From the NCBI RefSeq assembly GCF_015291665.1, contig NZ_CP030048.1, positions 4,030,001 through 4,094,000 of the forward strand: a DNA stretch of 64,000 nucleotides. The letters run 5' to 3'. Both the position numbers and the translations under genes were made by a program. Shown here piece after piece: positions 1 to 64,000 of this stretch (position 1 is the stretch's first letter; each line of letters opens with the position of its first letter). This DNA comes from Bradyrhizobium sp. CCBAU 53338 (GTDB taxonomy: Bacteria; Pseudomonadota; Alphaproteobacteria; Rhizobiales; Xanthobacteraceae). The notes under the pieces were generated by a model. It was given only the letters and a program-made list of their open reading frames with translations, ran no database searches and was not told the origin of the DNA.

Positions 1-23
1 AAGGTTTGGCGGCGGACGACGCT

Positions 24-806
24 CTAGTCGAACCACGCGGCGTAGATCTTCTTGTAGCTGCCGTCCTCCATGGAGATGTGCAGCCACTGGTCGACGAAGG
101 CTTTCAGAGCCATGTCGGGCTGGAGCCAGTAGGCCTTCTCGGAGAAGTCGAACGGCTTGTCCGGGTGCACCGCGCACAATACGCCGGAATGCTGCTTCTG
201 CTGGTAGCGGGTCTCGGACGCGTCCGTCATCATCAGGTCGGCGTTGCCCTTGGCGATCTCGTCGAAGATCCGGGTATTGTCGGGGAAGACCGTGATGTCG
301 GCGTCCTTGACGTTGGCGCGCGCAAAACGCTCGTTGGTCCCGCCGGGATTGACGATGACGCGGGTGCCTTTCTTGTCGATGTCGGCGAGCGTCTGGTACT
401 TGGCCGTGTCGGCGCAGCGCGCGATCGGCGTCTTGCCCTCGCGCATGATCGGAATCGAGAAGAAGCCCTTCTTCTGGCGATCGAGCGTCACAGAGACGCC
501 GCCCATGGCGATGTCGAACTGGTCGGCCTCGAAATCCTTCATCAGCTTGGGCCAGGCCGTCGGCACGAACTCGACCTTGACGCCGAGCGCCTTGCCAAGC
601 GCCTCCGCCATGTCCACGTCGAAACCAGAGAACTGCTGCGTAGTCTTGTCCAGATAGGTGAAAGGCTTGTAGTCGCCGGTCATGCCGACGCGCAAGGTGC
701 CGCGCTTGATGATTTCGTCGAGGCGCGAGGGGGCCGGCTGCTGCGCGTAAGCCGAGAGGTTTGCCAGCAACATCACGGCCAAGGCCGCCAGGATTCGAAC
801 AGTCAT
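24..806 (-). CDS. Amino-acid-type ABC transporter substrate-binding protein (family 3)
   Basis: A 260-residue periplasmic solute-binding protein. Residues 1-22 form a signal peptide ending in AYAQ. The mature part opens with the family-3 pattern RGTLRVGMTGDYKPFTY, followed by FSGFDVDMAEALGKALG and DIAMGGVSVTLDRQ, as in polar amino acid binding proteins and cyclohexadienyl-dehydratase-like relatives. The start at 806 is chosen because the signal peptide begins there; the frame stays open further upstream without a reason to use it. No permease or ATPase is adjacent, so the ligand and the partner transporter cannot be named. A catalytic dehydratase role is possible but cannot be decided from sequence alone. 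Confidence 0.85.
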   Translation of the reverse strand: MTVRILAALAVMLLANLSAYAQQPAPSRLDEIIKRGTLRVGMTGDYKPFTYLDKTTQQFSGFDVDMAEALGKALGVKVEFVPTAWPKLMKDFEADQFDIAMGGVSVTLDRQKKGFFSIPIMREGKTPIARCADTAKYQTLADIDKKGTRVIVNPGGTNERFARANVKDADITVFPDNTRIFDEIAKGNADLMMTDASETRYQQKQHSGVLCAVHPDKPFDFSEKAYWLQPDMALKAFVDQWLHISMEDGSYKKIYAAWFD

Positions 807-908
807 ATCTTTTCCACCCAAGTGCGAGCTGTCATTGTATGGCTCGTGAGACGTGGATTTAGACCAGATGCCCGTTTCTGGCGAGACGGAATTGAAAGGA
901 ATCGTAGA

Positions 909-1418
909 GTGACAATCTCGATGTACGAGGCCTCGGTCGGCCTCTTCGTGCCTTATCTGCGCAACCTGTCGGTCCTGCTCGACAAGGGCGTTGCCTATGC
1001 GGAGACCCGCAAGTTCAATCCCGCGGTCCTGCTTGGAATGCGCATGGCGCCAAACATGTACGATCTGGCGCAGCAGGTCGGCGAGGCTTGCCGGCACGCG
1101 ACCGTCGCGCCGGCCTTGCTGGCCCAGTGCGAGCCCGTCACGCTACCGCCGCTGGAGCACGACATGGCCGGGCTTCAGGCGCGGATCGCCACCTCAATCG
1201 AGTTCATCGAAAGCCTGCCGCGTACCGAGATCGATGCGGCTGCGGAGCTGAAGGTCTTCTTCAAGCTGAAGAACGGGACCGAGCTGCCGTTCACTGGGAG
1301 GACGCTGCTGCTGACGAACAGCATCCCGCAATTCTTCTTTCACGTCACGACCGCGTACGACCTGCTGCGTCACGCCGGCGTCGAACTGGTGAAGAAGGAT
1401 TTTTTGGGGCGGAAATAG
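909..1418 (+). CDS. DUF1993 family protein
   Basis: A 169-residue protein with the typical DUF1993 opening (V/M)TISMYEASVGLFVPYLRNL and a conserved end around FFFHVTTAYDLLRHAGVELVKKDFLG. The family belongs to the DinB-like four-helix group and its function is unknown. The GTG at 909 is preferred over the internal ATG at 921 because AAAGGA sits 8 bases upstream and family members begin with MTISMY. It is divergent from the binding protein gene, about 100 bases away, and convergent with the next gene. Confidence 0.8.
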   Translation: MTISMYEASVGLFVPYLRNLSVLLDKGVAYAETRKFNPAVLLGMRMAPNMYDLAQQVGEACRHATVAPALLAQCEPVTLPPLEHDMAGLQARIATSIEFIESLPRTEIDAAAELKVFFKLKNGTELPFTGRTLLLTNSIPQFFFHVTTAYDLLRHAGVELVKKDFLGRK

Positions 1419-1430
1419 AGTTCGGTGTTT

Positions 1431-1453
1431 ACCTCTCCCCGCCGGGGAGAGGT
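1431..1453. repeat. Perfect palindrome, dispersed repeat or bidirectional terminator
   Basis: A 10-bp perfect stem (ACCTCTCCCC pairing with GGGGAGAGGT) with loop GCC lies between two convergent genes. Palindromes of this CTCTCCCCGC type are common dispersed elements in Rhizobiales genomes. It may also act as a bidirectional terminator, although no T-run follows. Confidence 0.6.
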
Positions 1454-1479
1454 CTACGGAGGGGGCGGCACAAAGAGCC

Positions 1480-1956
1480 TCAAGCTTCGCCCTTGCGTTC
1501 GTAGTCGGCAAGCGAGCTTCGGCCGGCGATCTCGCTGCGCAGCAGCTCGAAGCGCTTGTTCGCCTCGTTCTCGTGTTCGTCGACGAAACGCACCGCGGCC
1601 TCGCTCGTCATCGGGCCGCTGATCACGGGGGCGGACTGCTCACCGATGGTCTCGTGCACGTAATACTGGCCGTCGTCGCCGCGATGGACCGTCCATTTCA
1701 GGCGGATCGCCACCATCGGGCCGGGGCCGACCTTGCTGTAGCCGTCGGCATCGGTGTGATCAGGGACCAGCGGCTGCTCTTCGACCACTGGATGCTCTTC
1801 GGACACATGATGCTCGTCATGCTCGTCTGCGACCGCATTGTCATCGGCGGCCGCCGTTTCCGCCTCGCTGTCGCGGACGACCTGAAGCGGCTCGGGGTGA
1901 TCCAAAATGCTTGCGATGGTCGCCAGCGCGTGGTCGGTCGGGTCGATCTCTGACAA
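1480..1956 (-). CDS. Hypothetical acidic protein
   Basis: A 158-residue protein of unknown function. The first 75 residues are strongly acidic and His-rich, without signal peptide or membrane segment, and are probably disordered. The second half (from about residue 78) looks folded, with the pattern GPGPMVAIRLKWTVHRGDDGQYYVHETIG, and ends in a charged helix. I do not recognise a named family. It is convergent with the DUF1993 gene. Confidence 0.65.
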   Translation of the reverse strand: MSEIDPTDHALATIASILDHPEPLQVVRDSEAETAAADDNAVADEHDEHHVSEEHPVVEEQPLVPDHTDADGYSKVGPGPMVAIRLKWTVHRGDDGQYYVHETIGEQSAPVISGPMTSEAAVRFVDEHENEANKRFELLRSEIAGRSSLADYERKGEA

Positions 1957-2078
1957 GGGTCCATCCTCCAGCTCGACGCGGCTGGCAAGTCTGTCCCACT
2001 GCCGCCGCGGCCGGCTACATTACGCGGGTTTGATTAAGGCTGAGTTGGGGCCCGATCTGCACCAAAATGGGACGCATT

Positions 2079-2112
2079 CTGTCCGTCCGAAGGCGGACAG
2101 ATCGACTGTCCG
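2079..2112. terminator. Alternating stem-loops downstream of the dehydrogenase gene
   Basis: Three arms CTGTCCG, CGGACAG, CTGTCCG lie in a row, so the middle arm can pair with either neighbour (7 bp each). They lie just past the stop codon of the minus-strand operon ending at 2127. A terminator or mRNA-end structure is the simplest reading. Confidence 0.35.
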
Positions 2113-2126
2113 CTCCCGGATTTAGC

Positions 2127-3116
2127 TCAGCCCAGCACGTCCTGATTGATGATGTTCTGCCTGATGGGATCGCCGTCCAGAACACTCAGGATGTTGCGCG
2201 CGGTCTGCTCGCTCATGCGGCTGACGGCCTCGACGGTCACGCCCGCGACGTGCGGGGCCATGATGACGTTGGGCAGCGCGAACAGCGCATTGGAGACCGG
2301 CGGCGGCTCGACCTCGAACACGTCGATGCCGGCGCCGGCAATCTTGCCGGAGACGAGCGCATCGTACAGCGCCGCCTCCTTCACGATGCCGCCGCGTGCG
2401 GTGTTGATGAGATAGGACCTTGGCTTCATCCGGCCGATCCGCGCCGCGTCGAACAGTCCGACGGTCTCAGGGGTCTTCGGGCAGTGGATGGTGACGAAGT
2501 CGGCGCTCGGCAGCGCGGCGTCGAGGTCACTAACGGGCTCGCAGCCGGCGGCCTTGATGTCGGCCGCTGGCTTGTAGGGGTCGTAGACCTGTACGCTCAT
2601 TTCCATCGCCAGGCAGCGCCTGGCGGTGCGGCTGCCGATGCGGCCGAAGCCGATGATCAGCACGGTCTTGCCGTAGAGATCGAACGGCAGCATGCTGAGC
2701 CGCTCGGCCCATTTGCCGTCCTTGACACAGGCGTGCATCTCGTTGGCGCGCTTGGCCAGCGTCAGCATCATGAACAGCGCCTGCTCGGCAACCGAGGGCG
2801 AGTTGGCGCTGCCTGCGACCATCAGCGGCACCCTGCGGCGGGAGAGGGCAGGCACATCGACGGCGTCGTAGCCGACGCCGATGCGGGTGACCACCTTCAT
2901 GTCCTTGGCGGCGTCGAGCTCGGTCTCGCCGAATGCCGTAGCGCCCAGCGCCACGCCATGAACCGGCGCATGGCTCTTGAGCAGGGCCTCGAAATCCTTG
3001 GCGGAGATCAGGTTCGCAAACTCGACGAGCTCGATATCGTCCCGCTGGGTGAGGAGGGCGCGTGCCCCTTGCGACAAGGTTTGTGTAACGAAAATCTTCT
3101 TCTTGTTGGTCGCCAT
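2127..3116 (-). CDS. D-isomer-specific 2-hydroxyacid dehydrogenase (phosphoglycerate dehydrogenase-like)
   Basis: A 329-residue NAD-dependent oxidoreductase. The Rossmann motif GFGRIGSRTARR lies near residues 155-166. The catalytic Arg is in NTARGGIVKE, the Glu in GIDVFEVEPP and the His in APHVAGVT, as in the SerA/GyaR/hydroxypyruvate reductase family. At this length it lacks the ACT regulatory domain of classical SerA. It is the last gene of the sugar ABC operon, 36 bases after the ATPase gene, so it probably handles a hydroxyacid derived from the imported compound. The exact substrate is unknown. Confidence 0.85.
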   Translation of the reverse strand: MATNKKKIFVTQTLSQGARALLTQRDDIELVEFANLISAKDFEALLKSHAPVHGVALGATAFGETELDAAKDMKVVTRIGVGYDAVDVPALSRRRVPLMVAGSANSPSVAEQALFMMLTLAKRANEMHACVKDGKWAERLSMLPFDLYGKTVLIIGFGRIGSRTARRCLAMEMSVQVYDPYKPAADIKAAGCEPVSDLDAALPSADFVTIHCPKTPETVGLFDAARIGRMKPRSYLINTARGGIVKEAALYDALVSGKIAGAGIDVFEVEPPPVSNALFALPNVIMAPHVAGVTVEAVSRMSEQTARNILSVLDGDPIRQNIINQDVLG

Positions 3117-3152
3117 CGCTCCCTGCCTGCTAGCGCTTCTTGGATCACGGCG

Positions 3153-4253
<1,101 letters not shown>

Positions 4254-4273
4254 TGCACTTCAACCTCTCGCTC

Positions 4274-5179
4274 TCAACCCTTTGTCGCGCCGGCGGTGAG
4301 GCCGGCAATGTAGTAGTCCATCAGGAAGGCGTAGATGATCAGCGGCGGCGCGGCGCCGAGCAGCGCGCCGGTCATGATCTGGCCCCAGTTGAAGACGTCG
4401 CCCTTGATCAGCGTCGTGGTGATGCCGACCGGCAGCACCAGCTGGTCCACCGACGTCGTGAACACGAGAGGATAGAGGAACTGGGCCCATGACACCGTGA
4501 AGGCGAAGATCGTCGCCGCGATCAGACCTGGCAGCGCCACCGGAATGAAGATGCGCGTCAGCGTCTGGAGCCAGGAGGCACCGTCGATCAGCGCAGCCTC
4601 ATCCAGCTCCTTCGGAATCGAGGCGAAATAGCCGATCATGATCCAGGTACAGAACGGCACCGTCAGCGTCGGATAGACGAACAGCAGCACGTACCATCGG
4701 TTGAGCAGCGTGATGCCGGTCAGGTCCTGGATGACCCCGAGCGTCTTGAACATTGGAATGAACAGCAGGCTGTCCGGGATCAGATAGGTGAGGAAGACGC
4801 CGGTGGCGAGCGTCGCCGAGCCCCAGAACTTCATCCGCGCAAGCGCAAAGGCGGCGGGGATGCTGATCAACATGGTGATGATCACGACCACGATCGCCAC
4901 GATCGACGAGTTCCAGAAGAAGCGCAGGAACTGGTTCGAGGTCAAGAGCTCCACGTAGTTCGAGAGCGTCGGATGAAACACCCACCACGGATTGGTCGCC
5001 GCCGATATCTCCGCGCTGCTCTTGAGCGAGGTGATCAGCATGTAGACCGGCGGCGTCAGGAAGAAGATCGCAAACAGAACCAGGAAAAAATAGGACCAGC
5101 GTAGCGCCCAGGCGCGATCCCTGCTCATGCTGCCGAGCTTGCGGGTTGGCCCGGCCTTGTCGATTGCCATCGTGCTCAT
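4274..5179 (-). CDS. Carbohydrate ABC transporter permease (MalG type)
   Basis: A 301-residue inner-membrane permease with about six hydrophobic segments, the first near residues 22-45. The EAA loop is readable in the segment ELDEAALIDGASWLQTLTRI, where the ATPase docks. The start ATG at 5177-5179 shares one base with the stop codon of the preceding permease gene (TGATG), which indicates translational coupling. Confidence 0.92.
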   Translation of the reverse strand: MSTMAIDKAGPTRKLGSMSRDRAWALRWSYFFLVLFAIFFLTPPVYMLITSLKSSAEISAATNPWWVFHPTLSNYVELLTSNQFLRFFWNSSIVAIVVVIITMLISIPAAFALARMKFWGSATLATGVFLTYLIPDSLLFIPMFKTLGVIQDLTGITLLNRWYVLLFVYPTLTVPFCTWIMIGYFASIPKELDEAALIDGASWLQTLTRIFIPVALPGLIAATIFAFTVSWAQFLYPLVFTTSVDQLVLPVGITTTLIKGDVFNWGQIMTGALLGAAPPLIIYAFLMDYYIAGLTAGATKG

Positions 5180-6117
5180 CAGGCTTCGTTCCCGCGTTTG
5201 GTGATGTCGCGCAGGATGAAGATCGCTGCGACGGCGAGGATAGGTACCATGAACAGCGAGACGCAGGCGCCGAGCGGGATGTCGCTGCTCTGGATGCCGA
5301 CCTGGAACGCCCAGGTCGCGAACAGATGCGTCGTATCCAGCGGACCGCCCGAGGTCAGGATGCGCACGATGTCGAAATTGGCGAAAGTCACGATCAACGA
5401 GAACAGCGTCGTGATGGCGATGATGTTTCGCATCATCGGCAGCGTGACGTACCAGATCTTCTGCCACCAATTGGCCCCGTCGATCGCGGCCGCCTCATAG
5501 AGCTGGTCCGGAACCGATTTGAGCGCGGCCAGGTACATGATCAGGAAGAACGGCGCGCCGTACCAGACGTTGACGAGGATGACGGAGAAGCGCGCCCAGA
5601 AGGTCTCGCCGAGCCAGGGGACCGGACCGACGCCGAAGAAGGACAGCGTGTAGTTGAAGGCGCTGTAGGAGGGGTCGAACAGCCAGAGCCAGGCCAGCGT
5701 GCTCATCGCGGGCGGAATCACCCAGGGCACCAGCAGCATGCCGCGCCATTTGCGCTGCTTCTTGCCGGGAATGTTGTGGACGAAATGCGCGACGATGAAG
5801 CCGATCAGCGCCTTGAAGATCACGGCTGTGATCGCGAAGATGCAGGACTGCTTCACCACCATCCAGAACGTTTCGCGCTTGAACAGGAAGGTGAAATTGC
5901 TCAGCCCGACGAATTTCGTCATCGCCTTGTTCAGGGTCGCCAGATAGAGCGAATAGAACGCGGGATAGAGCACGAGCAGCGCGATCAGGAGGATCAGCGG
6001 CAGCGTCAGGAAGAACGCCACGGTCGATTTCCGACCCAGCATATTGCGCAGACCTCTGCCTTTTCTCGGGCGCGCGGAGCTGACGAGGCGACCTTGCTCA
6101 ACGACGACATCGGCCAT
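5179..6117 (-). CDS. Sugar ABC transporter permease (MalF type)
   Basis: A 312-residue inner-membrane permease with about six hydrophobic segments. The EAA loop appears as QLYEAAAIDGANWWQKIWYV. The frame is open to 6252, but the start at 6117 (MADVVVEQG) fits family length. A GAGG sequence lies 10 bases upstream of it. It forms the heterodimer with the MalG-type permease encoded immediately downstream. Confidence 0.88.
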   Translation of the reverse strand: MADVVVEQGRLVSSARPRKGRGLRNMLGRKSTVAFFLTLPLILLIALLVLYPAFYSLYLATLNKAMTKFVGLSNFTFLFKRETFWMVVKQSCIFAITAVIFKALIGFIVAHFVHNIPGKKQRKWRGMLLVPWVIPPAMSTLAWLWLFDPSYSAFNYTLSFFGVGPVPWLGETFWARFSVILVNVWYGAPFFLIMYLAALKSVPDQLYEAAAIDGANWWQKIWYVTLPMMRNIIAITTLFSLIVTFANFDIVRILTSGGPLDTTHLFATWAFQVGIQSSDIPLGACVSLFMVPILAVAAIFILRDITKRGNEA

Positions 6118-6261
6118 GGGAGGAAAACCTCTGAGTCTTGCAGACGGATGGTTCAACGCCAAAGCCGGCGACCGGTCGGCTTGTTGTGATGTGCGCAGGC
6201 TGGGAGCGGGGCCTTGGCGGTTCACGCTATAGCGCATGAACCGCCGTGGCACACACCCGGC

Positions 6262-7602
6262 TCAGCTCCGCATGAAGCCTTCGCACTCGCCCTCGGCCCA
6301 CGCGAGCGCGGTCTCCATCTTCTCGCCTTGTGCATAGCGCAACACGAGCTTCGTCAGTGTCGCCTGGAAATAGATCTGCTGCGCGATCTTCGGCGGCGCG
6401 GGCGATGCAGCGATCGACAGTGTCTGCTGTTTGTAGGGATCCGGGTAGTGGAACAGCGTGCCCTTCGGGGGGCCTTCCTCGGCCCAGGTCTTCAGCTTGG
6501 TCATGTTCGCATAGGCCGGGAGATCATAGCCCCCGCTCGCCACGACGAATTTTTCAATCGCTGCGGGCGAGGACATATGGGCGAGCAGGCTCTTGGCCGC
6601 CTCCTTGTTCTTGCCGAAGCTCCAGACGCCCCAGAAGTAGGGGAGGAACGGCGCGAAGCGTCCTTTCGGCCCCGACGGGAAGCCATGGGTCCAGCATTGT
6701 TCGGCAACCTGGGGCGCATCGCGCTTGGCGACGGCCCAGGCGCTCGGCGGATTCATGATCAGCGCGCCGCGGCCCGAGATCAGCCATTTGTTGTTGGAGG
6801 CATCGTCCCATGACGGCGCGTCCGTCGGCAGAACGGCGATCAGCTTCTTGTAGTACTCCATGGCCTGGCGAACCTGGTCGGTCTTGACGGTGATGTCGCC
6901 CTTGGCGTTGACCAGCTGAGCCCCGAACGACTCGAAGATCGCGCCGGCGGTATCGACACTGTCGGTGGTCTCGCCGAGGCCGATGCCGAACGGGAAGCCG
7001 CCCTTCTGGCAAGCTTCCGCGGCCTTGAGGAAGGTCTCCATCGTCCAGTTGTCGGCCTTGGGCGCGCTGCCCGCCGGATACATTTCCTGGACGTCGATAT
7101 TGGCGAACTTCTTCATCAGATCGATGCGTGAGCAGGGACCCTTGATCTGGCTGCCCGGCGTCGCTGGCACTGCGAGCCATTTGCCGCCCGACTGTGCGAG
7201 ATATTTGACGGTGCCGTTCACCTCGCCGTTCTGCTTGATGAGCGGCTCCATGACGTCGTTGAGCGGCTCGAGATTCTCGGAATAGGCGTGCGGCCACCAG
7301 CTTGGCATCTGAAGGATGTCGTGACCGGACTTCGCTTGCGCTTCGGCCGCCGCGGTCAATTCGATCTTCTTGTTGTTGCTGGTGATATAGTCGATGGAAA
7401 CCTCGACCTTCTCCTTTGCCGCCCATTCGTTGACGAGATCGGTCGAAGCCTGGTTGGCGCCGGGCACCCAATGGTCCCAGAAGCCGATCGAGAGTTTGCC
7501 GGCGGCGTAAGCGCCCCGGACATAAGGCGCTGCGATCAGCGCCGTGGAGGACATTGCAGTGGCAGCCACAAATTGACGTCGCGTCAGTGTCTTGCGTGAC
7601 AT
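6262..7602 (-). CDS. Sugar ABC transporter substrate-binding protein, Tat-exported
   Basis: A 446-residue extracellular solute-binding protein (family 1). The N-terminus MSRKTLTRRQFVAATAMSS is a twin-arginine signal and cleavage probably follows the AYA near residue 33, so the protein folds before export. The SD sequence GAGGAAAC precedes the start. It is the first gene of the operon binding protein, MalF, MalG, ATPase, dehydrogenase. The ligand is likely a sugar, polyol or sugar acid, but sequence alone does not identify it. Confidence 0.9.
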   Translation of the reverse strand: MSRKTLTRRQFVAATAMSSTALIAAPYVRGAYAAGKLSIGFWDHWVPGANQASTDLVNEWAAKEKVEVSIDYITSNNKKIELTAAAEAQAKSGHDILQMPSWWPHAYSENLEPLNDVMEPLIKQNGEVNGTVKYLAQSGGKWLAVPATPGSQIKGPCSRIDLMKKFANIDVQEMYPAGSAPKADNWTMETFLKAAEACQKGGFPFGIGLGETTDSVDTAGAIFESFGAQLVNAKGDITVKTDQVRQAMEYYKKLIAVLPTDAPSWDDASNNKWLISGRGALIMNPPSAWAVAKRDAPQVAEQCWTHGFPSGPKGRFAPFLPYFWGVWSFGKNKEAAKSLLAHMSSPAAIEKFVVASGGYDLPAYANMTKLKTWAEEGPPKGTLFHYPDPYKQQTLSIAASPAPPKIAQQIYFQATLTKLVLRYAQGEKMETALAWAEGECEGFMRS

Positions 7603-8108
7603 CTCGTTTCCTCGCCTTGGTGTGCTTTATTGTTCTGTCGTTTCCTCTGAATTTCCAAGTTTGCTTTTTTGTTTTTGTTGTTGGTCGTTTCTTATTGGCG
7701 CCGTCGGCCCTGGCGGCAAATCACGCGGGACGCGGCAATTTGGTAGCGCGATCAGATCATGATTGATTGCGTCTGTCGAGAAAGCCGAATGGCTTGCCCT
7801 CTAGAACTAACGTTGTGTACGGAAAGACCGCAGCCTCTATCGGTGATGGGCGACTGCTCTTATTGCGTCGCACACTGCGAAGCGCCGGCCAAGAAGTGGC
7901 CAAGAACGGTCAGTGCGCAATTACGCCGCAGTTCCGAATGAGCCTGCGCCACCGCTTCGCGGCCGAGACCTTTCAAGCCAACACCCTTTCAAACGGGGAC
8001 AGCGATGGTCCGCGCCTAGACCTCGGCGCGGCGAAAACAGTAGAGTTGCAACCGGCAGGAGGCCTGCCGTTTTCGCACGAAGGCAAGCAGATCGAGATGG
8101 AGACCCAG
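7603..8108. other. Intergenic region, divergent promoters
   Basis: About 500 bases between the sugar ABC operon (leftward) and the LTxxQ protein gene (rightward). It contains a T-rich stretch near 7620-7690 just upstream of the ABC operon, which probably holds its promoter. I see no convincing gene; the frame that runs into the next gene lacks a good ribosome site before 8097. Confidence 0.5.
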
Positions 8109-8927
8109 ATGATCAATCCGGCGCCGCCTGCGCGGCTTGGCCTGCGACGCTGGCTCGTGCTCGGCTGCGTGCTGACAATGCTGACTGGCGCGGCGGCAGT
8201 TGCGAATGCACAAGGTTTGGTCAAAGGTGTCCAGGACGGCGCTGCAGCCGGCAACAAGGCGGCGGGTCCGGTCGGAGGCGTTCTCGGCGGCGCCATCGGC
8301 GGTGTGGTCGGCGTCTTCACCGGCGTGCTCGGCGTGGGAAATAACAACAACGGCCAGCAGCCGGCCGCCAAGGACGCCGGCAAGGACGCATCCAAGGATG
8401 CGAAAGATGCCAAGCAGTCGGGCGCTGCCAAGGACAAGGATGCCAAGGGCGGCAAGGACACGGCCAGGGCCGGCAAGGGGGCTAAGGCGAGCAAGGAGGC
8501 CAAGAATGTGCCTGCGGCTGATGCCAAGGACAAGGACGTCACGGTCCTGACCCAGCCCGGCGCGCCGCAATTGACCGCCGACCAGATCGTCGCCAACAGC
8601 GATTCCTACATCGAGCGGATCAAGACCGAGCTCAATCTCACGCCCGATCAGGAGAAGCATTGGTTCGGCTTCTCCAGCGCCATGCACTATCTCGGACACA
8701 ATGGTGCCGAGCGGCTGAACCTGCGCATTGCGCGGGCCAAGCGGGATCCGCCTGACGACATCATCGAGCAGATGCGCAACGAGGCGCAATTCCTGAACGA
8801 CCGCGCGGCCGACCAGCGCAATGTCGCCGACGCCGCCGAACCGTTGTATTCGAGCCTCGACGACAAGCAGAAGGAGGTGTTCATCCAGGAGATGGTGCGC
8901 CTCAGCCACGAGCGCGGCCTGGATTGA
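8109..8927 (+). CDS. Periplasmic LTxxQ-motif (Spy/CpxP-like) protein
   Basis: A 272-residue exported protein. The signal peptide is LRRWLVLGCVLTMLTGAAAV followed by ANAQ. Next come a Gly-rich segment (GGVLGGAIGGVVGVFTG), a long linker of repeated Lys/Asp/Ala (KDAKDAKQ and similar), and a helical domain from about residue 155 with the LTxxQ motif in ELNLTPDQEKHW. LTxxQ proteins include the envelope chaperones Spy and CpxP. The ATG at 8109 is preferred over 8097 because GGAG lies 6 bases upstream. A role in envelope stress is an inference from the family. Confidence 0.75.
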   Translation: MINPAPPARLGLRRWLVLGCVLTMLTGAAAVANAQGLVKGVQDGAAAGNKAAGPVGGVLGGAIGGVVGVFTGVLGVGNNNNGQQPAAKDAGKDASKDAKDAKQSGAAKDKDAKGGKDTARAGKGAKASKEAKNVPAADAKDKDVTVLTQPGAPQLTADQIVANSDSYIERIKTELNLTPDQEKHWFGFSSAMHYLGHNGAERLNLRIARAKRDPPDDIIEQMRNEAQFLNDRAADQRNVADAAEPLYSSLDDKQKEVFIQEMVRLSHERGLD

Positions 8928-9049
8928 TCCTGGATTGCTCGAGCTTGAATCGGATTGCATGCATTCGTGGAAATTGAAGGCCACGAATTCGTGAATCCTT
9001 CTCGCAAATCGGGTATGATTAACTTCGCAATGAGGCTTGCGGGGTTGAT

Positions 9050-9427
9050 ATGGCGGGCGGACTCTCCGTTTTCCTGGTCGAAGACGAGGCGTTGATCCGG
9101 ATGATGATCGCCGACATGGTGGAGGAGCTTGGCCACCATGTCGTTGCGGAAGCGGACAATGTGCGCGATGCGAGTGCGTTCGCGATGACCGCGCAGTACG
9201 ATTTCGCAATCCTCGACATCAATCTGATGGGTGTCTACGTCGATCCCGTCGCCGATCTGATCGAGCGTCGCGGCAAGCCGTTCTTGTTCGCCACCGGCTA
9301 CGGGCCGGAGTTGTTGCCGTCCTTGCTCCGGCGCCGGCCGATCCTGCGCAAGCCGATTGCGCTGGACCAGCTCAAGACCATGATCGACTCGCTGTTTCCG
9401 GATGCGCCGGCGAAGGCATCGCACTAA
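9050..9427 (+). CDS. Single-domain response regulator (receiver only)
   Basis: A 125-residue stand-alone receiver domain. The acidic pair is in VFLVEDEALI, the phosphoacceptor Asp in FAILDINLMG, the Thr/Ser position in LFATGYG and the conserved Lys in ILRKPIAL, so all key residues are present. There is no output domain and no kinase next to it. It probably acts in a phosphorelay or by protein interaction. Confidence 0.88.
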   Translation: MAGGLSVFLVEDEALIRMMIADMVEELGHHVVAEADNVRDASAFAMTAQYDFAILDINLMGVYVDPVADLIERRGKPFLFATGYGPELLPSLLRRRPILRKPIALDQLKTMIDSLFPDAPAKASH

Positions 9428-9458
9428 CGCTGTCAGTGACGGGGACGGCGTTGACGAA

Positions 9459-9485
9459 AATGGCCGCCCGAACGGGGCGGCCATT
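9459..9485. terminator. Strong bidirectional terminator hairpin
   Basis: An 11-bp perfect GC-rich stem (AATGGCCGCCC / GGGCGGCCATT) with a 5-base loop sits between the receiver gene and the convergent small membrane protein gene. Confidence 0.75.
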
Positions 9486-9510
9486 TCGCGACGGAAGATC
9501 CGTCAGTTGT

Positions 9511-9672
9511 TTACATCAGGCCGGCGCTGATATCGACGCCGTGTGCCATCAGGCTGACCGAGGCAACGAGGCCCAGGCAGCAGAAGATGACAATCGCCTT
9601 GAAAGAATAATCGTTCGACCGGGTCTGGACGGCAGCCGGCATTTCGGCGAGCGAAATCATGCTCATGTTCAT
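9511..9672 (-). CDS. Small single-span membrane protein
   Basis: A 53-residue protein with one transmembrane segment (AIVIFCCLGLVASVSLMAHG). The start at 9672 follows AGGGGGA in the SD position. It resembles the many short membrane proteins of Bradyrhizobium; function unknown. It ends near the hairpin at 9459-9485. Confidence 0.65.
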   Translation of the reverse strand: MNMSMISLAEMPAAVQTRSNDYSFKAIVIFCCLGLVASVSLMAHGVDISAGLM

Positions 9673-9810
9673 TCCCCCTGTTTGATCCTGAATTGCATCA
9701 GGTGAGGGCATTGCTAGAGCAAAAAGTTTGATACGGGATTGCCAGGGATCCTTAACGGAATCGCAATCGCTCGCGGGCTCGCCGCCGCGAGTTCGTAGAT
9801 CGTGCAAGCG

Positions 9811-10014
9811 TTAGTTGCGACCGCCCTTCAGCACCGTCGCGATGGTGTGGGCCGTCATGGCCGCGCGGTCCGAGGCGCGCTGCGCGGCCAACCGGTCCCG
9901 GGCCTTCTCCTCGATCAACAGTTCGATCAGCGCCATGCGCTTGTTCTCATCGTCTGCCTCGGTCAGCAGCCGGTGATAGCGGTGATAGTCGAAGCCCACA
10001 TCCTGCTTACGCAT
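9811..10014 (-). CDS. Small conserved hypothetical protein
   Basis: A 67-residue, highly charged, helical cytoplasmic protein (MRKQDVGFDYHRYHRLLTEA...). The composition and even codon use suggest a real gene. No named family is recognised. It stands alone on the minus strand between the small membrane protein and glucokinase genes. Confidence 0.6.
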   Translation of the reverse strand: MRKQDVGFDYHRYHRLLTEADDENKRMALIELLIEEKARDRLAAQRASDRAAMTAHTIATVLKGGRN

Positions 10015-10162
10015 GTCACGCCCCCGTACCTACGCCACACACACGCGCGAATTGTTTCCCATGGGAAACAAGGGTGCAAGCACGATCCTGCGTGGAACCG
10101 CGGGTGCACTGCAATCAACTGTGCATGGTTAATGGCGTGTACGGCGCGTTGGCGGGGCGCGC

Positions 10163-11131
10163 TCAATCCAGATTGTGGTCGGCGAACATCTTCAGGCCGA
10201 CGAAGCTCGCATCGGGCTTCATGACGAGGCGCGTCGGGATGTTGCGAAGGTAATCCTGGAAGCGCCCCTTGGCTTCGAAACGCGCGCGGAACGCTGAAGC
10301 CGAAAGGAATTCCGGAAAGCGCGGCACGATCCCGCCGGCAATGTAGACGCCGCCTCGGGCGCCGAATGTCACCGCGAGATTGCCGGCGACGGAGCCGAGG
10401 ATGGCGCAAAACATCTCCAGGGTCGCGCGGCTGAGCTCGCAAGTACCGTCCAGCGCCGCCTTGGTGATCCCTGCGGCATCGCGTTGCGGCACCTGGGCTT
10501 CATCGACCTCGGCCATCGCCTCGTAGAGGGATTGCAGGCCGGAGCCGGAGAGAGCGCCACGCTCGATGGAGACATGGCCGAAGCGCCGGCGCATGGAGGC
10601 GATCACCCGTTCCTCGCGCTCGTTTTCTGCCGGCAGCGTCGCGTGACCGGCCTCGGTCACGACGGCGAGCCGGGAGCCATGGCGCTCGACCAGGCAGGAG
10701 ACGCCAAAACCGGTCCCGGGCCCGATCACCAGCAGCGGCTCCCCGGACATGCCGTCCTGTCCGCCGAGCGGAATCAGGTCGGCCGGCTGGAGGGCGGGCA
10801 GGGACCAGGCCACCACCTCGAAATCATTGAGCACGTGGACGCTGTCGAAGCCGAGTGCGGGCTGGAGCTCGTTGCCGTCGATCACCCAGGGGCTGTTGGT
10901 CATGACGCAGCGGTTGTTGGTGACGGGACCGGCCACTGCCAGAACGGCCCGGACCGGCTTCTCGCCGTCCGCCCGCCGCAGCACGTCGGCGATGGCTTCG
11001 CGGACCGTCGGATGGTCGGCGACCTTCACATAGTCGATCGGTCCGATCCGCTCGCCGTTGCTCAGCGCAAAGCGCGCATTGGTGCCGCCGATATCGGCGA
11101 GAAGTATGTTTCCTGTCTTGCCGATACTCAT
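10163..11131 (-). CDS. glk: Glucokinase
   Basis: A 322-residue ATP-dependent hexokinase of the bacterial Glk family, converting glucose to glucose 6-phosphate in the cytoplasm. The phosphate-1 motif is LLADIGGTNARFAL at the N-terminus. Substrate-site motifs are TNSPWVIDGNEL, HVLNDFEVVAWSLP and GPGTGFGVSCLV, followed by EAGHATLPAENEREE. An alternative ATG lies two codons upstream at 11137. It is divergent from pncA with a shared 269-base upstream region. Confidence 0.9.
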   Translation of the reverse strand: MSIGKTGNILLADIGGTNARFALSNGERIGPIDYVKVADHPTVREAIADVLRRADGEKPVRAVLAVAGPVTNNRCVMTNSPWVIDGNELQPALGFDSVHVLNDFEVVAWSLPALQPADLIPLGGQDGMSGEPLLVIGPGTGFGVSCLVERHGSRLAVVTEAGHATLPAENEREERVIASMRRRFGHVSIERGALSGSGLQSLYEAMAEVDEAQVPQRDAAGITKAALDGTCELSRATLEMFCAILGSVAGNLAVTFGARGGVYIAGGIVPRFPEFLSASAFRARFEAKGRFQDYLRNIPTRLVMKPDASFVGLKMFADHNLD

Positions 11132-11400
11132 GACCATCCGGCTACCGTGACCTTGCAAGCCGCGGGAACCCATCTCCTCCGATGCTTCGACCCGATCCTG
11201 AAGTTGCGGATACCAGAGAATCCGCACTCGGGTACAGCTAGTCAACACGGCCGGCGGCAAAGCGTTGCATCCGGAGCCGCCGGCCATTCGCGCGACATCG
11301 TTGCAGGATAGCAGCGGTTGCGAAGCCGCGCGGGAAGATCGACATTGCCAGGAACGGCCGGCGCCACTTCTGCGCCGGGTGGATAACATAGGATCTCTCG

Positions 11401-12027
11401 ATGAAGATATCCGACCGCGACGTGCTGCTGGTGATCGACGTGCAGAACGATTTCTGCACGGGCGGGGCGCTCGCCGTGTCCGGCGGCGAGAAGGTCGTCC
11501 CCGCCATCAACCGGATCGCCCAAAAATTCACCAACGTGGTGCTGACGCAGGACTGGCATCCCGCCGACCACGTCTCCTTCGCGCCGAACCATCCGGGCAG
11601 GCAGCCGTTCCAGACCATCGAGCTCGACTATGGCACCCAGGTGCTCTGGCCGACACATTGCGTCCAGGGCACGGCCGGAGCCGAATTCCATCGGGATCTG
11701 GACGTCACGCGGGCAAGCCTGGTGGTGCGCAAGGGTTTTCGCCGCGTCATCGATTCCTATTCGGCCCTGTTCGAGAACGACAAGAAGACGCCGACCGGCC
11801 TGCTCGGCTATTTGCGCGAGCGTAAGCTGACGAACGTTTTCGTCGCGGGCCTGGCGCTCGACTTCTGCGTCCGCTTCTCGGCCGAGGACGCCCGCAAGGC
11901 GGGATTCGAGGTCGTGGTGATCGAGGACGCCTGCCGCGGCATCGACCTCGATGGCTCGGTCGCAGCGACCCATCGAAGTTTCAGGGAGCTCGGCATCGCC
12001 GTCGTCAGCCTGGAGGCATTCCTGTGA
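11401..12027 (+). CDS. pncA: Nicotinamidase / pyrazinamidase
   Basis: A 208-residue cysteine amidohydrolase that converts nicotinamide to nicotinate for NAD salvage. The catalytic triad is D13 (VIDVQNDF), K111 (VVRKGF) and C156 (LALDFCVRF). Metal ligands are D51, H53 and H57 in TQDWHPADHVSF. Length and motif order match the family. It is 13 bases from the next gene, and NAD synthetase is two genes downstream, which supports a salvage gene set. Confidence 0.93.
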   Translation: MKISDRDVLLVIDVQNDFCTGGALAVSGGEKVVPAINRIAQKFTNVVLTQDWHPADHVSFAPNHPGRQPFQTIELDYGTQVLWPTHCVQGTAGAEFHRDLDVTRASLVVRKGFRRVIDSYSALFENDKKTPTGLLGYLRERKLTNVFVAGLALDFCVRFSAEDARKAGFEVVVIEDACRGIDLDGSVAATHRSFRELGIAVVSLEAFL

Positions 12028-12040
12028 GGATCGCGCGATA

Positions 12041-13156
12041 ATGGTGGAGAAGAGCGGCCAGCAGCCGGCTGGATCGGACCGTGGTCCCGACGACCCCATG
12101 CTATGGCCGTTCGCGGCGGCGCGGCTCGCGATCGACGCCTGCTTGTGGTGGCTGGAGCGCGGCCCCGTGGAGCAGGGCGAGAGCGATGTTCCCTGGACCA
12201 CATCAGGCATCGCGGCGCTGGAGCTTTCCACCATGCGGCTACGCGATTGTTCGCGGACGCGATCCGGCCAGCCCGCGCTGGTCTGCGCGCCTTACGCGCT
12301 GCACCGTGCGCTGATCGCCGATTTCGCATCCGGCCACAGCGTGCTGCAGTCGCTGCAACAAGGCGGCATCGATCGGGTCTATCTCACCGATTGGCGATCG
12401 GCCTCGCCCGAGATGCGCTATCTCTCGATCGACAGCTATCTGTCCGATCTCAATGTCGCCGTCGACGAAATCGGTTCGCCCGTTGATCTCATCGGCCTGT
12501 GCCAGGGCGGCTGGCTGTCGCTGCTCTACGCGGCGCGCTTTCCGGCCAAGGTGAGGCGGCTGGTGCTGGTTGGCGCACCGGTCGATCTCTCGGTCGAGTC
12601 CAGGCTGGCGCAGCTCGCCCGCAATGCGCCCGAGATCGTCTACGACCAGCTCGTCGCGCGTGGCGGCGGCAATGTCAGCGGCGCGGAGATGCTGCATGTC
12701 TGGTCGAAGACGCCCGATCGCGACGATATCGCGGCGGCGTTGCAGCGAGACCTCTCGGACGAGGAGGGCGCGGCCCTGCTCGCGCGCTTCGACCGCTGGA
12801 ACACCGAGACGCTCAATCTGCCGGGCAGCTATTATCTGGAGATCGTCAACTGGATCTTTCGCGAGAACCGGATCGCGTCGGGCAACTTCACGGCACTCGG
12901 CCGTGCGATCGACCTGAAGGACGTCAAGGCGCCGGTCTTCCTGCTGGCCGGGCTCGATGACGATGTCGTGCCGGCCACGCAGGCGCTTGCGACCGCAAAT
13001 CTGATCGGCACGCCGCCGGCGTTCGTCGCAGCAGCCTCCGAACCTAGCAACCATCTCGGCCTGTTCATGGGTGCCAGGACCCACGCCCATGCCTGGCCCC
13101 GGATCGCCGAATGGCTGCGCAACGACCTCTCCAGCGTGCTGGCGCGCCGCGCCTGA
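12041..13156 (+). CDS. Compact PhaC-like alpha/beta hydrolase with catalytic Cys
   Basis: A 371-residue alpha/beta-fold protein. Its nucleophile elbow is IGLCQGGW with Cys154, the GxCxGG lipase box of polyhydroxyalkanoate synthases, and YLTDWRSASPEMR matches the PhaC-type strand before the elbow. Asp (LLAGLDDDVVPATQ) and His (PSNHLGLFMG) complete the triad. It is much shorter than class I PhaC (about 600 residues), lacking most of the N-terminal domain. Whether it synthesises, degrades or transfers acyl chains is open. It is likely cotranscribed with pncA. Confidence 0.75.
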   Translation: MVEKSGQQPAGSDRGPDDPMLWPFAAARLAIDACLWWLERGPVEQGESDVPWTTSGIAALELSTMRLRDCSRTRSGQPALVCAPYALHRALIADFASGHSVLQSLQQGGIDRVYLTDWRSASPEMRYLSIDSYLSDLNVAVDEIGSPVDLIGLCQGGWLSLLYAARFPAKVRRLVLVGAPVDLSVESRLAQLARNAPEIVYDQLVARGGGNVSGAEMLHVWSKTPDRDDIAAALQRDLSDEEGAALLARFDRWNTETLNLPGSYYLEIVNWIFRENRIASGNFTALGRAIDLKDVKAPVFLLAGLDDDVVPATQALATANLIGTPPAFVAAASEPSNHLGLFMGARTHAHAWPRIAEWLRNDLSSVLARRA

Positions 13157-13284
13157 CATCAGGCGTGGCGTGCAAATCCGTTATGCATGATGGCGGATGG
13201 CCTGCACGCGGCCGGGTTGATGGGCTACATAGAGTCCGGAGCCGGCCGCGGCCGGTCCGATGAGATTCAAGGGTCCTTTGCGCG

Positions 13285-15318
13285 ATGAGCTTCCACTCGA
13301 TCTACGCCCACGGTTTTGCGCGCGTTGCGGCCTGCGTCACCACCTCCCACGTGGCCGATCCCGCGGCCAATGCGAAAGCGGTCATCGCGGCGGCGAGGGC
13401 TTGCGACGCGCAGTCGGCGGCGGTCGCCGTGTTTCCCGAGCTGTGCCTGTCCGGTTATGCGATCGAGGACCTCGTCAAGCAGGATCCGCTGCTCGATGCC
13501 GTCGAGCGCGGGCTCGCCGCTGTCGTCGAGGCTTCCGCGGCACTGATGACCGTGCTGATCGTCGGCGCGCCGTTGCGATTTGGCCATCGCATCTACAATT
13601 GTGCGGTCGTCATCCATCGCGGGAAAGTCCTGGGCGTCGTGCCCAAGAGCTATCTGCCGACCTATCGCGAATTCTATGAGGGCCGCCATTTCGCTTCCGG
13701 CGCCGGCATCGCCGGCGAGGCGATCGCCATCGGTGAGTTCCAGGCGCCGTTCGGGACTGACCTGCTGTTTGCGGCCGAGGATGTCCCGGGCCTCACCATC
13801 GGCGTCGAGATCTGCGAGGACATGTGGATCCCGGTGACGCCGGGGTCCGAGCTGGCGCTCGCCGGCGCCAGCGTGCTGATCAATCTCTCGGGCAGTCCGA
13901 TCACGATCGGCCGGGCCCGCGCGCGTGCGCTGCTGTGCCAATCGACCTCGGCGCGCTGTCTTGCGGCCTATGTCTATTCGGCCGCCGGGGCAGGGGAATC
14001 CACCACTGATCTCGCCTGGGACGGCCAGACCTCGATCTACGAGAACGGCGCGTTGCTGGCCGAGGGCGAGCGCTTCCGGCAGGGCGGCCAGATCACGACG
14101 GCCGACGTCGATCTCGACCTGCTCAGGCAGGAACGCGCGCTGATGGGCACGTTCGACGACAACCGCCGGCAGCGCGAGGGCAGCTTCCGCAAAGTGCCGT
14201 TCGCCCTGAAGCCGCCGGCCGCCGACATCGGCTTCCTGCGCAAGGTCGAACGCTTTCCCTTCGTGCCGAGCGACGAGAGCCTGCTCGAGCAGGATTGCTA
14301 CGAGGCCTACAACATCCAGGTCGCAGGGCTGGTGCAGCGCATGCGCGCCACCGGCACCAGGCGCGTCGTGATCGGCGTCTCCGGCGGCCTGGATTCCACC
14401 CATGCGCTGATCGTCGCCGCCAAGGCCGTCGACCTGCTCGGCCTGCCGCGCGAGAATATTTTGGCCTACACCATGCCGGGCTTTGCCACCGGCAGCGAGA
14501 GCAAGACCAACGCGCTGGCACTGATGAAGGCGCTCAATACGACCTGGCAGGAGCTCGACATCCGCACCACGGCCACGCAGATGCTGAAGGACATCGGCCA
14601 TCCCTTCGGCAAGGGCGAGAAGGTCTACGACATCACCTTCGAGAACGTGCAGGCGGGCCTGCGTACCGACTATCTGTTCCGCCTCGCCAACCATCACGGC
14701 GGCATCGTCATCGGCACCGGCGATCTCTCCGAGCTCGCGCTCGGCTGGTGCACCTACGGTGTCGGCGACCAGATGGCGCACTATAACGTCAACGCCGGCG
14801 TGCCGAAGACGCTGATCCAGCATCTGATCCGTTGGGTGATCGCCTCGAAACAGTTCAGCGGCGATGTGAACGGAACGCTCGCCTCGATCCTGTCGGCGGA
14901 AATCTCGCCGGAGCTGGTTCCGGTCAAGCCGGGCGAGAAGCCGCAGAGCACGGAGGCCTCGGTCGGACCCTACGAGCTGCAGGATTTCAACCTGTTCTAC
15001 ACGCTGCGCTTCGGGATGCGGCCGTCGAAGATCGCCTTCATGGCGTGGCAGGCCTGGAAGGATGCGGCCGAGGGCGAATGGCCGCCGGCATTCCCGGCCG
15101 ACAAGCGCAGGGCGTACGATCTTCAGGAGATCCGCCGCTGGCTGGAAGTGTTCCTGCGCCGCTTCTTCGCGTTCAGCCAGTTCAAGCGCTCGGCAATGCC
15201 GAACGGACCGAAGGTTTCGGCCGGCGGCTCGCTGTCGCCGCGCGGCGACTGGCGCGCGCCATCGGATTCGAGCGCGGCCGCCTGGCTCGAGGATCTCGAG
15301 CGCAACGTGCCGAAATGA
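13285..15318 (+). CDS. nadE: Glutamine-dependent NAD+ synthetase
   Basis: A 677-residue two-domain enzyme that amidates deamido-NAD to NAD. The N-terminal nitrilase-type glutaminase shows Glu in VFPELCLSGY, Lys in VPKSYLPTYREFYE and the nucleophilic Cys in VEICEDMW. The C-terminal synthetase (from about residue 340) has the ATP pyrophosphatase P-loop GVSGGLDSTHAL. Length fits glutamine-using NadE. It lies 128 bases after the PhaC-like gene on the same strand and completes the salvage route begun by PncA. Confidence 0.94.
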   Translation: MSFHSIYAHGFARVAACVTTSHVADPAANAKAVIAAARACDAQSAAVAVFPELCLSGYAIEDLVKQDPLLDAVERGLAAVVEASAALMTVLIVGAPLRFGHRIYNCAVVIHRGKVLGVVPKSYLPTYREFYEGRHFASGAGIAGEAIAIGEFQAPFGTDLLFAAEDVPGLTIGVEICEDMWIPVTPGSELALAGASVLINLSGSPITIGRARARALLCQSTSARCLAAYVYSAAGAGESTTDLAWDGQTSIYENGALLAEGERFRQGGQITTADVDLDLLRQERALMGTFDDNRRQREGSFRKVPFALKPPAADIGFLRKVERFPFVPSDESLLEQDCYEAYNIQVAGLVQRMRATGTRRVVIGVSGGLDSTHALIVAAKAVDLLGLPRENILAYTMPGFATGSESKTNALALMKALNTTWQELDIRTTATQMLKDIGHPFGKGEKVYDITFENVQAGLRTDYLFRLANHHGGIVIGTGDLSELALGWCTYGVGDQMAHYNVNAGVPKTLIQHLIRWVIASKQFSGDVNGTLASILSAEISPELVPVKPGEKPQSTEASVGPYELQDFNLFYTLRFGMRPSKIAFMAWQAWKDAAEGEWPPAFPADKRRAYDLQEIRRWLEVFLRRFFAFSQFKRSAMPNGPKVSAGGSLSPRGDWRAPSDSSAAAWLEDLERNVPK

Positions 15319-15936
15319 TCTGACGAGGAGGTCAACCCGAGATGACTTCGCGCCGCACGGCTGATCGAGCCGGCGACGCGACATCACGTTCAATCTGGAA
15401 AGCACGAGGTCCGGAGTGCCTAGGAGTCCGGACCTCGCCACCTTGCCCCAGCCTTCGATTCCCCCGCCCCAGATGGTCCCCCAACCCCGTGGTGCGCGAT
15501 CAGAAGGTGATGCCCTTGGAAGGCCGCCGATCGATGTCCTGCGATGTACGCGAGATCGAAATAGGATTCCATTCCGGATCACTACGGACGTAAATGCGCT
15601 TGATCCGCGCCCGAATGCGTGTGCGTTTGCGCGCACACGCTCGCACGGGCAATCGCGCCTCGCAGCTTCAATTGTCATGCGACCTGCGCAACCGACTTCC
15701 GACGACTGGTGATGTCGCTCGCTCGTCTCGTCAACATTTTGCTGCCGGTCGGCTCGCGCTGCCGGCTTGGTCCGACCCTGCAATAGCGGCAGGGGAGGCC
15801 TGCGATCGCCCGATCTGGGCCCTTTCGCGGCAAGTTCCCGTTGCGCCAACCCACCCCGTGCGCTATCCGGCCGGAAAGGCCTGAAGCGGCTCCGGATTTT
15901 CCCGCCCAGGCAGTCAAACCCGAGGACGGAAACGCC
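15319..15936. other. Intergenic region before ilvD with a terminator-like hairpin
   Basis: About 620 bases between nadE and ilvD. A perfect 11-bp stem (CGAGGTCCGGA / TCCGGACCTCG) at 15405-15437 probably ends nadE transcription, although no T-run follows. The remaining 500 bases hold the ilvD promoter or leader. I see no convincing gene. Confidence 0.5.
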
Positions 15937-17784
15937 ATGCCAGCCTATCGCTCCCGCACCACCACCCACGGCCGCAACATGGCGGGCGCCCGCGGCCTCT
16001 GGCGCGCGACGGGCATGAAGGACGGCGATTTCGGCAAGCCGATCATCGCGGTCGTCAACTCCTTCACCCAGTTCGTGCCCGGCCACGTCCATCTGAAGGA
16101 CCTCGGCCAGCTCGTCGCGCGCGAAATCGAACAGGCCGGCGGCGTCGCCAAGGAGTTCAACACCATCGCGGTCGACGACGGCATCGCCATGGGCCACGAC
16201 GGCATGCTCTACAGCCTGCCGTCGCGCGAGCTGATCGCCGACAGCGTCGAGTACATGGCCAACGCGCACTGTGCCGACGGCCTCGTCTGCATTTCCAACT
16301 GCGACAAGATCACGCCCGGCATGCTGATGGCCGCGCTGCGCCTCAACATTCCTGCCGTGTTCGTGTCGGGCGGACCGATGGAGGCCGGCAAGGTCAAGCT
16401 GCAGGGCAAGACCAAGGCCGTCGACCTCATCGACGCCATGGTCGCCGCCGCCGACTCCAAGGTCAGCGACGAGGACGTCAAGGTGATCGAGCGCTCGGCG
16501 TGCCCGACCTGCGGCTCCTGCTCGGGCATGTTCACGGCCAATTCGATGAACTGCCTGACCGAGGCGCTTGGTCTCGCGCTGCCCGGCAACGGCACCGTGG
16601 TCGCGACCCATGCCGACCGCAAGCGCCTGTTCGTCGAGGCCGGCCACACCATCGTCGACCTCGTCCGCCGCTATTACGAGCAGGACGACGCTTCCGTGCT
16701 CCCGCGCAATATCGCGAACTTCAAGGCGTTCGAGAACGCGATGACGCTCGACATCGCGATGGGCGGCTCGACCAACACCGTGCTGCATCTGCTCGCCGCA
16801 GCCCACGAGGGCGAGGTCGCCTTCACCATGCAGGACATCGACCGCCTGTCGCGCCGCGTCCCCGTGCTCTGCAAGGTGGCGCCATCGGTCGCCGACGTTC
16901 ACGTCGAGGACGTGCATCGCGCCGGCGGCATCCTGGGCATTTTGGGCGAGCTCGACCGCGCCGGCCTGATCGACACGTCGGTCTCCACCGTGCACGCGCC
17001 GACCATGAACGAGGCGCTGGAGCGCTGGGACATCAAGCGCTCGAAGAGCGAGGCTGTCAGAACCTTCTATCGCGCCTCGCCGGGCGGCATCCCCACGCAA
17101 GTCGCCTTCAGCCAGGAGCGCCGCTACGACGAGCTCGATTCCGATCGCGAGAAGGGCGTGGTGCGCGATCTCGAGCACGCCTTCAGCAAGGACGGTGGTC
17201 TTGCCGTGCTCTACGGCAACCTCGCGCAGGACGGCTGCATCGTGAAGACCGCGGGCGTCGACGCCTCGATCCTGAAATTCTCCGGCCCCGCGCGCGTGTT
17301 CGAGAGCCAGGACGCGGCTGTCGAGGGCATTCTGGGCGGCAAGGTCGTGGCCGGCGAGATCGTGGTCATCATCTACGAGGGACCGCGCGGCGGCCCCGGC
17401 ATGCAGGAGATGCTGTATCCGACCAGCTATCTGAAATCGATGGGTCTCGGCAAGGCCTGTGCGCTCGTCACCGACGGACGTTTCTCCGGCGGCTCCTCGG
17501 GCCTGTCGATCGGCCATCTCTCGCCGGAAGCGGCCGAAGGCGGCAACATCGCGCTGGTGCGCACCGGCGACCGCATCGCGATCGACATTCCCAACCGCAG
17601 CATCAACCTCGAGATCTCCGACGAGGAGCTCGCGAAGCGTCGCGCGGCGGAGGAGGCGAAGGGCGATGCCGCCTGGCAGCCGGCCGCGCGCAAGCGCAAC
17701 GTCTCGACCGCGCTGCAAGCCTACGCTGCGCTCACCACCAGCGCCGCGCGCGGCGCCGTGCGTGAAGTGAAGCGTCGCAAATAG
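15937..17784 (+). CDS. ilvD: Dihydroxy-acid dehydratase
   Basis: A 615-residue Fe-S enzyme of valine, isoleucine and pantothenate synthesis; it dehydrates 2,3-dihydroxy-3-methylbutanoate and its homologue. Cluster cysteines are in [12 protein letters not shown] and [19 protein letters not shown], and the Mg-binding region is [19 protein letters not shown]. Start at 15937 ([17 protein letters not shown]) agrees with family N-termini, with GAGGA upstream. Two hairpins follow the stop. Confidence 0.96.
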
Positions 17785-17798
17785 GCGCGTCTCGTGCG

Positions 17799-17827
17799 GG
17801 CGTGATCGCGAAGCTCGCGGTCACGCC
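17799..17827 (+). terminator. Hairpin after ilvD (first)
   Basis: A 13-bp stem with one G-T pair (GGCGTGATCGCGA / TCGCGGTCACGCC) and a 3-base loop, 14 bases after the ilvD stop. Confidence 0.55.
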
Positions 17828-17849
17828 TTGCGGATGGTCAACAAGTTCT

Positions 17850-17875
17850 GAACGGCCGGCGCAAGCCGGCCGTTC
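17850..17875 (+). terminator. Hairpin after ilvD (second, GCAA tetraloop)
   Basis: A perfect 11-bp stem (GAACGGCCGGC / GCCGGCCGTTC) capped by a stable GNRA-type loop, GCAA. With the hairpin at 17799 it forms a tandem terminator. Confidence 0.65.
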
Positions 17876-17977
17876 GCATTAAGGATGCCTCGACGAACTT
17901 CGGCAGGAATGAATTTTGCGGCGTATACTGCATGCGACCTTCGCAAATCCATTTCGGGCAACTGGGGCACCACCATA

Positions 17978-18352
17978 ATGTCTCGTACTCTTGCTGTTGT
18001 TTTCTCGACTGCCGTCGCCGCGATTTCGATGACGGGCGCGGCCTCGGCCGGCTGCTACAATTGCTACGCGCCGCCGCCGTGCACGACCTGCTATCAGCAG
18101 CAATATGTCGCGCCGCAATACCGCACCGTCGACGAGACGGTGATGGTGTCGCCCGGTGCGACCGTCGCGCATCGCACCCCGGCGCAGTATCGCACCGTGA
18201 TGGTTCCGCAGACCGTGATGGTGGCGCCGCCCAGCGTCCAGTACGAACGCATCCCGCCCCAATATGCGACGCGCCAGCGCGTCGAGATGGTCTCGCCGGG
18301 CTATTCCTATTACGCTCCGGTGCAGCCTGCCTGCGGCCATTGCGGCTACTGA
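17978..18352 (+). CDS. Small secreted Tyr/Cys-rich protein
   Basis: A 124-residue protein. The signal peptide MSRTLAVVFSTAVAAISMTG ends in AASA before a Cys-rich N-terminal part (GCYNCYAPPPCTTCYQQQY). Then come repeated segments with QYRTV and VMVPQTVMVAP, and a CGHCGY C-terminus. The paired cysteines suggest disulfides or metal binding in the periplasm or at the surface. It is a type seen as hypothetical in Bradyrhizobium; function unknown. Confidence 0.7.
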   Translation: MSRTLAVVFSTAVAAISMTGAASAGCYNCYAPPPCTTCYQQQYVAPQYRTVDETVMVSPGATVAHRTPAQYRTVMVPQTVMVAPPSVQYERIPPQYATRQRVEMVSPGYSYYAPVQPACGHCGY

Positions 18353-18696
18353 GCCCGAAGTCGCAAATCAAGCGCAACACACAGGCTTGGCGCGGCGCCA
18401 TCGGGGCGCCGCGTTTGCTTTTGCGGCAAGCCAAACGAGGCCCGGAAATGGAGGCGAATCCAACCGGGCCTCGCGACCAGCGAACGCCCTGGGTGGCATC
18501 GCCGATGTCGGGAATGGCTGAGGGGGCGATTGCCGATGAATCAACCCGCGTGCTGCTCAGGCTAGAGGACCAGCCTGACGCCCGCCTGACAGGTCGCCGT
18601 TGGTGGCGAAGTCGATACGGGCAACCCAACTTCGCGTTGCCTTGCGCAGCCGACTGGGTTAAGCGACAGCCGTTCCGGACCTGCAATTCCGGAGCT
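18353..18696. other. Intergenic region upstream of tRNA-Ser
   Basis: Apart from the terminator at 18391-18422, I see no gene here. The part nearest the tRNA gene presumably holds its promoter. Confidence 0.4.
18391..18422 (+). terminator. Rho-independent terminator
   Basis: A 9-bp stem (CGCGGCGCC / GGCGCCGCG), loop ATCGG, followed by TTTGCTTTT. It lies 39 bases past the secreted protein gene. Confidence 0.75.
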
Positions 18697-18786
18697 GGAA
18701 GGGTGGCCGAGTGGTTTAAGGCACCGGTCTTGAAAACCGGCGTGCCCGCAAGGGTACCGTGGGTTCGAATCCCACCCCTTCCGCCA
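18697..18786 (+). tRNA. tRNA-Ser (UGA)
   Basis: A 90-base class II tRNA. The acceptor stem GGAAGGG pairs with CCCTTCC, followed by discriminator G and an encoded CCA. The anticodon arm ACCGGTCTTGAAAACCGG carries the anticodon TGA, a long variable arm (CGTGCCCGCAAGGGTACCG) follows, and the T-loop is GGTTCGAATCC. The long variable arm and anticodon fix it as serine. Confidence 0.96.
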
Positions 18787-19100
18787 GCACGCCTTCCCCA
18801 GACATCCACCTACGTCCGGTTCAAACCGAATTCTTTTCGGTGGCGTCGCTATTGCGCTTGGAGCTACCAGGCTGGGCTCCTCTCCTAACTGGTCGGGAGC
18901 CACCCCTGATTGCACGTTTGTGAACAGCGTTGGTGCTCGTGACGCGGGTCGCTGTCGGAGGTCTTTCTTTTTGATCGCGTCTCGCCATTGCTGAAAGCGT
19001 GCTCGGCAACGGACAATGATGCACTCGCGGCGGCTTGGGTGGTGAGCTTGAAATGAGGCCGCCAAGCCGTGGCGGCCTCTCGTCGTCTTTGGCGACGTCC
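18787..19100. other. Intergenic region after tRNA-Ser
   Basis: No gene is supported. A small hairpin (ACCGAA / TTCGGT) lies at 18825-18841. A strong hairpin (GAGGCCGCCA / TGGCGGCCTC, 5-base loop) at 19055-19079 lies just beyond the stop of the leftward double-glycine peptide gene and is its probable terminator. No copy of the tRNA 3' end was noticed as an attachment-site repeat. Confidence 0.5.
19055..19079 (-). terminator. Hairpin terminator of the double-glycine peptide gene
   Basis: A perfect 10-bp stem with a 5-base loop, 21 bases downstream of the stop codon of the leftward peptide gene. Confidence 0.6.
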
Positions 19101-19304
19101 TCACAAACCCAATACGAAACCCACAGCAACGCCTGTCAGAATGAGTTCGCCCACCGTTTGACCCACACTCATGCCGGGGCCGCCGTAGGGCACATATGCA
19201 CCGGGCGCTTTCGGGTCCATCTGGCCCCGGCCATCGTTCATCATGCCGCCGCCAACCGCGTCGAGATCGTCGATGGAAAGAAAATCCACATCCAGCGTGT
19301 TCAT
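19101..19304 (-). CDS. Putative double-glycine leader peptide (microcin/bacteriocin-like)
   Basis: A 67-residue peptide. Residues 9-20 read LSIDDLDAVGGG, a full match to the LSxxELxxIxGG leader pattern recognised by peptidase-containing ABC exporters (Asp for Glu and Val for Ile are conservative). Cleavage after G20 would release a 47-residue Gly/Pro-rich core that ends in a hydrophobic stretch (ELILTGVAVGFVLGL). The ATG at 19304 is chosen over 19310 because AAGGAG is 7 bases from it but only 1 from the other. No exporter, immunity or modifying gene is near, so antimicrobial function is unproven. Confidence 0.6.
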   Translation of the reverse strand: MNTLDVDFLSIDDLDAVGGGMMNDGRGQMDPKAPGAYVPYGGPGMSVGQTVGELILTGVAVGFVLGL

Positions 19305-19523
19305 GTTCATTCTCCTTTGTAAGGGACCATTCCCTTACATGGCGGAGTATGCGGTGCGGCTTTTCGGCGCGGTGATCGCTGTCACACAGGAACCGCCAGC
19401 GCACGCGCCCGTGATTACCTTTGAACAGATGGGGGCGTCCGGGAGCGCTCAAACGCGAACATCCAAGCCGGCCGACACACGGCCCGCCGTCGATTTGCGT
19501 TGAGCGGGCCTTCCTTGCGAAGT

Positions 19524-19691
19524 TTACGAGTGGGTGTCCGCTGTGGGGCCGCGTTGCAGGCCTTCGATCGCTTTCCGATAGTACTCGGCCACCTTGAGAA
19601 GACCCTCTCGCTCAAGATCGAAGGAAGCGATGGACGCGTGCTCTCTGCAGGCGCGTTCGAGCCTGCGGAATTCCTTTAATTCCCGATTCAA
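19524..19691 (-). CDS. Small conserved protein, paralogue of the 23020-23247 product
   Basis: A 55-residue helical protein starting at TTG (19691). GAGGAG lies 6-7 bases upstream, and the sequence then aligns from its first residue with the paralogue (NRELKEFRRLERAC here, NRELREFRRLERVC there). The common core continues as GLLKVAEYYRKAIE / GLLKVADDCRLAAE. It is probably a soluble helical hairpin. Function unknown. Confidence 0.6.
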   Translation of the reverse strand: MNRELKEFRRLERACREHASIASFDLEREGLLKVAEYYRKAIEGLQRGPTADTHS

Positions 19692-20370
19692 CGATAGCTC
19701 CTCAATTTGAGGCAACCCCGTTTCATGGCGGTGTCAATCTATCCAATTGCCCAAAATTCCCGCAACAACAATTATCAACCGCGGCCTGTTCCGGCTTGGA
19801 ACCGCCGGGCCTTGGCCAGCCGATTGGTGCTCCCGGTGGCGACCGTGCAGCGCGAGCTGATCTATGGATGCCTCGGGATAATGTCCGACCAGAAAAACTC
19901 GTTTCGCAAATGTCGCCTATTGGTTTCGGGGCGACGCTTCCCCTGTGCCGCGAGTCTGAGAACGCACTCGGCCACATCTACGGGCGGTCGCCGACGCTGG
20001 AACGTTGGTCTGGTTAGAACTTCGCCTATGCCAAAAATTTAGGATGGCGCTTGCTCGCGGTGTCAATCGGCTAACTCGAGCTTCCTCATTTCCTGGAGGT
20101 GAGCTGAGCCAAGCAAAACTCCCGGCAAATTCTGTCAATGAATGGCCACATGACAATCCCCGTTGGTCAAACAATCGAATGCCGGGCCCCCTTATTTCAG
20201 TGGCTTTACGGCGCTAGGGAAATGGCTTCGTGGGCGAGGGGCCTTGTCAAACCTGCGTCGCGGAAACTGTACGCGCGGACGACGCCTCGCGAAGGCATGA
20301 AAGAGGCGCGCGGATTGATACAATTCGCGCGCCTCTGAGACCGTTCACGACGACTGGGGTCAGCAGCCGT
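19692..20370. other. Intergenic stretch, probably non-coding
   Basis: About 680 bases without a convincing gene. A 73-codon rightward frame (19796-20017, TTG start) has no ribosome site and I cannot assign it; it could be a decayed coding remnant. A perfect 11-bp hairpin (AGAGGCGCGCG / CGCGCGCCTCT) at 20302-20336 lies downstream of the leftward gene at 20371 and is its likely terminator. Confidence 0.4.
20302..20336 (-). terminator. Hairpin terminator
   Basis: An 11-bp perfect stem with a 13-base AT-rich loop, 35 bases after the stop of the leftward secreted protein gene. Confidence 0.6.
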
Positions 20371-20598
20371 TCAGAACGGCCTCCAGCGGCGCGGATGGTG
20401 CCGGTAATAATCGTAGTCGCGGTCGCAGTCGTCGTAGCCATAGTGACCGGATCCGCCGAGGACGATGGTTACACCACCCCGATGGTCGCCCCCGTGATGC
20501 CAGCCGCCAAACTCGAATGCGGAGGCGGAGGTCGGGGCCAGAGCAGCCGCACCCAATGCAACTGTGGCAACAGCAATAAAAGAGAACTTGCGCAACAT
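20371..20598 (-). CDS. Small secreted Gly/His/Tyr-rich protein
   Basis: A 75-residue protein. The signal peptide MLRKFSFIAVATVALGAAAL ends near SASA. The short mature part is rich in Gly, His, Asp and Tyr (GGWHHGGDHRGG, DDCDRDYDYYRHH) and ends in Arg/Trp. An AGAGAGGA SD is upstream. Metal binding or an extracytoplasmic structural role is possible, but the function is unknown. Confidence 0.7.
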   Translation of the reverse strand: MLRKFSFIAVATVALGAAALAPTSASAFEFGGWHHGGDHRGGVTIVLGGSGHYGYDDCDRDYDYYRHHPRRWRPF

Positions 20599-21216
20599 GG
20601 ATTGATTCCTCTCTGTCAGGTTTGATGGAAGTCCTGCGTCGACATGGCCTGGGGCCTGCGAAGCGGTGAATGGATATCGCGACACGGCGAGCACAATCTG
20701 TGACACGCGCCACACATCGGTTTGCGATACCGGACCGTGTCCTGTCGGATCGGCGAACGAGGTCGGAGAGCGGGGCGGCATTGCATGCGCAAGCAGCGAA
20801 GCGCGAATGGTGTCTACCCGACGGGAAAACTCGGAAATCGCCTGTTTAACGCAGCAAGGTCCCTTGCCCGCGCCTTGTGGGCCCAGGTTCATAAAAGGTT
20901 CCCTCGGTCCGCTTAAATTTTAAGTCTGCGCCATAAACAGTTTAGTTCGGGGGGTCCGAAACCTACCCGCCGGGCCGGTCGTTCCTAGGGGGATGGCTGC
21001 GCCATTCCACCTCCTGCGGCCGTCCGGCCCCGATGTGCTCGCGCGCCGAGGCCGTCTTTTTGTCTGGGGCATCCCCAAAACCAACAACGCCGCCCGCTTG
21101 AAATGATCGCGGACGGCGCTGCTCCAGCCCCGGGAAGGATTGGCAAAATCCCGGTAGCGGTAAATTCGCAATTTTGTGCGCTGCGGTCAATTCGGGCCGG
21201 CCGGTTATCGTCAAAT

Positions 21217-21609
21217 TTAATGCCCGGCGTGCGATGCGCTTCTCACAGGGCGCACGAAAGTCACTACAACTCTGCCCGCCAAATGAAACCCGCCCCCTGC
21301 GTGATCGTCTTTGCGGGACGGCAGGGGGCGGGCGGCAGAGATATTACTATGCGTAGCGCCGAAGCGCTGACGTAAGCTACACCAACCGGGAAAAAGTGGC
21401 AATCCCGAGTTCCATTTCAGGTGAACCGGTCGGGCAGGTGACTGACACCGACCGTAGACAGGGGTCGGTGGCGGCGTCCGGAAGTCCAGCGCCTTAGGTG
21501 GGCGCTGCCGGTTCTGGCGATAGTGGTGGCCGTTCAGTTGGGAGGCGAGGTTGCGCTTGGGGGCAGCGCGGCCCCAAGCTTGCCGAGGAAGAGAAGATGG
21601 CTTTGCCAT
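21217..21609 (-). pseudogene. Possible transposase remnant (uncertain)
   Basis: A 130-codon frame with a very good SD (AGGAGG, 5 bases before ATG 21609). Residues near 30-50 read RQRPPKALDFRTP, which resembles the RPRKTLGFRTP C-terminal motif of IS30-family transposases. The rest is rich in Arg and Pro and looks unselected, as if out of frame. A degraded element is the best guess; a real but unknown protein, or chance, remain possible. Confidence 0.25.
21289..21332. repeat. Long perfect inverted repeat
   Basis: A 12-bp perfect GC-rich stem (CCCGCCCCCTGC / GCAGGGGGCGGG) around a 20-base loop; flanking bases partly extend the symmetry. It has no T-run and is not next to a confident gene. Confidence 0.6.
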
Positions 21610-21804
21610 CACCACCTCCTCAAAATCACGGATCGAAATCCGGGAAAAAATAGCAGTTTCAGGAGCCGGGCGTCGTCCGGCGACAAGGTGAGTCCTGCAC
21701 ACCCTTCGCCTTCACCAACTGGCGGATGACACGTTCGCAACGACAAGCCTGTCACTGGCGAGATCGCCGGCGTTACCGCCGAGCCGGATCGTCTGGAGGT
21801 GGCG

Positions 21805-21835
21805 AGGCCCGCTGGTGACGCGGCGGGCCTTTTTC
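21805..21835 (+). terminator. Rho-independent terminator
   Basis: Stem AGGCCCGC / GCGGGCCT followed at once by TTTTT. It ends 2 bases before the stop of the convergent small membrane protein gene. No rightward gene was identified upstream of it. Confidence 0.7.
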
Positions 21836-21836
21836 A

Positions 21837-21950
21837 TCATGCAAGGCAAGCAATGATGGCGAGCACCACGTCGGTGCCGAGGTCGCCGGAATACATCCAG
21901 ATGGCAAATCCGGCGCCGAGAGCAACTGCAAACACCTTGAGAGCGATCAT
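21837..21950 (-). CDS. Very small membrane protein (37 residues)
   Basis: MIALKVFAVALGAGFAIWMY begins a 37-residue peptide of almost entirely hydrophobic residues with a short GDLGTD polar break. GGAGGGAG lies upstream of the start. It belongs to the class of orphan membrane peptides seen several times in this window. Function unknown. Confidence 0.5.
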   Translation of the reverse strand: MIALKVFAVALGAGFAIWMYSGDLGTDVVLAIIACLA

Positions 21951-22143
21951 CTTCAGTCTCCCTCCAACTCGACGCGAAGCTAGTGCCGCTCGGTTTCCGC
22001 AGTGCTTCGAGAGGAGAGAGAATGCGTTTCCTTCACCGAACCGTGTGTTTGCGGCCACCAGTCCCTGAAATGGTCGACAGGGATGTATCGGTGATCTCGC
22101 TCGGTTTCCTGGTTGATTTCGCCCGGAATCGCCGCCGCGCCTG

Positions 22144-22398
22144 TCAGCGACGTGGCTGCAACTTCTTCGGTGCGGGTTGGGGCTGCTGCTGTTGCTTGAA
22201 CCTCACGCGCGGATTGATGTCGCAAGTCGTGTTCCAGCGGCCTGACGCCGACCACATGCATTGCTCCCGGGTCTCGTACATGCACTCGCCCGGCCAGACG
22301 AGATCGTCGCCGACGACGCACCAGGGATAGTCGCGGTCTGCGTGCGCAGCAGGGAGAGATCCCAGAAGGATCAGCAGGGCGAGGACTGTGGTGCGCAT
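22144..22398 (-). CDS. DUF3551 family secreted protein
   Basis: An 84-residue protein with signal peptide MRTTVLALLILLGSLPAAHA. The mature domain has the DUF3551 layout: YPWCVVGDDL, then CMYETREQCMWSASGR and CDINPR, with four cysteines spaced for two disulfides. The tail is Gln/Pro/Lys-rich. DUF3551 proteins are abundant in Bradyrhizobium and relatives and have no known function. Confidence 0.8.
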   Translation of the reverse strand: MRTTVLALLILLGSLPAAHADRDYPWCVVGDDLVWPGECMYETREQCMWSASGRWNTTCDINPRVRFKQQQQPQPAPKKLQPRR

Positions 22399-22779
22399 CT
22401 TGGTTCTCCAGGAAATGACGCCCTCAATGAAAGCCTCGAGGGCCGAAGCCAATGGCAAGTCCGGGCCTTGGTTCCAGCGGGGCCCATGGGGAGGTCGATC
22501 GATTTCGGAATAATCGCATTATGCCAGTGTTTTGCCCGGCGCGTCAATTGGCTTTTGCAACGTCGCGGAGGTCCGCTGCGTAAAACGTTGATTCGACATG
22601 CGTGGGCTACGGTGCATGGGGTTGTTTTGATGGTTTGGCGGGGGCTGAGTCTTTGGAGCCTTCGATGCCGTCGGGTACTTATCCGCTAAGCGATTGAAAC
22701 GGTGTAGATTTCCGTTCATCCGATGCGCGCGGTCAGGCCGCGAGATGGAACCTTCTCCCCGCCACCGCGTTATCCCGGC
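22399..22779. other. Intergenic region
   Basis: About 380 bases between the leftward DUF3551 gene and a rightward small gene. I see no gene or clear regulatory element. Confidence 0.4.
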
Positions 22780-22971
22780 ATGACCGATGACCTTTCCTTC
22801 CGACGCAAGCCCCTGACCCCCGAACAGCGCCAGGCGCGCGATGCCGCACGCCGGATCGAGGCCGAGAAGGCCATGCGCGACCATGAGGAAGCGCAGCGGG
22901 CGTTTCATGCCAATCGCGAGCGGCTCAAGGCCGAGCGGCTCGCGCGCGAGGCGGCCGCAGCCAAAGCCTGA
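22780..22971 (+). CDS. Small charged helical protein
   Basis: A 63-residue protein, MTDDLSFRRKPLTPEQRQAR, continuing as one long Lys/Arg/Glu/Ala-rich helix with coiled-coil character. No membrane segment. Even codon use supports coding. Function unknown. Confidence 0.55.
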   Translation: MTDDLSFRRKPLTPEQRQARDAARRIEAEKAMRDHEEAQRAFHANRERLKAERLAREAAAAKA

Positions 22972-23019
22972 GAGGGCTTGTCCGTCGGGTTTCCCCGGTC
23001 GCTTTCACCGAACAGCGTA

Positions 23020-23247
23020 TCAGTGCCGGCTGGGCGTGCGCCCTGACGTCAGCGCCAGCCTGAAGGCCTGGACGGCGGCGGCGATCGCACCGCGGGGCAC
23101 CGGCTGGGCCTCGATGGCTTCGGCCGCGAGGCGGCAGTCGTCGGCAACCTTCAGCAGGCCCGACCGGGCGAGATCCATGGTCGACAGCGCCGCCTGCTCG
23201 AGGCACACGCGCTCAAGCCGTCGAAATTCCCGAAGCTCTCTGTTCAT
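23020..23247 (-). CDS. Small conserved protein, paralogue of the 19524-19691 product
   Basis: A 75-residue protein sharing its first 45 residues with the smaller copy 3.4 kb away (NRELREFRRLERVCLEQAAL, then DLARSGLLKVADD). It has an extra Ala/Arg-rich C-terminus. Predicted helical and cytoplasmic. Function unknown. Confidence 0.6.
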   Translation of the reverse strand: MNRELREFRRLERVCLEQAALSTMDLARSGLLKVADDCRLAAEAIEAQPVPRGAIAAAVQAFRLALTSGRTPSRH

Positions 23248-23490
23248 GCATCGGCTCTCGGTTTCCCCAGGGACCCATGCGGCCGTGAGTCTGTTTAACA
23301 AGTCGTAAACATGCCGTTTGGCCGGCCGGGCTGGTCCGGGCCTGACGCTCTCGCCATCCTCGACCGAGCGGCGACTTGACGGCGCCGGCCTTCGGTCGGA
23401 AGATTCAAATGATCCACAATTGACGAGAACCCACGGAGACTTTCGCTCCCGATCCAGATCCCACCAGCGATAGCGCAAATGGAGCTGACC

Positions 23491-23820
23491 ATGACCACGT
23501 TCGACAAGCGCGAGCAGGGCTTCGAGGCCAAATTCGCCCACGACGAGGAGCTCATGTTCAAGGCCGCGGCCCGGTCGAACAAGCTGCTCGGGCTCTGGGC
23601 CGCCGGTGAGCTCGGGCTCAGCGGCGATGCCGCGTCGGCTTACGCGACGGCGCTGGTCACGGATAATCTCGGCAACCAGACGATCGTTCAGACCCTGAAC
23701 AAGGTGTCGGACGATCTCGCCGCAAAAGGGATTTCGCGCGAGCAGGTCGCCCAAAAGGTTCAGGAGTGCCTGCATCAGGCGCTGGCGCAGCTCGAGGCCG
23801 CGTCGCGTCAGGCCAGCTAG
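23491..23820 (+). CDS. F1-ATPase inhibitor subunit zeta (DUF1476)
   Basis: A 109-residue helical protein matching the alphaproteobacterial zeta subunit: TTFDKREQGFEAKFAHDEEL at the N-terminus (the inhibitory segment), then ARSNKLLGLWAAGELGL and a C-terminal helix. In Paracoccus the homologue blocks ATP hydrolysis by F1. The ATG at 23491 is preferred over 23479 because GGAG lies 6 bases upstream. It is convergent with the YqhA-like gene. Confidence 0.9.
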   Translation: MTTFDKREQGFEAKFAHDEELMFKAAARSNKLLGLWAAGELGLSGDAASAYATALVTDNLGNQTIVQTLNKVSDDLAAKGISREQVAQKVQECLHQALAQLEAASRQAS

Positions 23821-23835
23821 GCGGGAGCCTGCGCC

Positions 23836-24414
23836 TCACTCGGCGGGCTTGCGCGCGGTCGCGTCGCTGAACTTGTCGACGAAGGCGATGCCGATCGCCG
23901 AGACCACGAAGGTGAGGTGGATCAGCACCTGCCACATAACGCCGTTCTCGGTGAAGCTGGCGCGGCTCGAGCCGAGATTGCCGGCCTCGATGAAGGTGCG
24001 CAGCAGGGCGATCGAGGAGATGCCGATGATCGCCATCGCGAGCTTGATCTTGAGCACGCTGGCGTTGACGTGGCCGAGCCATTCCGGCTCGTCGGGATGG
24101 CCCTGGAGATCGAGCCGCGAGACGAAGGTCTCGTAGCCACCGACGATCACCATCACCAGCAGGTTTGAGATCATGACGACGTCGATCAGCGCCAGCACGC
24201 TCATCATGATCTCCTGCTCGGTGAGATCGAGCGCGTGCCAGGAGAGGTGCCAGAGTTCTTTCAGGAACAGCACGATGTAGACGCACTGCGCCACGATCAG
24301 CCCGAGATAAAGCGGCAGCTGGAGCCAGCGTGAACCGAAGATGATCATCGGCAGCAGGCCGAGCCGCGGCGAGGGCGGGCGGGGTCCGGTGGTGGTTTCT
24401 GGCTCTACCGACAT
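23836..24414 (-). CDS. YqhA / UPF0114 family membrane protein
   Basis: A 192-residue inner-membrane protein with four hydrophobic segments. UPF0114 features are FGSRWLQLPLYLGLIVAQ, MISNLLVMVIVGGYETFVS and the C-terminal HLTFVVSAIGIAFVDK. The family is widespread but functionally uncharacterised; some members have been linked to ion transport. It starts 144 bases from the divergent secreted-protein gene. Confidence 0.88.
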   Translation of the reverse strand: MSVEPETTTGPRPPSPRLGLLPMIIFGSRWLQLPLYLGLIVAQCVYIVLFLKELWHLSWHALDLTEQEIMMSVLALIDVVMISNLLVMVIVGGYETFVSRLDLQGHPDEPEWLGHVNASVLKIKLAMAIIGISSIALLRTFIEAGNLGSSRASFTENGVMWQVLIHLTFVVSAIGIAFVDKFSDATARKPAE

Positions 24415-24558
24415 TCAACGTCCACACATCTGGATGACCTCGTCCTGATGTACCCCGTCGAGTTGGCAGGTGGAAGACGGCAGCGCCAGTTCGCCGCCTC
24501 TCATGCTATCGTGCCGAACGCAAGCCGTTCGAGCGGCGGGGAAGCGGAGTGGGGCTCA

Positions 24559-24855
24559 GTGCTGCGGAACGGCTCTTGGAGAGGGTTTGGCGGGCTTGCG
24601 CTTGCGGGCGCGGGGATCGTCCTCGGCGCCGGCTGGGCCGCGGAGACTTCTGCGACACCGCTGACGCCGTTCCGCTACGAGGCGCAGGCCCAGCGCCATT
24701 GCCCCGGCGACAAGGTGGTGTGGCTGGATTTCAAAAAGGGCGTCTACTACCGCAAGGGGCAGAAGCTCTATGGGCAGGGGTTCGACGGCAGCTTCGTCTG
24801 CCAGACCGAAGCGCGCGACAGTCTCTATCGCAGATCGCCGTTCGGCTTGCGCTGA
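24559..24855 (+). CDS. Small exported protein
   Basis: A 98-residue protein if started at GTG 24559 (GGAGTGGGG just upstream). The N-terminal hydrophobic segment (GGLALAGAGIVLGAGWAAET) looks like a signal peptide. The mature part contains HCPGDKVVWLDFKKGVYYRKGQKLYGQGFDGSFVC, probably a small two-Cys fold. The pattern, sometimes found in Rhizobiales hypothetical proteins, has no assigned function. The frame extends upstream to 24448 but that part lacks signal character. Confidence 0.6.
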   Translation: MLRNGSWRGFGGLALAGAGIVLGAGWAAETSATPLTPFRYEAQAQRHCPGDKVVWLDFKKGVYYRKGQKLYGQGFDGSFVCQTEARDSLYRRSPFGLR

Positions 24856-24873
24856 GCGACCTGCACGCCGCTT

Positions 24874-25002
24874 CTATTTCCGGCTCGGCAGAGCCACAGG
24901 AACGTGCGGGGAGGTGCTGATGACCCGGGGGCTTCCGTCGGGGTAGTTGCGGCCGCCGCGGATCAGCGATTCCAGAACCAGGAAGAATTTCTCGGCAAGC
25001 AT
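24874..25002 (-). CDS. Very small protein (42 residues)
   Basis: MLAEKFFLVLESLIRGGRNY begins a 42-residue protein ending in a basic tail. AAGGTGA lies 5 bases before the ATG. Short proteins with this start recur in Bradyrhizobium annotations as far as I recall. Function unknown. Confidence 0.5.
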   Translation of the reverse strand: MLAEKFFLVLESLIRGGRNYPDGSPRVISTSPHVPVALPSRK

Positions 25003-25148
25003 GTGCGTCACCTTCGTTGGTGGGGCCTCTTGAAATGTGTCGAGGCGCCGAACGCGGAAATTCAATCAACTAAACGGGAGCGGGAGAATCCGGCCTGCTG
25101 CGCCGTAGGAGCGCCGTGTCGTGAAAGCAGAAAGGTGTGAACTGTGGA

Positions 25149-25247
25149 TTAGCCGAAGGCCAGGGCGACGAGGCTCGAGCAAAGCAGGACCAGGCCGCCT
25201 GCGGTCAAAGCCAGAAAGCCATCGGATACGAGGTCATGTCTGCGCAT
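25149..25247 (-). CDS. Very small membrane peptide (32 residues)
   Basis: MRRHDLVSDGFLALTAGGLV, followed by 12 more hydrophobic residues and a TAA stop. One transmembrane segment with a basic N-terminus. The ribosome site (CAGGTG) is modest. It lies between two other tiny genes on the same strand. Function unknown. Confidence 0.35.
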   Translation of the reverse strand: MRRHDLVSDGFLALTAGGLVLLCSSLVALAFG

Positions 25248-25350
25248 GTGACACCTGCTGCTCTCGTCTTCGATGTTCGATCGGATCGATTAAAATTGTC
25301 CGAACGCGCCGTCTTGAAGAGGTAATGCAATGTCGCCCGCGCGAGTGCCC

Positions 25351-25440
25351 TCAGGCCCTCGTGCGGTAGCCTTCAAACGCATGGGCCAGGAAAATCCCCG
25401 CGCTTACCAGACCCATCAGTGCCGAAACCGTCTCGATCAT
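25351..25440 (-). CDS. Very small membrane peptide (29 residues)
   Basis: MIETVSALMGLVSAGIFLAH followed by AFEGYRTRA: one transmembrane helix with a basic cytoplasmic end. The pattern is familiar from short Bradyrhizobium membrane proteins. Function unknown. Confidence 0.5.
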   Translation of the reverse strand: MIETVSALMGLVSAGIFLAHAFEGYRTRA

Positions 25441-25802
25441 CGTTAAATTCCAATCCCGCCCCTGCAGGCGAGAAAACGCGTGCAGCCTTGCACAGTCAAA
25501 AGAATTCCAGTGAAGCCGGCGATATCGGGGGTGGAGTGAGCTTTTGGCGCAACAGCTTGTGTGGGACTGGCACATCGGAGGCAGCGTTGAGGGCCTGGTG
25601 CACCGTAGATCAACGGAGAATTGCGAACGTCCTGTTTACCATCCCGCTGCGAACGCTGCGGGCTCCCCATTTCCGCCGTGTTCGGGTTGCGTTATCGTTA
25701 CCGCTGAGACGGTGGTGGGCCGTCTCGGAGCGTTGAGGTCCGGACGGCGCCCCCGCAGCAAGCGGGCTGGGTCGGTCTCCGGCGAAATGGTATTTGGGGC
25801 GA
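25441..25802. other. Intergenic region before rlpA
   Basis: About 360 bases; no convincing gene on either strand. It should contain the rlpA promoter. Confidence 0.4.
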
Positions 25803-26732
25803 ATGGGGATCCGACGGTCAGATTCGGTGGTGCGGGCTGCGCGGTGCGTCGCGGTGGTCGCCAGCTGCCTCGCGCTTGCCAATTGCGCCTCGTCCAGCAA
25901 ATTCGCCAGCCGGGTCGATCCCAAATACGGCGTGTCCTCGAGCCCGCGAGTCGTGGCCTGGGGCGAGTCCGTGCCCAAGGGCGGCGGCACCTATCGCGTC
26001 GGCAAGCCCTATGTGGTGGCGGGGCGGACCTACGTGCCGGAGGAGGACGTCAACTACCGCGCCGAGGGCATGGCCTCCTGGTACGGCGATGATTTCCACG
26101 GCCGCCTGACCGCCAATGGCGAAGTGTTCGACATGGGTTCGTTGACCGCGGCGCATCCGACCCTGCCGATGCCGTCCTATGCGCGCGTGACCAACCTGTC
26201 CAACGGCAAATCGCTGATCGTCCGCGTCAATGACCGGGGGCCCTATCACGGCAACCGCCTCATCGACGTCTCGAACAAAGCCGCCGAACTGCTTGAATTC
26301 AAAGGCAACGGCGTCGCCAAGGTTCGCGTCGAATATGTTGGCCGGGCGCCGCTCGAAGGCTCCGACGACCGCCAGCTGATGGCCACCCTGCGCACCGGCG
26401 TGCCGGCGCCGTCGCCCTCCATGGTCCGGGTCGCCTCGGCGAGGTCGTTCGTGCCGGAGCTGCCGTCGTCTGGCCGCGGCGCCATCCGCGGCGAAGTGCC
26501 GATGCCGGAGGGCCGGCCCTACAGCCTCGGCAACACCTCGGCCGATGTTGCCTCGCTCAACGCGACCTCGGAGATGTCGGCCTCGAGCCGCAGCCGCGGC
26601 CGGGCCCTCCAGAATGTTCGCCAAGTATCCTACGACCAGGACGGCCGCTACGCCAGCAATAGCGCTCCCGGGCCTGCCGATGACGGCGCGGCCGAAGCGC
26701 GCAGCATCCTCACCGGCCGCGGCTTGTACTGA
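25803..26732 (+). CDS. rlpA: Septal ring lytic transglycosylase RlpA family lipoprotein
   Basis: A 309-residue lipoprotein; the lipobox is LANC near residue 28. The double-psi beta-barrel domain spans roughly residues 75-180 with the RlpA signatures GMASWYGDDFHGRLTANGE, LPMPSYARVTNL and VRVNDRGPYHGNRLIDVS. The catalytic-type Asp of VNDRGP is present. The C-terminal part is low-complexity Ser/Arg/Pro and no SPOR domain is recognisable. RlpA cleaves denuded peptidoglycan at septa in some species. The ATG at 25803 is preferred to an upstream TTG. Confidence 0.88.
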   Translation: MGIRRSDSVVRAARCVAVVASCLALANCASSSKFASRVDPKYGVSSSPRVVAWGESVPKGGGTYRVGKPYVVAGRTYVPEEDVNYRAEGMASWYGDDFHGRLTANGEVFDMGSLTAAHPTLPMPSYARVTNLSNGKSLIVRVNDRGPYHGNRLIDVSNKAAELLEFKGNGVAKVRVEYVGRAPLEGSDDRQLMATLRTGVPAPSPSMVRVASARSFVPELPSSGRGAIRGEVPMPEGRPYSLGNTSADVASLNATSEMSASSRSRGRALQNVRQVSYDQDGRYASNSAPGPADDGAAEARSILTGRGLY

Positions 26733-26785
26733 TCCCGATATCTGCTGCAGCACGATGCCCGTCCCGTGGGGCTGCCGCTTGATGA

Positions 26786-29700
26786 TCAGAACGGGACGCG
26801 CGCGCGTCCGGTGAATGTCCAAATCTGCGTGTTGCCGCCAATGCCGCCGAGCTCGGCGCCGAAGCCAACCGTGGCGCCGCCCGCAAGCCTTGCACCAACA
26901 CCACCAGTCACGCGCGCCGACCAGCCCTGGAGCAGAGGCGTCGAGGCCAGTGGCACGGCGCCGGCGGCGACGATCGCGGCAGCATCGTCCTGGGTGAAAT
27001 AGTAGTCGGCATAGACGCCGGCGTAGGGTGCCAGCACAACATTATCGAGCCACGGCACGGGAACGGAGACCTTATTGCCGGCGGAGGCGCGGCCGCTTGA
27101 GAAGGTGCGGGCGGCCTGCTGGGTGCCGAGCGAATCGACATAGGCGTTCTCCCGCTCCCACAGCGCATAGACTTTCGCCGACGGCTCGAAATTGAAATTG
27201 GCCCAGCGGTAGCTGCCTGTGAAGCCGGTCGCGAGCATCCAGCGATTGCCGTTGAAGTTGCCTTGTGCCGTGCCGGCGGTGCCGTCATAGCCGATGCCGG
27301 AATAGGTCACGGCCACGTCGTAGCGCAGCGTTGGGATGATCTTCCAGCCGAGATAGGTGCCGACGGTCCAGCCGTCGCCCTTGAGCTTTCCGTTGATGTC
27401 GGTCTCGGTGTAGCTGAAATTCTCGTAGCCTCCGACCACGCCGACCAGAAGGTCGGGCCGCACTCTATAGGTGAGGCCCGACAGCAAGTTGATCTGCTGA
27501 CCGTAGAGCGTGGCCTGGGTCGCTCCGGTACCGATATTACCGGACGAGCCCCAGCGGTCGATGCCGGTGCCGCGCAGATCCATCCAGAACAGCCAGTCCT
27601 TCTGCTCCTTGAACCGCGAAGCCGGTGCCTTGGTGGGGGCTGCCTGGTCGATCGCGGCGAAGGCATCGTCGACCCGTGAGGAGCCGCGGCCGCGGCCACC
27701 GCTCCGGCCGGAGCCGCCGGCGCTCGAATAGGCGTTCAAGCCTTGAGAGCCTGACTGCTGACCGGATTTGGGCTTGTCGTCTTCATCACCGTCGGGCGCG
27801 GCAGCAAAATTGATGCGCATTCCGCCCGCGCCTGGCGTGATGTATTGCCCGCCGTCGCTGAAGCCCTCGGAAATTGCGGTGTCGATCGAGCCGGAGATCG
27901 CCTGGCCTGAACTCTGCGCCACGATCTTGGTGACGTTGACCTGCAGCGCGCGCAGCTTGGCACTGTCGGCGGGAATGTCGACCGTCTGGTTCAGGGCCGG
28001 CGAGGTCGAGGTGTTGAAGGCGGGGCTGCTGTTATAGGTCGCCGTGATGGTGTGGCTTCCGACCGCGAGTGTCGTCGTCGCAAAAGTGGCGTCGCCGCCC
28101 GAGAGCGTCGACGTGCCGATCGACGTGGCGCCGTCGAAGAACGTCACCGTACCCGTTGGTGTCCCGCCGGTGCTTCTCACTTTGGCCGTGAACGTCACGG
28201 AGTCGCCGTAACTGCTCGGATTCTTCGACGATGTGAGCTCCGTAGTGGTCGTCGCAGACAGATAGGTGAACCTGTCCGCCGGCGAGGTGGGCGATGTGCC
28301 GCCGACCGTCGTCACTGTGACATCAACCGTGCCGGCGCCGGGCGGCGACGTTGCCGTGATCGACGTTGCCGAGTTCACTGTGAAGCTCGTCGCGTTGTTG
28401 GCGCCGAATTTCACCGCGGTCGCACCCGTGAAGCCGGTACCCGTGATTGCCACGGAGATGCCGCCGATCGCGGATCCCGTGTTCGGCGAGATCGAGCTGA
28501 CCGTTGGCGCCGGAGTGTAGCTGAATTGATCCGCCGCGGATGTCGCGGAAGTTCCGCCGGGTGTCGTCACGATGATGTCGACCGTGCCGGCGCCCGCCGG
28601 CGACGTCGCGGTGATCGAGGTCGCCGAATTGACCGTGAAGCTGGTCGCATTGGTCGCGCCGAACTTCACGGCAGTTGCGCCGGTCAATGCGGTGCCCGTA
28701 ATGGTGACAGACGTCCCGCCCGTCGTGGGGCCCGCATTCGGTGCAACAGACGTCACCGTCGGCGCCGCGGCGTAGGTGAATTGGTCTGCCGCAGAGGTGG
28801 CCGACGTTCCGCCCGGCGTCGTCACCCTGATGTCGACGGTGCCGGTGCCGGCCGGCGATGTCGCGGTGATTTGGGTCGCCGAATTGACGGTGAAGCCGGT
28901 CGCCGCCGTTGCCCCGAACGTCACGGCGGTCGCGCCGGTGAAATTGGTGCCGGTGATCGTCACCGACGTGCCGCCAGCGAGCGGGCCGCCCGTCGGCGAG
29001 ATCGACGTCACGGTCGGCAGAGCGAAATAGGTGAACTGGTCCGCGGCCGACGTCGGCGATGTGCCGCCTGTGGTCGTCACCCTGATGTCGACAGTGCCGG
29101 TGCCGGCCGGCGATGTCGCGGTGATCTGGGTCGCCGAATTGACGGTGAAGCCCGTTGCCGCCGTTGCACCGAACGTCACGGCGGTCGCGCCGGTGAAATT
29201 GGTGCCTGTGATCGTCACGACAGTGCCGCCGGCCGCGGGTCCCGCTGTCGGTGAGATCGACGTAACAGTGGGCGAGGCCACATAGGTGAACTGGTCGGCC
29301 GCCGATATCGCTGACGTGCCGCCCGGATTGGTCACGCGGAGATCAACGGTGCCAGATCCGGCCGGCGCCGTCGCGGTGATCGACGTCGCGGAATTGACCG
29401 TGAAGCCCGTGGCCGAAGTCGCGCCAAAGGTTACGGCCGTTGCGGTCGAGAATCCCGTCCCCGTGATCGTGACGGTCGTACCGCCTGCGCCCGGGCCTGC
29501 CGTCGGCGAGATCGATGTAACGGTCGGTGCGGCGAGGTAGGTGAACTGGTCCGCTGCCGACGTGGCTGACGTTCCACCCGCCGTTGTCACCCTGACATCG
29601 ACGGTGCCTGTACCCGCCGGTGAGGTCGCGGTGATCTGGGTCGCCGAATTGACGGTAAAGCCCGTTGCCGCAGTTCCGCCGAAGTTCACGGCGGTTGCCC

Positions 29701-31186
29701 CTGACAAATTGAGACCGGTGATCACGACGCTGGTGCCGCCAGCCAGCGATCCCGACGTCGGCGAGATCGATGTAACGGACGGGGGGCCGACATAGGTGAA
29801 CTGGTCGGCGGCCGATGTTGCGGATGTACCGCCAGGAGTCGTCACCCTGACGTCCACGGTGCCGGTACCGGCGGGCGCAGTCGCCGTGATCGATGTCGCC
29901 GAGTTGAATGTGAAGCTGGCCGACGTCGCCCCGAACGTTACGGCTGTGACACCCGTGAAGTTGGTACCGGTGAGTGTCACGCTTGTGCTGCCGGTATCCG
30001 GGCCGCTGGTGGGCGAGATCGATGTGACGGTCGGTGCAGCGATGTAGGTGAACTGGTCCGCCCCTGATGTCGCCGAGGTGCCGCCTGCGGTCGTCACGGT
30101 GATGTCGATGGTGCCGGCGGCATGCGCTGGCGAGGTCACCGTCAGGGACGTTGGGGAACTGACGCTGACGCCAGTGCCGGCGGTCCCGCCGAAGGTCACC
30201 GTCGTCGCGCCAACGACGAAGCCCGTGCCAGTGACCGTCACCGTGGTGCTGCCGGCGGCTGGGCCGGACGTCGGCGCGACCGAGGTGACCGTAGGCACCG
30301 GAGTATAGGTGAACTGATCGGCAGACGAGGTCGCAGACGTGCCGTTTGCTGTGGTGACCGTGACATCGACCGTGCCAGCACTGGCGGCGGCCGTGTGCGC
30401 CGTAATCTGGGTACTGGAATCGACCGAGTAGCTTGCGGCATTGGTGGCGCCGAATTTCACCGCCGTGGCGCCGGTGAAATTGGTACCGGTGATGATTACC
30501 GTCGTGCCGCCAGCCGTTGGACCAGCGGTCGGTGAGATCGAGGTCACGGTGGGCGGGCTGGGTAGATTGATCGTGAACGTGTAAGGGGTGTTCGCTATCG
30601 AACTTCCGGTGCAGCCCACGTTGAAATCGCTACAGCCCGGTGTGTAGTACAGGATGATAGAGTCCTGCCCATTACCCGTCTTGCTGTTCAGCGTAATATC
30701 GATCTCGGCCTGGCCGGCGTTTGCGCTCACACCGTTTTGGTTCGGGTTTGTTGGATGAAATGTGTAAGTTGCATTTGACGTGGTCGGACTATAGTCAGCT
30801 GCTGTGAATATTGGGCTGCCCGAATGGCCGCTCGTATTGGCGATCGGCGCATTGTAAAATGCATCTGTACCCGCGACGGAATAAACGCCGTAGACAACCG
30901 AGTCATCGGCCGAGGGCGCGGCCGTGCCAACGGTTAAGCACAGATGATAGGTCTGGCCGACTGAGGTGAAGTTGATGGTCACTCCCGTCGTGGAATCCGT
31001 CGTTTGATCGCAAGCCGCGTTCGCCGCAGCCGTTGCGCCGAGCATCAATAGCGCCGCGATGCAGAAGCGTTGAGTTGCGCGCCAAAGAGTGCGCAGGAAT
31101 CGTGAGGGCGTAGCTGCGCGATCGCGCGACCGGATCGCCAATTTCCCTGCTGTATCTGGCTCGGCCACCGCAATCGCGTGACTCAC
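26786..31186 (-). CDS. Giant autotransporter with nine IPT/TIG repeats
   Basis: A 1,466-residue surface protein. The start is GTG with AAGGGGG upstream. An extended N-terminus precedes the hydrophobic signal FCIAALLMLGATAAANA (to about residue 58). A unique domain to about 210 is followed by nine tandem IPT/TIG domains (about 212-975), each opening with PTVTSISPT and closing with SAADQFTY. Next come a bacterial Ig-like repeat (SSKNPSSYGDSVTFTAKV), an acidic/Gly linker and a C-terminal autotransporter beta-barrel (about 1175-1466) ending in Phe, as needed for BAM insertion. It is probably a surface or adhesion protein. It is divergent from the tail-collar genes. Confidence 0.88.
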   Translation of the reverse strand: MSHAIAVAEPDTAGKLAIRSRDRAATPSRFLRTLWRATQRFCIAALLMLGATAAANAACDQTTDSTTGVTINFTSVGQTYHLCLTVGTAAPSADDSVVYGVYSVAGTDAFYNAPIANTSGHSGSPIFTAADYSPTTSNATYTFHPTNPNQNGVSANAGQAEIDITLNSKTGNGQDSIILYYTPGCSDFNVGCTGSSIANTPYTFTINLPSPPTVTSISPTAGPTAGGTTVIITGTNFTGATAVKFGATNAASYSVDSSTQITAHTAAASAGTVDVTVTTANGTSATSSADQFTYTPVPTVTSVAPTSGPAAGSTTVTVTGTGFVVGATTVTFGGTAGTGVSVSSPTSLTVTSPAHAAGTIDITVTTAGGTSATSGADQFTYIAAPTVTSISPTSGPDTGSTSVTLTGTNFTGVTAVTFGATSASFTFNSATSITATAPAGTGTVDVRVTTPGGTSATSAADQFTYVGPPSVTSISPTSGSLAGGTSVVITGLNLSGATAVNFGGTAATGFTVNSATQITATSPAGTGTVDVRVTTAGGTSATSAADQFTYLAAPTVTSISPTAGPGAGGTTVTITGTGFSTATAVTFGATSATGFTVNSATSITATAPAGSGTVDLRVTNPGGTSAISAADQFTYVASPTVTSISPTAGPAAGGTVVTITGTNFTGATAVTFGATAATGFTVNSATQITATSPAGTGTVDIRVTTTGGTSPTSAADQFTYFALPTVTSISPTGGPLAGGTSVTITGTNFTGATAVTFGATAATGFTVNSATQITATSPAGTGTVDIRVTTPGGTSATSAADQFTYAAAPTVTSVAPNAGPTTGGTSVTITGTALTGATAVKFGATNATSFTVNSATSITATSPAGAGTVDIIVTTPGGTSATSAADQFSYTPAPTVSSISPNTGSAIGGISVAITGTGFTGATAVKFGANNATSFTVNSATSITATSPPGAGTVDVTVTTVGGTSPTSPADRFTYLSATTTTELTSSKNPSSYGDSVTFTAKVRSTGGTPTGTVTFFDGATSIGTSTLSGGDATFATTTLAVGSHTITATYNSSPAFNTSTSPALNQTVDIPADSAKLRALQVNVTKIVAQSSGQAISGSIDTAISEGFSDGGQYITPGAGGMRINFAAAPDGDEDDKPKSGQQSGSQGLNAYSSAGGSGRSGGRGRGSSRVDDAFAAIDQAAPTKAPASRFKEQKDWLFWMDLRGTGIDRWGSSGNIGTGATQATLYGQQINLLSGLTYRVRPDLLVGVVGGYENFSYTETDINGKLKGDGWTVGTYLGWKIIPTLRYDVAVTYSGIGYDGTAGTAQGNFNGNRWMLATGFTGSYRWANFNFEPSAKVYALWERENAYVDSLGTQQAARTFSSGRASAGNKVSVPVPWLDNVVLAPYAGVYADYYFTQDDAAAIVAAGAVPLASTPLLQGWSARVTGGVGARLAGGATVGFGAELGGIGGNTQIWTFTGRARVPF
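28260..30552 (-). repeat. Nine tandem about 255-bp repeats coding for TIG domains
   Basis: The DNA has a period of 255 bp (sometimes 252 or 261), seen as start points at 28776, 29031, 29286, 29541 and 29796. Units in the middle of the array are the most alike; the outer units nearest the N-terminus are the most diverged. This implies recent duplication or gene conversion within the array. Confidence 0.85.
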
Positions 31187-31566
31187 CGGCCCCCCTTGGC
31201 GGCAGCTCCCTGAAAAGCGACCGCACTGAAATCCCTGATTGTGAAATTATTCGCCTACATTTTTGCGTGCATTTGGCCGAGACGCAGTGCACAACGCAAG
31301 CGTGCGAGCCGAACAAACTGCACTAGCCAGCCCTCCCGCACCACTTTTCGGCGAACCGTTGCAGGGCGGCAACAAGGGCGTGCTTTGATGGCAATCGAGG
31401 GGGCACGGCCGAGGCGCTTATGTATAGTTGCGCGTAGCTTGACTGTCAGCACAGGGTAGTGAACAATCTTTACGCGTCGTACTAGTAGTATTCATTCTAT
31501 AGTTTAAGCGTCGACGTCCTGATCGAATTCGTCTCGACGGATCGCATGAATTTCAGGGGGAGGGTC
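31187..31566. other. Divergent promoter region of the autotransporter and tail-collar operon
   Basis: About 380 bases, with an unusually AT-rich patch near 31420-31510 (for example CTAGTAGTATTCATTCTATAG) suitable for a rightward promoter. No gene is supported here. Confidence 0.5.
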
Positions 31567-32115
31567 ATGCCGTACTCGCCAGTACTCGGCCAAATCATGC
31601 CTTTTGCGGGCACGGTCATTCCAAAAAACTGGGCGCCTTGCAGCGGCCAGCTCATGTCGATCCAGCAGAATCAAGCGCTGTTCTCGCTGCTCGGCACTTA
31701 TTATGGCGGCAACGGAACGACGAATTTTGCACTGCCGGATCTGCGCGGTCGCGCGATCCTCGGCTCTACCGGCAACGCCGGTCAGTATCCCGTGGGCACG
31801 GTCGGCGGTTCCCCGACTGTCACGCTGATCGGATCTCAGCTGCCAGCTCACAATCATCTCATTCAAGTGTCTGCTGCGACCGGGGGCGGAGGACGCGGGG
31901 CCGTGCCTCCGACCAGCAACGTCTTTGCAACGAACTCTCTGCCGGCGACTAATCCGACGAAGATCTTTGCGACGGCCGGGAGTGGCGACACGTCATTGGC
32001 GCCCGGCACCAATCTGGTGAACGAGGGGCGTGGGCAAGCACACAACAACATGCAGCCCTATCTCACCATCAGCTATCTGATTGCGCTTCAGGGGATTTAT
32101 CCGTCGCGAAACTGA
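31567..32115 (+). CDS. Tail-collar (MdpB-type) protein 1
   Basis: A 182-residue protein of the phage tail-collar fold. The N-terminal half has the typical LGQIMPFAG, WAPCSGQLMSIQQNQALFSL and GNGTTNFALPDLRGR, followed by a His-containing segment (LPAHNHLIQVS) and a C-terminal YLTISYLIALQGIYPS. The ATG at 31567 is chosen because AGGGGGAGG precedes it. First of three related genes in a row. No signal peptide is visible. Bacterial homologues are called microcystin-dependent protein; the function is not established. Confidence 0.85.
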   Translation: MPYSPVLGQIMPFAGTVIPKNWAPCSGQLMSIQQNQALFSLLGTYYGGNGTTNFALPDLRGRAILGSTGNAGQYPVGTVGGSPTVTLIGSQLPAHNHLIQVSAATGGGGRGAVPPTSNVFATNSLPATNPTKIFATAGSGDTSLAPGTNLVNEGRGQAHNNMQPYLTISYLIALQGIYPSRN

Positions 32116-32225
32116 TCGACCGCGCTGAGGCGTTGTCGCAAACGAAATCCATTCACATCAATTCGAAAATATTTGCGCCTTCACGGACCAAACGAACGGG
32201 GCGCACAAGCAAAGGATCATACGCG

Positions 32226-32753
32226 ATGTCAGATCCGTTTGTCGGCGAGATCAGGTTGTTTGGCTTTCCGCGGGTGCCGATTGGCTGGTTCGCTTGCAAC
32301 GGGCAGGCGCTGCCGATTGCTCAGTATCAGGTGCTTTACACTGTGATCGGCACCACCTATGGCGGCGACGGTGTCACCACGTTCAACCTTCCCGATCTGC
32401 GAGGCCGTGTGCCGATCGGACAGGGGCAGGGTCCAAGCCTTCCGCCTTATACATTGGGCCAGCCGGGGGGTGAGGAGACGCACACGCTGATCGAAGCCGA
32501 AATGCCGATCCACAGTCACGCACTGATGTCGTCCACCACAGTGGGCACGACGCCGACACCCGGACAGACCGTCCATCTTGCGACGGCGTCAGCAGGTGAA
32601 CTCTATGCACCGATTGCGAACGTCGGAACCTACGACACGATGGCCGCCTGCGTCGCCACCGCAGGAAACAGCGTCGGCCACAACAACATGATGCCGACGG
32701 TCGTTGCCAATTATTGCATCTGCAACGAGGGCATCTTCCCATCATCCGGCTAG
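32226..32753 (+). CDS. Tail-collar (MdpB-type) protein 2
   Basis: A 175-residue paralogue: GEIRLFGFPRVPIGWFACNG, then TTYGGDGVTTFNLPDLRGRV, MPIHSHALMSS and the end NYCICNEGIFPSSG. It lies 110 bases after the first copy on the same strand and is diverged from it, so the copies are old. Its C-terminal half, which forms the variable tip in phage proteins, differs most. Confidence 0.85.
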   Translation: MSDPFVGEIRLFGFPRVPIGWFACNGQALPIAQYQVLYTVIGTTYGGDGVTTFNLPDLRGRVPIGQGQGPSLPPYTLGQPGGEETHTLIEAEMPIHSHALMSSTTVGTTPTPGQTVHLATASAGELYAPIANVGTYDTMAACVATAGNSVGHNNMMPTVVANYCICNEGIFPSSG

Positions 32754-32787
32754 GTTGCGCGCACCCGCATTCTCGAGGAAAGACATC

Positions 32788-33330
32788 ATGTCCGATCAGT
32801 TTGTTGGAGAAATCCAGGCCTTTCCGTTTCCTTTTGCTGTCACCGGCTTCAATAGCGCCTGGCTGCCCTGCGGCGGCCAACTGGTGCCGATTCAGCAATT
32901 CACTGCGCTTTTTGCATTGATCGGCACCTATTACGGCGGCAACGGCACGACCAATTTCGCCCTGCCGAACTTGAACGGCGCGATCGCGATCAACCAGGGG
33001 CAAGGTCCGGGTTTGCAGAATTACGACATCGGCCAGACTGTCGGCAGCCCGACGGTGACCTTGATCGGCGATAACATGGCTCGGCACACGCATACCCTGC
33101 AACTCGGCGCCAAGACCACACAAGGCGCCACCGCGGGTCCCGGAGCGGCAGGAACGACAGCGGCGATTGATCCGAACTTCACGGGCTTCGTGCCGCCGCC
33201 AGGCAATTTGACCTTGGTGACCAATGCCGTCACGTTGACCGGGCAGAACCAGCCGCACGACAACACGCAGCCCACGCTGGCGATCGTCTGGTGTATTGCC
33301 TATGCGGGAACCTTTCCTTCCTTCGGGTGA
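32788..33330 (+). CDS. Tail-collar (MdpB-type) protein 3
   Basis: A 180-residue paralogue: GEIQAFPFPFAVTGFNSAWL, then TYYGGNGTTNFALPNLNGAI, ARHTHTLQLG and the end WCIAYAGTFPSFG. The usual DLRGR is changed to NLNGA. GAGGAAAG precedes the start. It lies 34 bases after copy 2 and 23 before the GNAT gene, consistent with an operon. Confidence 0.85.
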   Translation: MSDQFVGEIQAFPFPFAVTGFNSAWLPCGGQLVPIQQFTALFALIGTYYGGNGTTNFALPNLNGAIAINQGQGPGLQNYDIGQTVGSPTVTLIGDNMARHTHTLQLGAKTTQGATAGPGAAGTTAAIDPNFTGFVPPPGNLTLVTNAVTLTGQNQPHDNTQPTLAIVWCIAYAGTFPSFG

Positions 33331-33353
33331 GCAATCTGCCATGAAGCGGCGTC

Positions 33354-33869
33354 ATGATTGATCGTGCGTCGCTCGACATCATCCCGCATGATCCGGCCCT
33401 GCGGCTGCGGCCCGCGAGCCCGATCGACGGGCCGTTCATCCGGCATCTCTTCGAGCAGGTGCGGACAGGGCAGATCACAGCGAGCGGCTTGTCTGGGCCG
33501 ATCGTCAGCCAGGTGATCGCGCAACAATTCCGCAGTCAGGCGGCTGGCCATGCCATGCAGTTTCCAGGGGCGATCTCAATGATCGTCACACGGGACGGAA
33601 CTGCGATCGGTCGGCTGCTGCTCGCTTGTGCGAGCGAGCGCTGGCATATCGTCGACATCGCGCTGCTGCCGCGCGATTGCGGTCGCGGCACCGGTAAGCA
33701 GATTTTCGGTGCTCTTGAAACGAGCGCGCGGCAGCGGGGTGTCGGTGCGCTGACGCTCTCGGTGCTCGCGAGCAATCTCGCCGCGCGCCGGTTCTACGCA
33801 AGGCAAGGATTTACCGAAGCCGGATCTGTGGGCGCGGCCCACATCGCCATGAAGAAGGACCTCGCCTAA
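33354..33869 (+). CDS. GNAT-family N-acetyltransferase
   Basis: A 171-residue GNAT protein. The acetyl-CoA site is in IALLPRDCGRGTGKQIFGAL (R/Q-x-x-G-x-G/A type) and the C-terminal motif is LSVLASNLAARRFYARQGF. As the last gene of the tail-collar operon, it may modify those proteins or a surface ligand, but this is inferred only from position. Its stop codon abuts the stop codon of the convergent hydrolase gene. Confidence 0.85.
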   Translation: MIDRASLDIIPHDPALRLRPASPIDGPFIRHLFEQVRTGQITASGLSGPIVSQVIAQQFRSQAAGHAMQFPGAISMIVTRDGTAIGRLLLACASERWHIVDIALLPRDCGRGTGKQIFGALETSARQRGVGALTLSVLASNLAARRFYARQGFTEAGSVGAAHIAMKKDLA

Positions 33870-34826
33870 CTACCGCGACGCCGCCTCGCGCAGGAATCTC
33901 GCCAGTGCGGCGTTCACCTCGTCGGGCCGCTCCTGTTGCACCCAATGGCCGGCGCCCTCGATGATCATCTTGCGCGTGAGATTGGGCAGCACGCGCTCCA
34001 GCTCGTTGACGCGCTTGGCACCGATCAGGCCGGTAATGACGGCGTCCTGCGCGCCGGCGATGAAAAGCGAAGGCTGGTGAATCTGCGCGCCCTGCCAGGG
34101 CGCGGTGAGCTCCCAATTGCGATCGAGGTTGCGATACCAGTTCAGCCCGCCACGGAATCCGGACTTGCGGAAATTTTCGGTGAAATGGGCGAGGTCATCC
34201 TCGCTCAGCCACGCCGGCAGCGGCTCCTCAGCCGTCGCATGGCCGAGAAAGCCCTTGCCCTCCTGCACGAACATCGCAGCGTTCGGATCGGCAAGTGCGC
34301 GTCCACCGAGCACGATGCGCATGGTGCGGGCGACGTCGTGCTCGAACTCGCTTTCAGCAACACCAGGCACCTGGAAATACTGCCAATAGAAATTGGTGAT
34401 GCCGCCCTGGCGCAGCAGCTCGAGCGGCCTGCCGCGCCCGCGGAACGGCGGCGGCACGCTCAGGCCCGCGACCGCGGTGAAGATGTCGGGCCGGAATAGC
34501 GCCGCATGCCAGGCGACCGGCGCGCCCCAATCGTGGCCGACCACCGTGGCCTTGGTCTCGCCGAGCGCCTGCACCAGGCCAACCATGTCGCCGACCAGGT
34601 CGAAGATCGAATAGGCCGCGACATCGGCGGGCGCTGCGCTCTGACCGTAGCCGCGCATGTCGGGGGCCACGACATGAAACCCGGCAGCCGCCAACGCCGG
34701 GATCTGATGACGCCAGGAATAGGACAATTCCGGCCAGCCATGGCACAGCAGCACCAGCGGCCCCTGACCTGCCTCGCGGATGAAGAGGTCGATCCCGTTG
34801 GCCTTGATCACGCGGGTGGTGGACAT
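33870..34826 (-). CDS. Alpha/beta hydrolase, epoxide hydrolase type
   Basis: A 318-residue soluble hydrolase. The oxyanion-hole region is LLCHGWPELSYSWRHQIPAL, the nucleophile Asp is in VVGHDWGAPVAW, and the catalytic His is in EGAGHWVQQERPDEV. The cap-domain Tyr is likely in NFYWQYFQVPG or GGLNWYRN. HGWPE and GHDWG are typical of soluble epoxide hydrolases; haloacetate dehalogenase is the main alternative. The start at 34826 gives a normal N-terminus. Confidence 0.85.
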   Translation of the reverse strand: MSTTRVIKANGIDLFIREAGQGPLVLLCHGWPELSYSWRHQIPALAAAGFHVVAPDMRGYGQSAAPADVAAYSIFDLVGDMVGLVQALGETKATVVGHDWGAPVAWHAALFRPDIFTAVAGLSVPPPFRGRGRPLELLRQGGITNFYWQYFQVPGVAESEFEHDVARTMRIVLGGRALADPNAAMFVQEGKGFLGHATAEEPLPAWLSEDDLAHFTENFRKSGFRGGLNWYRNLDRNWELTAPWQGAQIHQPSLFIAGAQDAVITGLIGAKRVNELERVLPNLTRKMIIEGAGHWVQQERPDEVNAALARFLREAASR

Positions 34827-34979
34827 CGCTTTTCCGCCTTGTTTCAGGGGTTTGGTCAGGAAACGTGAGGTGCCACGATAGGGATGCGGCGAGAATCGTG
34901 CAATCTCTGGGACAGGCACCGGTCTGCGTGTTGTTCGCCCCGGTCCCATTTGTTAGAACGCCGCTCTCAGGGCTTTGCC

Positions 34980-36242
34980 ATGGCATTTCGTCTCATCTCG
35001 TTCCGTCACGCCGGCGTCGCAGCCGGAGCGCTGGCGCGCGGGCTGGTCGCGATGGCGCTCGCCGTGAGCCTCAGCTGGGGCGGGGTGCTGTATGCCGCCA
35101 ACCAGAGCGTCCAGGGCGCCAAGAAGACCGAGGATGCCGGCTTCGACGGCGACGCTCCCACCGCAATCCTGATGGAGGCCTCCAGCGGCAGCGTGCTGTT
35201 CGAGAAGAATGCGGATGAGCTGCGCGCGCCCTCCAGCATGATGAAGCTCGTCACCGCGGAGGTCGTGTTCAACGCGATCAAGAAGGGCGACATCAAGCTG
35301 ACCGACGAATACCGGATCAGCGAGAACGCCTGGCGCAAGGGCGGGGCGCCCTCCGGCACCTCGACCATGTTCGCCGCCATCAACAGCAAGGTCTCGGTCG
35401 ATGACCTGCTGCATGGCGCGATCATCCAGAGCGGCAACGACGCCTGCATCGCGCTGGCCGAAGGCATCGCCGGCAACGAGAAGATCTTCGCCTCCGACTT
35501 CATGACCAAGCGCGCCCGCGAGCTCGGCATGACCAAATCGACCTTCGCCAATTCCAACGGCTTGCCCGACCCCGGCAACAAGATGACGGTACGCGAGCTC
35601 GGCATGCTCGCGCGGCACATCATCCTGGACTTCCCCGAATTCTATAAACTGTTCGGCGAGAAGGAGTTCACCTGGAACAAGATTCGCCAGCCCAACCGCA
35701 ATCCGCTGCTCAATTCGATGGAAGGCGCCGACGGACTGAAGACCGGTTACACCAAGGAAGGCGGCTACGGCATGGTCGGCTCGGCCGTGCAGAACGGCAC
35801 GCGGTTGATCGTCGTCGTCAACGGGCTTGAAGACGTCGAGGACCGCGCCACCGAAGCCAAGAAGATGCTGGAATGGGGATTTCGAAATTTCGAGACCCGC
35901 ACGCTGATCGCGGCAGACCAGCCGGTCGGCTATGCCAAGGTGTTCGGCGGCGAGAGCCGCTCGGTGAAGCTTGTCGCGAAAGAGCCGGTGAAGGTGATGG
36001 TGCACAAGAGCGGCGGCGACAAGCTGATCGCGCGCGTCGTCTATAGCGGCCCGGTGCGCGCACCGATTCAAGCGGGACAGTTGGTCGGCGTCGTCAGGGT
36101 CTGGCGCGGCGGCAATATCGCGGTGGAAACGCCTGTTTATGCGGCCGAGTCGATCGGCACCGGCTCGACCGTGCGGCGCGCGATCGACGGCGCCAGCGAG
36201 CTCGTCATCGGCATGTTCCGCGCAGGCGCCGAGAAGCTCTGA
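34980..36242 (+). CDS. dacA: D-alanyl-D-alanine carboxypeptidase (PBP5/6 type)
   Basis: A 420-residue periplasmic serine peptidase that trims peptidoglycan pentapeptides. A signal segment (LARGLVAMALAVSLSWGGVL) precedes the peptidase S11 domain. SxxK is S86-MMK, SGN is in IQSGNDACIALAEG and KTG in GLKTGYTKEGGYG. The C-terminal PBP5-like domain covers about residues 310-400, and an amphipathic anchor follows. It opens the dacA-tmk-holB-metG cluster; tmk starts 2 bases after its stop. Confidence 0.93.
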   Translation: MAFRLISFRHAGVAAGALARGLVAMALAVSLSWGGVLYAANQSVQGAKKTEDAGFDGDAPTAILMEASSGSVLFEKNADELRAPSSMMKLVTAEVVFNAIKKGDIKLTDEYRISENAWRKGGAPSGTSTMFAAINSKVSVDDLLHGAIIQSGNDACIALAEGIAGNEKIFASDFMTKRARELGMTKSTFANSNGLPDPGNKMTVRELGMLARHIILDFPEFYKLFGEKEFTWNKIRQPNRNPLLNSMEGADGLKTGYTKEGGYGMVGSAVQNGTRLIVVVNGLEDVEDRATEAKKMLEWGFRNFETRTLIAADQPVGYAKVFGGESRSVKLVAKEPVKVMVHKSGGDKLIARVVYSGPVRAPIQAGQLVGVVRVWRGGNIAVETPVYAAESIGTGSTVRRAIDGASELVIGMFRAGAEKL

Positions 36243-36244
36243 TC

Positions 36245-36931
36245 ATGAGTGAGAGCACGGGACAGCGGCCGTCCGGACGCGGACGCTTCATCACCTTTGA
36301 AGGCGGCGAGGGGACGGGCAAGTCGACCCAGATCAAGAAGCTCGCCGATCGTCTCGGCGCGGCCAGGCTCCGCACCCTGGTTACGCGCGAGCCGGGCGGT
36401 TCGCCGGGCGCCGAGATCATGCGCCATCTGGTGCTGTCTGGCATGGGCAAGCTGCTCGGACCGGAGGCGGAGACGCTGCTGTTCGCGGCGGCGCGAGATG
36501 ACCACGTCCGCACCGTGATCGAGCCCGCGCTGAAGCAGGGCGTCTGGGTGCTGTGTGATCGCTTCGCCGACTCGACGCGGGCCTATCAGGGCAGTCTCGG
36601 CAGCGTGCCTGCGGAGTTGATCAACGCCATGCAGCGGGTCACGATCGGCGACCTCAAGCCTGACCTCACCATCATCCTCGATCTGCCGGTCGAAATCGGC
36701 CTGGCCCGCGCGGCGGTACGGCGCGGCAGCGGCACGCCTGACAGGTTCGAGGGCGAGAAGCTTACCTTCCATCAAGACCTGCGCGAGGCCTATCGCAAGA
36801 TCGCCGCGGACGAGCCCGCGCGCTGCGTGCTGATCGACGCGAATTCCGACCCCGACACGGTCGCCGGGCGCGTCTGGACCGCGCTGCGCGATCGTCTCCT
36901 GCCGACGCCGGCCTCGGTGGTCTCGGCATGA
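36245..36931 (+). CDS. tmk: Thymidylate kinase
   Basis: A 228-residue dTMP kinase. The P-loop is FEGGEGTGKSTQIK, the DR(F/Y/H) motif is VLCDRFADSTRAYQG, and the LID region follows LARAAVRRG. Located between dacA and holB with a 4-base overlap into holB, as in many alphaproteobacteria. Confidence 0.95.
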   Translation: MSESTGQRPSGRGRFITFEGGEGTGKSTQIKKLADRLGAARLRTLVTREPGGSPGAEIMRHLVLSGMGKLLGPEAETLLFAAARDDHVRTVIEPALKQGVWVLCDRFADSTRAYQGSLGSVPAELINAMQRVTIGDLKPDLTIILDLPVEIGLARAAVRRGSGTPDRFEGEKLTFHQDLREAYRKIAADEPARCVLIDANSDPDTVAGRVWTALRDRLLPTPASVVSA

Positions 36932-37974
36932 GCCCGCGTCAGGTCGAGCGCGAGAGCGCCATTCCGCATCCGCGCGAGACGAGCCTTCTGTTCGGCCATC
37001 GCGAGGCCGAGACCGCGCTGCTGACCGCCTATCGCAGCGGGCGTATTCCGCACGCCTGGCTGATCGGCGGGCCGCAAGGGATCGGCAAGGCGACGCTGGC
37101 CTATCGCATGGCGCGCTTCGTGCTCGCCCACGGCCAGCCGCTTGCACCTGCTGTCCAGAACGCCCGGGACCTCGCGATCGATCCAGATGATGCCGTGGCG
37201 CGGCAGGTCGCAGCGAGTTCGCATGGCGGCCTGCTGACGCTGGAGCGCACCGCCAACGACCGCGGCGTCATGCGCACCGTCATCACCGTCGACGAAACGC
37301 GCGAAACCATCTCGTTCTTCGGCTCGACGGCTGCCGCGGAAGGCTGGCGCGTCTGCATCGTCGACACCGTCGACGAGCTCAACCCAAATGCTGCGAACGC
37401 GCTTCTGAAAATCCTCGAGGAGCCGCCGCAGCGATCGCTATTCCTTTTGGTAAGCCACGCACCGGCGCGCGTGCTTGCCACCATCCAGTCGCGCTGCCGC
37501 AAGCTGCGCCTGCGCGCGCTTTCAACCGACGAGGTGATAGGGGCAGCCGCCGCGGCCGCTGATCTCGCGCCGACCGATCTCGCCCTGCGCGAGGCCGCAG
37601 AAGCCTCCGAGGGCAGCGTTGCACGGGCACTGACGCTGCTCGGCGGGGATGCGCTGAAACTCCAGCAGCGCACGGCGGCACTCCTGGCGCGACTGCCGGA
37701 GGTCGATCCGCGCGAGTTGCACACCCTCGGCGAATCGCTCGGTACCAGCGACCGCGTCGCGCTTGCGGCCTTCATCGACGGCGTCGATCGCTGGATCGCG
37801 GACCGCCTGCATGCGGACGAGGCCAACGCCAACCAGAACCTGCCGCGCCTTGCGCGCCTAGCCGAGGTATGGGAAAAGATCGTCCGCGCCGCGCGCGACA
37901 CCGAAACCTATAATCTGGAGCGAAAGCCCTTGGTTTTCTCGGTGTTCGGCTGGCTGGCGGACGCAACGCGCTAG
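36928..37974 (+). CDS. holB: DNA polymerase III delta prime subunit
   Basis: A 348-residue clamp-loader subunit. The ATPase-like fold is present: HAWLIGGPQGIGKATLAYR (modified P-loop), IVDTVDELNPNAANALLKIL (Walker B-like) and EEPPQRSLFLLVSHAPARVL, with the SRC motif in TIQSRCRKLRLRAL. The start overlaps the tmk stop (ATGA). Confidence 0.93.
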   Translation: MSPRQVERESAIPHPRETSLLFGHREAETALLTAYRSGRIPHAWLIGGPQGIGKATLAYRMARFVLAHGQPLAPAVQNARDLAIDPDDAVARQVAASSHGGLLTLERTANDRGVMRTVITVDETRETISFFGSTAAAEGWRVCIVDTVDELNPNAANALLKILEEPPQRSLFLLVSHAPARVLATIQSRCRKLRLRALSTDEVIGAAAAAADLAPTDLALREAAEASEGSVARALTLLGGDALKLQQRTAALLARLPEVDPRELHTLGESLGTSDRVALAAFIDGVDRWIADRLHADEANANQNLPRLARLAEVWEKIVRAARDTETYNLERKPLVFSVFGWLADATR

Positions 37975-38022
37975 AGCACGATCCGGAAAAGTGCGGAGCG
38001 GTTTTCCGAAATGAACGTGCTC
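37974..38022. repeat. Rhizobiales dispersed palindromic repeat
   Basis: An imperfect palindrome with arms GAGCACG / CGTGCTC and inner arms CGGAAAA / TTTTCCG, placed right after the holB stop. Elements with this arm pattern are scattered through Bradyrhizobium and related genomes. It may also end holB transcription. Confidence 0.6.
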
Positions 38023-38083
38023 AAAGCAACAACCTAACGCAAATTCGATTTCATATTTCGAGAAGCCGGTAAAGGAATTCGTC

Positions 38084-40048
38084 GTGGCAACGCGAGCTAA
38101 GAAAACCGCCAAGGGCAAGAAGGTTGCGAAAAAGGCAGCCAAGACGACTGCCAAGAAAGCCACGAAGAAGGCCGTGAAGGCGCTTGCGCGCAAAGCTGCC
38201 AAGAAGGTCAGAAAGACCAAGAAGGCTGCCGCGAAGAAAGGCGTGAAAAAGGCTGCCGCGAAAACAGCAAAGAAGGCAGGCAAAAAGGCTGCGAAGAAGC
38301 AGGTCGTCGCCAAGAAGACGGTGAAGAAGGCAGCTAAAAAGGCAGTCGAGGCTCCCACGAAGAAGGCGGCCAGGAACGCGACAGCACCGGCCGTCATCGC
38401 CGCACCGGCTTCTGGTGTCGCTCCGCCGAAGGCTGTGAAGCCCAAGGTCTCAAGACCCAAAGCCCGGCCTGCGCCGAAGCAGGCAGCGTCCGTTGCCGCC
38501 CCCGCGCGCGACAATGTTTTCTACATCACCACCGCGATCGCCTATCCCAATGGCAGTCCTCATATCGGCCACGCCTATGAGGCGATCGCCACCGACGTGC
38601 TGGCGCGTTTTGCGCGGCTCGACGGCAAGGATGTGTTCTTCCTGACCGGTACCGACGAGCACGGCCTGAAGATGGTCCAGACCGCGCAGAACGAGGGCCT
38701 GACACCCGCCGCGCTCGCAGCTCGCAACGCCGCCCGCTTCAAGGAGATGGACGAGCGACTGAATGTGTCGTTCGACCGCTTCATCCGCACCACGGAGGAG
38801 CAGCACCATCGCTCGACCCAGGAGATCTGGCGTCGCATGGAAGCGAACGGCGACATCTATGCCGACACCTATTCCGGCTGGTACTCCGTGCGCGACGAGG
38901 CGTATTACGCCGAGGACGAGACGCGCCTGAACGACGACGGCGTGAGGTTGGGCCCGCAGGGCACGCCGGTCGAGTGGGTCGAGGAGAAAAGCTATTTCTT
39001 CCGTCTCTCGGCCTATCAGGACAAGCTGCTGAAGCTCTACACGGATCGCCCCGACTTCATCGGACCCGACTCCCGCAAGAATGAGGTGGTGAGCTTCGTG
39101 AGGGGTGGCCTGCGCGATCTCTCGATCTCGCGCACCACGTTCGACTGGGGCGTGAAGGTACCCGGCGACGAGGAGCACGTGATGTATGTCTGGGTCGATG
39201 CGCTGACCAACTACATCACCGGCGTCGGCTTCCCCGACGAGAGCGACAAGAACTGGCGCTATTGGCCGGCGGACGTCCACATCATCGGCAAGGACATCAT
39301 CCGCTTCCACGCGGTGTACTGGCCTGCATTCCTCATGTCAGCCGGCATTCCCGTGCAGAAGCGGGTCTATGCCCACGGATTCCTGTTCAACAGGGGCGAG
39401 AAGATGTCGAAGTCGGTCGGCAATGTCGTCGATCCCTTCAACCTTGCCGACCAGTACGGCGTCGACCAGATGCGCTATTTCTTCCTGCGCGAGGTGCCGT
39501 TCGGGCAGGACGGCAACTACAATCATGAAGCCATCGTCGCGCGCATCAATGCCGATCTCGCCAACGATCTCGGCAACCTCGCGCAGCGCTCGCTGTCGAT
39601 GATCGCCAAGCAACTCGGTGGCGTTCTGCCGGCGCCCGGCGAGTTCAGCGACAACGACAAGGCGATCGTGGCGATGGCCGACGGCATGGTCGCCGCGTCG
39701 CGGGAGGCAATGTCGACGCAGCAGATCCATCAATGGCTCAATGCCGTGTGGGCCGTGGTCGCGGAGGCCAACCGCTATTTCGCGGGCGAGGCGCCGTGGG
39801 CGCTGGCCAAGACCGATCCTGTCAGGCAGAAAACGGTGCTCTACGTCACCGCCGAGGTCGTGCGCCAGATCGCGATCCTGGTCCAGCCGGCGATGCCGAC
39901 AGCCTCGAGCTTGCTCCTCGACAGCCTCGGCATTCCCGCGGACGAGCGCAACTTCGCAATGCTCGGCGGCGCGAAGCGGATCGCACCCGGCTCGACGCTG
40001 CCAGCGCCGACGCCGGCCTTCCCGCGCTACATCGAGCCGGCGGCCTGA
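38084..40048 (+). CDS. metG: Methionyl-tRNA synthetase with histone-H1-like N-terminal tail
   Basis: A 654-residue protein charging tRNA-Met. Residues 1-142 are a Lys/Ala-rich tail ([17 protein letters not shown] and similar) like histone H1 or AlgP. The class I synthetase follows: [14 protein letters not shown] (HIGH from residue 160), the connective domain, KMSKS from residue 440 and the anticodon-binding helical domain. There is no C-terminal dimerisation domain. The GTG at 38084 has AAAGGA 7 bases upstream, so the tail appears to be translated. The downstream cluster order continues with tatD and the MBL gene. Confidence 0.93.
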
Positions 40049-40203
40049 GGCGTTGACCGGCAACTCGGAATTCACGCGCGCCTTGGGCGACCTGCGCTGG
40101 ATTCCGGGACCTGTACCATCCCTCACCTGATCACCTTAGACAGGTATCCAGATGGGTAACGAATCGCGCGACTGACGATGACTGCGCGACTTCGTCGGAG
40201 TCA

Positions 40204-40217
40204 TTGATCCGAATCAA
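40204..40217 (+). promoter_or_regulatory. Perfect FNR/FixK-type box
   Basis: TTGATCCGAATCAA is an exact match to TTGAT-N4-ATCAA. It lies 53 bases upstream of the hybrid kinase start, where a class II activator site would be. Binding is inferred. Confidence 0.65.
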
Positions 40218-40269
40218 TGCAATTCGTGTCATGGACTCCGCTCTTCGCACCTAAGCAAATAGGTGAGAA

Positions 40270-42327
40270 TTGAATCCACTGGCCATCAAAGAGGACGGCA
40301 AGACGCTCGGAAGGTTTGGTAGTTTGCCCAGACTTGGACTGCGGCAGCGATTACGAAACCTACGATTGGGGAAGGGGGCCGCACATCGAGACCAGACAAC
40401 AACCGATTTGCGCGCGAGCGAGGCGAGGTTCAAAGGAGTCCTGGCGGCCAGTCCAGACGCTGTTATCATAGTCAACGACGCGGGCCTGATCGAATTCGCC
40501 AGCGACCGTGTCACGGATATCTTCGGATATGCGCCTGGCGAGCTTGCCGACAAGCCAATTGAGGTGCTCATCCCCGAACGATTTCGTGGTGCACACCTCG
40601 ATCAGCTCAAAACCTATTTCAGGAAGCCGACGACCCGGATGATGGGAAGTGGGCTGTTCCTATGGGGCCGTCGCAAGGATGCGACGGAGTTTCCAGCGGA
40701 GATCAGCCTCAGTCCGGTTGCAATGGCCGATAGAGCCGCCGCAATCGCCGCGGTGAGAGACATTTCTGCTCGCAGAGCCCTTGAAGCCCTTCAGCAAAAA
40801 GCAGCGGAAGCCTTGCGGGAAAGCGAAAGGCGCCTGAGATACTTCATCAAATACTCTCCGGCCGCGATTGCGATACTCGATAAGGAACTGCGCTACCTCG
40901 TTTACAGCGACCGGTGGCTCGCCGACTATGGCCTCGCGGGGCGGGACCTGCGCGGGCTGTCACATTATGAAGTCTTTCCTGAGATCCCGGATCGCTGGCG
41001 CGACATTCATCGCCGCGCACTTGCAGGCGAGACGCTTCGTGCCGATGAAGATTCGTTCACGAGGGGCGACGGGCGCGTGCAATGGCTGCGCTGGGAGGTG
41101 CGCCCCTGGTTTGACACCCTTGGCAATATTGGCGGCGTTGCCTTCCTGACCGAGGACATCACGGATCGCAAGCGGATGGAAGCGCAGCTGTTGCAGGCGC
41201 AGAAGATGCAGGCCATTGGGCAACTGACGGGCGGCATCGCGCACGACTTCAACAATCTCCTGACGGTCATTCTCGGCAACGCAGAAACCTTGCTGGACGA
41301 GATGAAAGATGACGATGCACATCGAAAGCTGGTCGAACCTATCTTTGCGGCCGCCGAGCGCGGCGCAGGTCTGACGCATCTGATGCTCGCCTTTGCTCGT
41401 CGCCAGGCGCTCGAGTCGAGCACTTTTGATCTGAATGAGGTCGTGACGCGCATGAATGCGCTGATGCGACGCACTATTGGCGAGAATGTCGAAGTCGATC
41501 TTCGGCTGACGAAATCGTTGTGGAGAGTAACAACCGATATCCGTCAAATGGAGACTGCAATTCTCAACGTCGTTCTCAACGCGCGCGATGCGATGCCGCA
41601 GGGAGGCAAGCTGACGATCGAGACTGGCAATGTCGAACTGTCGGAAGATTATGCGGCCCACAGTGTGGAGGTGATTCCGGGCCAATACGTCATGATGGCC
41701 CTGTCCGATACGGGAAGCGGCATTGCGCCCGAAATACTCGATCGCATCTTCGAGCCGTTCTTCACGACCAAGCCCGTCGGCAAGGGAACGGGCCTTGGGT
41801 TGAGCATGGTGCACGGCTTCGTCAAGCAGACCGGCGGCCACATCCAGATCTACAGCGAGGTCGGACACGGCACCTGCGTGAAGATCTTTTTGCCACGTGC
41901 CAAAGCCGATGCGACGACCGCTGTTCCATCAGCCTGGACTCCTGCAACTCTCGCGACGGGCACTGAATCGATCCTCGTTGTCGAGGACGATCCTCATGTG
42001 CGCCTATTCGCGGTCCAGCAATTGCGCCGCTTGGGTTACAGTGTGACCGAGGCCAGCGACGGACGTTCCGCGCTGCAGGAGGTGGCGCGTTCAGGTGCGC
42101 CCGATCTGTTGTTCACAGATGTCGTCATGCCTGGCGGCATGACCGGAAGCCAACTCGCCGAGCGGGTCGGGCAGATGGCCCCCGGCATCAAGGTCCTGTA
42201 CACCTCGGGCTATACCGAGAACTCGAGCCTCCATCATGGCCGGCTGGATCCCGGTGTGCATCTGCTGCAAAAGCCATACAGGAGCGAGAAGCTCGCGCAC
42301 AAGGTACGAGAGGTTTTGGACCTCTGA
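40270..42327 (+). CDS. PAS-PAS hybrid histidine kinase with C-terminal receiver
   Basis: A 685-residue, apparently soluble sensor kinase. PAS 1 spans about residues 50-165, PAS 2 about 185-305, HisKA has the phospho-His in [11 protein letters not shown] (H325), HATPase has [17 protein letters not shown] and [10 protein letters not shown], and the receiver domain has Asp617 in LLFTDVVMP. The TTG start follows AGGTGA. No response regulator is adjacent. It sits between metG and tatD, which are normally close neighbours in this conserved cluster, so it may be an insertion. The perfect FNR/FixK box upstream suggests oxygen control. Confidence 0.88.
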
Positions 42328-42486
42328 TACCGCAGCAACTGCTGGTCTCAGCGTTTGGGTGAATGTGCTTCGGAGCCGGCCGACTGAGCCATTTTCGGTC
42401 CCGTTGACGTCCCCGCACGCTTCGCCTACCTGTGAAAGGATGGTCCCGTCCGACCTCGGGACTCTTTGGAAAGCGATACTCGAAAA

Positions 42487-43263
42487 ATGCTGGTCGACAG
42501 CCACTGCCATCTGGATTTTCCCGACTTTGCGGAAAATCTCGACGGGATCGTGTCGCGTGCCCGTGCGGCCGGCCTCACGCGCATGGTCACGATCTCGACG
42601 CGGGTGCGCAGGCTCGATCAGCTTCTCGCCATCGCCGGGCGCTACGACGACGTCTATTGCACGGTCGGCACTCATCCGCACAACGCGGATGAGGAAGACG
42701 GCATTTCGCCGGACGAACTGATCGCCCTCACGCAGCATCCCAAAGTCGTTGGGCTCGGCGAAGCCGGGCTCGATTATTTCTACGATGACGGCTCACCGGA
42801 AGCGCAGGCGAGGGGCTTTCGTGCCCACATCGCGGCTGCCCGCGCCACCGGCCTGCCGCTGGTAATCCATACCCGCGAGGCGGATGAGGATTGCGCCCGC
42901 ATCCTGGAAGAGGAGGCGGCGAAAGGATCGTTTCGCGCCGTGCTGCATTGTTACACCGGCGGGCGCGAGCTGGCGCTGAAGGCTGTGTCGCTCGGGCTCT
43001 ATATCGGCTTCACGGGCATCCTGACCTTCAAGAAGTCGGATGCGTTGCGCGCTCTTGCGGCCGAATTGCCGTCCGACCGTATTCTGGTTGAAACAGACTC
43101 GCCCTACCTTGCGCCGGGCAAGTTCCGGGGCAAACGCAACGAGCCGGCCTATGTGGTCGAGGTTGCGAAGGTGCTGGCCGAGACGCGTGGCGTGTCGTTT
43201 GACGAGATCTCACGCCAGACCAGCGAAAACTTCTTCCGCCTGTTCTCCAAGGTGAAAGCTTGA
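42487..43263 (+). CDS. tatD: TatD family hydrolase / DNase
   Basis: A 258-residue metal-dependent hydrolase. Metal ligands are readable in VDSHCHLDF, GLGEAGLDYF, PLVIHTREAD, VLHCYTGG and VETDSPYLAP. TatD enzymes are 3'-5' exonucleases or deoxyribonucleases. The start at 42487 gives the usual MLVDSHCHLD N-terminus; an upstream TTG at 42466 has no better ribosome site. Confidence 0.92.
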   Translation: MLVDSHCHLDFPDFAENLDGIVSRARAAGLTRMVTISTRVRRLDQLLAIAGRYDDVYCTVGTHPHNADEEDGISPDELIALTQHPKVVGLGEAGLDYFYDDGSPEAQARGFRAHIAAARATGLPLVIHTREADEDCARILEEEAAKGSFRAVLHCYTGGRELALKAVSLGLYIGFTGILTFKKSDALRALAAELPSDRILVETDSPYLAPGKFRGKRNEPAYVVEVAKVLAETRGVSFDEISRQTSENFFRLFSKVKA

Positions 43264-43276
43264 GGTTCAGAGCCGC

Positions 43277-44074
43277 ATGACGCTGACGCTGACGATCCTG
43301 GGCTGCGGCTCTTCCGCCGGCGTGCCGCGCCCGGCCCTCGGTTGGGGTGCCTGCGACCCTGCGAATCCCAAGAACCGCCGCCGCCGCTGCTCGCTGCTGG
43401 TCGAAAGGACATCGCACCACGGCACCACGCGCATCGTGATCGACACCTCGCCCGACCTGCGCGAGCAGTTGATCGCGACCGACGTCGACCACATCGACGC
43501 AGTGTTCCTGACGCATGAGCATGCCGACCAGACCCACGGTATGGACGACCTGCGCTCCGTGGTGATCCACATGCGCAAGCGCATTCCCGTTTATTTCAAC
43601 CAGTCGACCGCGAAAGACATCATGGCGCGGTTCTCGTACTGCTTCATCTCGCCGGAGGGCAGCGATTATCCGCCGATCCTGACGCGGCATTCGATCGAGG
43701 CCGGCGGGAGCCAGATCGTCATCGGCAAGGGCGGAGATGTGACCATGACCGCCTTCCTGGTCCAGCACGGCAACATTCCCGCCCTCGGCTATCGCATCGG
43801 CAATGCCGCCTACACGCCCGATCTCAACGACATTCCGCGCGAGAGCTGGGGCGCCCTGGAGAACCTCGATCTCTGGATCGTCGACGGCCTGCGCTACACC
43901 GGCCATCCCAGCCATTTCAGCATCAACGACGCACTGTCCTGGATCGAACGCTTCAAGCCAAAGCGTGCCGTCATCACCAACATGACCGCCGACGTCGATT
44001 ACGAGGTCATCCGGCGGACGCTGCCCGTGGGCGTGGTGCCGGCCTACGACGGGCTGCGGCTGGAGACCGTGTAG
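43277..44074 (+). CDS. MBL-fold metallohydrolase, PhnP-like
   Basis: A 265-residue metallo-beta-lactamase fold protein. The metal motif is THEHADQTHGMDDLR, with further ligands in SGHPSHFS-type positions (TGHPSHFSI). The N-terminus TILGCGSSAGVPRP and RRRCSLLVER match phosphodiesterases of the PhnP group. It lies 13 bases after tatD, the usual pairing in this cluster. The likely substrate is a cyclic phosphodiester or nucleotide, unproven. Confidence 0.88.
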   Translation: MTLTLTILGCGSSAGVPRPALGWGACDPANPKNRRRRCSLLVERTSHHGTTRIVIDTSPDLREQLIATDVDHIDAVFLTHEHADQTHGMDDLRSVVIHMRKRIPVYFNQSTAKDIMARFSYCFISPEGSDYPPILTRHSIEAGGSQIVIGKGGDVTMTAFLVQHGNIPALGYRIGNAAYTPDLNDIPRESWGALENLDLWIVDGLRYTGHPSHFSINDALSWIERFKPKRAVITNMTADVDYEVIRRTLPVGVVPAYDGLRLETV

Positions 44075-44235
44075 GCCCGGCTGGGGGAAATTCTCCAACG
44101 CGCCGGCATCTTCCTTGCTTGCAGGGGCCGTATCGTGTTGGTCTAACGTCTCAAAGACAGGCGTGTGACGGCGGCCATAATCAACGAAGCCGGCAACGCG
44201 CCGAATATTGGGGTGCGCGAGGATTGGGGGCCGCA

Positions 44236-44820
44236 TTGGCGGAGCATGACGACATCGAAGCACCGGGACTGCTCCGGCGCGCTCTCGACCTTCTCTATCT
44301 CGGGGCGGGCTATGCTGCCGGCATGTTCCTGGTCGCGATATTTGCGATCATGATGGTCATGTCGGTCGGCAGGCAATTCGCGATCAACATTCCGGCCGGC
44401 GACGATTTTGCGTCCTGGTGCATGGCCGCGATGGCCTTTCTCGGCCTGGCTCACACCTTCAAACGTGGCGAGATGATCCGCGTCGGCCTTCTGCTGGAGC
44501 GTCTGCGCGGGCGCATGCGGCAGTTCGCAGAGGTCGTGGCACTCGGAATCGCGACGATCTTCATCCTCTATTTCACCCGCTGGGGGGCGCAGATGGCCTA
44601 CGATTCCTGGCGCTTCAACGACGTGGCCCAGGGCGTCGTCGCCGTCCCGCTGTGGATTCCGCAGCTCGGCTTTGCCGGCGGCCTCGCGATACTGTCGATC
44701 GCGGTGATCGACGAGATGATCAACGTGCTGCGCGGCCGTCGGCCGAGCTACGAGAAGGCATCGCCGGACGAGACGCCGGACGAGTTCATCGAGCGCATCT
44801 CGCAGGGCGGGGGAGGGTGA
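44236..44820 (+). CDS. TRAP transporter small permease (DctQ)
   Basis: A 194-residue membrane protein with four hydrophobic segments, showing the DctQ pattern around DDFASWCMAAMAFLGLAHTF and KRGEMIRVGLLLERL. TTG at 44236 is chosen because no in-frame ATG or GTG precedes the first membrane segment; the start is uncertain. Followed 2 bases later by the large permease gene. Confidence 0.85.
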   Translation: MAEHDDIEAPGLLRRALDLLYLGAGYAAGMFLVAIFAIMMVMSVGRQFAINIPAGDDFASWCMAAMAFLGLAHTFKRGEMIRVGLLLERLRGRMRQFAEVVALGIATIFILYFTRWGAQMAYDSWRFNDVAQGVVAVPLWIPQLGFAGGLAILSIAVIDEMINVLRGRRPSYEKASPDETPDEFIERISQGGGG

Positions 44821-44822
44821 CC

Positions 44823-46136
44823 ATGGCCAATCTCGGCATGATCGAACTCTCGTTCATTCTGCTTGGCGTAATGATCCTGCTGCTCGGGAGCGGCGTCTGG
44901 ATCGCAGTGTCGCTGGGACTCGTCGGCTTCGTGGCGATGGCTCTGACCACGAGCCTGCCGCTCGGTTCGGTGCTGGCGACCACGACCTGGAGTGCGAGTT
45001 CGTCCTGGACTCTCGCCGCTTTGCCGCTGTTCATCTGGATGGGAGAGATCCTGTTCCGGACGAAGTTATCGGAAGAGATGTTCCGAGGCCTATCTCCCTG
45101 GGTGCAATGGCTGCCCGGGCGGCTGACGCATGTGAACGTCATCGGCTGCGGAATCTTTGCGGCGGTGTCGGGCTCATCGGCTGCGACTTGCGCGACGATC
45201 GGCAAGATCGCGCTACCTGAGCTCGATGGACGCGGCTACGACAAGGGCCTCAGCCTCGGCTCTCTGGCGGGCTCCGGCACACTCGGCCTGTTGATCCCAC
45301 CGTCGATCCCGATGGTCGTGTATGCAGTCACGGCCAACGTCTCCGTCTTGCAGGTATTCCTTGGCGGCTTCCTGCCAGGGGCACTCGTCATGGTGCTCTA
45401 CTCCGGCTACATCATCATCTGGTCGCTGCTCAATCCGACGAAGATCCCGCCGCGCGATCCCCCGATGCCGTTCCGGCGGAAGCTCAAGGAGTCGGCCAAG
45501 CTCGTACCGTGCCTGCTGCTGATCCTCGCCGTCTTCCTCTCGCTCGTGCTTGGCTTTGCAACCGCGACCGAATGCGCAGCATGGGGCGTCACGGGCGCGC
45601 TGCTGCTGGCGTGGTGGAGCGGAACGCTCACGCGCAAGAACTTCGTCGAGAGCGTCATGAGCGCGACGCGCCTGACCTGCATGATCATGCTCATCCTTGC
45701 GGGAGCCGCCTACACCACCGCCGCAATGGCCTATACGGGCATCCCGGCGGCACTCGCCACCTGGGTCCAGGGGCAGCAGCTCACGCCCGGCATGCTCGCA
45801 CTGTATCTGAGCATCATGTACATCATCCTCGGCTGCCTGATCGACGGCATCTCGATGATCGTGCTGACTGCCGTCATCGTGCTGCCGATGGTGAAGCAGG
45901 CCGGGCTCGATCTGGTGTGGTTCGGCGTCTACCTCATCATTCATGTCGAGATGGCGCAGATCACCCCGCCTGTCGGCTTCAACCTGTTCGTGCTTCAGAA
46001 CATGAGCGGTCGCGATACCCTGACTGTCGCCCGGGCGGCGTTCCCGTTCTTTGTGCTGCTTCTAGCCGCCGTGTTCATCATCACCGAATATCCGCAGATC
46101 GTATTGTATCTGCCCAAGCTCGCGTTCCCCGACTGA
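44823..46136 (+). CDS. TRAP transporter large permease (DctM)
   Basis: A 437-residue membrane protein with about 12 segments. DctM signatures include FAAVSGSSAATCATIGKIAL, GTLGLLIPPSIPMVVYAV and the C-terminal QITPPVGFNLFVLQNMS. It forms the sodium-coupled carboxylate importer with the small permease upstream and the binding protein downstream. Confidence 0.93.
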   Translation: MANLGMIELSFILLGVMILLLGSGVWIAVSLGLVGFVAMALTTSLPLGSVLATTTWSASSSWTLAALPLFIWMGEILFRTKLSEEMFRGLSPWVQWLPGRLTHVNVIGCGIFAAVSGSSAATCATIGKIALPELDGRGYDKGLSLGSLAGSGTLGLLIPPSIPMVVYAVTANVSVLQVFLGGFLPGALVMVLYSGYIIIWSLLNPTKIPPRDPPMPFRRKLKESAKLVPCLLLILAVFLSLVLGFATATECAAWGVTGALLLAWWSGTLTRKNFVESVMSATRLTCMIMLILAGAAYTTAAMAYTGIPAALATWVQGQQLTPGMLALYLSIMYIILGCLIDGISMIVLTAVIVLPMVKQAGLDLVWFGVYLIIHVEMAQITPPVGFNLFVLQNMSGRDTLTVARAAFPFFVLLLAAVFIITEYPQIVLYLPKLAFPD

Positions 46137-46168
46137 GGTTGGCGCGTTTTACCGTGAGGAGAAGTTCG

Positions 46169-47146
46169 ATGACGTCTCGCTTGTTGCTCTCAGGACTGAT
46201 CGCTGGCGCGCTGTTTGCCGCCACGCCTGCCTTCGCCCAGACCAAATGGAATTTGCCGGCGGCATATCCGGTCGACAATCCGCACTCGGAAAACCTGGTG
46301 GCGTTCGCCAAGGACGTCGAAGCCGCCACCTCCGGCAAGCTTCTGATCACGGTTCATCCCAACGCCTCGCTGTTCAAGGCGCCGGATATCAAGCGCGCCG
46401 TGGTGACCGGGCAGGCGCAAATGGGCGAATTGCTCCTTTCGATCCACGAGAACGAAGATCCGGTGTTCGGCATCGATGTCGTGCCGTTCCTTGCGACGAG
46501 CTTTCCCCAAGCGATGAAACTATATCAGGCGTCGAGGCCGCTGATCGAAAAGAAGCTGGACGCGCAAGGTCTCAAGCTTCTGTTCGCGGTGCCGTGGGCG
46601 CCGCAGGGCGTCTACGTCAACAAACCGCTCGCCTCGATCGAAGACATGAAAGGCCTCAAATGGCGCGCTTATAACGTCGGTACCGCGCGTATCGGCGACT
46701 TGGTCGGTGCCCAGTCGGTCACGATTCAGGCCGCGGAGCTGCCGCAAGCGCTGGCCACGGGCGTGGTGAATTCATTCATGTCGTCGGGCGGGACGGGCTA
46801 CGATTCCAAGGCCTGGGAGTCACTGAAGTACTTCTACGATGTGCAGGCCTGGATTCCGAAGGACTACACGTTCGTCAACAAAGCCGCGTTCGAGGCGCTC
46901 GACAAGCCGACACAGGAGGCCATTCTCAAGGCCGCCGCCACCGCGGAAACGCGCGGCTGGAAGGCATGGGAAGAGAAGGCCAATTGGTACATCGATCAGC
47001 TCAAGGCCAAGGGCATGACCGTTGAGCCGCCCAGTCCGGCGCTGAAGGCGGGTTTCCAGAAGATCGGCGAGCAGCTTGCCACCGACTGGCTCAAGAAGGC
47101 CGGTGCGGACGGCCAGGCCATTATCGACGCCTATAAGAAGATGTAA
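46169..47146 (+). CDS. TRAP transporter substrate-binding protein (DctP family)
   Basis: A 325-residue periplasmic protein. Signal peptide: LLLSGLIAGALFAATPAFAQ. The DctP core shows GQAQMGELLLSIHEN, GLKWRAYNVGTARIGDLVGA (with the carboxylate-binding Arg likely here) and LPQALATGVVNSFM. SD GAGGAG is upstream. Third gene of the operon. Substrate probably an organic acid. Confidence 0.92.
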   Translation: MTSRLLLSGLIAGALFAATPAFAQTKWNLPAAYPVDNPHSENLVAFAKDVEAATSGKLLITVHPNASLFKAPDIKRAVVTGQAQMGELLLSIHENEDPVFGIDVVPFLATSFPQAMKLYQASRPLIEKKLDAQGLKLLFAVPWAPQGVYVNKPLASIEDMKGLKWRAYNVGTARIGDLVGAQSVTIQAAELPQALATGVVNSFMSSGGTGYDSKAWESLKYFYDVQAWIPKDYTFVNKAAFEALDKPTQEAILKAAATAETRGWKAWEEKANWYIDQLKAKGMTVEPPSPALKAGFQKIGEQLATDWLKKAGADGQAIIDAYKKM

Positions 47147-47154
47147 CGACAAAG

Positions 47155-47194
47155 AGAAATCCCGTTCGCAGTCGTGCATGCGGGCGGGATTTCT
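47155..47194. terminator. Terminator between the TRAP operon and the autotransporter gene
   Basis: A 10-bp perfect stem (AGAAATCCCG / CGGGATTTCT) with a 20-base loop lies 8 bases after the dctP-type gene and 21 before the end of the convergent autotransporter gene. Confidence 0.65.
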
Positions 47195-47215
47195 CGCTTG
47201 TGTCTTGCAGATCGA

Positions 47216-48631
47216 TCACCAGGCGTAGCGGACAATCGCCTTGCCGGTGTAAGCGCGCACCAGGCTCGACAGCTCGCTGTCGAAATTTGCGCTGGCCGAC
47301 CAGCCGTTCATGCCGCGCAGCTCGAGAGCTACGCCTGTCAACGCCGAGTTCGGCGCAAGCGCCGTGGTCCCGATCACGAAACCTTGGCCGGAACCTTGGC
47401 CGGAGATCGCCTGGAACACTGCAGGCATTGCCTGCATCGCGCTGAAATCATGCGCCCAGGCCACGCGCCCACGCAGATCGAGCAGACTGCCCGCCAGCAC
47501 GAAGGACATGCTCGTGCGCAGGCCGAGCTCGCTCCGCCCGTCGGTGAAGCTGTTACTGATCGCTGACGGCTGGGATGGATCGGCGTAGGACGACTGTCCC
47601 GTGTAGGCGGCGAGGCGGAACATCGTCACCTGGCCGGCCACGTAGGGCGTGACGCCGAGCCATGGCGTCGCGATCCGGTAGCCGCTCTCGATACGGCTGG
47701 AATAGGCGTTGGCGTTGACGGCGGCGCTGAGCTGATCGCCGCCGGCAATGGCCGTCTGCCGATCGCTGGTGATAGCCTGCCAGCCATAAGCCAGCGCGGT
47801 CGCGACATAGGCCGCGCCGATGGAGCGCCTGACGAAGGTGCCGGCCTGGAACAGGTCGGAGCGGCCGCTCGAAAAACTATTGGCAAAGCCGGTGCCGCCG
47901 CCGGCGAGCGCAAATCCCATCCGCGTCTGCGGCGAGAGCGAGTAGTCGGCGCCGACGGCCGTGGCGTAGCTGCGGGCCGACGAACCGTTGCCGTCGGTCG
48001 TGGCCTGCGAACCGCCGAAGCCCGCAGCCCATATGCTCCAATGCGGAGCTGCAAGTGACGGCTTGCCGTAGATTGCCGCATAGGCCTCGCGCCCGATGCC
48101 GCCATGCGTGCGGTCGTTGCCGAGATCGGCATAGTTCGAGAGCTCCGTGTCGAACTCGGGACGGCCAAGGCCGCGTCCATCGATCGCGGGATCGAGCAGG
48201 GTCTGGGTGAACTGCGTCATCGCGAGGAACGTGGCCTGCGCGGTCTCGGTCTGCGAGGAAGCCGCGGAGCCGGCAAAGGCCTGTCGCATGCCGAGCCTGC
48301 CTGCGCCGGCGAGACCTGGCGGCACGGCGCTCCAGCCAGGGTTCGACTGCATCCCCGGGCCGCCAATATTGCCGGCGCCGTACGGTGCGCCACCAAAACC
48401 CGGCATCGGGGGTGGGGTAGCGAACATCGAGCCGCCGCCCATGCCGCCAAAGCCATTGCCATTGGCAAAATTGCCGAAGCCGCCGGGCGGGTTTGGACCG
48501 GGATAGCCAAAATTCTCGGAGCCTGCGAAAGCACCGTACTCGCGCATGACCTGCGCGTCCGCCGCGCGCGATAGCAGCAATCCGGCCACCAATAGCAGCA
48601 GCGCCAGACGCACACGCACGTCTGTGCTCAC
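47216..48631 (-). CDS. Autotransporter beta-barrel protein with a short Gly-rich passenger
   Basis: A 471-residue outer-membrane protein. Signal peptide: LALLLLVAGLLLSRAADAQ. Residues 30-115 are Gly/Pro/Met-rich and probably disordered. The autotransporter barrel covers about residues 185-471 (WSIWAAGFGGSQATTDGNGS opening, C-terminal Trp). There is no beta-helix passenger, so the barrel may have another job or the protein is a stub. GTG start at 48631. Confidence 0.8.
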   Translation of the reverse strand: MSTDVRVRLALLLLVAGLLLSRAADAQVMREYGAFAGSENFGYPGPNPPGGFGNFANGNGFGGMGGGSMFATPPPMPGFGGAPYGAGNIGGPGMQSNPGWSAVPPGLAGAGRLGMRQAFAGSAASSQTETAQATFLAMTQFTQTLLDPAIDGRGLGRPEFDTELSNYADLGNDRTHGGIGREAYAAIYGKPSLAAPHWSIWAAGFGGSQATTDGNGSSARSYATAVGADYSLSPQTRMGFALAGGGTGFANSFSSGRSDLFQAGTFVRRSIGAAYVATALAYGWQAITSDRQTAIAGGDQLSAAVNANAYSSRIESGYRIATPWLGVTPYVAGQVTMFRLAAYTGQSSYADPSQPSAISNSFTDGRSELGLRTSMSFVLAGSLLDLRGRVAWAHDFSAMQAMPAVFQAISGQGSGQGFVIGTTALAPNSALTGVALELRGMNGWSASANFDSELSSLVRAYTGKAIVRYAW

Positions 48632-48862
48632 GACACGAACCGCATGAAGCGCCCCAACCGAGCCGGTCGCCGGCCGCGCAGCCTGCGCGGCGAATCAGGT
48701 GGAATCGGCGAATCCGACGGGAGAGAAACGTAAATGCGCCTCTAATCTTTTCCAATCTTTTCCTGCGGTGTCCCGATGTCGTCGGGCATGCACGATCATT
48801 TCAAGGTTACGACGCAGCCACATCTCCCGTGCTTCTACGGGGGTCTGAGGCCCGAGCGCGCT

Positions 48863-50512
48863 TCATGCCGTGATGGCCTTGGCAGAGCCGACCTCGTTGC
48901 GCAGCAGGAATTTCTGGATCTTGCCCGTGGAGGTCTTCGGGATCGGTCCAAACACGACCGCCTTCGGCGTCTTGAAGCCGCTCATATGCGTTCGGCAGAA
49001 CGCGATGATGTCGGCTTCGCTTGCGCTCGCGCCGTCCTTGAGCTCGACAAAGGCGCAGGGCACTTCGCCCCATTTTGGATCGGGCTTGGCGACGACGGCC
49101 GCAAAAAGCACGGCAGGGTGCTTGTAGAGGATGTCCTCAACCTCGACGGAGGAGATGTTCTCGCCGCCGGAAATGATGATGTCCTTGGAGCGGTCCTTGA
49201 TGGTGACGTAGCCGTGCGCGTCGAGCACGCCGAGATCGCCGGTGTGAAACCAGCCGCCTTCGAAAGCTTCCTTGGTCGCCTTCTCGTTCTTGAGGTAGCC
49301 CTTCATCACGATGTTGCCGCGGAACATGACCTCGCCGATGGTCTCGCCGTCGCGCGGCACCTCCTGCATGGTCTGCGGATTGATGACGGTGACGCCTTCC
49401 TCGAGCGGGTAGGGCACGCCCTGGCGCCGCTTCATCTTCGCGCGCTCGGCGGCGGGCAACTCATCCCAGCCTGGCTGCTCGGCGCAGACGGAGGCGGGGC
49501 CGTAGACTTCGGTCAGGCCGTAGACATGCGTCAGCTTGATGCCGATGCTCTCCGCGCCTTCGAGCACGGCGACCGGCGGCGCCGCGCCGGCGATCAGGCC
49601 GACGACGCGGCGGGCGGTGCCGCCCTTCGGCGCATCGGGCGCATTGATCAGCGTGTTGTAGACGATCGGCGCGCCGCACATGTGGGTCACGCCGTGCTGC
49701 TTGATCAGTTCGAATATCTTGGTCGGCTCGACCTTGCGCAGGCAGACATTGATGCCTGCGGCGGCCGCAAGGGTCCAGGGAAAGCACCAGCCGTTGCAGT
49801 GGAACATCGGCAGCGTCCAGAGATAGACCGGATGCTGGCCGAGATTGCCGGCGAGAATGTTGCTGACGGCGTTCAGATAGGCACCGCGATGATGCGTGAC
49901 GACGCCCTTGGGATTGCCGGTGGTGCCTGAAGTGTAGCTCAGTGCGATTGCGTCCCATTCATCCCCAGGCGGGATCGCCGTGAAGCTCGGATCGCCTTGC
50001 GCAACGGCGGCTTCATAATCGATCTCTCCGATGCGCTTGCCCCCCTTGAAGGATACATCGTCAACGTCGACGATGAACGGCTTCGGTCCCTTCATCTGCG
50101 CGAGCGCGTCGGTGATGACGAGTGAAAATTCGGGATCGACCAGAATGATCTTGGCGCCGCCATGATCGAGCTGGAACGCGATGGACGGCGCGTCGAGGCG
50201 GATGTTGAGCGCGTTGAGCACGGCACCGGTCATCGGCACGGCAAAATGCGCCTCGTTCATCGCCGGAATGTTCGGCAGCATCGCCGCGACGGTATCGCCG
50301 ACGCCGATGCCCTTACCCGCCAGATACGACGCAAAGCGCTTGCAGCGTTCATGCGTCTGGGCCCAGGTGAAGCTGCGCCCCTCATAGACCGTGCTGACGT
50401 GGTCAGGATAGACGGCGGCGCTGCGCGCGAGGAAGCTCAGCGGCGACAGCGGCACGTAGTTGGCAGGGGTCTTGTCGAGGCCGATATTGTACTGGTTGTT
50501 CCGATCGCTCAT
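48863..50512 (-). CDS. Acyl-CoA synthetase (AMP-binding, medium/long-chain type)
   Basis: A 549-residue adenylate-forming ligase. The AMP-binding P-loop is YTSGTTGNPKGVVTHHRGA, the A5-type motif is VYGLTEVYGPA, the hinge region is GWFHTGDLGVLDAHGYVTIKDR, and the C-terminal Lys is in KTSTGKIQKFLLR. The ATG at 50512 is preferred over 50518 because AAGGAGG is 6 bases upstream rather than touching it. As last gene of an operon with a TRAP importer, it likely activates the imported acid with CoA. Confidence 0.9.
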   Translation of the reverse strand: MSDRNNQYNIGLDKTPANYVPLSPLSFLARSAAVYPDHVSTVYEGRSFTWAQTHERCKRFASYLAGKGIGVGDTVAAMLPNIPAMNEAHFAVPMTGAVLNALNIRLDAPSIAFQLDHGGAKIILVDPEFSLVITDALAQMKGPKPFIVDVDDVSFKGGKRIGEIDYEAAVAQGDPSFTAIPPGDEWDAIALSYTSGTTGNPKGVVTHHRGAYLNAVSNILAGNLGQHPVYLWTLPMFHCNGWCFPWTLAAAAGINVCLRKVEPTKIFELIKQHGVTHMCGAPIVYNTLINAPDAPKGGTARRVVGLIAGAAPPVAVLEGAESIGIKLTHVYGLTEVYGPASVCAEQPGWDELPAAERAKMKRRQGVPYPLEEGVTVINPQTMQEVPRDGETIGEVMFRGNIVMKGYLKNEKATKEAFEGGWFHTGDLGVLDAHGYVTIKDRSKDIIISGGENISSVEVEDILYKHPAVLFAAVVAKPDPKWGEVPCAFVELKDGASASEADIIAFCRTHMSGFKTPKAVVFGPIPKTSTGKIQKFLLRNEVGSAKAITA

Positions 50513-50538
50513 CGACATCCTCCTTGACGCCGCGCGCT

Positions 50539-52428
50539 CTACAGGAATCCGATCGAGATCCAGGGGAAGACCGCGACGATGATCAATCCCACCAGCAACG
50601 CCAGCAGATAGCCCCAGATCGGCCTGATACCCTCGGCCGGCTCGACCTTTCCGATGGCACAGGCGGCATAATAGCCGACGCCGAACGGCGGGGCGAATAG
50701 CCCGATACCCATAGCCAGAATGATGATCATGGCGTAGTGCACTTCATGAACGCCGACGGCGCGGGCGATCGGAAACAGCAGCGGCCCGAACAGCACGATT
50801 GCCGGAATGCCCTCCAGCACGCTGCCGAGGATGGTGAAGGCCAGGATCGACACGGCGATGAAGCTCGCAGCTCCCCCCGGCAGTCCGGTCATGGCTGATG
50901 CCAGCGAGCGTGAGAAGCCTGATTGCGTCAGGCCCCAGGCCATGCCGGTGGCGGTGCCGATGATCAGCAGGATCGCCCCCGACAGCGCGGCCGTCTCAAC
51001 CAGCATCGGAAACAGTCGCCGCCAGTCGAAGCGGCGGTAGATGATCAGGCCGACGAGGGCGCCATACACGATGCCGATGGTGGAGACTTCGGTGGCGGTC
51101 GCAATGCCTTCGACGACGGCGTAGCGGATCACGAAGGGCAGCGCGAGCGCGGGCAGGGCGATAACGAAGGTCTTGCCGATCTCGGACGCTGTGGCGCGAC
51201 GGACATGGCTCATGTCCTCGCGGCGATAGCGCCACCACACCAGCGTGCAGAGCGTGAGCGCGAGCACGACGCCGGGCAGCAGGCCGCCGGTGAACAGGGC
51301 GGCGATCGAGACGCCGGTGACCGAGCCGATCGTGATCAGCACCAGGCTTGGCGGGATGGTTTCAGTCTGGGCGCCGGTGGCCGCGAGCAGCGCGACGAGA
51401 TCGCCGGGCTTGGCACCCCGCTGTTTCATCTCCGGGAACAGCACGGGCGCGACTGCAGCCATGTCGGCGGCCTTGGCACCGGAGATGCCGGAGACCAGGT
51501 ACATGGCGCCGACCAGCACGTAATGCAGACCGCCGCGGACATGGCCGAGCAAGCTCGCCAGGAACGCCACCATGGCCCGCGCCATGCCGGTCATCTCGAT
51601 CAGCAAGCCCAGGAACACGAAGAGCGGCACGGACAGCAGGATGAGATGGCTCATGCCTTCGTCCATCCGTCCGACCAGTACCATGACCGGCGTGTGCGTG
51701 GTCAGCGCCAGATAGCCGAGAATCGCAAGGCCAAAGCCGAACGCAATCGGGACGCCGGCGAATACGCAAAAGCCAGCGACACCGACGAAGAAGATGAGGA
51801 GGTTGAGGTTGCCGAGCGGCCGCAGGTAAGGCTGTGCCAGCCAGAACAGCCCGACGACGACAGCGACCGTCAGCGCGGCCGTCAGCACCGTCCGGTAATC
51901 GGCCTCGCGTACGAGACGCAACAAGGCAAAGGCCGCCATCAGGCAGATGCCGACCGGTAACGCGACGGCACGCCACATGTTCGAGATCTGGAGCGCCGGC
52001 GTGGTGATGAAGCTCTCTTCGTAGGCATAGTCGTAGGCCGGCCAGACGATCATCGCCAGAAACGCCAGCGCGGCTGAGACCGCCACCAGATCGAGCCACG
52101 CTCGCGCTGCAGGTCCTGCGCTGGCGACGATCGCGGTCATGCGCATGTGCTCGGAGCGGTGGAACGCCACCGCCGCGCCCAGCATGGCCAGCCACAGGAA
52201 CAGGATCGAGGCAAGCTCGTCTGACCAGATCAGCGGCCGATGCAAGCCGTAGCGCGCGACCACACCGGCAAACAGGATCGCGATCTCGGCGACGACCAGA
52301 ATCGCTGCGGGAATCTCAACGGCGAGGCCGAGAACGCGCTCCAGCGAGGCCAGCCATGAAGGTCGGCGAGGGGACTGAACAGCCACCTCGCCCACCATTT
52401 CGGTCACCTGAACCTCGACATGAGCCAT
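50539..52428 (-). CDS. Fused TRAP permease (DctQ-DctM in one chain)
   Basis: A 629-residue membrane protein. Residues 30-180 are a DctQ-like part (LIWSDELASILFLWLAMLGA, FHRSEHMRM). The remainder is DctM (FAGVPIAFGFGLAILGYLAL, GAQTETIPPSLVLITIGSVT and APPFGVGYYAACAIG). The joined form replaces the two-gene arrangement of the other TRAP system in this window. Operon order: binding protein, fused permease, acyl-CoA synthetase. Confidence 0.9.
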   Translation of the reverse strand: MAHVEVQVTEMVGEVAVQSPRRPSWLASLERVLGLAVEIPAAILVVAEIAILFAGVVARYGLHRPLIWSDELASILFLWLAMLGAAVAFHRSEHMRMTAIVASAGPAARAWLDLVAVSAALAFLAMIVWPAYDYAYEESFITTPALQISNMWRAVALPVGICLMAAFALLRLVREADYRTVLTAALTVAVVVGLFWLAQPYLRPLGNLNLLIFFVGVAGFCVFAGVPIAFGFGLAILGYLALTTHTPVMVLVGRMDEGMSHLILLSVPLFVFLGLLIEMTGMARAMVAFLASLLGHVRGGLHYVLVGAMYLVSGISGAKAADMAAVAPVLFPEMKQRGAKPGDLVALLAATGAQTETIPPSLVLITIGSVTGVSIAALFTGGLLPGVVLALTLCTLVWWRYRREDMSHVRRATASEIGKTFVIALPALALPFVIRYAVVEGIATATEVSTIGIVYGALVGLIIYRRFDWRRLFPMLVETAALSGAILLIIGTATGMAWGLTQSGFSRSLASAMTGLPGGAASFIAVSILAFTILGSVLEGIPAIVLFGPLLFPIARAVGVHEVHYAMIIILAMGIGLFAPPFGVGYYAACAIGKVEPAEGIRPIWGYLLALLVGLIIVAVFPWISIGFL

Positions 52429-52443
52429 GACGGCCCCAGCGCG

Positions 52444-53463
52444 TTACGACAGCTTGCCGACGGACTTTTCCAGGAGCTCCCAGGCCTGCTCGCCATATTT
52501 ACCCTTCCATTCGGCATAGAAGCCGGCAGCCCGCAGCTTGTCGCGGAAGGGCGCGACCGTGGGCTGGTTGAAGGTCAGGCCCTTGCCGGCGAGCTCCTGC
52601 TGGAGGCTGGCGTTCAGCTTGGCGGTATCTTCACGTTCCTTGACCGCGGCGGCATTGATATTCTTGGCGACGATGGCGCGTACGTCCTGTGGGAGCTTTT
52701 CCCAGGCTCTCCGGTTGGCCAGGAACCAGAAGCCGTCCCACATGTGGTTGGTGAGCGAGCAGTATTTCTGCACCTCATAGAGCTTTGCCGTCGAGATGAT
52801 CGCCAGCGGGTTCTCCTGGCCTTCGACGATCTTGGTCTGGAGCGCGGAATAGACCTCGGCGAAATTGATCGACGCGGGCGCCGCGTCGAACGCCTTGAAC
52901 ATCGAGGTCCACAGGGGTGACACCGGCACGCGGATCTTGAAGCCCTTGAAATCATCCGGGCCGGTGATCGGCTTGGTCGATGAGGTGGTCTGGCGGAAGC
53001 CGTTGTCCCAGATCTTGTCCATGACCTCGAGGCCGGCCTTCTTGATCTCGCCGCGGACGTAGGCACCGAGGTCGCCGTCCATGGCCTTCCAGACCGTTGG
53101 ATAGTCCGGAAACGCAAAGCCGATGCCGTTGATCGAGGCCGCCGGCACCAGGGTCGACAGGATCAGGCCGGACAGCGTGAAGAACTCGACGCCGCCGGAA
53201 CGGATCTGGCTCAGCATGTCGGTGTCGGAACCGAGCTGGTTGTTCGGAAAGATCTGGAGGTCGAACTTGCCGTTGGTCTCGCTCTTGATCGCCGCAGCCA
53301 TCTCCTTGGCGCGGGCGTTCATCGGGTGCGAGTCAGGCAGGTTGTTGGCGTATTTGTACGAGAACTCGGCGGCCTGGGCACGGGCCACATAGGGCGCGCT
53401 GACACCGCCAAAGACGGCGGTCGCGGCGGAGGCCTTAAGAAGCGTGCGGCGGGAAAAACTCAT
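52444..53463 (-). CDS. TRAP transporter substrate-binding protein, Tat-exported
   Basis: A 339-residue DctP-family protein. The N-terminus SFSRRTLLKASAATAVFGGV is a twin-arginine signal cleaved near ARAQA. DctP motifs: LGSDTDMLSQIRSGGVEFF, FKGFKIRVPVSPLW (carboxylate-binding Arg) and QTKIVEGQENPLAII. First gene of the second TRAP operon. Confidence 0.92.
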   Translation of the reverse strand: MSFSRRTLLKASAATAVFGGVSAPYVARAQAAEFSYKYANNLPDSHPMNARAKEMAAAIKSETNGKFDLQIFPNNQLGSDTDMLSQIRSGGVEFFTLSGLILSTLVPAASINGIGFAFPDYPTVWKAMDGDLGAYVRGEIKKAGLEVMDKIWDNGFRQTTSSTKPITGPDDFKGFKIRVPVSPLWTSMFKAFDAAPASINFAEVYSALQTKIVEGQENPLAIISTAKLYEVQKYCSLTNHMWDGFWFLANRRAWEKLPQDVRAIVAKNINAAAVKEREDTAKLNASLQQELAGKGLTFNQPTVAPFRDKLRAAGFYAEWKGKYGEQAWELLEKSVGKLS

Positions 53464-53736
53464 GGGTCTGCTTCCTCGGAAGTTTGTTCTTGTTCTGAGA
53501 CGCAAACCTATACGGACGTCTGGTCAGCAGTCATCTGCGATCTCGTGAGGCTCGCTTATTGCAGCCGGATCAGGTCGCGGCAATATCGGCTTTCAGACAA
53601 GATCATCGATGCTTGCGACGTGTGGATCGATGTTCGGGCCAAGGCGGCGAGAATGTCGAGCCAGTGAAGCTGCGATAGAAGGAAACGGGTGCAACTATCT
53701 GATCCAATTAGATATAAATAAATTCCATAATATACC

Positions 53737-53910
53737 TTATGCGAATTTCAGATAAAGGTAGGGCTGTTGTCGAACGTCGTCGGGACCATCCGCCTTGCGG
53801 AGCCCCCGTTCTTCAGCGACGTGACGGAGCAAGCCATCAGCCGGTTGGCCGGTCCAGCTGGCAGGAAGTTGCTTGGAGGGTTCCTTCGAAGCAAGAAGGA
53901 CGGACGCCAT
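53737..53910 (-). CDS. Small hypothetical protein after ftsH
   Basis: A 57-residue frame, MASVLLASKEPSKQLPASWT onward, 26 bases after ftsH, with GAGG 4 bases before its ATG. No known family, no membrane segment. Codon use is less biased than in the flanking genes. The 3' end enters a strikingly AT-rich stretch (about 53700-53760). The opposite strand also has an open frame here, so coding status is uncertain. Confidence 0.35.
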   Translation of the reverse strand: MASVLLASKEPSKQLPASWTGQPADGLLRHVAEERGLRKADGPDDVRQQPYLYLKFA

Positions 53911-53936
53911 GTCGCCTCGGGCGATCCATACGGCGA

Positions 53937-55781
53937 TCAGGCGGCAACCGATTCGCTTCGCTGGGCACTCTTGCCGACCAACGGGGCAAACTGTTCCGAC
54001 GTCACCGTTTCGTTTGCGATCAATAGCTCTACACCGGCTTCGAGATCGGCACGCCGCCGTTGCAGGATATCGTGGGCGCAACGCTCGCCCTCCTCGACCA
54101 GGTTCCGCACGGCAAGATCGATCTCTCGGCCGGTGGCTTCCGCGGCCGCAACGACCATATCCTGGGGGGCCGCAACAAAGGTTTGCGGTTTGGGCGCGTA
54201 GGTGCGTTGGCCGACCGTCTCGTCCATGCCGTATTTGGTCACCATCTCGATGGCGACTTCGGTCGCTCGCTGAAGATCATCTGCGGCGCCGGTCGAAATG
54301 GCCCCGTCGAAAATCAGGCGCTCCGACGCGCGTCCTCCCATCAGCACGGCGATGCGGTTTTTCAACTCCCCGGCCGTGAGCAGGAACCTGTCTTCGGTCG
54401 GTCGCTGGATGGTGTACCCCAGCGCTCCGATTCCACGTGGAATGATCGACACCTTCTGCACGGGATCGACGCCGGGCAGGCTGGCCGCGACGAGGGCATG
54501 TCCCATTTCGTGATATGCAACCCTTCGCCGTTCGTCCTTGCCGAGCACCCTGCTCTTCTTTTCGATCCCGGCCACGATCCGTTCGATCGCCGTGACAAAA
54601 TCGGCGAACGACACCGCTTCGCCGCTTCGCCTGGTCGCAGCGATGGCGGCCTCGTTGATGAGGTTGGCGAGATCAGCTCCGGTGAATCCGGTCGTGAGAC
54701 CTGCGACCTTGTCGAGGTCGACATCCTTGCCCAGTTGAATCTTGCGGACGTGCACCTTGAGAATGGCAACGCGTCCAGTCCTGTCCGGCCGGTCCACAAG
54801 GACCTGCCGATCGAATCTCCCGGCCCGCAACAGTGCAGGATCGAGGATTTCGGGGCGATTGGTGGCTGCGAGCAGGATCACGCCTGCGCTTGGGTCGAAT
54901 CCATCGAGTTCCGACAGGAGTTGGTTGAGCGTCTGCTCTTTCTCGTCGTAACCGCCAACCGACAGCGGCCCGCGGCTGCGTCCCAGCGCGTCGAGCTCGT
55001 CCACGAAAATGATGCACGGGGCGGCCTTGCGGGCTTGCTCGAACAGATCCCGAACGCGCGCCGCGCCGACCCCGACGAACATCTCGACGAATTCAGAGCC
55101 CGAGATCGAGAAGAATGGGACACCGGCCTCGCCCGCAACCGCGCGCGCAAGCAACGTCTTTCCAGTCCCCGGCGGCCCGACCAGCAAAATTCCCTTCGGC
55201 ACATGGGCCCCGAGGCGGCCGTAACTCTTGGGATCCTTCAGAAACGACACCACCTCCTGAAGCTCGAACTTCGCCTCGTCGACGCCGGCAACATCGGCGA
55301 AGGTGACCTTGATGTCCTTTTCGATATAGACCTTGGCGTGCGATTTCCCGATCGACATCAGTCCGCCGAAACCCTGGCGCCCGGCCATGCTCCGCCCAAG
55401 CCAGAACCAGATGACGAAGAAGACGATGACCGGGAAAATCCAGGATAGCAGGTTTTGCAGCCCGCTGTTTGCGGGAACGCCGGTCACGCTCACGCCCTTT
55501 GCCGCAAGCTTTTCGGCCAGCGCCAGATCAACCCGTGCGGTCACGAAGGCTGATTTTCCGCTCGAGAGCGGTTCCTTCAGTTTTCCCTGTATCGTATCCG
55601 GACCGACGGTCACTTCGACGAGCTTGTCCTGGGCGAGCAGTTGCTCAAACTGGCTGTAGGGAATGGTCTCGATCGAGTTGTAGGCAGTGAACATGAACTG
55701 CAGCACCACGAGCAGCATGCCGCCCGCGAAGATCAGGGCCATCGCTATCGTCTGCTTGCGGGAAATCTGTTCGGACTCCAC
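53937..55781 (-). CDS. ftsH: ATP-dependent zinc metalloprotease FtsH (accessory copy)
   Basis: A 614-residue membrane AAA protease. Membrane segments are near residues 11-31 and 110-128, with a periplasmic domain between. Walker A is GPPGTGKT (202-209), Walker [34 protein letters not shown], and the zinc site HEMGH (424-428). No housekeeping partner genes (tilS, folP or glmM) are adjacent, so this is probably an accessory, stress-related copy. It is divergent from hsp20, with a near-perfect FNR/FixK box in the shared region. Confidence 0.92.
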
Positions 55782-55901
55782 CTGCTCCTCCCATCGACGT
55801 CGGCCGCAATGGTACCGGGGTCTGTTGGGCGTTTACCGCGACAGCAGTCTGAGCAGATTGCGCTAAGTCAACGCAGGAACGGTTGCGAGTGCCGCTCCAG
55901 A

Positions 55902-55915
55902 TTGAGCAAGATCAA
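55902..55915. promoter_or_regulatory. FNR/FixK-type box between ftsH and hsp20
   Basis: TTGAGCAAGATCAA matches TTGAT-N4-ATCAA with one change. It lies 71 bases before the hsp20 start and about 120 before the ftsH start, so it could serve either. Confidence 0.5.
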
Positions 55916-55923
55916 TTTTCGCA

Positions 55924-55963
55924 TCGCCGACCGTGAGTACGCTTGTCGGCGACCAAGATGGTC
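55924..55963 (+). promoter_or_regulatory. Hairpins in the hsp20 leader
   Basis: An 8-bp perfect stem (TCGCCGAC / GTCGGCGA) at 55924-55952 is followed by a 4-bp hairpin (GACC / GGTC) reaching 55963, shortly before the AGGAG ribosome site. Bradyrhizobium small heat-shock genes are known to carry ROSE RNA thermometers; these hairpins may be related, but pairing with the SD itself is weak. Confidence 0.3.
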
Positions 55964-55985
55964 AAGCCTCTCAGGAGAAATGATC

Positions 55986-56507
55986 ATGGCAAACGAGACC
56001 AAATTACCCGTGACGAAATCTGCAACGTCGCCGACAGTCACTGGACAGACCTGGCGACCGTTTCAGGCATTGAGGAGCGAGATCGACCAGATCTTCGACG
56101 AGTTCGGCAACGGCTTCTGGAACCGGCCTTTCCGGTCTCCTGCATGGCTCGAACGCGAACTTGCCAAGTCGATCTCGGCGCCGGCGGTCGATGTCGTCGA
56201 AAGCGCCAACGCGTATGAAATCACGGCGGAGCTTCCGGGCCTGGATGAAAAGAACATCGACATCAAGCTGGCCAATGGCGGCCTGACCATCAAGGCCGAG
56301 AAACGGGAAGAGACCGAGGAGAAGAAGAAGGACTATTACGTTTCCGAACGCCGCTATGGCACTTTCGAACGGTACTTCACCCTGCCCGACGGCGTTAACG
56401 CCGATAAGATCGAAGCGACCTTCAAGAACGGCGTCCTCAAGGTTACGCTTCCGAAGACCGAGGACGCGCAGAAGTCGGCCAAGACGATCAACGTGAAGGC
56501 CGCCTGA
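55986..56507 (+). CDS. Hsp20 / alpha-crystallin family small heat shock protein
   Basis: A 173-residue chaperone that holds unfolding proteins. The alpha-crystallin domain covers about residues 63-155, with VDVVESANAYEITAELPGLD and the closing GVLKVTLPK motif. The N-terminal WRPFQALRSEIDQIFDEF is typical of class A type. The ATG at 55986 has AGGAG 8 bases upstream; an ATG at 55980 is too close. A hairpin follows the stop. Confidence 0.93.
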   Translation: MANETKLPVTKSATSPTVTGQTWRPFQALRSEIDQIFDEFGNGFWNRPFRSPAWLERELAKSISAPAVDVVESANAYEITAELPGLDEKNIDIKLANGGLTIKAEKREETEEKKKDYYVSERRYGTFERYFTLPDGVNADKIEATFKNGVLKVTLPKTEDAQKSAKTINVKAA

Positions 56508-56516
56508 GCGACATTG

Positions 56517-56550
56517 CCGAGGCGGGACTACATTCGCAGTCTCGCCTCGG
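56517..56550. terminator. Terminator between hsp20 and the pseudoprotease gene
   Basis: A 13-bp stem with one G-T pair (CCGAGGCGGGACT / AGTCTCGCCTCGG) and an 8-base loop between two convergent genes. Confidence 0.7.
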
Positions 56551-56568
56551 ATGACGCGCAATGGTCCA

Positions 56569-57318
56569 TTACTGCGCGGCCACAAAGAGCTTCCTGACCG
56601 CGTCGACCGGCACTGCGAACGCAAACCCGCTCCGTCGTGCGAGGACCACCCCGATCAGCTTCCCCTGCATGTTGACCAGCGCGCCGCCCGCATTCCCTTG
56701 GCTGACGCGAACGTCCGATTGGATCAGATCGGTATTGGCAATGCCCGGGCACGAACGATGCAAGGCCGACACAATTCCAAGTGTCACGCTCTGTCCCCAA
56801 TCACCGGGATTGCCGATCGCCAGCACCGGGTCTCCCACGTCGAGCGCACCGGCATAATCGAGCGTCATCGCGCGAAGATGGTCGGGCTCCACCCGGAGCA
56901 GCGCAACATCATCTCGATCGGACCGCACGAGCACGAGGGCGTCCAACGCTCGCCCATCCTGGAGCTGAGCCTTTACGACGGTCGCACCGGCGACCAGCTG
57001 ATTTGCGGTCACGATGAAACCTGCCAGGGCATCCACGACGACACCCGCTCCCTGCCGTTCGCGCAGCCCGGGAGGATCCGGGAATCCGGCTTCCGGATCA
57101 TAGATCCTCGACTCCGATCGCATACCCCAGGCCCGGATTCCCACCACGGCCGGCGAGATGCGTTTCACGAGAGGCGCAAGGTTCGTGGTCGAAAACGCTT
57201 CTGTGTGTTCCCTGTAGAATTCATTGCCTCGGCAGACCCCGGATCCGAGGACGAGCGCCAGACTCAGCGCCGACACGCCTGTCCATTTGAGAGAATGGTA
57301 GAAGGAGCTACGCGACAT
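56569..57318 (-). CDS. DegP/HtrA-like pseudoprotease lacking catalytic His and Ser
   Basis: A 249-residue exported protein with a trypsin-like S1C fold and a signal segment (WTGVSALSLALVLGSGV). The fold markers are clear: GAGVVVDALAGFIVT, IGNPGDWGQSVTLGIVSAL and GGALVNMQGKLIGVV. However, the position of the catalytic His is Gln107 (VTANQLV for VTNNHVV) and the catalytic Ser is Ala210 (QGNAGGAL for GNSGGAL); only Asp137 remains. No PDZ domain follows. The frame is intact, so it is probably a non-catalytic chaperone or binding protein rather than a decayed gene. Confidence 0.85.
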   Translation of the reverse strand: MSRSSFYHSLKWTGVSALSLALVLGSGVCRGNEFYREHTEAFSTTNLAPLVKRISPAVVGIRAWGMRSESRIYDPEAGFPDPPGLRERQGAGVVVDALAGFIVTANQLVAGATVVKAQLQDGRALDALVLVRSDRDDVALLRVEPDHLRAMTLDYAGALDVGDPVLAIGNPGDWGQSVTLGIVSALHRSCPGIANTDLIQSDVRVSQGNAGGALVNMQGKLIGVVLARRSGFAFAVPVDAVRKLFVAAQ

Positions 57319-57384
57319 GAGAGACGCCTCCGACGATCCGAGTGACGCTGCTCGGAGAGCCTAACCACAGCGGTTTGGCGCGAT

Positions 57385-57398
57385 TTGAGGATTCTCAA
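57385..57398. promoter_or_regulatory. Symmetrical FNR-like box upstream of the pseudoprotease gene
   Basis: TTGAGGATTCTCAA is perfectly symmetrical in its TTGAG / CTCAA arms and differs from the FNR/FixK consensus at one position per half. It lies 67 bases upstream of the pseudoprotease start. Confidence 0.35.
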
Positions 57399-57569
57399 GG
57401 TTCGGCACGGCCGTTTCGGAACCTTCCCGTGAACGTCGGGCGCGAGCCCCCGCGCCTTGTTGCGTGCGGCGCTACGGATATTTCCCTAGGTGACGGGCCC
57501 GAATTTCAGTTGCCCGACTGATGCGTTAGAAGCAGATCGCCAGCACGCATTCGGGTCGTTGAGCCCGCA

Positions 57570-57785
57570 GTGAATCACTCGATCTACATCGTAGATAAGA
57601 CGACCCACCTGAAGGTGGTCGTATTGGTGCTTGTCGGCAGCATCGCCATGATGGCGATGTCGTTGACGGCCCGCATGGCACACCCGGACGTCAATGCGCG
57701 AGTGACGGCGGCCCGGACCGTGTACCAGCCTCATTCAGGCCATGCGCTTGCCGAAATGACCCGACTGGAGAAGCATCCGATCTAG
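57570..57785 (+). CDS. Small single-span membrane protein
   Basis: A 71-residue protein: polar start NHSIYIVDKTTHLKV, one transmembrane segment (VVVLVLVGSIAMMAMSLTA) and a soluble tail. GTG start. Proteins with this MNHSIY...THLK pattern recur in Bradyrhizobium as far as I recall. Followed 25 bases later by another tiny gene on the same strand. Confidence 0.65.
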   Translation: MNHSIYIVDKTTHLKVVVLVLVGSIAMMAMSLTARMAHPDVNARVTAARTVYQPHSGHALAEMTRLEKHPI

Positions 57786-57810
57786 ATCCCATTTGGTGGA
57801 GGATACCCAA

Positions 57811-57945
57811 ATGACGAATGAAGCGATCAAGGCGCTGATGGTGCTCGCGCTCTACGGAGTGCTCGAGATCGCGTTCTTTTCCTCGTCGATCGGCAGCTTT
57901 GCCAGGCGTACCGTGCCGTCCAGAAAGCGTCGCGCTGGTAGGTAA
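57811..57945 (+). CDS. Very small membrane protein (44 residues)
   Basis: MTNEAIKALMVLALYGVLEI, then AFFSSSIGSF and a basic tail (ARRTVPSRKRRAGR). One membrane helix with a strongly positive C-terminus. GGAGGA lies 7 bases before the ATG, an excellent ribosome site. It probably forms an operon with the 71-residue protein gene. Confidence 0.6.
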   Translation: MTNEAIKALMVLALYGVLEIAFFSSSIGSFARRTVPSRKRRAGR

Positions 57946-57987
57946 ATTCGCGAGCGCGGCTCTGAACGATGGCGGCTTTCGCTTTGA

Positions 57988-58746
57988 CTAGAGGGGTTCG
58001 TCATCGAGGGTGGACGGCTCCGTCTGAAGCGACACGAAGTCGCCTCCGCCGTAATCCTCCTCGGGATCGGGTTGTTCGGACTGGACACAAAGGCGGTCAT
58101 CGACCCTCCGAACGCCTGGAACGTTCTCGCACGTCACGATGACTGCCCTACGCGCGTTTCCTGCCTTGACGACGCCACGCAGGGTGACTGTGCCATCCTT
58201 CACGCTGACGTTCAGGCAGACCGGTTGCCACGGTATTCCGGCCAGTGCGGCAATAACGGACCGGCGGACCTGATTGTCATCCCTGGCGTAGCCGGAAGCG
58301 CTCGTCAGCGGACCGGCAATTGCGGACAGGAAGTCTGATCGGGTGATGATGCCGACGATACGCTCGTCACGCATGATCGGAACATGATTGAAATGCCGCC
58401 GCTCCATCAAGTCCGCGACCTCCGCAAGCGTCGCCTGCTCAGTGGTCGAGACCGGTTGGCGGGTCATGACTTCCTCGACCGTGCCTCCGTGTTCCTTCAC
58501 GAACTCACCTGCGATTCGATTGGTACCGAGCAGCATCGTGAGCAATCGGTTGCGCACGTGCTCCGTCCCGATTTCGGCCCGCCTGAGAAAGTCGCTCTCG
58601 CAGAGGATGCCGACCAGTTTCCCCGCCTCGTCCACGACCGGCAGGCCACTGATGTGATGGGCAAGCATCACCTTGACTGCATCGGCGATCGGCGCGTCGG
58701 GCCGGATCGTCACGACGCGTCGGGACATGATGTGGTGTGCGCGCAT
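57988..58746 (-). CDS. CBS-pair and BON domain protein
   Basis: A 252-residue cytoplasmic protein. CBS 1 (about residues 7-60) has MSRRVVTIRPDAPIADAV and HISGLPVVDEAGKLVGIL. CBS 2 (about 90-145) has MTRQPVSTTEQATLAEV and HFNHVPIMRDERIVGIITRS. A BON domain (about 155-220) follows with VSVKDGTVTLRGVV. CBS pairs bind adenine nucleotides; BON domains often bind membranes or partners. The start is 51 bases from a perfect FNR/FixK box shared with the divergent cytochrome gene. Confidence 0.9.
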   Translation of the reverse strand: MRAHHIMSRRVVTIRPDAPIADAVKVMLAHHISGLPVVDEAGKLVGILCESDFLRRAEIGTEHVRNRLLTMLLGTNRIAGEFVKEHGGTVEEVMTRQPVSTTEQATLAEVADLMERRHFNHVPIMRDERIVGIITRSDFLSAIAGPLTSASGYARDDNQVRRSVIAALAGIPWQPVCLNVSVKDGTVTLRGVVKAGNARRAVIVTCENVPGVRRVDDRLCVQSEQPDPEEDYGGGDFVSLQTEPSTLDDEPL

Positions 58747-58796
58747 GTCTTTCTCTCCGAGAGACGCAAGAAGTATTTGCCGTGGCAGATGATGTC

Positions 58797-58810
58797 TTGA
58801 TCAGGATCAA
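58797..58810. promoter_or_regulatory. Perfect FNR/FixK-type box in a divergent promoter
   Basis: TTGATCAGGATCAA is an exact TTGAT-N4-ATCAA palindrome, placed almost midway between the CBS-BON start (51 bases) and the cytochrome start (55 bases). One dimer could activate both genes. Confidence 0.75.
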
Positions 58811-58864
58811 GTCCGGAACAGGCCGCGGTGCCATCCTGACCGCTGAAATCGGAACACTTCGATC

Positions 58865-59572
58865 ATGCGCATGCGAACGGTTCTGTTGGTTTGGATCCTC
58901 GTCACGCTGTTCGCCTCCAGCGCTGCGGCCCCGGCAGACGTGTCTGTCGCACTGTCCGACCTCATGACCAAACTCCAGCTTCAGCACGCGAAATTATGGT
59001 TTGCGGGCAAGCTGAGCAATTGGCGCCTGGCGGACTACGAGGTTCAACAGATCGGGGCGAATCTCGAAGCGGCGCGCAAATTGTTGGCAGACCCGTCGCA
59101 AGCCGATCGGGTTCAGGAACGGCTTCGGGCCGTGCGCAAGGCACTCCAATCGAAGGACGTTCCCGCGTTCATGGCGTCGTATGGCGCTCTGACAAACGAG
59201 TGCAACGGGTGCCATCGGAGCAGCGGATATGCCTCGATCGTCATGCAGATCCCGCTCACCCTACCCGTCCCCAATCAGTTGTTCGTCGACCAGGTGTCCG
59301 AGGGCCGTGCGCTTGCCAATGCATCTTGCGGGACCTGCCACCTCGTCGCTGATACCGTGAGGGACACGCCTGCCTTCCGTCCACCACCACCAGGCTTTCC
59401 GGAGATCGTCAGCCGACCCTCGTTCTCCGCCGACGGCCTCCGGCAGTTCCTGACGTCAAGCCATCGGCGCCTCGGTCCGGATCAGGCCATGCCGAATCCG
59501 AGACTCTCCGAATCTCAGATCGAAGCCATCGTGGCCTATCTGGAGACTTTGCGCGCGGACCAGCGTCACTGA
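58865..59572 (+). CDS. Diheme cytochrome c
   Basis: A 235-residue exported protein. Signal peptide: RTVLLVWILVTLFASSAAA. Two heme-binding sites: CNGCH (113-117), at the end of a helical cytochrome-c'-like N-terminal domain, and CGTCH (155-159), in a C-terminal class I type domain with a possible axial Met in DQAMPNPRLSES. Likely periplasmic electron carrier. It is divergent from the CBS-BON gene over a perfect FNR/FixK box, which suggests low-oxygen expression. Confidence 0.88.
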   Translation: MRMRTVLLVWILVTLFASSAAAPADVSVALSDLMTKLQLQHAKLWFAGKLSNWRLADYEVQQIGANLEAARKLLADPSQADRVQERLRAVRKALQSKDVPAFMASYGALTNECNGCHRSSGYASIVMQIPLTLPVPNQLFVDQVSEGRALANASCGTCHLVADTVRDTPAFRPPPPGFPEIVSRPSFSADGLRQFLTSSHRRLGPDQAMPNPRLSESQIEAIVAYLETLRADQRH

Positions 59573-59582
59573 GACCAAGCCG

Positions 59583-59735
59583 TCAGCCGAAATCGGCGAT
59601 ACAGGCATCGAATGCGAACGTCGCTTGATAGATGTGCCCGCGTATCAGCCGGTGCCGATAGTCGGTCAGGTACTGCGCCGCGACGTCGCTCCAGATGGCG
59701 AGAAATCCCGATCCGCGCATCGCCCTCCTGCTCAT
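59583..59735 (-). pseudogene. Truncated reading frame coupled to aroQ (DUF4286-like N-terminus)
   Basis: A 50-residue frame starting at the ATGA overlap with the aroQ stop. GSGFLAIWSDVAAQYLTDYR followed by RLIRGHIYQ resembles the N-terminal segment of DUF4286-type proteins (FLAIWSD... then TDYLHWLTREH). The sequence then diverges and stops far short of the roughly 200 residues of that family. Best read as the remnant of a downstream gene cut by a deletion or frameshift. Confidence 0.45.
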
Positions 59736-60226
59736 GCTTTGCCCGCCGCCGCGAGCCCATGCAGAGCCGGCGGGATGGTTGCGGGCAATTGTCCGAGCCG
59801 CTGAACGGCCGCCAGCATCGCGGCGAGATAGCCATACGGGCCGAGGCCGCAAATCATGGCCGTGCAGGCGCTCGACGTGATCGAGTGGCGGTGCAACTCG
59901 TCGCGGGCGTGAATGTTCGAGATATGCAGCTCGATCTTCACGCCCTCGAAGATCTTCAGCGCATCGATCAGCGCGATCGACGTGAAGGAATAGGCGGCCG
60001 GGTTGATGATGATCGCGTCCGCCGTGCCGTGCGCGGACTGGATCAGGCTGACGAGTTCGCCCTCCATGTTGGACTGATGGAACGAGAGCGAGACCCCGAG
60101 TTGGTCGGCCATCGCCTGGCAGCCCGTCTCGATCTCCTTGAGCGTCGTCCGACCGTAAATATGCGGCTCCCTGATGCCGAGGAAATTGAGATTGGGCCCG
60201 TTGAGGATCATGATTTTGGCGGCCAT
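59732..60226 (-). CDS. aroQ: Type II 3-dehydroquinate dehydratase
   Basis: A 164-residue shikimate-pathway enzyme. Motifs are ILNGPNLNFLGIREPHIYG (with the catalytic Tyr at the end), FHQSNMEGELV, IINPAAYSFTSIALIDAL and IELHISNIHARDELHRHS (catalytic His and Arg). Slightly longer than many AroQ proteins because of a C-terminal tail. Bradyrhizobium-type genomes often carry extra AroQ copies, sometimes for quinate use; the neighbours here do not show which. Confidence 0.9.
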   Translation of the reverse strand: MAAKIMILNGPNLNFLGIREPHIYGRTTLKEIETGCQAMADQLGVSLSFHQSNMEGELVSLIQSAHGTADAIIINPAAYSFTSIALIDALKIFEGVKIELHISNIHARDELHRHSITSSACTAMICGLGPYGYLAAMLAAVQRLGQLPATIPPALHGLAAAGKA

Positions 60227-60401
60227 TGCCCTGCTCCGTTCCAATTGTTTTTCGCTACGACCAGCCGCGAACCATTTTGCCGGAATCGTCACCAGTCCGG
60301 GGAACAATACCATCCCGAACAGGACGATCAGCTGCCCAATCATGAAGGGCCAGATCGTCGGCGTACGACGCCGCGCAGGACCTTTGGAAACACCGCATCG
60401 A

Positions 60402-61217
60402 TTAGCGCAACGGCAATTGCTCCAACTGGCTTTGCGCCTTCCTTACGGTCGCAGCGAACCAGCTCTGGCTTGGTGCTTCCCTGGCGAAACACTTCGTGTA
60501 GGCATCCATCGCCTGATCTTCCCTGGCCATGGAATCCTGCGGGACCTTCCTGGCCATCATCTGCTTCCAGATCTTTTCGCAAGCCGCGATCTCGGCCGTC
60601 TTCACGGCTCCGCTTGCCGCGAGGAAATAGACCTTATCGCCCCGGATCGCCACCACATCGATCTCGTGCGGCGGCCCCTTCAAATCGCCATTGCCGCGGA
60701 CGCCGAGCACGGCCACTGCGGCACTGACAGACGCCGGCTTTGTGATCGGCAATTCTGCATATTTGGCGAAGGCCGCGTCCTGGATGGCCTGATAGTAGAA
60801 GCGATCCGATCGGATCGCCGCATCGATCTCCTGCGGCATGCCGTCCTTGCAGTGCTCGCGCAGCCAGTGTTTGAGCAGCGAAATCGTGGTCACCACGGCC
60901 TGCTGCTTGTCGCCTTCGGTGGCAAAGCCGAGCCCGTCGAGATGGCCGAACCCGATGTCCTCCTTGAACAGCGTGTCGACGTTCGATTTGCCATCGGCCG
61001 GGAGCCCCTTGATCGTGACGGGACCGACAAAGCCACGCAGTATCCCTGTCGACTCGCTGAGGGCCGCATCGTGCTGCCTAGAGGTCTCGTCGCTTTCCTT
61101 GGCCTTCGAGAACTTTGCAATGTAGCGGTCGCGCAGGTCGAGATAGTGCTGCTCGGGAGACGCCGCGTTTACGCGCGCCGCGAAGGCGAGCAGGCAGAGC
61201 AAGGCGAGCAATCTCAT
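60402..61217 (-). CDS. Secreted hypothetical protein
   Basis: A 271-residue protein with signal peptide MRLLALLCLLAFAARVNAAS. Mostly helical, with few motifs; cysteines are in REHCKDGMPQ, IAACEKIWKQMM and YTKCFAREA. I do not recognise a family. Separated by 94 bases from the amine oxidase gene upstream on the same strand. Confidence 0.65.
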   Translation of the reverse strand: MRLLALLCLLAFAARVNAASPEQHYLDLRDRYIAKFSKAKESDETSRQHDAALSESTGILRGFVGPVTIKGLPADGKSNVDTLFKEDIGFGHLDGLGFATEGDKQQAVVTTISLLKHWLREHCKDGMPQEIDAAIRSDRFYYQAIQDAAFAKYAELPITKPASVSAAVAVLGVRGNGDLKGPPHEIDVVAIRGDKVYFLAASGAVKTAEIAACEKIWKQMMARKVPQDSMAREDQAMDAYTKCFAREAPSQSWFAATVRKAQSQLEQLPLR

Positions 61218-61310
61218 TGCGACGTCCTGAAGGCCGGGAGCGATCTTCAGTCTTGGTGGCGTTGTTGGTCCGGAAGGTTCATCCCGGCGGGGCGCCCTGC
61301 CGACGGCCGG

Positions 61311-63311
61311 CTAGCCTTTGTGGCAGCACGACCCGCTGCCGGCGCCGGCGCGGGTCTGATCGCTGGCCAGCACGCTGCGGCTGTTACGATCAGGCGGAAT
61401 GTCGCCGGCGGCGTTGGCTGCGAAGAAACCGGTCGGCTTCAGCGTGAAGCCGGCATATTCGACCGGCATGATCGGAAAATCCTCGGGCTTGCAGATATGG
61501 GTGTGGCCAAACGAGTGCCACAACACGATATCCGTATTCTCGATGCTGCGGTTCTGCGCGACGTAGCGCGGCAGGCCGTCGCCCCCGGCATGGTTGTTGG
61601 GATAATCGCCGCTGGCGTACTTTTCCGCCGCGTCGAAGGCGGTGACCCAGACATGCCTGGTGGCAAAACCGCCGCGCTTGCGCACGTAGCTGCCCTCCTG
61701 CGCCAGCATCAATGGGCTCGGATTGACGACGAGCTTGTACGCGGGCGCATTGCCGACCGAATTGGTCTCGTTGGGGTTGCTGATCTTCCAGAACCGGCCG
61801 GTCTCGCCATTGGCAATGGCCGCCGCATCCCGCTCGCGTGACAATACGCGCGTCGTCGTGTCGAACACGTTGCCGTGCGGATTGTCGCGTCCCCAGGGCC
61901 GCGGCACGAACTCGTGCTCGCTGACGGTGTTGCCGCCGCCGTCGAGATCCATGTGCATGCGCACGTTGAAGAAGTGCTGATGCGTGGGGCCGCCCAGATT
62001 GTCGTCGACCATGCCGCCCCATTTGTACTTCTCGCCCGGCTGCACGGCGGCGGTCTGGATGATGCCGGTGAGTTTTGTCTCTAACTGGATCGTTCCGTCC
62101 TGATAGAGATACCAGTAGAAGCCATAGTCGTAATTGCCGACGGTCGCGAAGAACGAGATGACGAGGCGCCTTGAACGCCGGACCTCAAACAGGCCGTTGC
62201 GGAATTCGTAGTGTTTCCAGGCAATTCCATAGTCTTCTTCATGCAAGCAGATGGCGTTCTGCATGACGAAGGGCTCGCCCTTGTTGTCGGCGGCCGGCAC
62301 GTCGAAATAGTGGATATTGCCGAGGCAGTCGCAGCCGAGTTCGAGTGCGTTGGCGAGCATGCCGAGCCCGTATTCGCCGGCATCAAACGCCGACTTCCAG
62401 AAATGGTTCGCGGTCGGATCGGCGTAAGGCACCACCATCTCGGTGACGCTGGCGCGATGGATCAGCGAACGCTTCCGGTCGCCGTCCTGGTAGGCAAGCT
62501 GGTGCAGCACCAGTCCCTCGCGCGGCGTGAAGCCGGCGCGAAAGCTCCATTTCTGCCAGTCGACCTTCCAGCCATCGACCCTGAAGCTCGCGCCCTCAGG
62601 CTGCTCGATATGCAGCGGCTTGATGTCGGTGCGCGGATTGGTGACTTCGTGCGCACCGTAGTTTCGTTTCTTGCGCGGGATCGGCACGACCGGATCCTCG
62701 TCGGTGAGGTCGATGACCTTGCCGCCGATCAGATCGACGACGGCAACGACGCCCTCGATCGGATGGGCGTAGCCGTTGTCCTGGAGATACTCCCGGAAGA
62801 AGCTGACGGCACGAACGATGCGCGCACCGCGCTCGTACTCATAGTCGAAGAAGCCTGAAGAAAACGGGTCGACCTGGACCAGTTCGATGTCCTTGTCCGT
62901 GAGGCCGCGCCGAACCATTGCCGCACGCCAGCCGGGATCGGCCTTGACCACGGCCTCGCACTTGAAGAACTCCTCCAGCATGACCGATGGCTGTCCAAAG
63001 GGCGCCTCGCGGTTCGGAATGACTTTGCGGCCGACGATCTCCTTGCTTGCGAGATCGACGATGTGCTCGGTCGCTTCGCCCGTCATCACGTCGAGCGTCA
63101 GCGCAAAGGCGCGGCGCGGCACGCTGCCTGCGGCCAACTCCTGCTTGGTAGGCTCCTCCAGCCGCACAGTCGGGAAGCGGCAGCTTTCCGGCGAGACGGC
63201 TGCTGCACGCACCACCGTGCAGGCCGCGGTAATCTCCTCCGCCGTCAGCGGATCGAGCGGATGCAGCGTCGCGCTCTGCGCCTGCGATTTGGCTTTGGCG
63301 GTATCGAGCAT
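61311..63311 (-). CDS. Copper amine oxidase (primary-amine oxidase)
   Basis: A 666-residue enzyme that oxidises primary amines to aldehydes, ammonia and H2O2. The topaquinone precursor is Tyr394 in VGNYDYGFYW, the catalytic base Asp is in AFDAGEYGLGM (about residue 309), and copper ligands are in PTHQHFFNVRMHMD and SFGHTHICKPEDFP. N2/N3 domains precede the catalytic domain. No signal peptide is visible, so it is cytoplasmic or exported in another way. The C-terminal extension ends CCHKG. Confidence 0.95.
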   Translation of the reverse strand: MLDTAKAKSQAQSATLHPLDPLTAEEITAACTVVRAAAVSPESCRFPTVRLEEPTKQELAAGSVPRRAFALTLDVMTGEATEHIVDLASKEIVGRKVIPNREAPFGQPSVMLEEFFKCEAVVKADPGWRAAMVRRGLTDKDIELVQVDPFSSGFFDYEYERGARIVRAVSFFREYLQDNGYAHPIEGVVAVVDLIGGKVIDLTDEDPVVPIPRKKRNYGAHEVTNPRTDIKPLHIEQPEGASFRVDGWKVDWQKWSFRAGFTPREGLVLHQLAYQDGDRKRSLIHRASVTEMVVPYADPTANHFWKSAFDAGEYGLGMLANALELGCDCLGNIHYFDVPAADNKGEPFVMQNAICLHEEDYGIAWKHYEFRNGLFEVRRSRRLVISFFATVGNYDYGFYWYLYQDGTIQLETKLTGIIQTAAVQPGEKYKWGGMVDDNLGGPTHQHFFNVRMHMDLDGGGNTVSEHEFVPRPWGRDNPHGNVFDTTTRVLSRERDAAAIANGETGRFWKISNPNETNSVGNAPAYKLVVNPSPLMLAQEGSYVRKRGGFATRHVWVTAFDAAEKYASGDYPNNHAGGDGLPRYVAQNRSIENTDIVLWHSFGHTHICKPEDFPIMPVEYAGFTLKPTGFFAANAAGDIPPDRNSRSVLASDQTRAGAGSGSCCHKG

Positions 63312-63326
63312 CGTGATGTCCAGAAA

Positions 63327-64000
63327 TCAGCGTGGAGCGAGATGTGTCGTGATGGCGCGGAAGGCCGCGAACCAGCGTTGGTCGATCGGGACGTCCATCG
63401 CCTTGGGCTGCGTCGCGAGCTTGACGATGACGGTATCCGAATCGAGATCGACATAGAGGTGCTGGCCGTGAATGCCGATCCCGGTCAGCGCATTGCGCGA
63501 GGGGTCGATCGTGAACCATTTGCTGCGGTAGCGCGCACCCGGGAAGTACTCGGCGAGGTCGCCGTCGGCCCAGGCCTTGGGATCGCCGTTCTCTCTGATA
63601 TCGTCGATCCACCAGCCCGGCACCACCTGCCGCCCCTCCACCACGCCGCGATTGCGCATCATCTCGCCGAAGCGCAGCAGATCGCGCGCGGTCACGGAGA
63701 TACCGCCCGCGAGGCGGCCCATGCCGTGGCTATCGAGGGTGAGCGAGCCGTCCTCCTCGGCACCCAAGGGCTGCCAGAGATAGTCGGAGAGGATACGATG
63801 GTAAGGCATGCCGCAGGCACGCTCATAGACCCAGCCTAGCACCTCGGTGTTGGTCGAGACGTAGTGAAACACCTTGCCGTGTGGCTTGCCGGTGCCGCGC
63901 AGCGTGGCGAGATAGGCCCGTTGATGGCCTGGCTCGACGCCAGGCGGCGGCACGTCCCACCCTGAAGAGAACCGGTAGCGCGCGACGTCGCCGGCGGGGT
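63327..64000 (-). CDS. Beta-lactamase-family serine hydrolase (5' end outside the window)
   Basis: The C-terminal 224 residues of a class C beta-lactamase-like hydrolase; the frame is open to the window edge. YVSTNTEVLGWVYERACGMP carries the Tyr/Ser-x-Asn type motif, and GMGRLAGGISVTARDLLRFG and TGIGIHGQHLYVDLD (HxG-like third motif) follow. The SxxK nucleophile lies beyond the window. It ends 15 bases before the amine oxidase start, so the two are probably cotranscribed. Confidence 0.85.
   Translation of the reverse strand, partial: PAGDVARYRFSSGWDVPPPGVEPGHQRAYLATLRGTGKPHGKVFHYVSTNTEVLGWVYERACGMPYHRILSDYLWQPLGAEEDGSLTLDSHGMGRLAGGISVTARDLLRFGEMMRNRGVVEGRQVVPGWWIDDIRENGDPKAWADGDLAEYFPGARYRSKWFTIDPSRNALTGIGIHGQHLYVDLDSDTVIVKLATQPKAMDVPIDQRWFAAFRAITTHLAPR

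Follow-up and report, generated by a model that had tools for sequence, protein, structure and literature searches.

The window analysed here, the whole 64,000-nucleotide stretch of Bradyrhizobium sp. CCBAU 53338, a soil bacterium with relatives among the soybean symbionts, contains a gene for a short DegP-like protein of the S1C type, in which both the catalytic His and the catalytic Ser are replaced. The gene, its catalytic codons, its neighbors and the FixK/FNR-type boxes around it are as follows.

53937-55781, minus strand: FtsH-like AAA+ metalloprotease gene (PF00004, PF01434)
55902-55915: FixK/FNR-type box TTGAGCAAGATCAA, between the FtsH-like and Hsp20 genes
55980-56507, plus strand: Hsp20 gene (PF00011), convergent with the DegP-like gene
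56569-57318, minus strand: PDZ-less S1C (DegP-like) gene, predicted pseudoprotease; 249 amino acids, ATG start, intact frame
56689-56691, minus strand: codon 210, GCG (Ala), at the catalytic Ser position in the PDB-chain and family alignments
56908-56910, minus strand: codon 137, GAT (Asp), catalytic Asp retained in the family alignment
56998-57000, minus strand: codon 107, CAG (Gln), at the catalytic His position in the PDB-chain and family alignments
57385-57398: FixK/FNR-type box TTGAGGATTCTCAA, 67-80 bp upstream of the DegP-like ATG
57988-58746, minus strand: CBS-BON protein gene (PF00571, PF04972)
58797-58810: FixK/FNR-type box TTGATCAGGATCAA, between the CBS-BON and cytochrome c genes
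58865-59572, plus strand: cytochrome c gene (PF00034), divergent from the CBS-BON gene

The DegP-like frame is intact, as the original prediction had it, and the proteostasis cluster in which that prediction placed the gene is real, because FtsH-like and Hsp20 genes adjoin. The FtsH-like gene is divergent from the Hsp20 gene. The 64-kb window contains four strict TTGA-N6-TCAA boxes where 0.56 would be expected, and none of 100 shuffles reached four; three of the four sit in the DegP-like locus. The fourth lies outside it, at 40204-40217. Between the DegP-like and CBS-BON genes there is also a 71-codon ORF on the plus strand (57570-57785, GTG start) that encodes a hydrophobic stretch, and conservation of the DNA at this ORF extends to the three closest orthologous loci.

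Fold and catalytic positions

The Pfam domain Trypsin_2 (PF13365) matches residues 90-224 of the 249-amino-acid protein over all 144 model positions (84.8 bits, cut-off 27.6), and no PDZ family was found in the protein by Pfam at an E-value of 0.1. The closest solved structures by sequence are DegP chains, with an aligned region of residues 89-244, and DegP structures are also the top PDB matches in a Foldseek search with an AlphaFold model. This model, a monomer built with an alignment of 53 of the 120 database matches listed (see below), has a mean pLDDT of 80.4, with residues 1-40 below 50 and values of 89-96 in the ten-residue blocks containing the catalytic sites. Residues 8-23 form a hydrophobic N-terminal helix that, judged by eye, resembles a signal peptide. 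The protein thus has the trypsin-like fold and the Trypsin_2 domain of S1C, as seen in the full-length PF13365 match and the Foldseek matches to DegP. What it does not have is the His-Asp-Ser triad, which reads Gln/Asp/Ala, and it is therefore to be classed as a non-peptidase homologue of S1C and not as a peptidase.

In the DegP chain alignment, Gln107 falls in the column of the catalytic His and Ala210 in that of the Ser, where the five best PDB chains shown, all of them protease-dead constructs, also have Ala. The family alignment bears out the assignment of Gln107, Asp137 and Ala210 to the triad positions, which had been made from the sequence alone. A misalignment masking the true His and Ser was considered and rejected, since the PDB and family columns coincide and the model folds like DegP. 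Neither Ser nor Cys was found as a replacement nucleophile at the aligned site in the PDB and family alignments, so that peptide cleavage by the standard mechanism would not be expected. Judged by its triad, the protein is almost certainly not a working protease, and the earlier expectation of a non-proteolytic protein is very likely correct.

Ten orthologs compared at the DNA level use CAC or CAT for the His, GAC or GAT for the Asp and TCG or TCC for the Ser. The His and Ser losses are each one base away from the commonest ortholog codon, and both are transversions. The change beside Ala210, S209N, introduces the residue that DegP itself has at this position (GNSGG).

The protein has only two cysteines, C29 in the putative signal peptide and C190. 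The latter belongs to a family signature, H187-R-x-C190-P-G (codons 187-197, window positions 56728-56760), in which the His and the Cys are each present in 45/46 family members and the Pro and Gly in 46/46; the signature Cys was found in none of the 64 listed S1C matches outside the family. The H-x-x-C-P segment precedes what we take to be the LD loop region. As a speculation, given the low-oxygen locus described below, the signature could serve as a redox, metal or heme site.

Distribution of the family and of other incomplete S1C proteins

A search of about 5.8 billion proteins, with 7999 candidates scored, gave 5942 matches, of which the best 120 were listed. Among these, 56 proteins score above 200 bits and the next match scores 133 bits; we treat the 56 as the family of the window's protein, and their organism, where named, is Bradyrhizobium. 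One entry, the P0001 cluster from the window's species, stands for three sequences. The full His/Asp/Ser triad is present in 51 of the 55 other members. P0018 has a single catalytic loss (Leu for Ser), as does P0024 from Bradyrhizobium sp. LCT2 (Leu for His), and two proteins are unreadable at one site each, P0053 being without the Ser region and P0056 without the His region. The single losses in P0018 and P0024 suggest that the family sheds catalysis repeatedly. The Gln/Ala pair that the original prediction had proposed to look for in relatives occurs in 0/55 other listed family members, so that among them there is no conserved pseudoprotease lineage to examine for selection. Beyond the family, the 64 remaining listed matches include P0064, with His changed to Arg, and P0066, with Ser changed to Ala.

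Across 265 genomes of the genus, the window's own included, clear orthologs were found by tblastn in 11 others (53.8-84.7% identical), and genome G108 carries a more distant ortholog (41-44% identity). All 12 keep the His, Asp and Ser. Further matches at 41-44% identity, for example in G092, G079, G038 and G125, stand outside this ortholog count. A family-level scan found matches at 1e-42 in 9 of 391 genomes, all of them Bradyrhizobium and the window's genome (G000) among them, and when named genomes were scanned, 2 close loci, both in Bradyrhizobium, and 15 distant ones came up. Since few genomes of the genus have the gene and the triad is kept in the orthologs, the DegP-like gene is, on this comparative evidence, accessory, and its ancestral product was an enzyme.

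The ortholog in G025 (locus L071, around 8906-9640) is interrupted by a TAA and differs from the family at its N-terminus, and so looks like a pseudogene. We searched for an active copy of the same family in the window's genome and found none, the next place being only 44% identical. Plasmid-borne family members were also sought and rejected: the 20 records are all below 60% identity, and are annotated as DegP, DegQ-type or Do proteases or not annotated.

The window's genome contains 13 Trypsin_2 domains, 9 with a full triad and 4, including that of the window's gene, with an incomplete one. For the families of the other three, L010, L011 and L012, we read the 30 top-ranking places out of 58, 51 and 60 listed, respectively. 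L010 (G000:C1:6763951-6767349) belongs to a family that has Tyr/Gly/Gly in 30/30 loci read and occurs in 58/60 genus genomes. L011 (G000:C1:6173837-6177232) reads Glu/Asp/Glu, and its family, found in 50/60 genomes, has Glu, Asp and either Gln or Glu in 29/30 loci read, with one unaligned. L012 (L142, G000:C1:71843-72502) reads Leu/Asp/Ser; its family is present in 60/60 genomes and lacks the His in 30/30 loci read. These families appear to be old because they are degenerate throughout the loci read, and those of L010 and L011 look like old, conserved pseudo-S1C families. The L012 frame in the window's genome has 231 codons versus 478 at the next locus, and its halves lie in different frames around L142:1600, which points to a frameshift or an assembly error. 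Given the number of genomes that carry these three families, dead or incomplete S1C proteins are an ordinary part of Bradyrhizobium. The window's protein resembles them in being a Trypsin_2 protein without a full triad, but their losses appear old, whereas here a single known lineage has lost the residues in a family that is otherwise active, which is what makes the case unusual.

Constraint on the gene and its promoter box

Conservation of the protein core was analysed in 46 long members, leaving out three of P0001-P0049 shorter than 230 amino acids as well as P0050-P0056. With the window's protein set aside, 92 columns are near-invariant (at least 93% conserved), and the window's protein breaks H107Q, S209N and S210A. 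Members break 3.1 such columns on average and 13 at most, so with three breaks this is not a generally damaged protein. At least two of the three triad residues would be among three core breaks with p = 0.002, a value that is not to stand alone because the gene was picked for its double loss; some such case across all 46 members, each with its own number of breaks and core columns taken as equally mutable, has p = 0.22. Two random hits would both land in the triad with p = 0.0007.

In a codon tree of 11 genes, which leaves out the orthologs of G025 (stop) and G108 (distant), omega is 0.222 on the window's terminal branch versus 0.219 elsewhere, and setting omega to 1 costs 23.7 in 2dlnL. A long-standing neutral pseudogene is thereby rejected over the branch as a whole. 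With other parameters held at the one-omega fit, the profile of omega for this branch spans roughly 0.13-0.39, and the last stretch of the branch, as much as about 20% of it, is allowed to be neutral. When each is taken as foreground, the three closest orthologs have lower omega than the window's branch (0.069, 0.183 and 0.172) and G021 has 0.245. Pairwise dN/dS between the window's gene and the three closest orthologs, at 0.15-0.19, slightly exceeds the 0.12-0.16 found among those three; for four neighboring genes, pairs with the window's genome give 0.09-0.22. The date of the loss is beyond this selection test because, with recent changes, the branch would for the most part reflect the active enzyme.

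The box upstream of the DegP-like gene recurs in 12/12 orthologous loci, as a strict box in 8 and as TTGC-N6-TCAA in 4. It lies at -72 to -82 in the 10 loci with an ATG at the set start and at -69 in G108; it is also present in G025, at a distance that is not assignable with the start codon ambiguous. The letters of TTGATCAGGATCAA are identical in the three closest orthologous loci. Hsp20 is near the DegP-like gene in 8/12 orthologous loci and is absent on that side from the three closest within the available flanks (the contig of G248 ends 3.4 kb away).

For FixK2 of B. diazoefficiens, PMC9104804 gives the consensus TTGA/C-N6-T/GCAA, and the box at 57385-57398 has this form. The same paper lists TTGAGCAAAATCAA at -86 of hspC2 (blr4637), a gene with a -111.5-fold change in a fixK2 deletion. 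The TTGAGCAAAATCAA letters also precede the Hsp20 gene of G027, whose DegP-like gene, from the gene order, is probably bll4639 of USDA110. On the strength of the conserved box, the DegP-like gene would be FixK2 dependent. Bll4639 does not appear in the main text of PMC9104804, nor in the accessible part of the PMC5017801 tables, which includes blr4637, blr4638, bll4640 and blr4641; in the literature main texts searched we found no mention of it and no expression or activity data.

Loss of proteolysis and what may have been kept

We propose that the gene encodes a young natural pseudoprotease, in which proteolysis was lost and holdase-like client binding was kept, a reading to which we give an even chance. 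It is argued for by the pattern of damage, since of 92 core columns only 3 are broken: two catalytic ones and one that now has the DegP residue. Purifying selection averaged over the branch, at the level seen elsewhere in the tree, and the box kept in every orthologous locus point the same way, as does a fold model that matches DegP, whose S210A variant keeps chaperone activity. PMC5023192 describes DegP S210A as protease-deficient with chaperone activity retained, and as restoring growth to a pertactin-producing E. coli strain in which degP is deleted; a review states that overexpressed protease-deficient DegP suppresses a lethal phenotype (PMC8144458).

Like E. coli DegP and DegQ, the window's protein has the protease-domain fold, and like DegP S210A it has Ala at the aligned catalytic Ser. 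Unlike the S210A variant it is natural rather than engineered and has lost the His as well, and unlike DegP it has the family-specific H-x-x-C-P. It is also without the C-terminal PDZ domains of DegP and DegQ, which makes the analogy with DegP S210A weaker.

The proposed course of events builds on features that were computed directly: the substitutions, the intact frame, branch-average purifying selection, the promoter box and the neighbors. It would start from a PDZ-less S1C protein with a signal peptide, in a FixK2-type (low-oxygen) stress locus. The nucleophile (Ser to Ala) and the general base (His to Gln) would have been lost, while the trypsin fold, the glycines of the oxyanion loop, the remaining near-invariant core positions and an N-terminal segment alignable with the DegP N-terminus were retained. 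The protein would be exported to the periplasm and be incapable of peptide cleavage, and at low oxygen it may hold unfolded clients there uncut, as an ATP-independent holdase like DegP S210A. That the protein still has a function seems rather likely. That the function is holdase-like in particular is a tentative suggestion by analogy, somewhat short of probable; the chaperone, sensor and decoy roles named in the original prediction are not separable by sequence. More doubtful again, though we hold it possible, is a fresh conversion in which selection in the low-oxygen stress locus kept periplasmic client binding and dropped cutting, so that an active HtrA-type enzyme became a natural equivalent of DegP S210A that is also without its His. 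Several observations weigh against a young pseudoprotease: the double change is confined to this one listed family member, the end of its branch may be neutral, its omega exceeds that of the three closest orthologs, the gene is patchy with a stop in one ortholog, there is no PDZ domain, and bll4639 is absent from the accessible parts of two regulation papers that have its neighbors.

The main rival to the holdase reading is a recent chance loss of function in a dispensable, patchy accessory gene that is now being lost, with the low dN/dS contributed by the earlier, active part of the branch. The scatter of 11 other clear orthologs over 265 genomes is what would be expected of such a gene, as are the internal stop in G025, the two single catalytic losses in the family and the member without its Ser region; the neutral stretch allowed at the end of the branch and the family-wide probability of some double hit leave room for it too. 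Drift, however, should strike other core columns equally, and only S209N was struck besides the catalytic pair (the random-hit probability of 0.0007 given above), in a gene with its frame and promoter box intact. We give a recent chance loss a lower probability than the holdase reading. The original reading of a selected protein rather than decay is partly supported: dN/dS, breaks of core columns confined to the active site and the kept box speak against decay over the branch as a whole, but selection is no more than a possibility, with the Gln/Ala pair in none of the other listed family members and a branch that may end neutrally and has an omega above those of the three closest orthologs.

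Distinctly less probable is a pseudo-subunit or regulator that assembles with an active S1C paralog, or activates or dampens it, much as MamO activates MamE-dependent proteolysis. The genome does offer partners, in nine S1C/trypsin-like domains with full triads, but the nearest paralog is only 44% identical and no active S1C gene adjoins. The precedent is MamO, a degenerate HtrA that activates MamE-dependent proteolysis and binds metal (PMC4794232); among the literature matches listed it is the clear bacterial case of a natural pseudo-HtrA. The window's protein is likewise an alphaproteobacterial HtrA homologue with a degenerate triad, and MamO was kept for non-catalytic work (PMC4794232). MamO forms an old conserved clade with Thr for the Ser, a surface di-histidine metal site and a magnetosome setting, whereas the window's gene represents just one lineage of a family that is otherwise active and lies in a low-oxygen stress locus, whose five scanned genes (FtsH-like, Hsp20, S1C, CBS-BON and cytochrome c) give no magnetosome setting.

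Very improbable, finally, are artefacts of sequencing or assembly at the two codons and an unconventional active site capable of cleavage. Each change is a single base, and another S1C gene of the assembly is frameshifted, for real or by error. Against this, two transversions exactly at the catalytic codons would be an improbable error in a 7.3-Mb contig of an assembly rated 100% complete, and no alternative nucleophile exists at the aligned site.

The young pseudoprotease that we propose would belong to a known kind, the S1C non-peptidase homologues, as a young member in an otherwise active family. Its active orthologs in L044 (B. zhengyangense, 84% identical by tblastn) and G027 (71%) keep the His and Ser and have their box position and neighbors in common with the window's gene. 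If the reading is true, the box, the fold and most neighbors are common to a dead protein and to active orthologs with about 84% identity, which would allow a direct test of whether binding alone suffices for an HtrA-type protein to be retained, and of what the loss of Ser and His costs. Automatic naming of such proteins as trypsin-like peptidases would need correcting, and attention would be drawn to the several degenerate S1C families of Bradyrhizobium.
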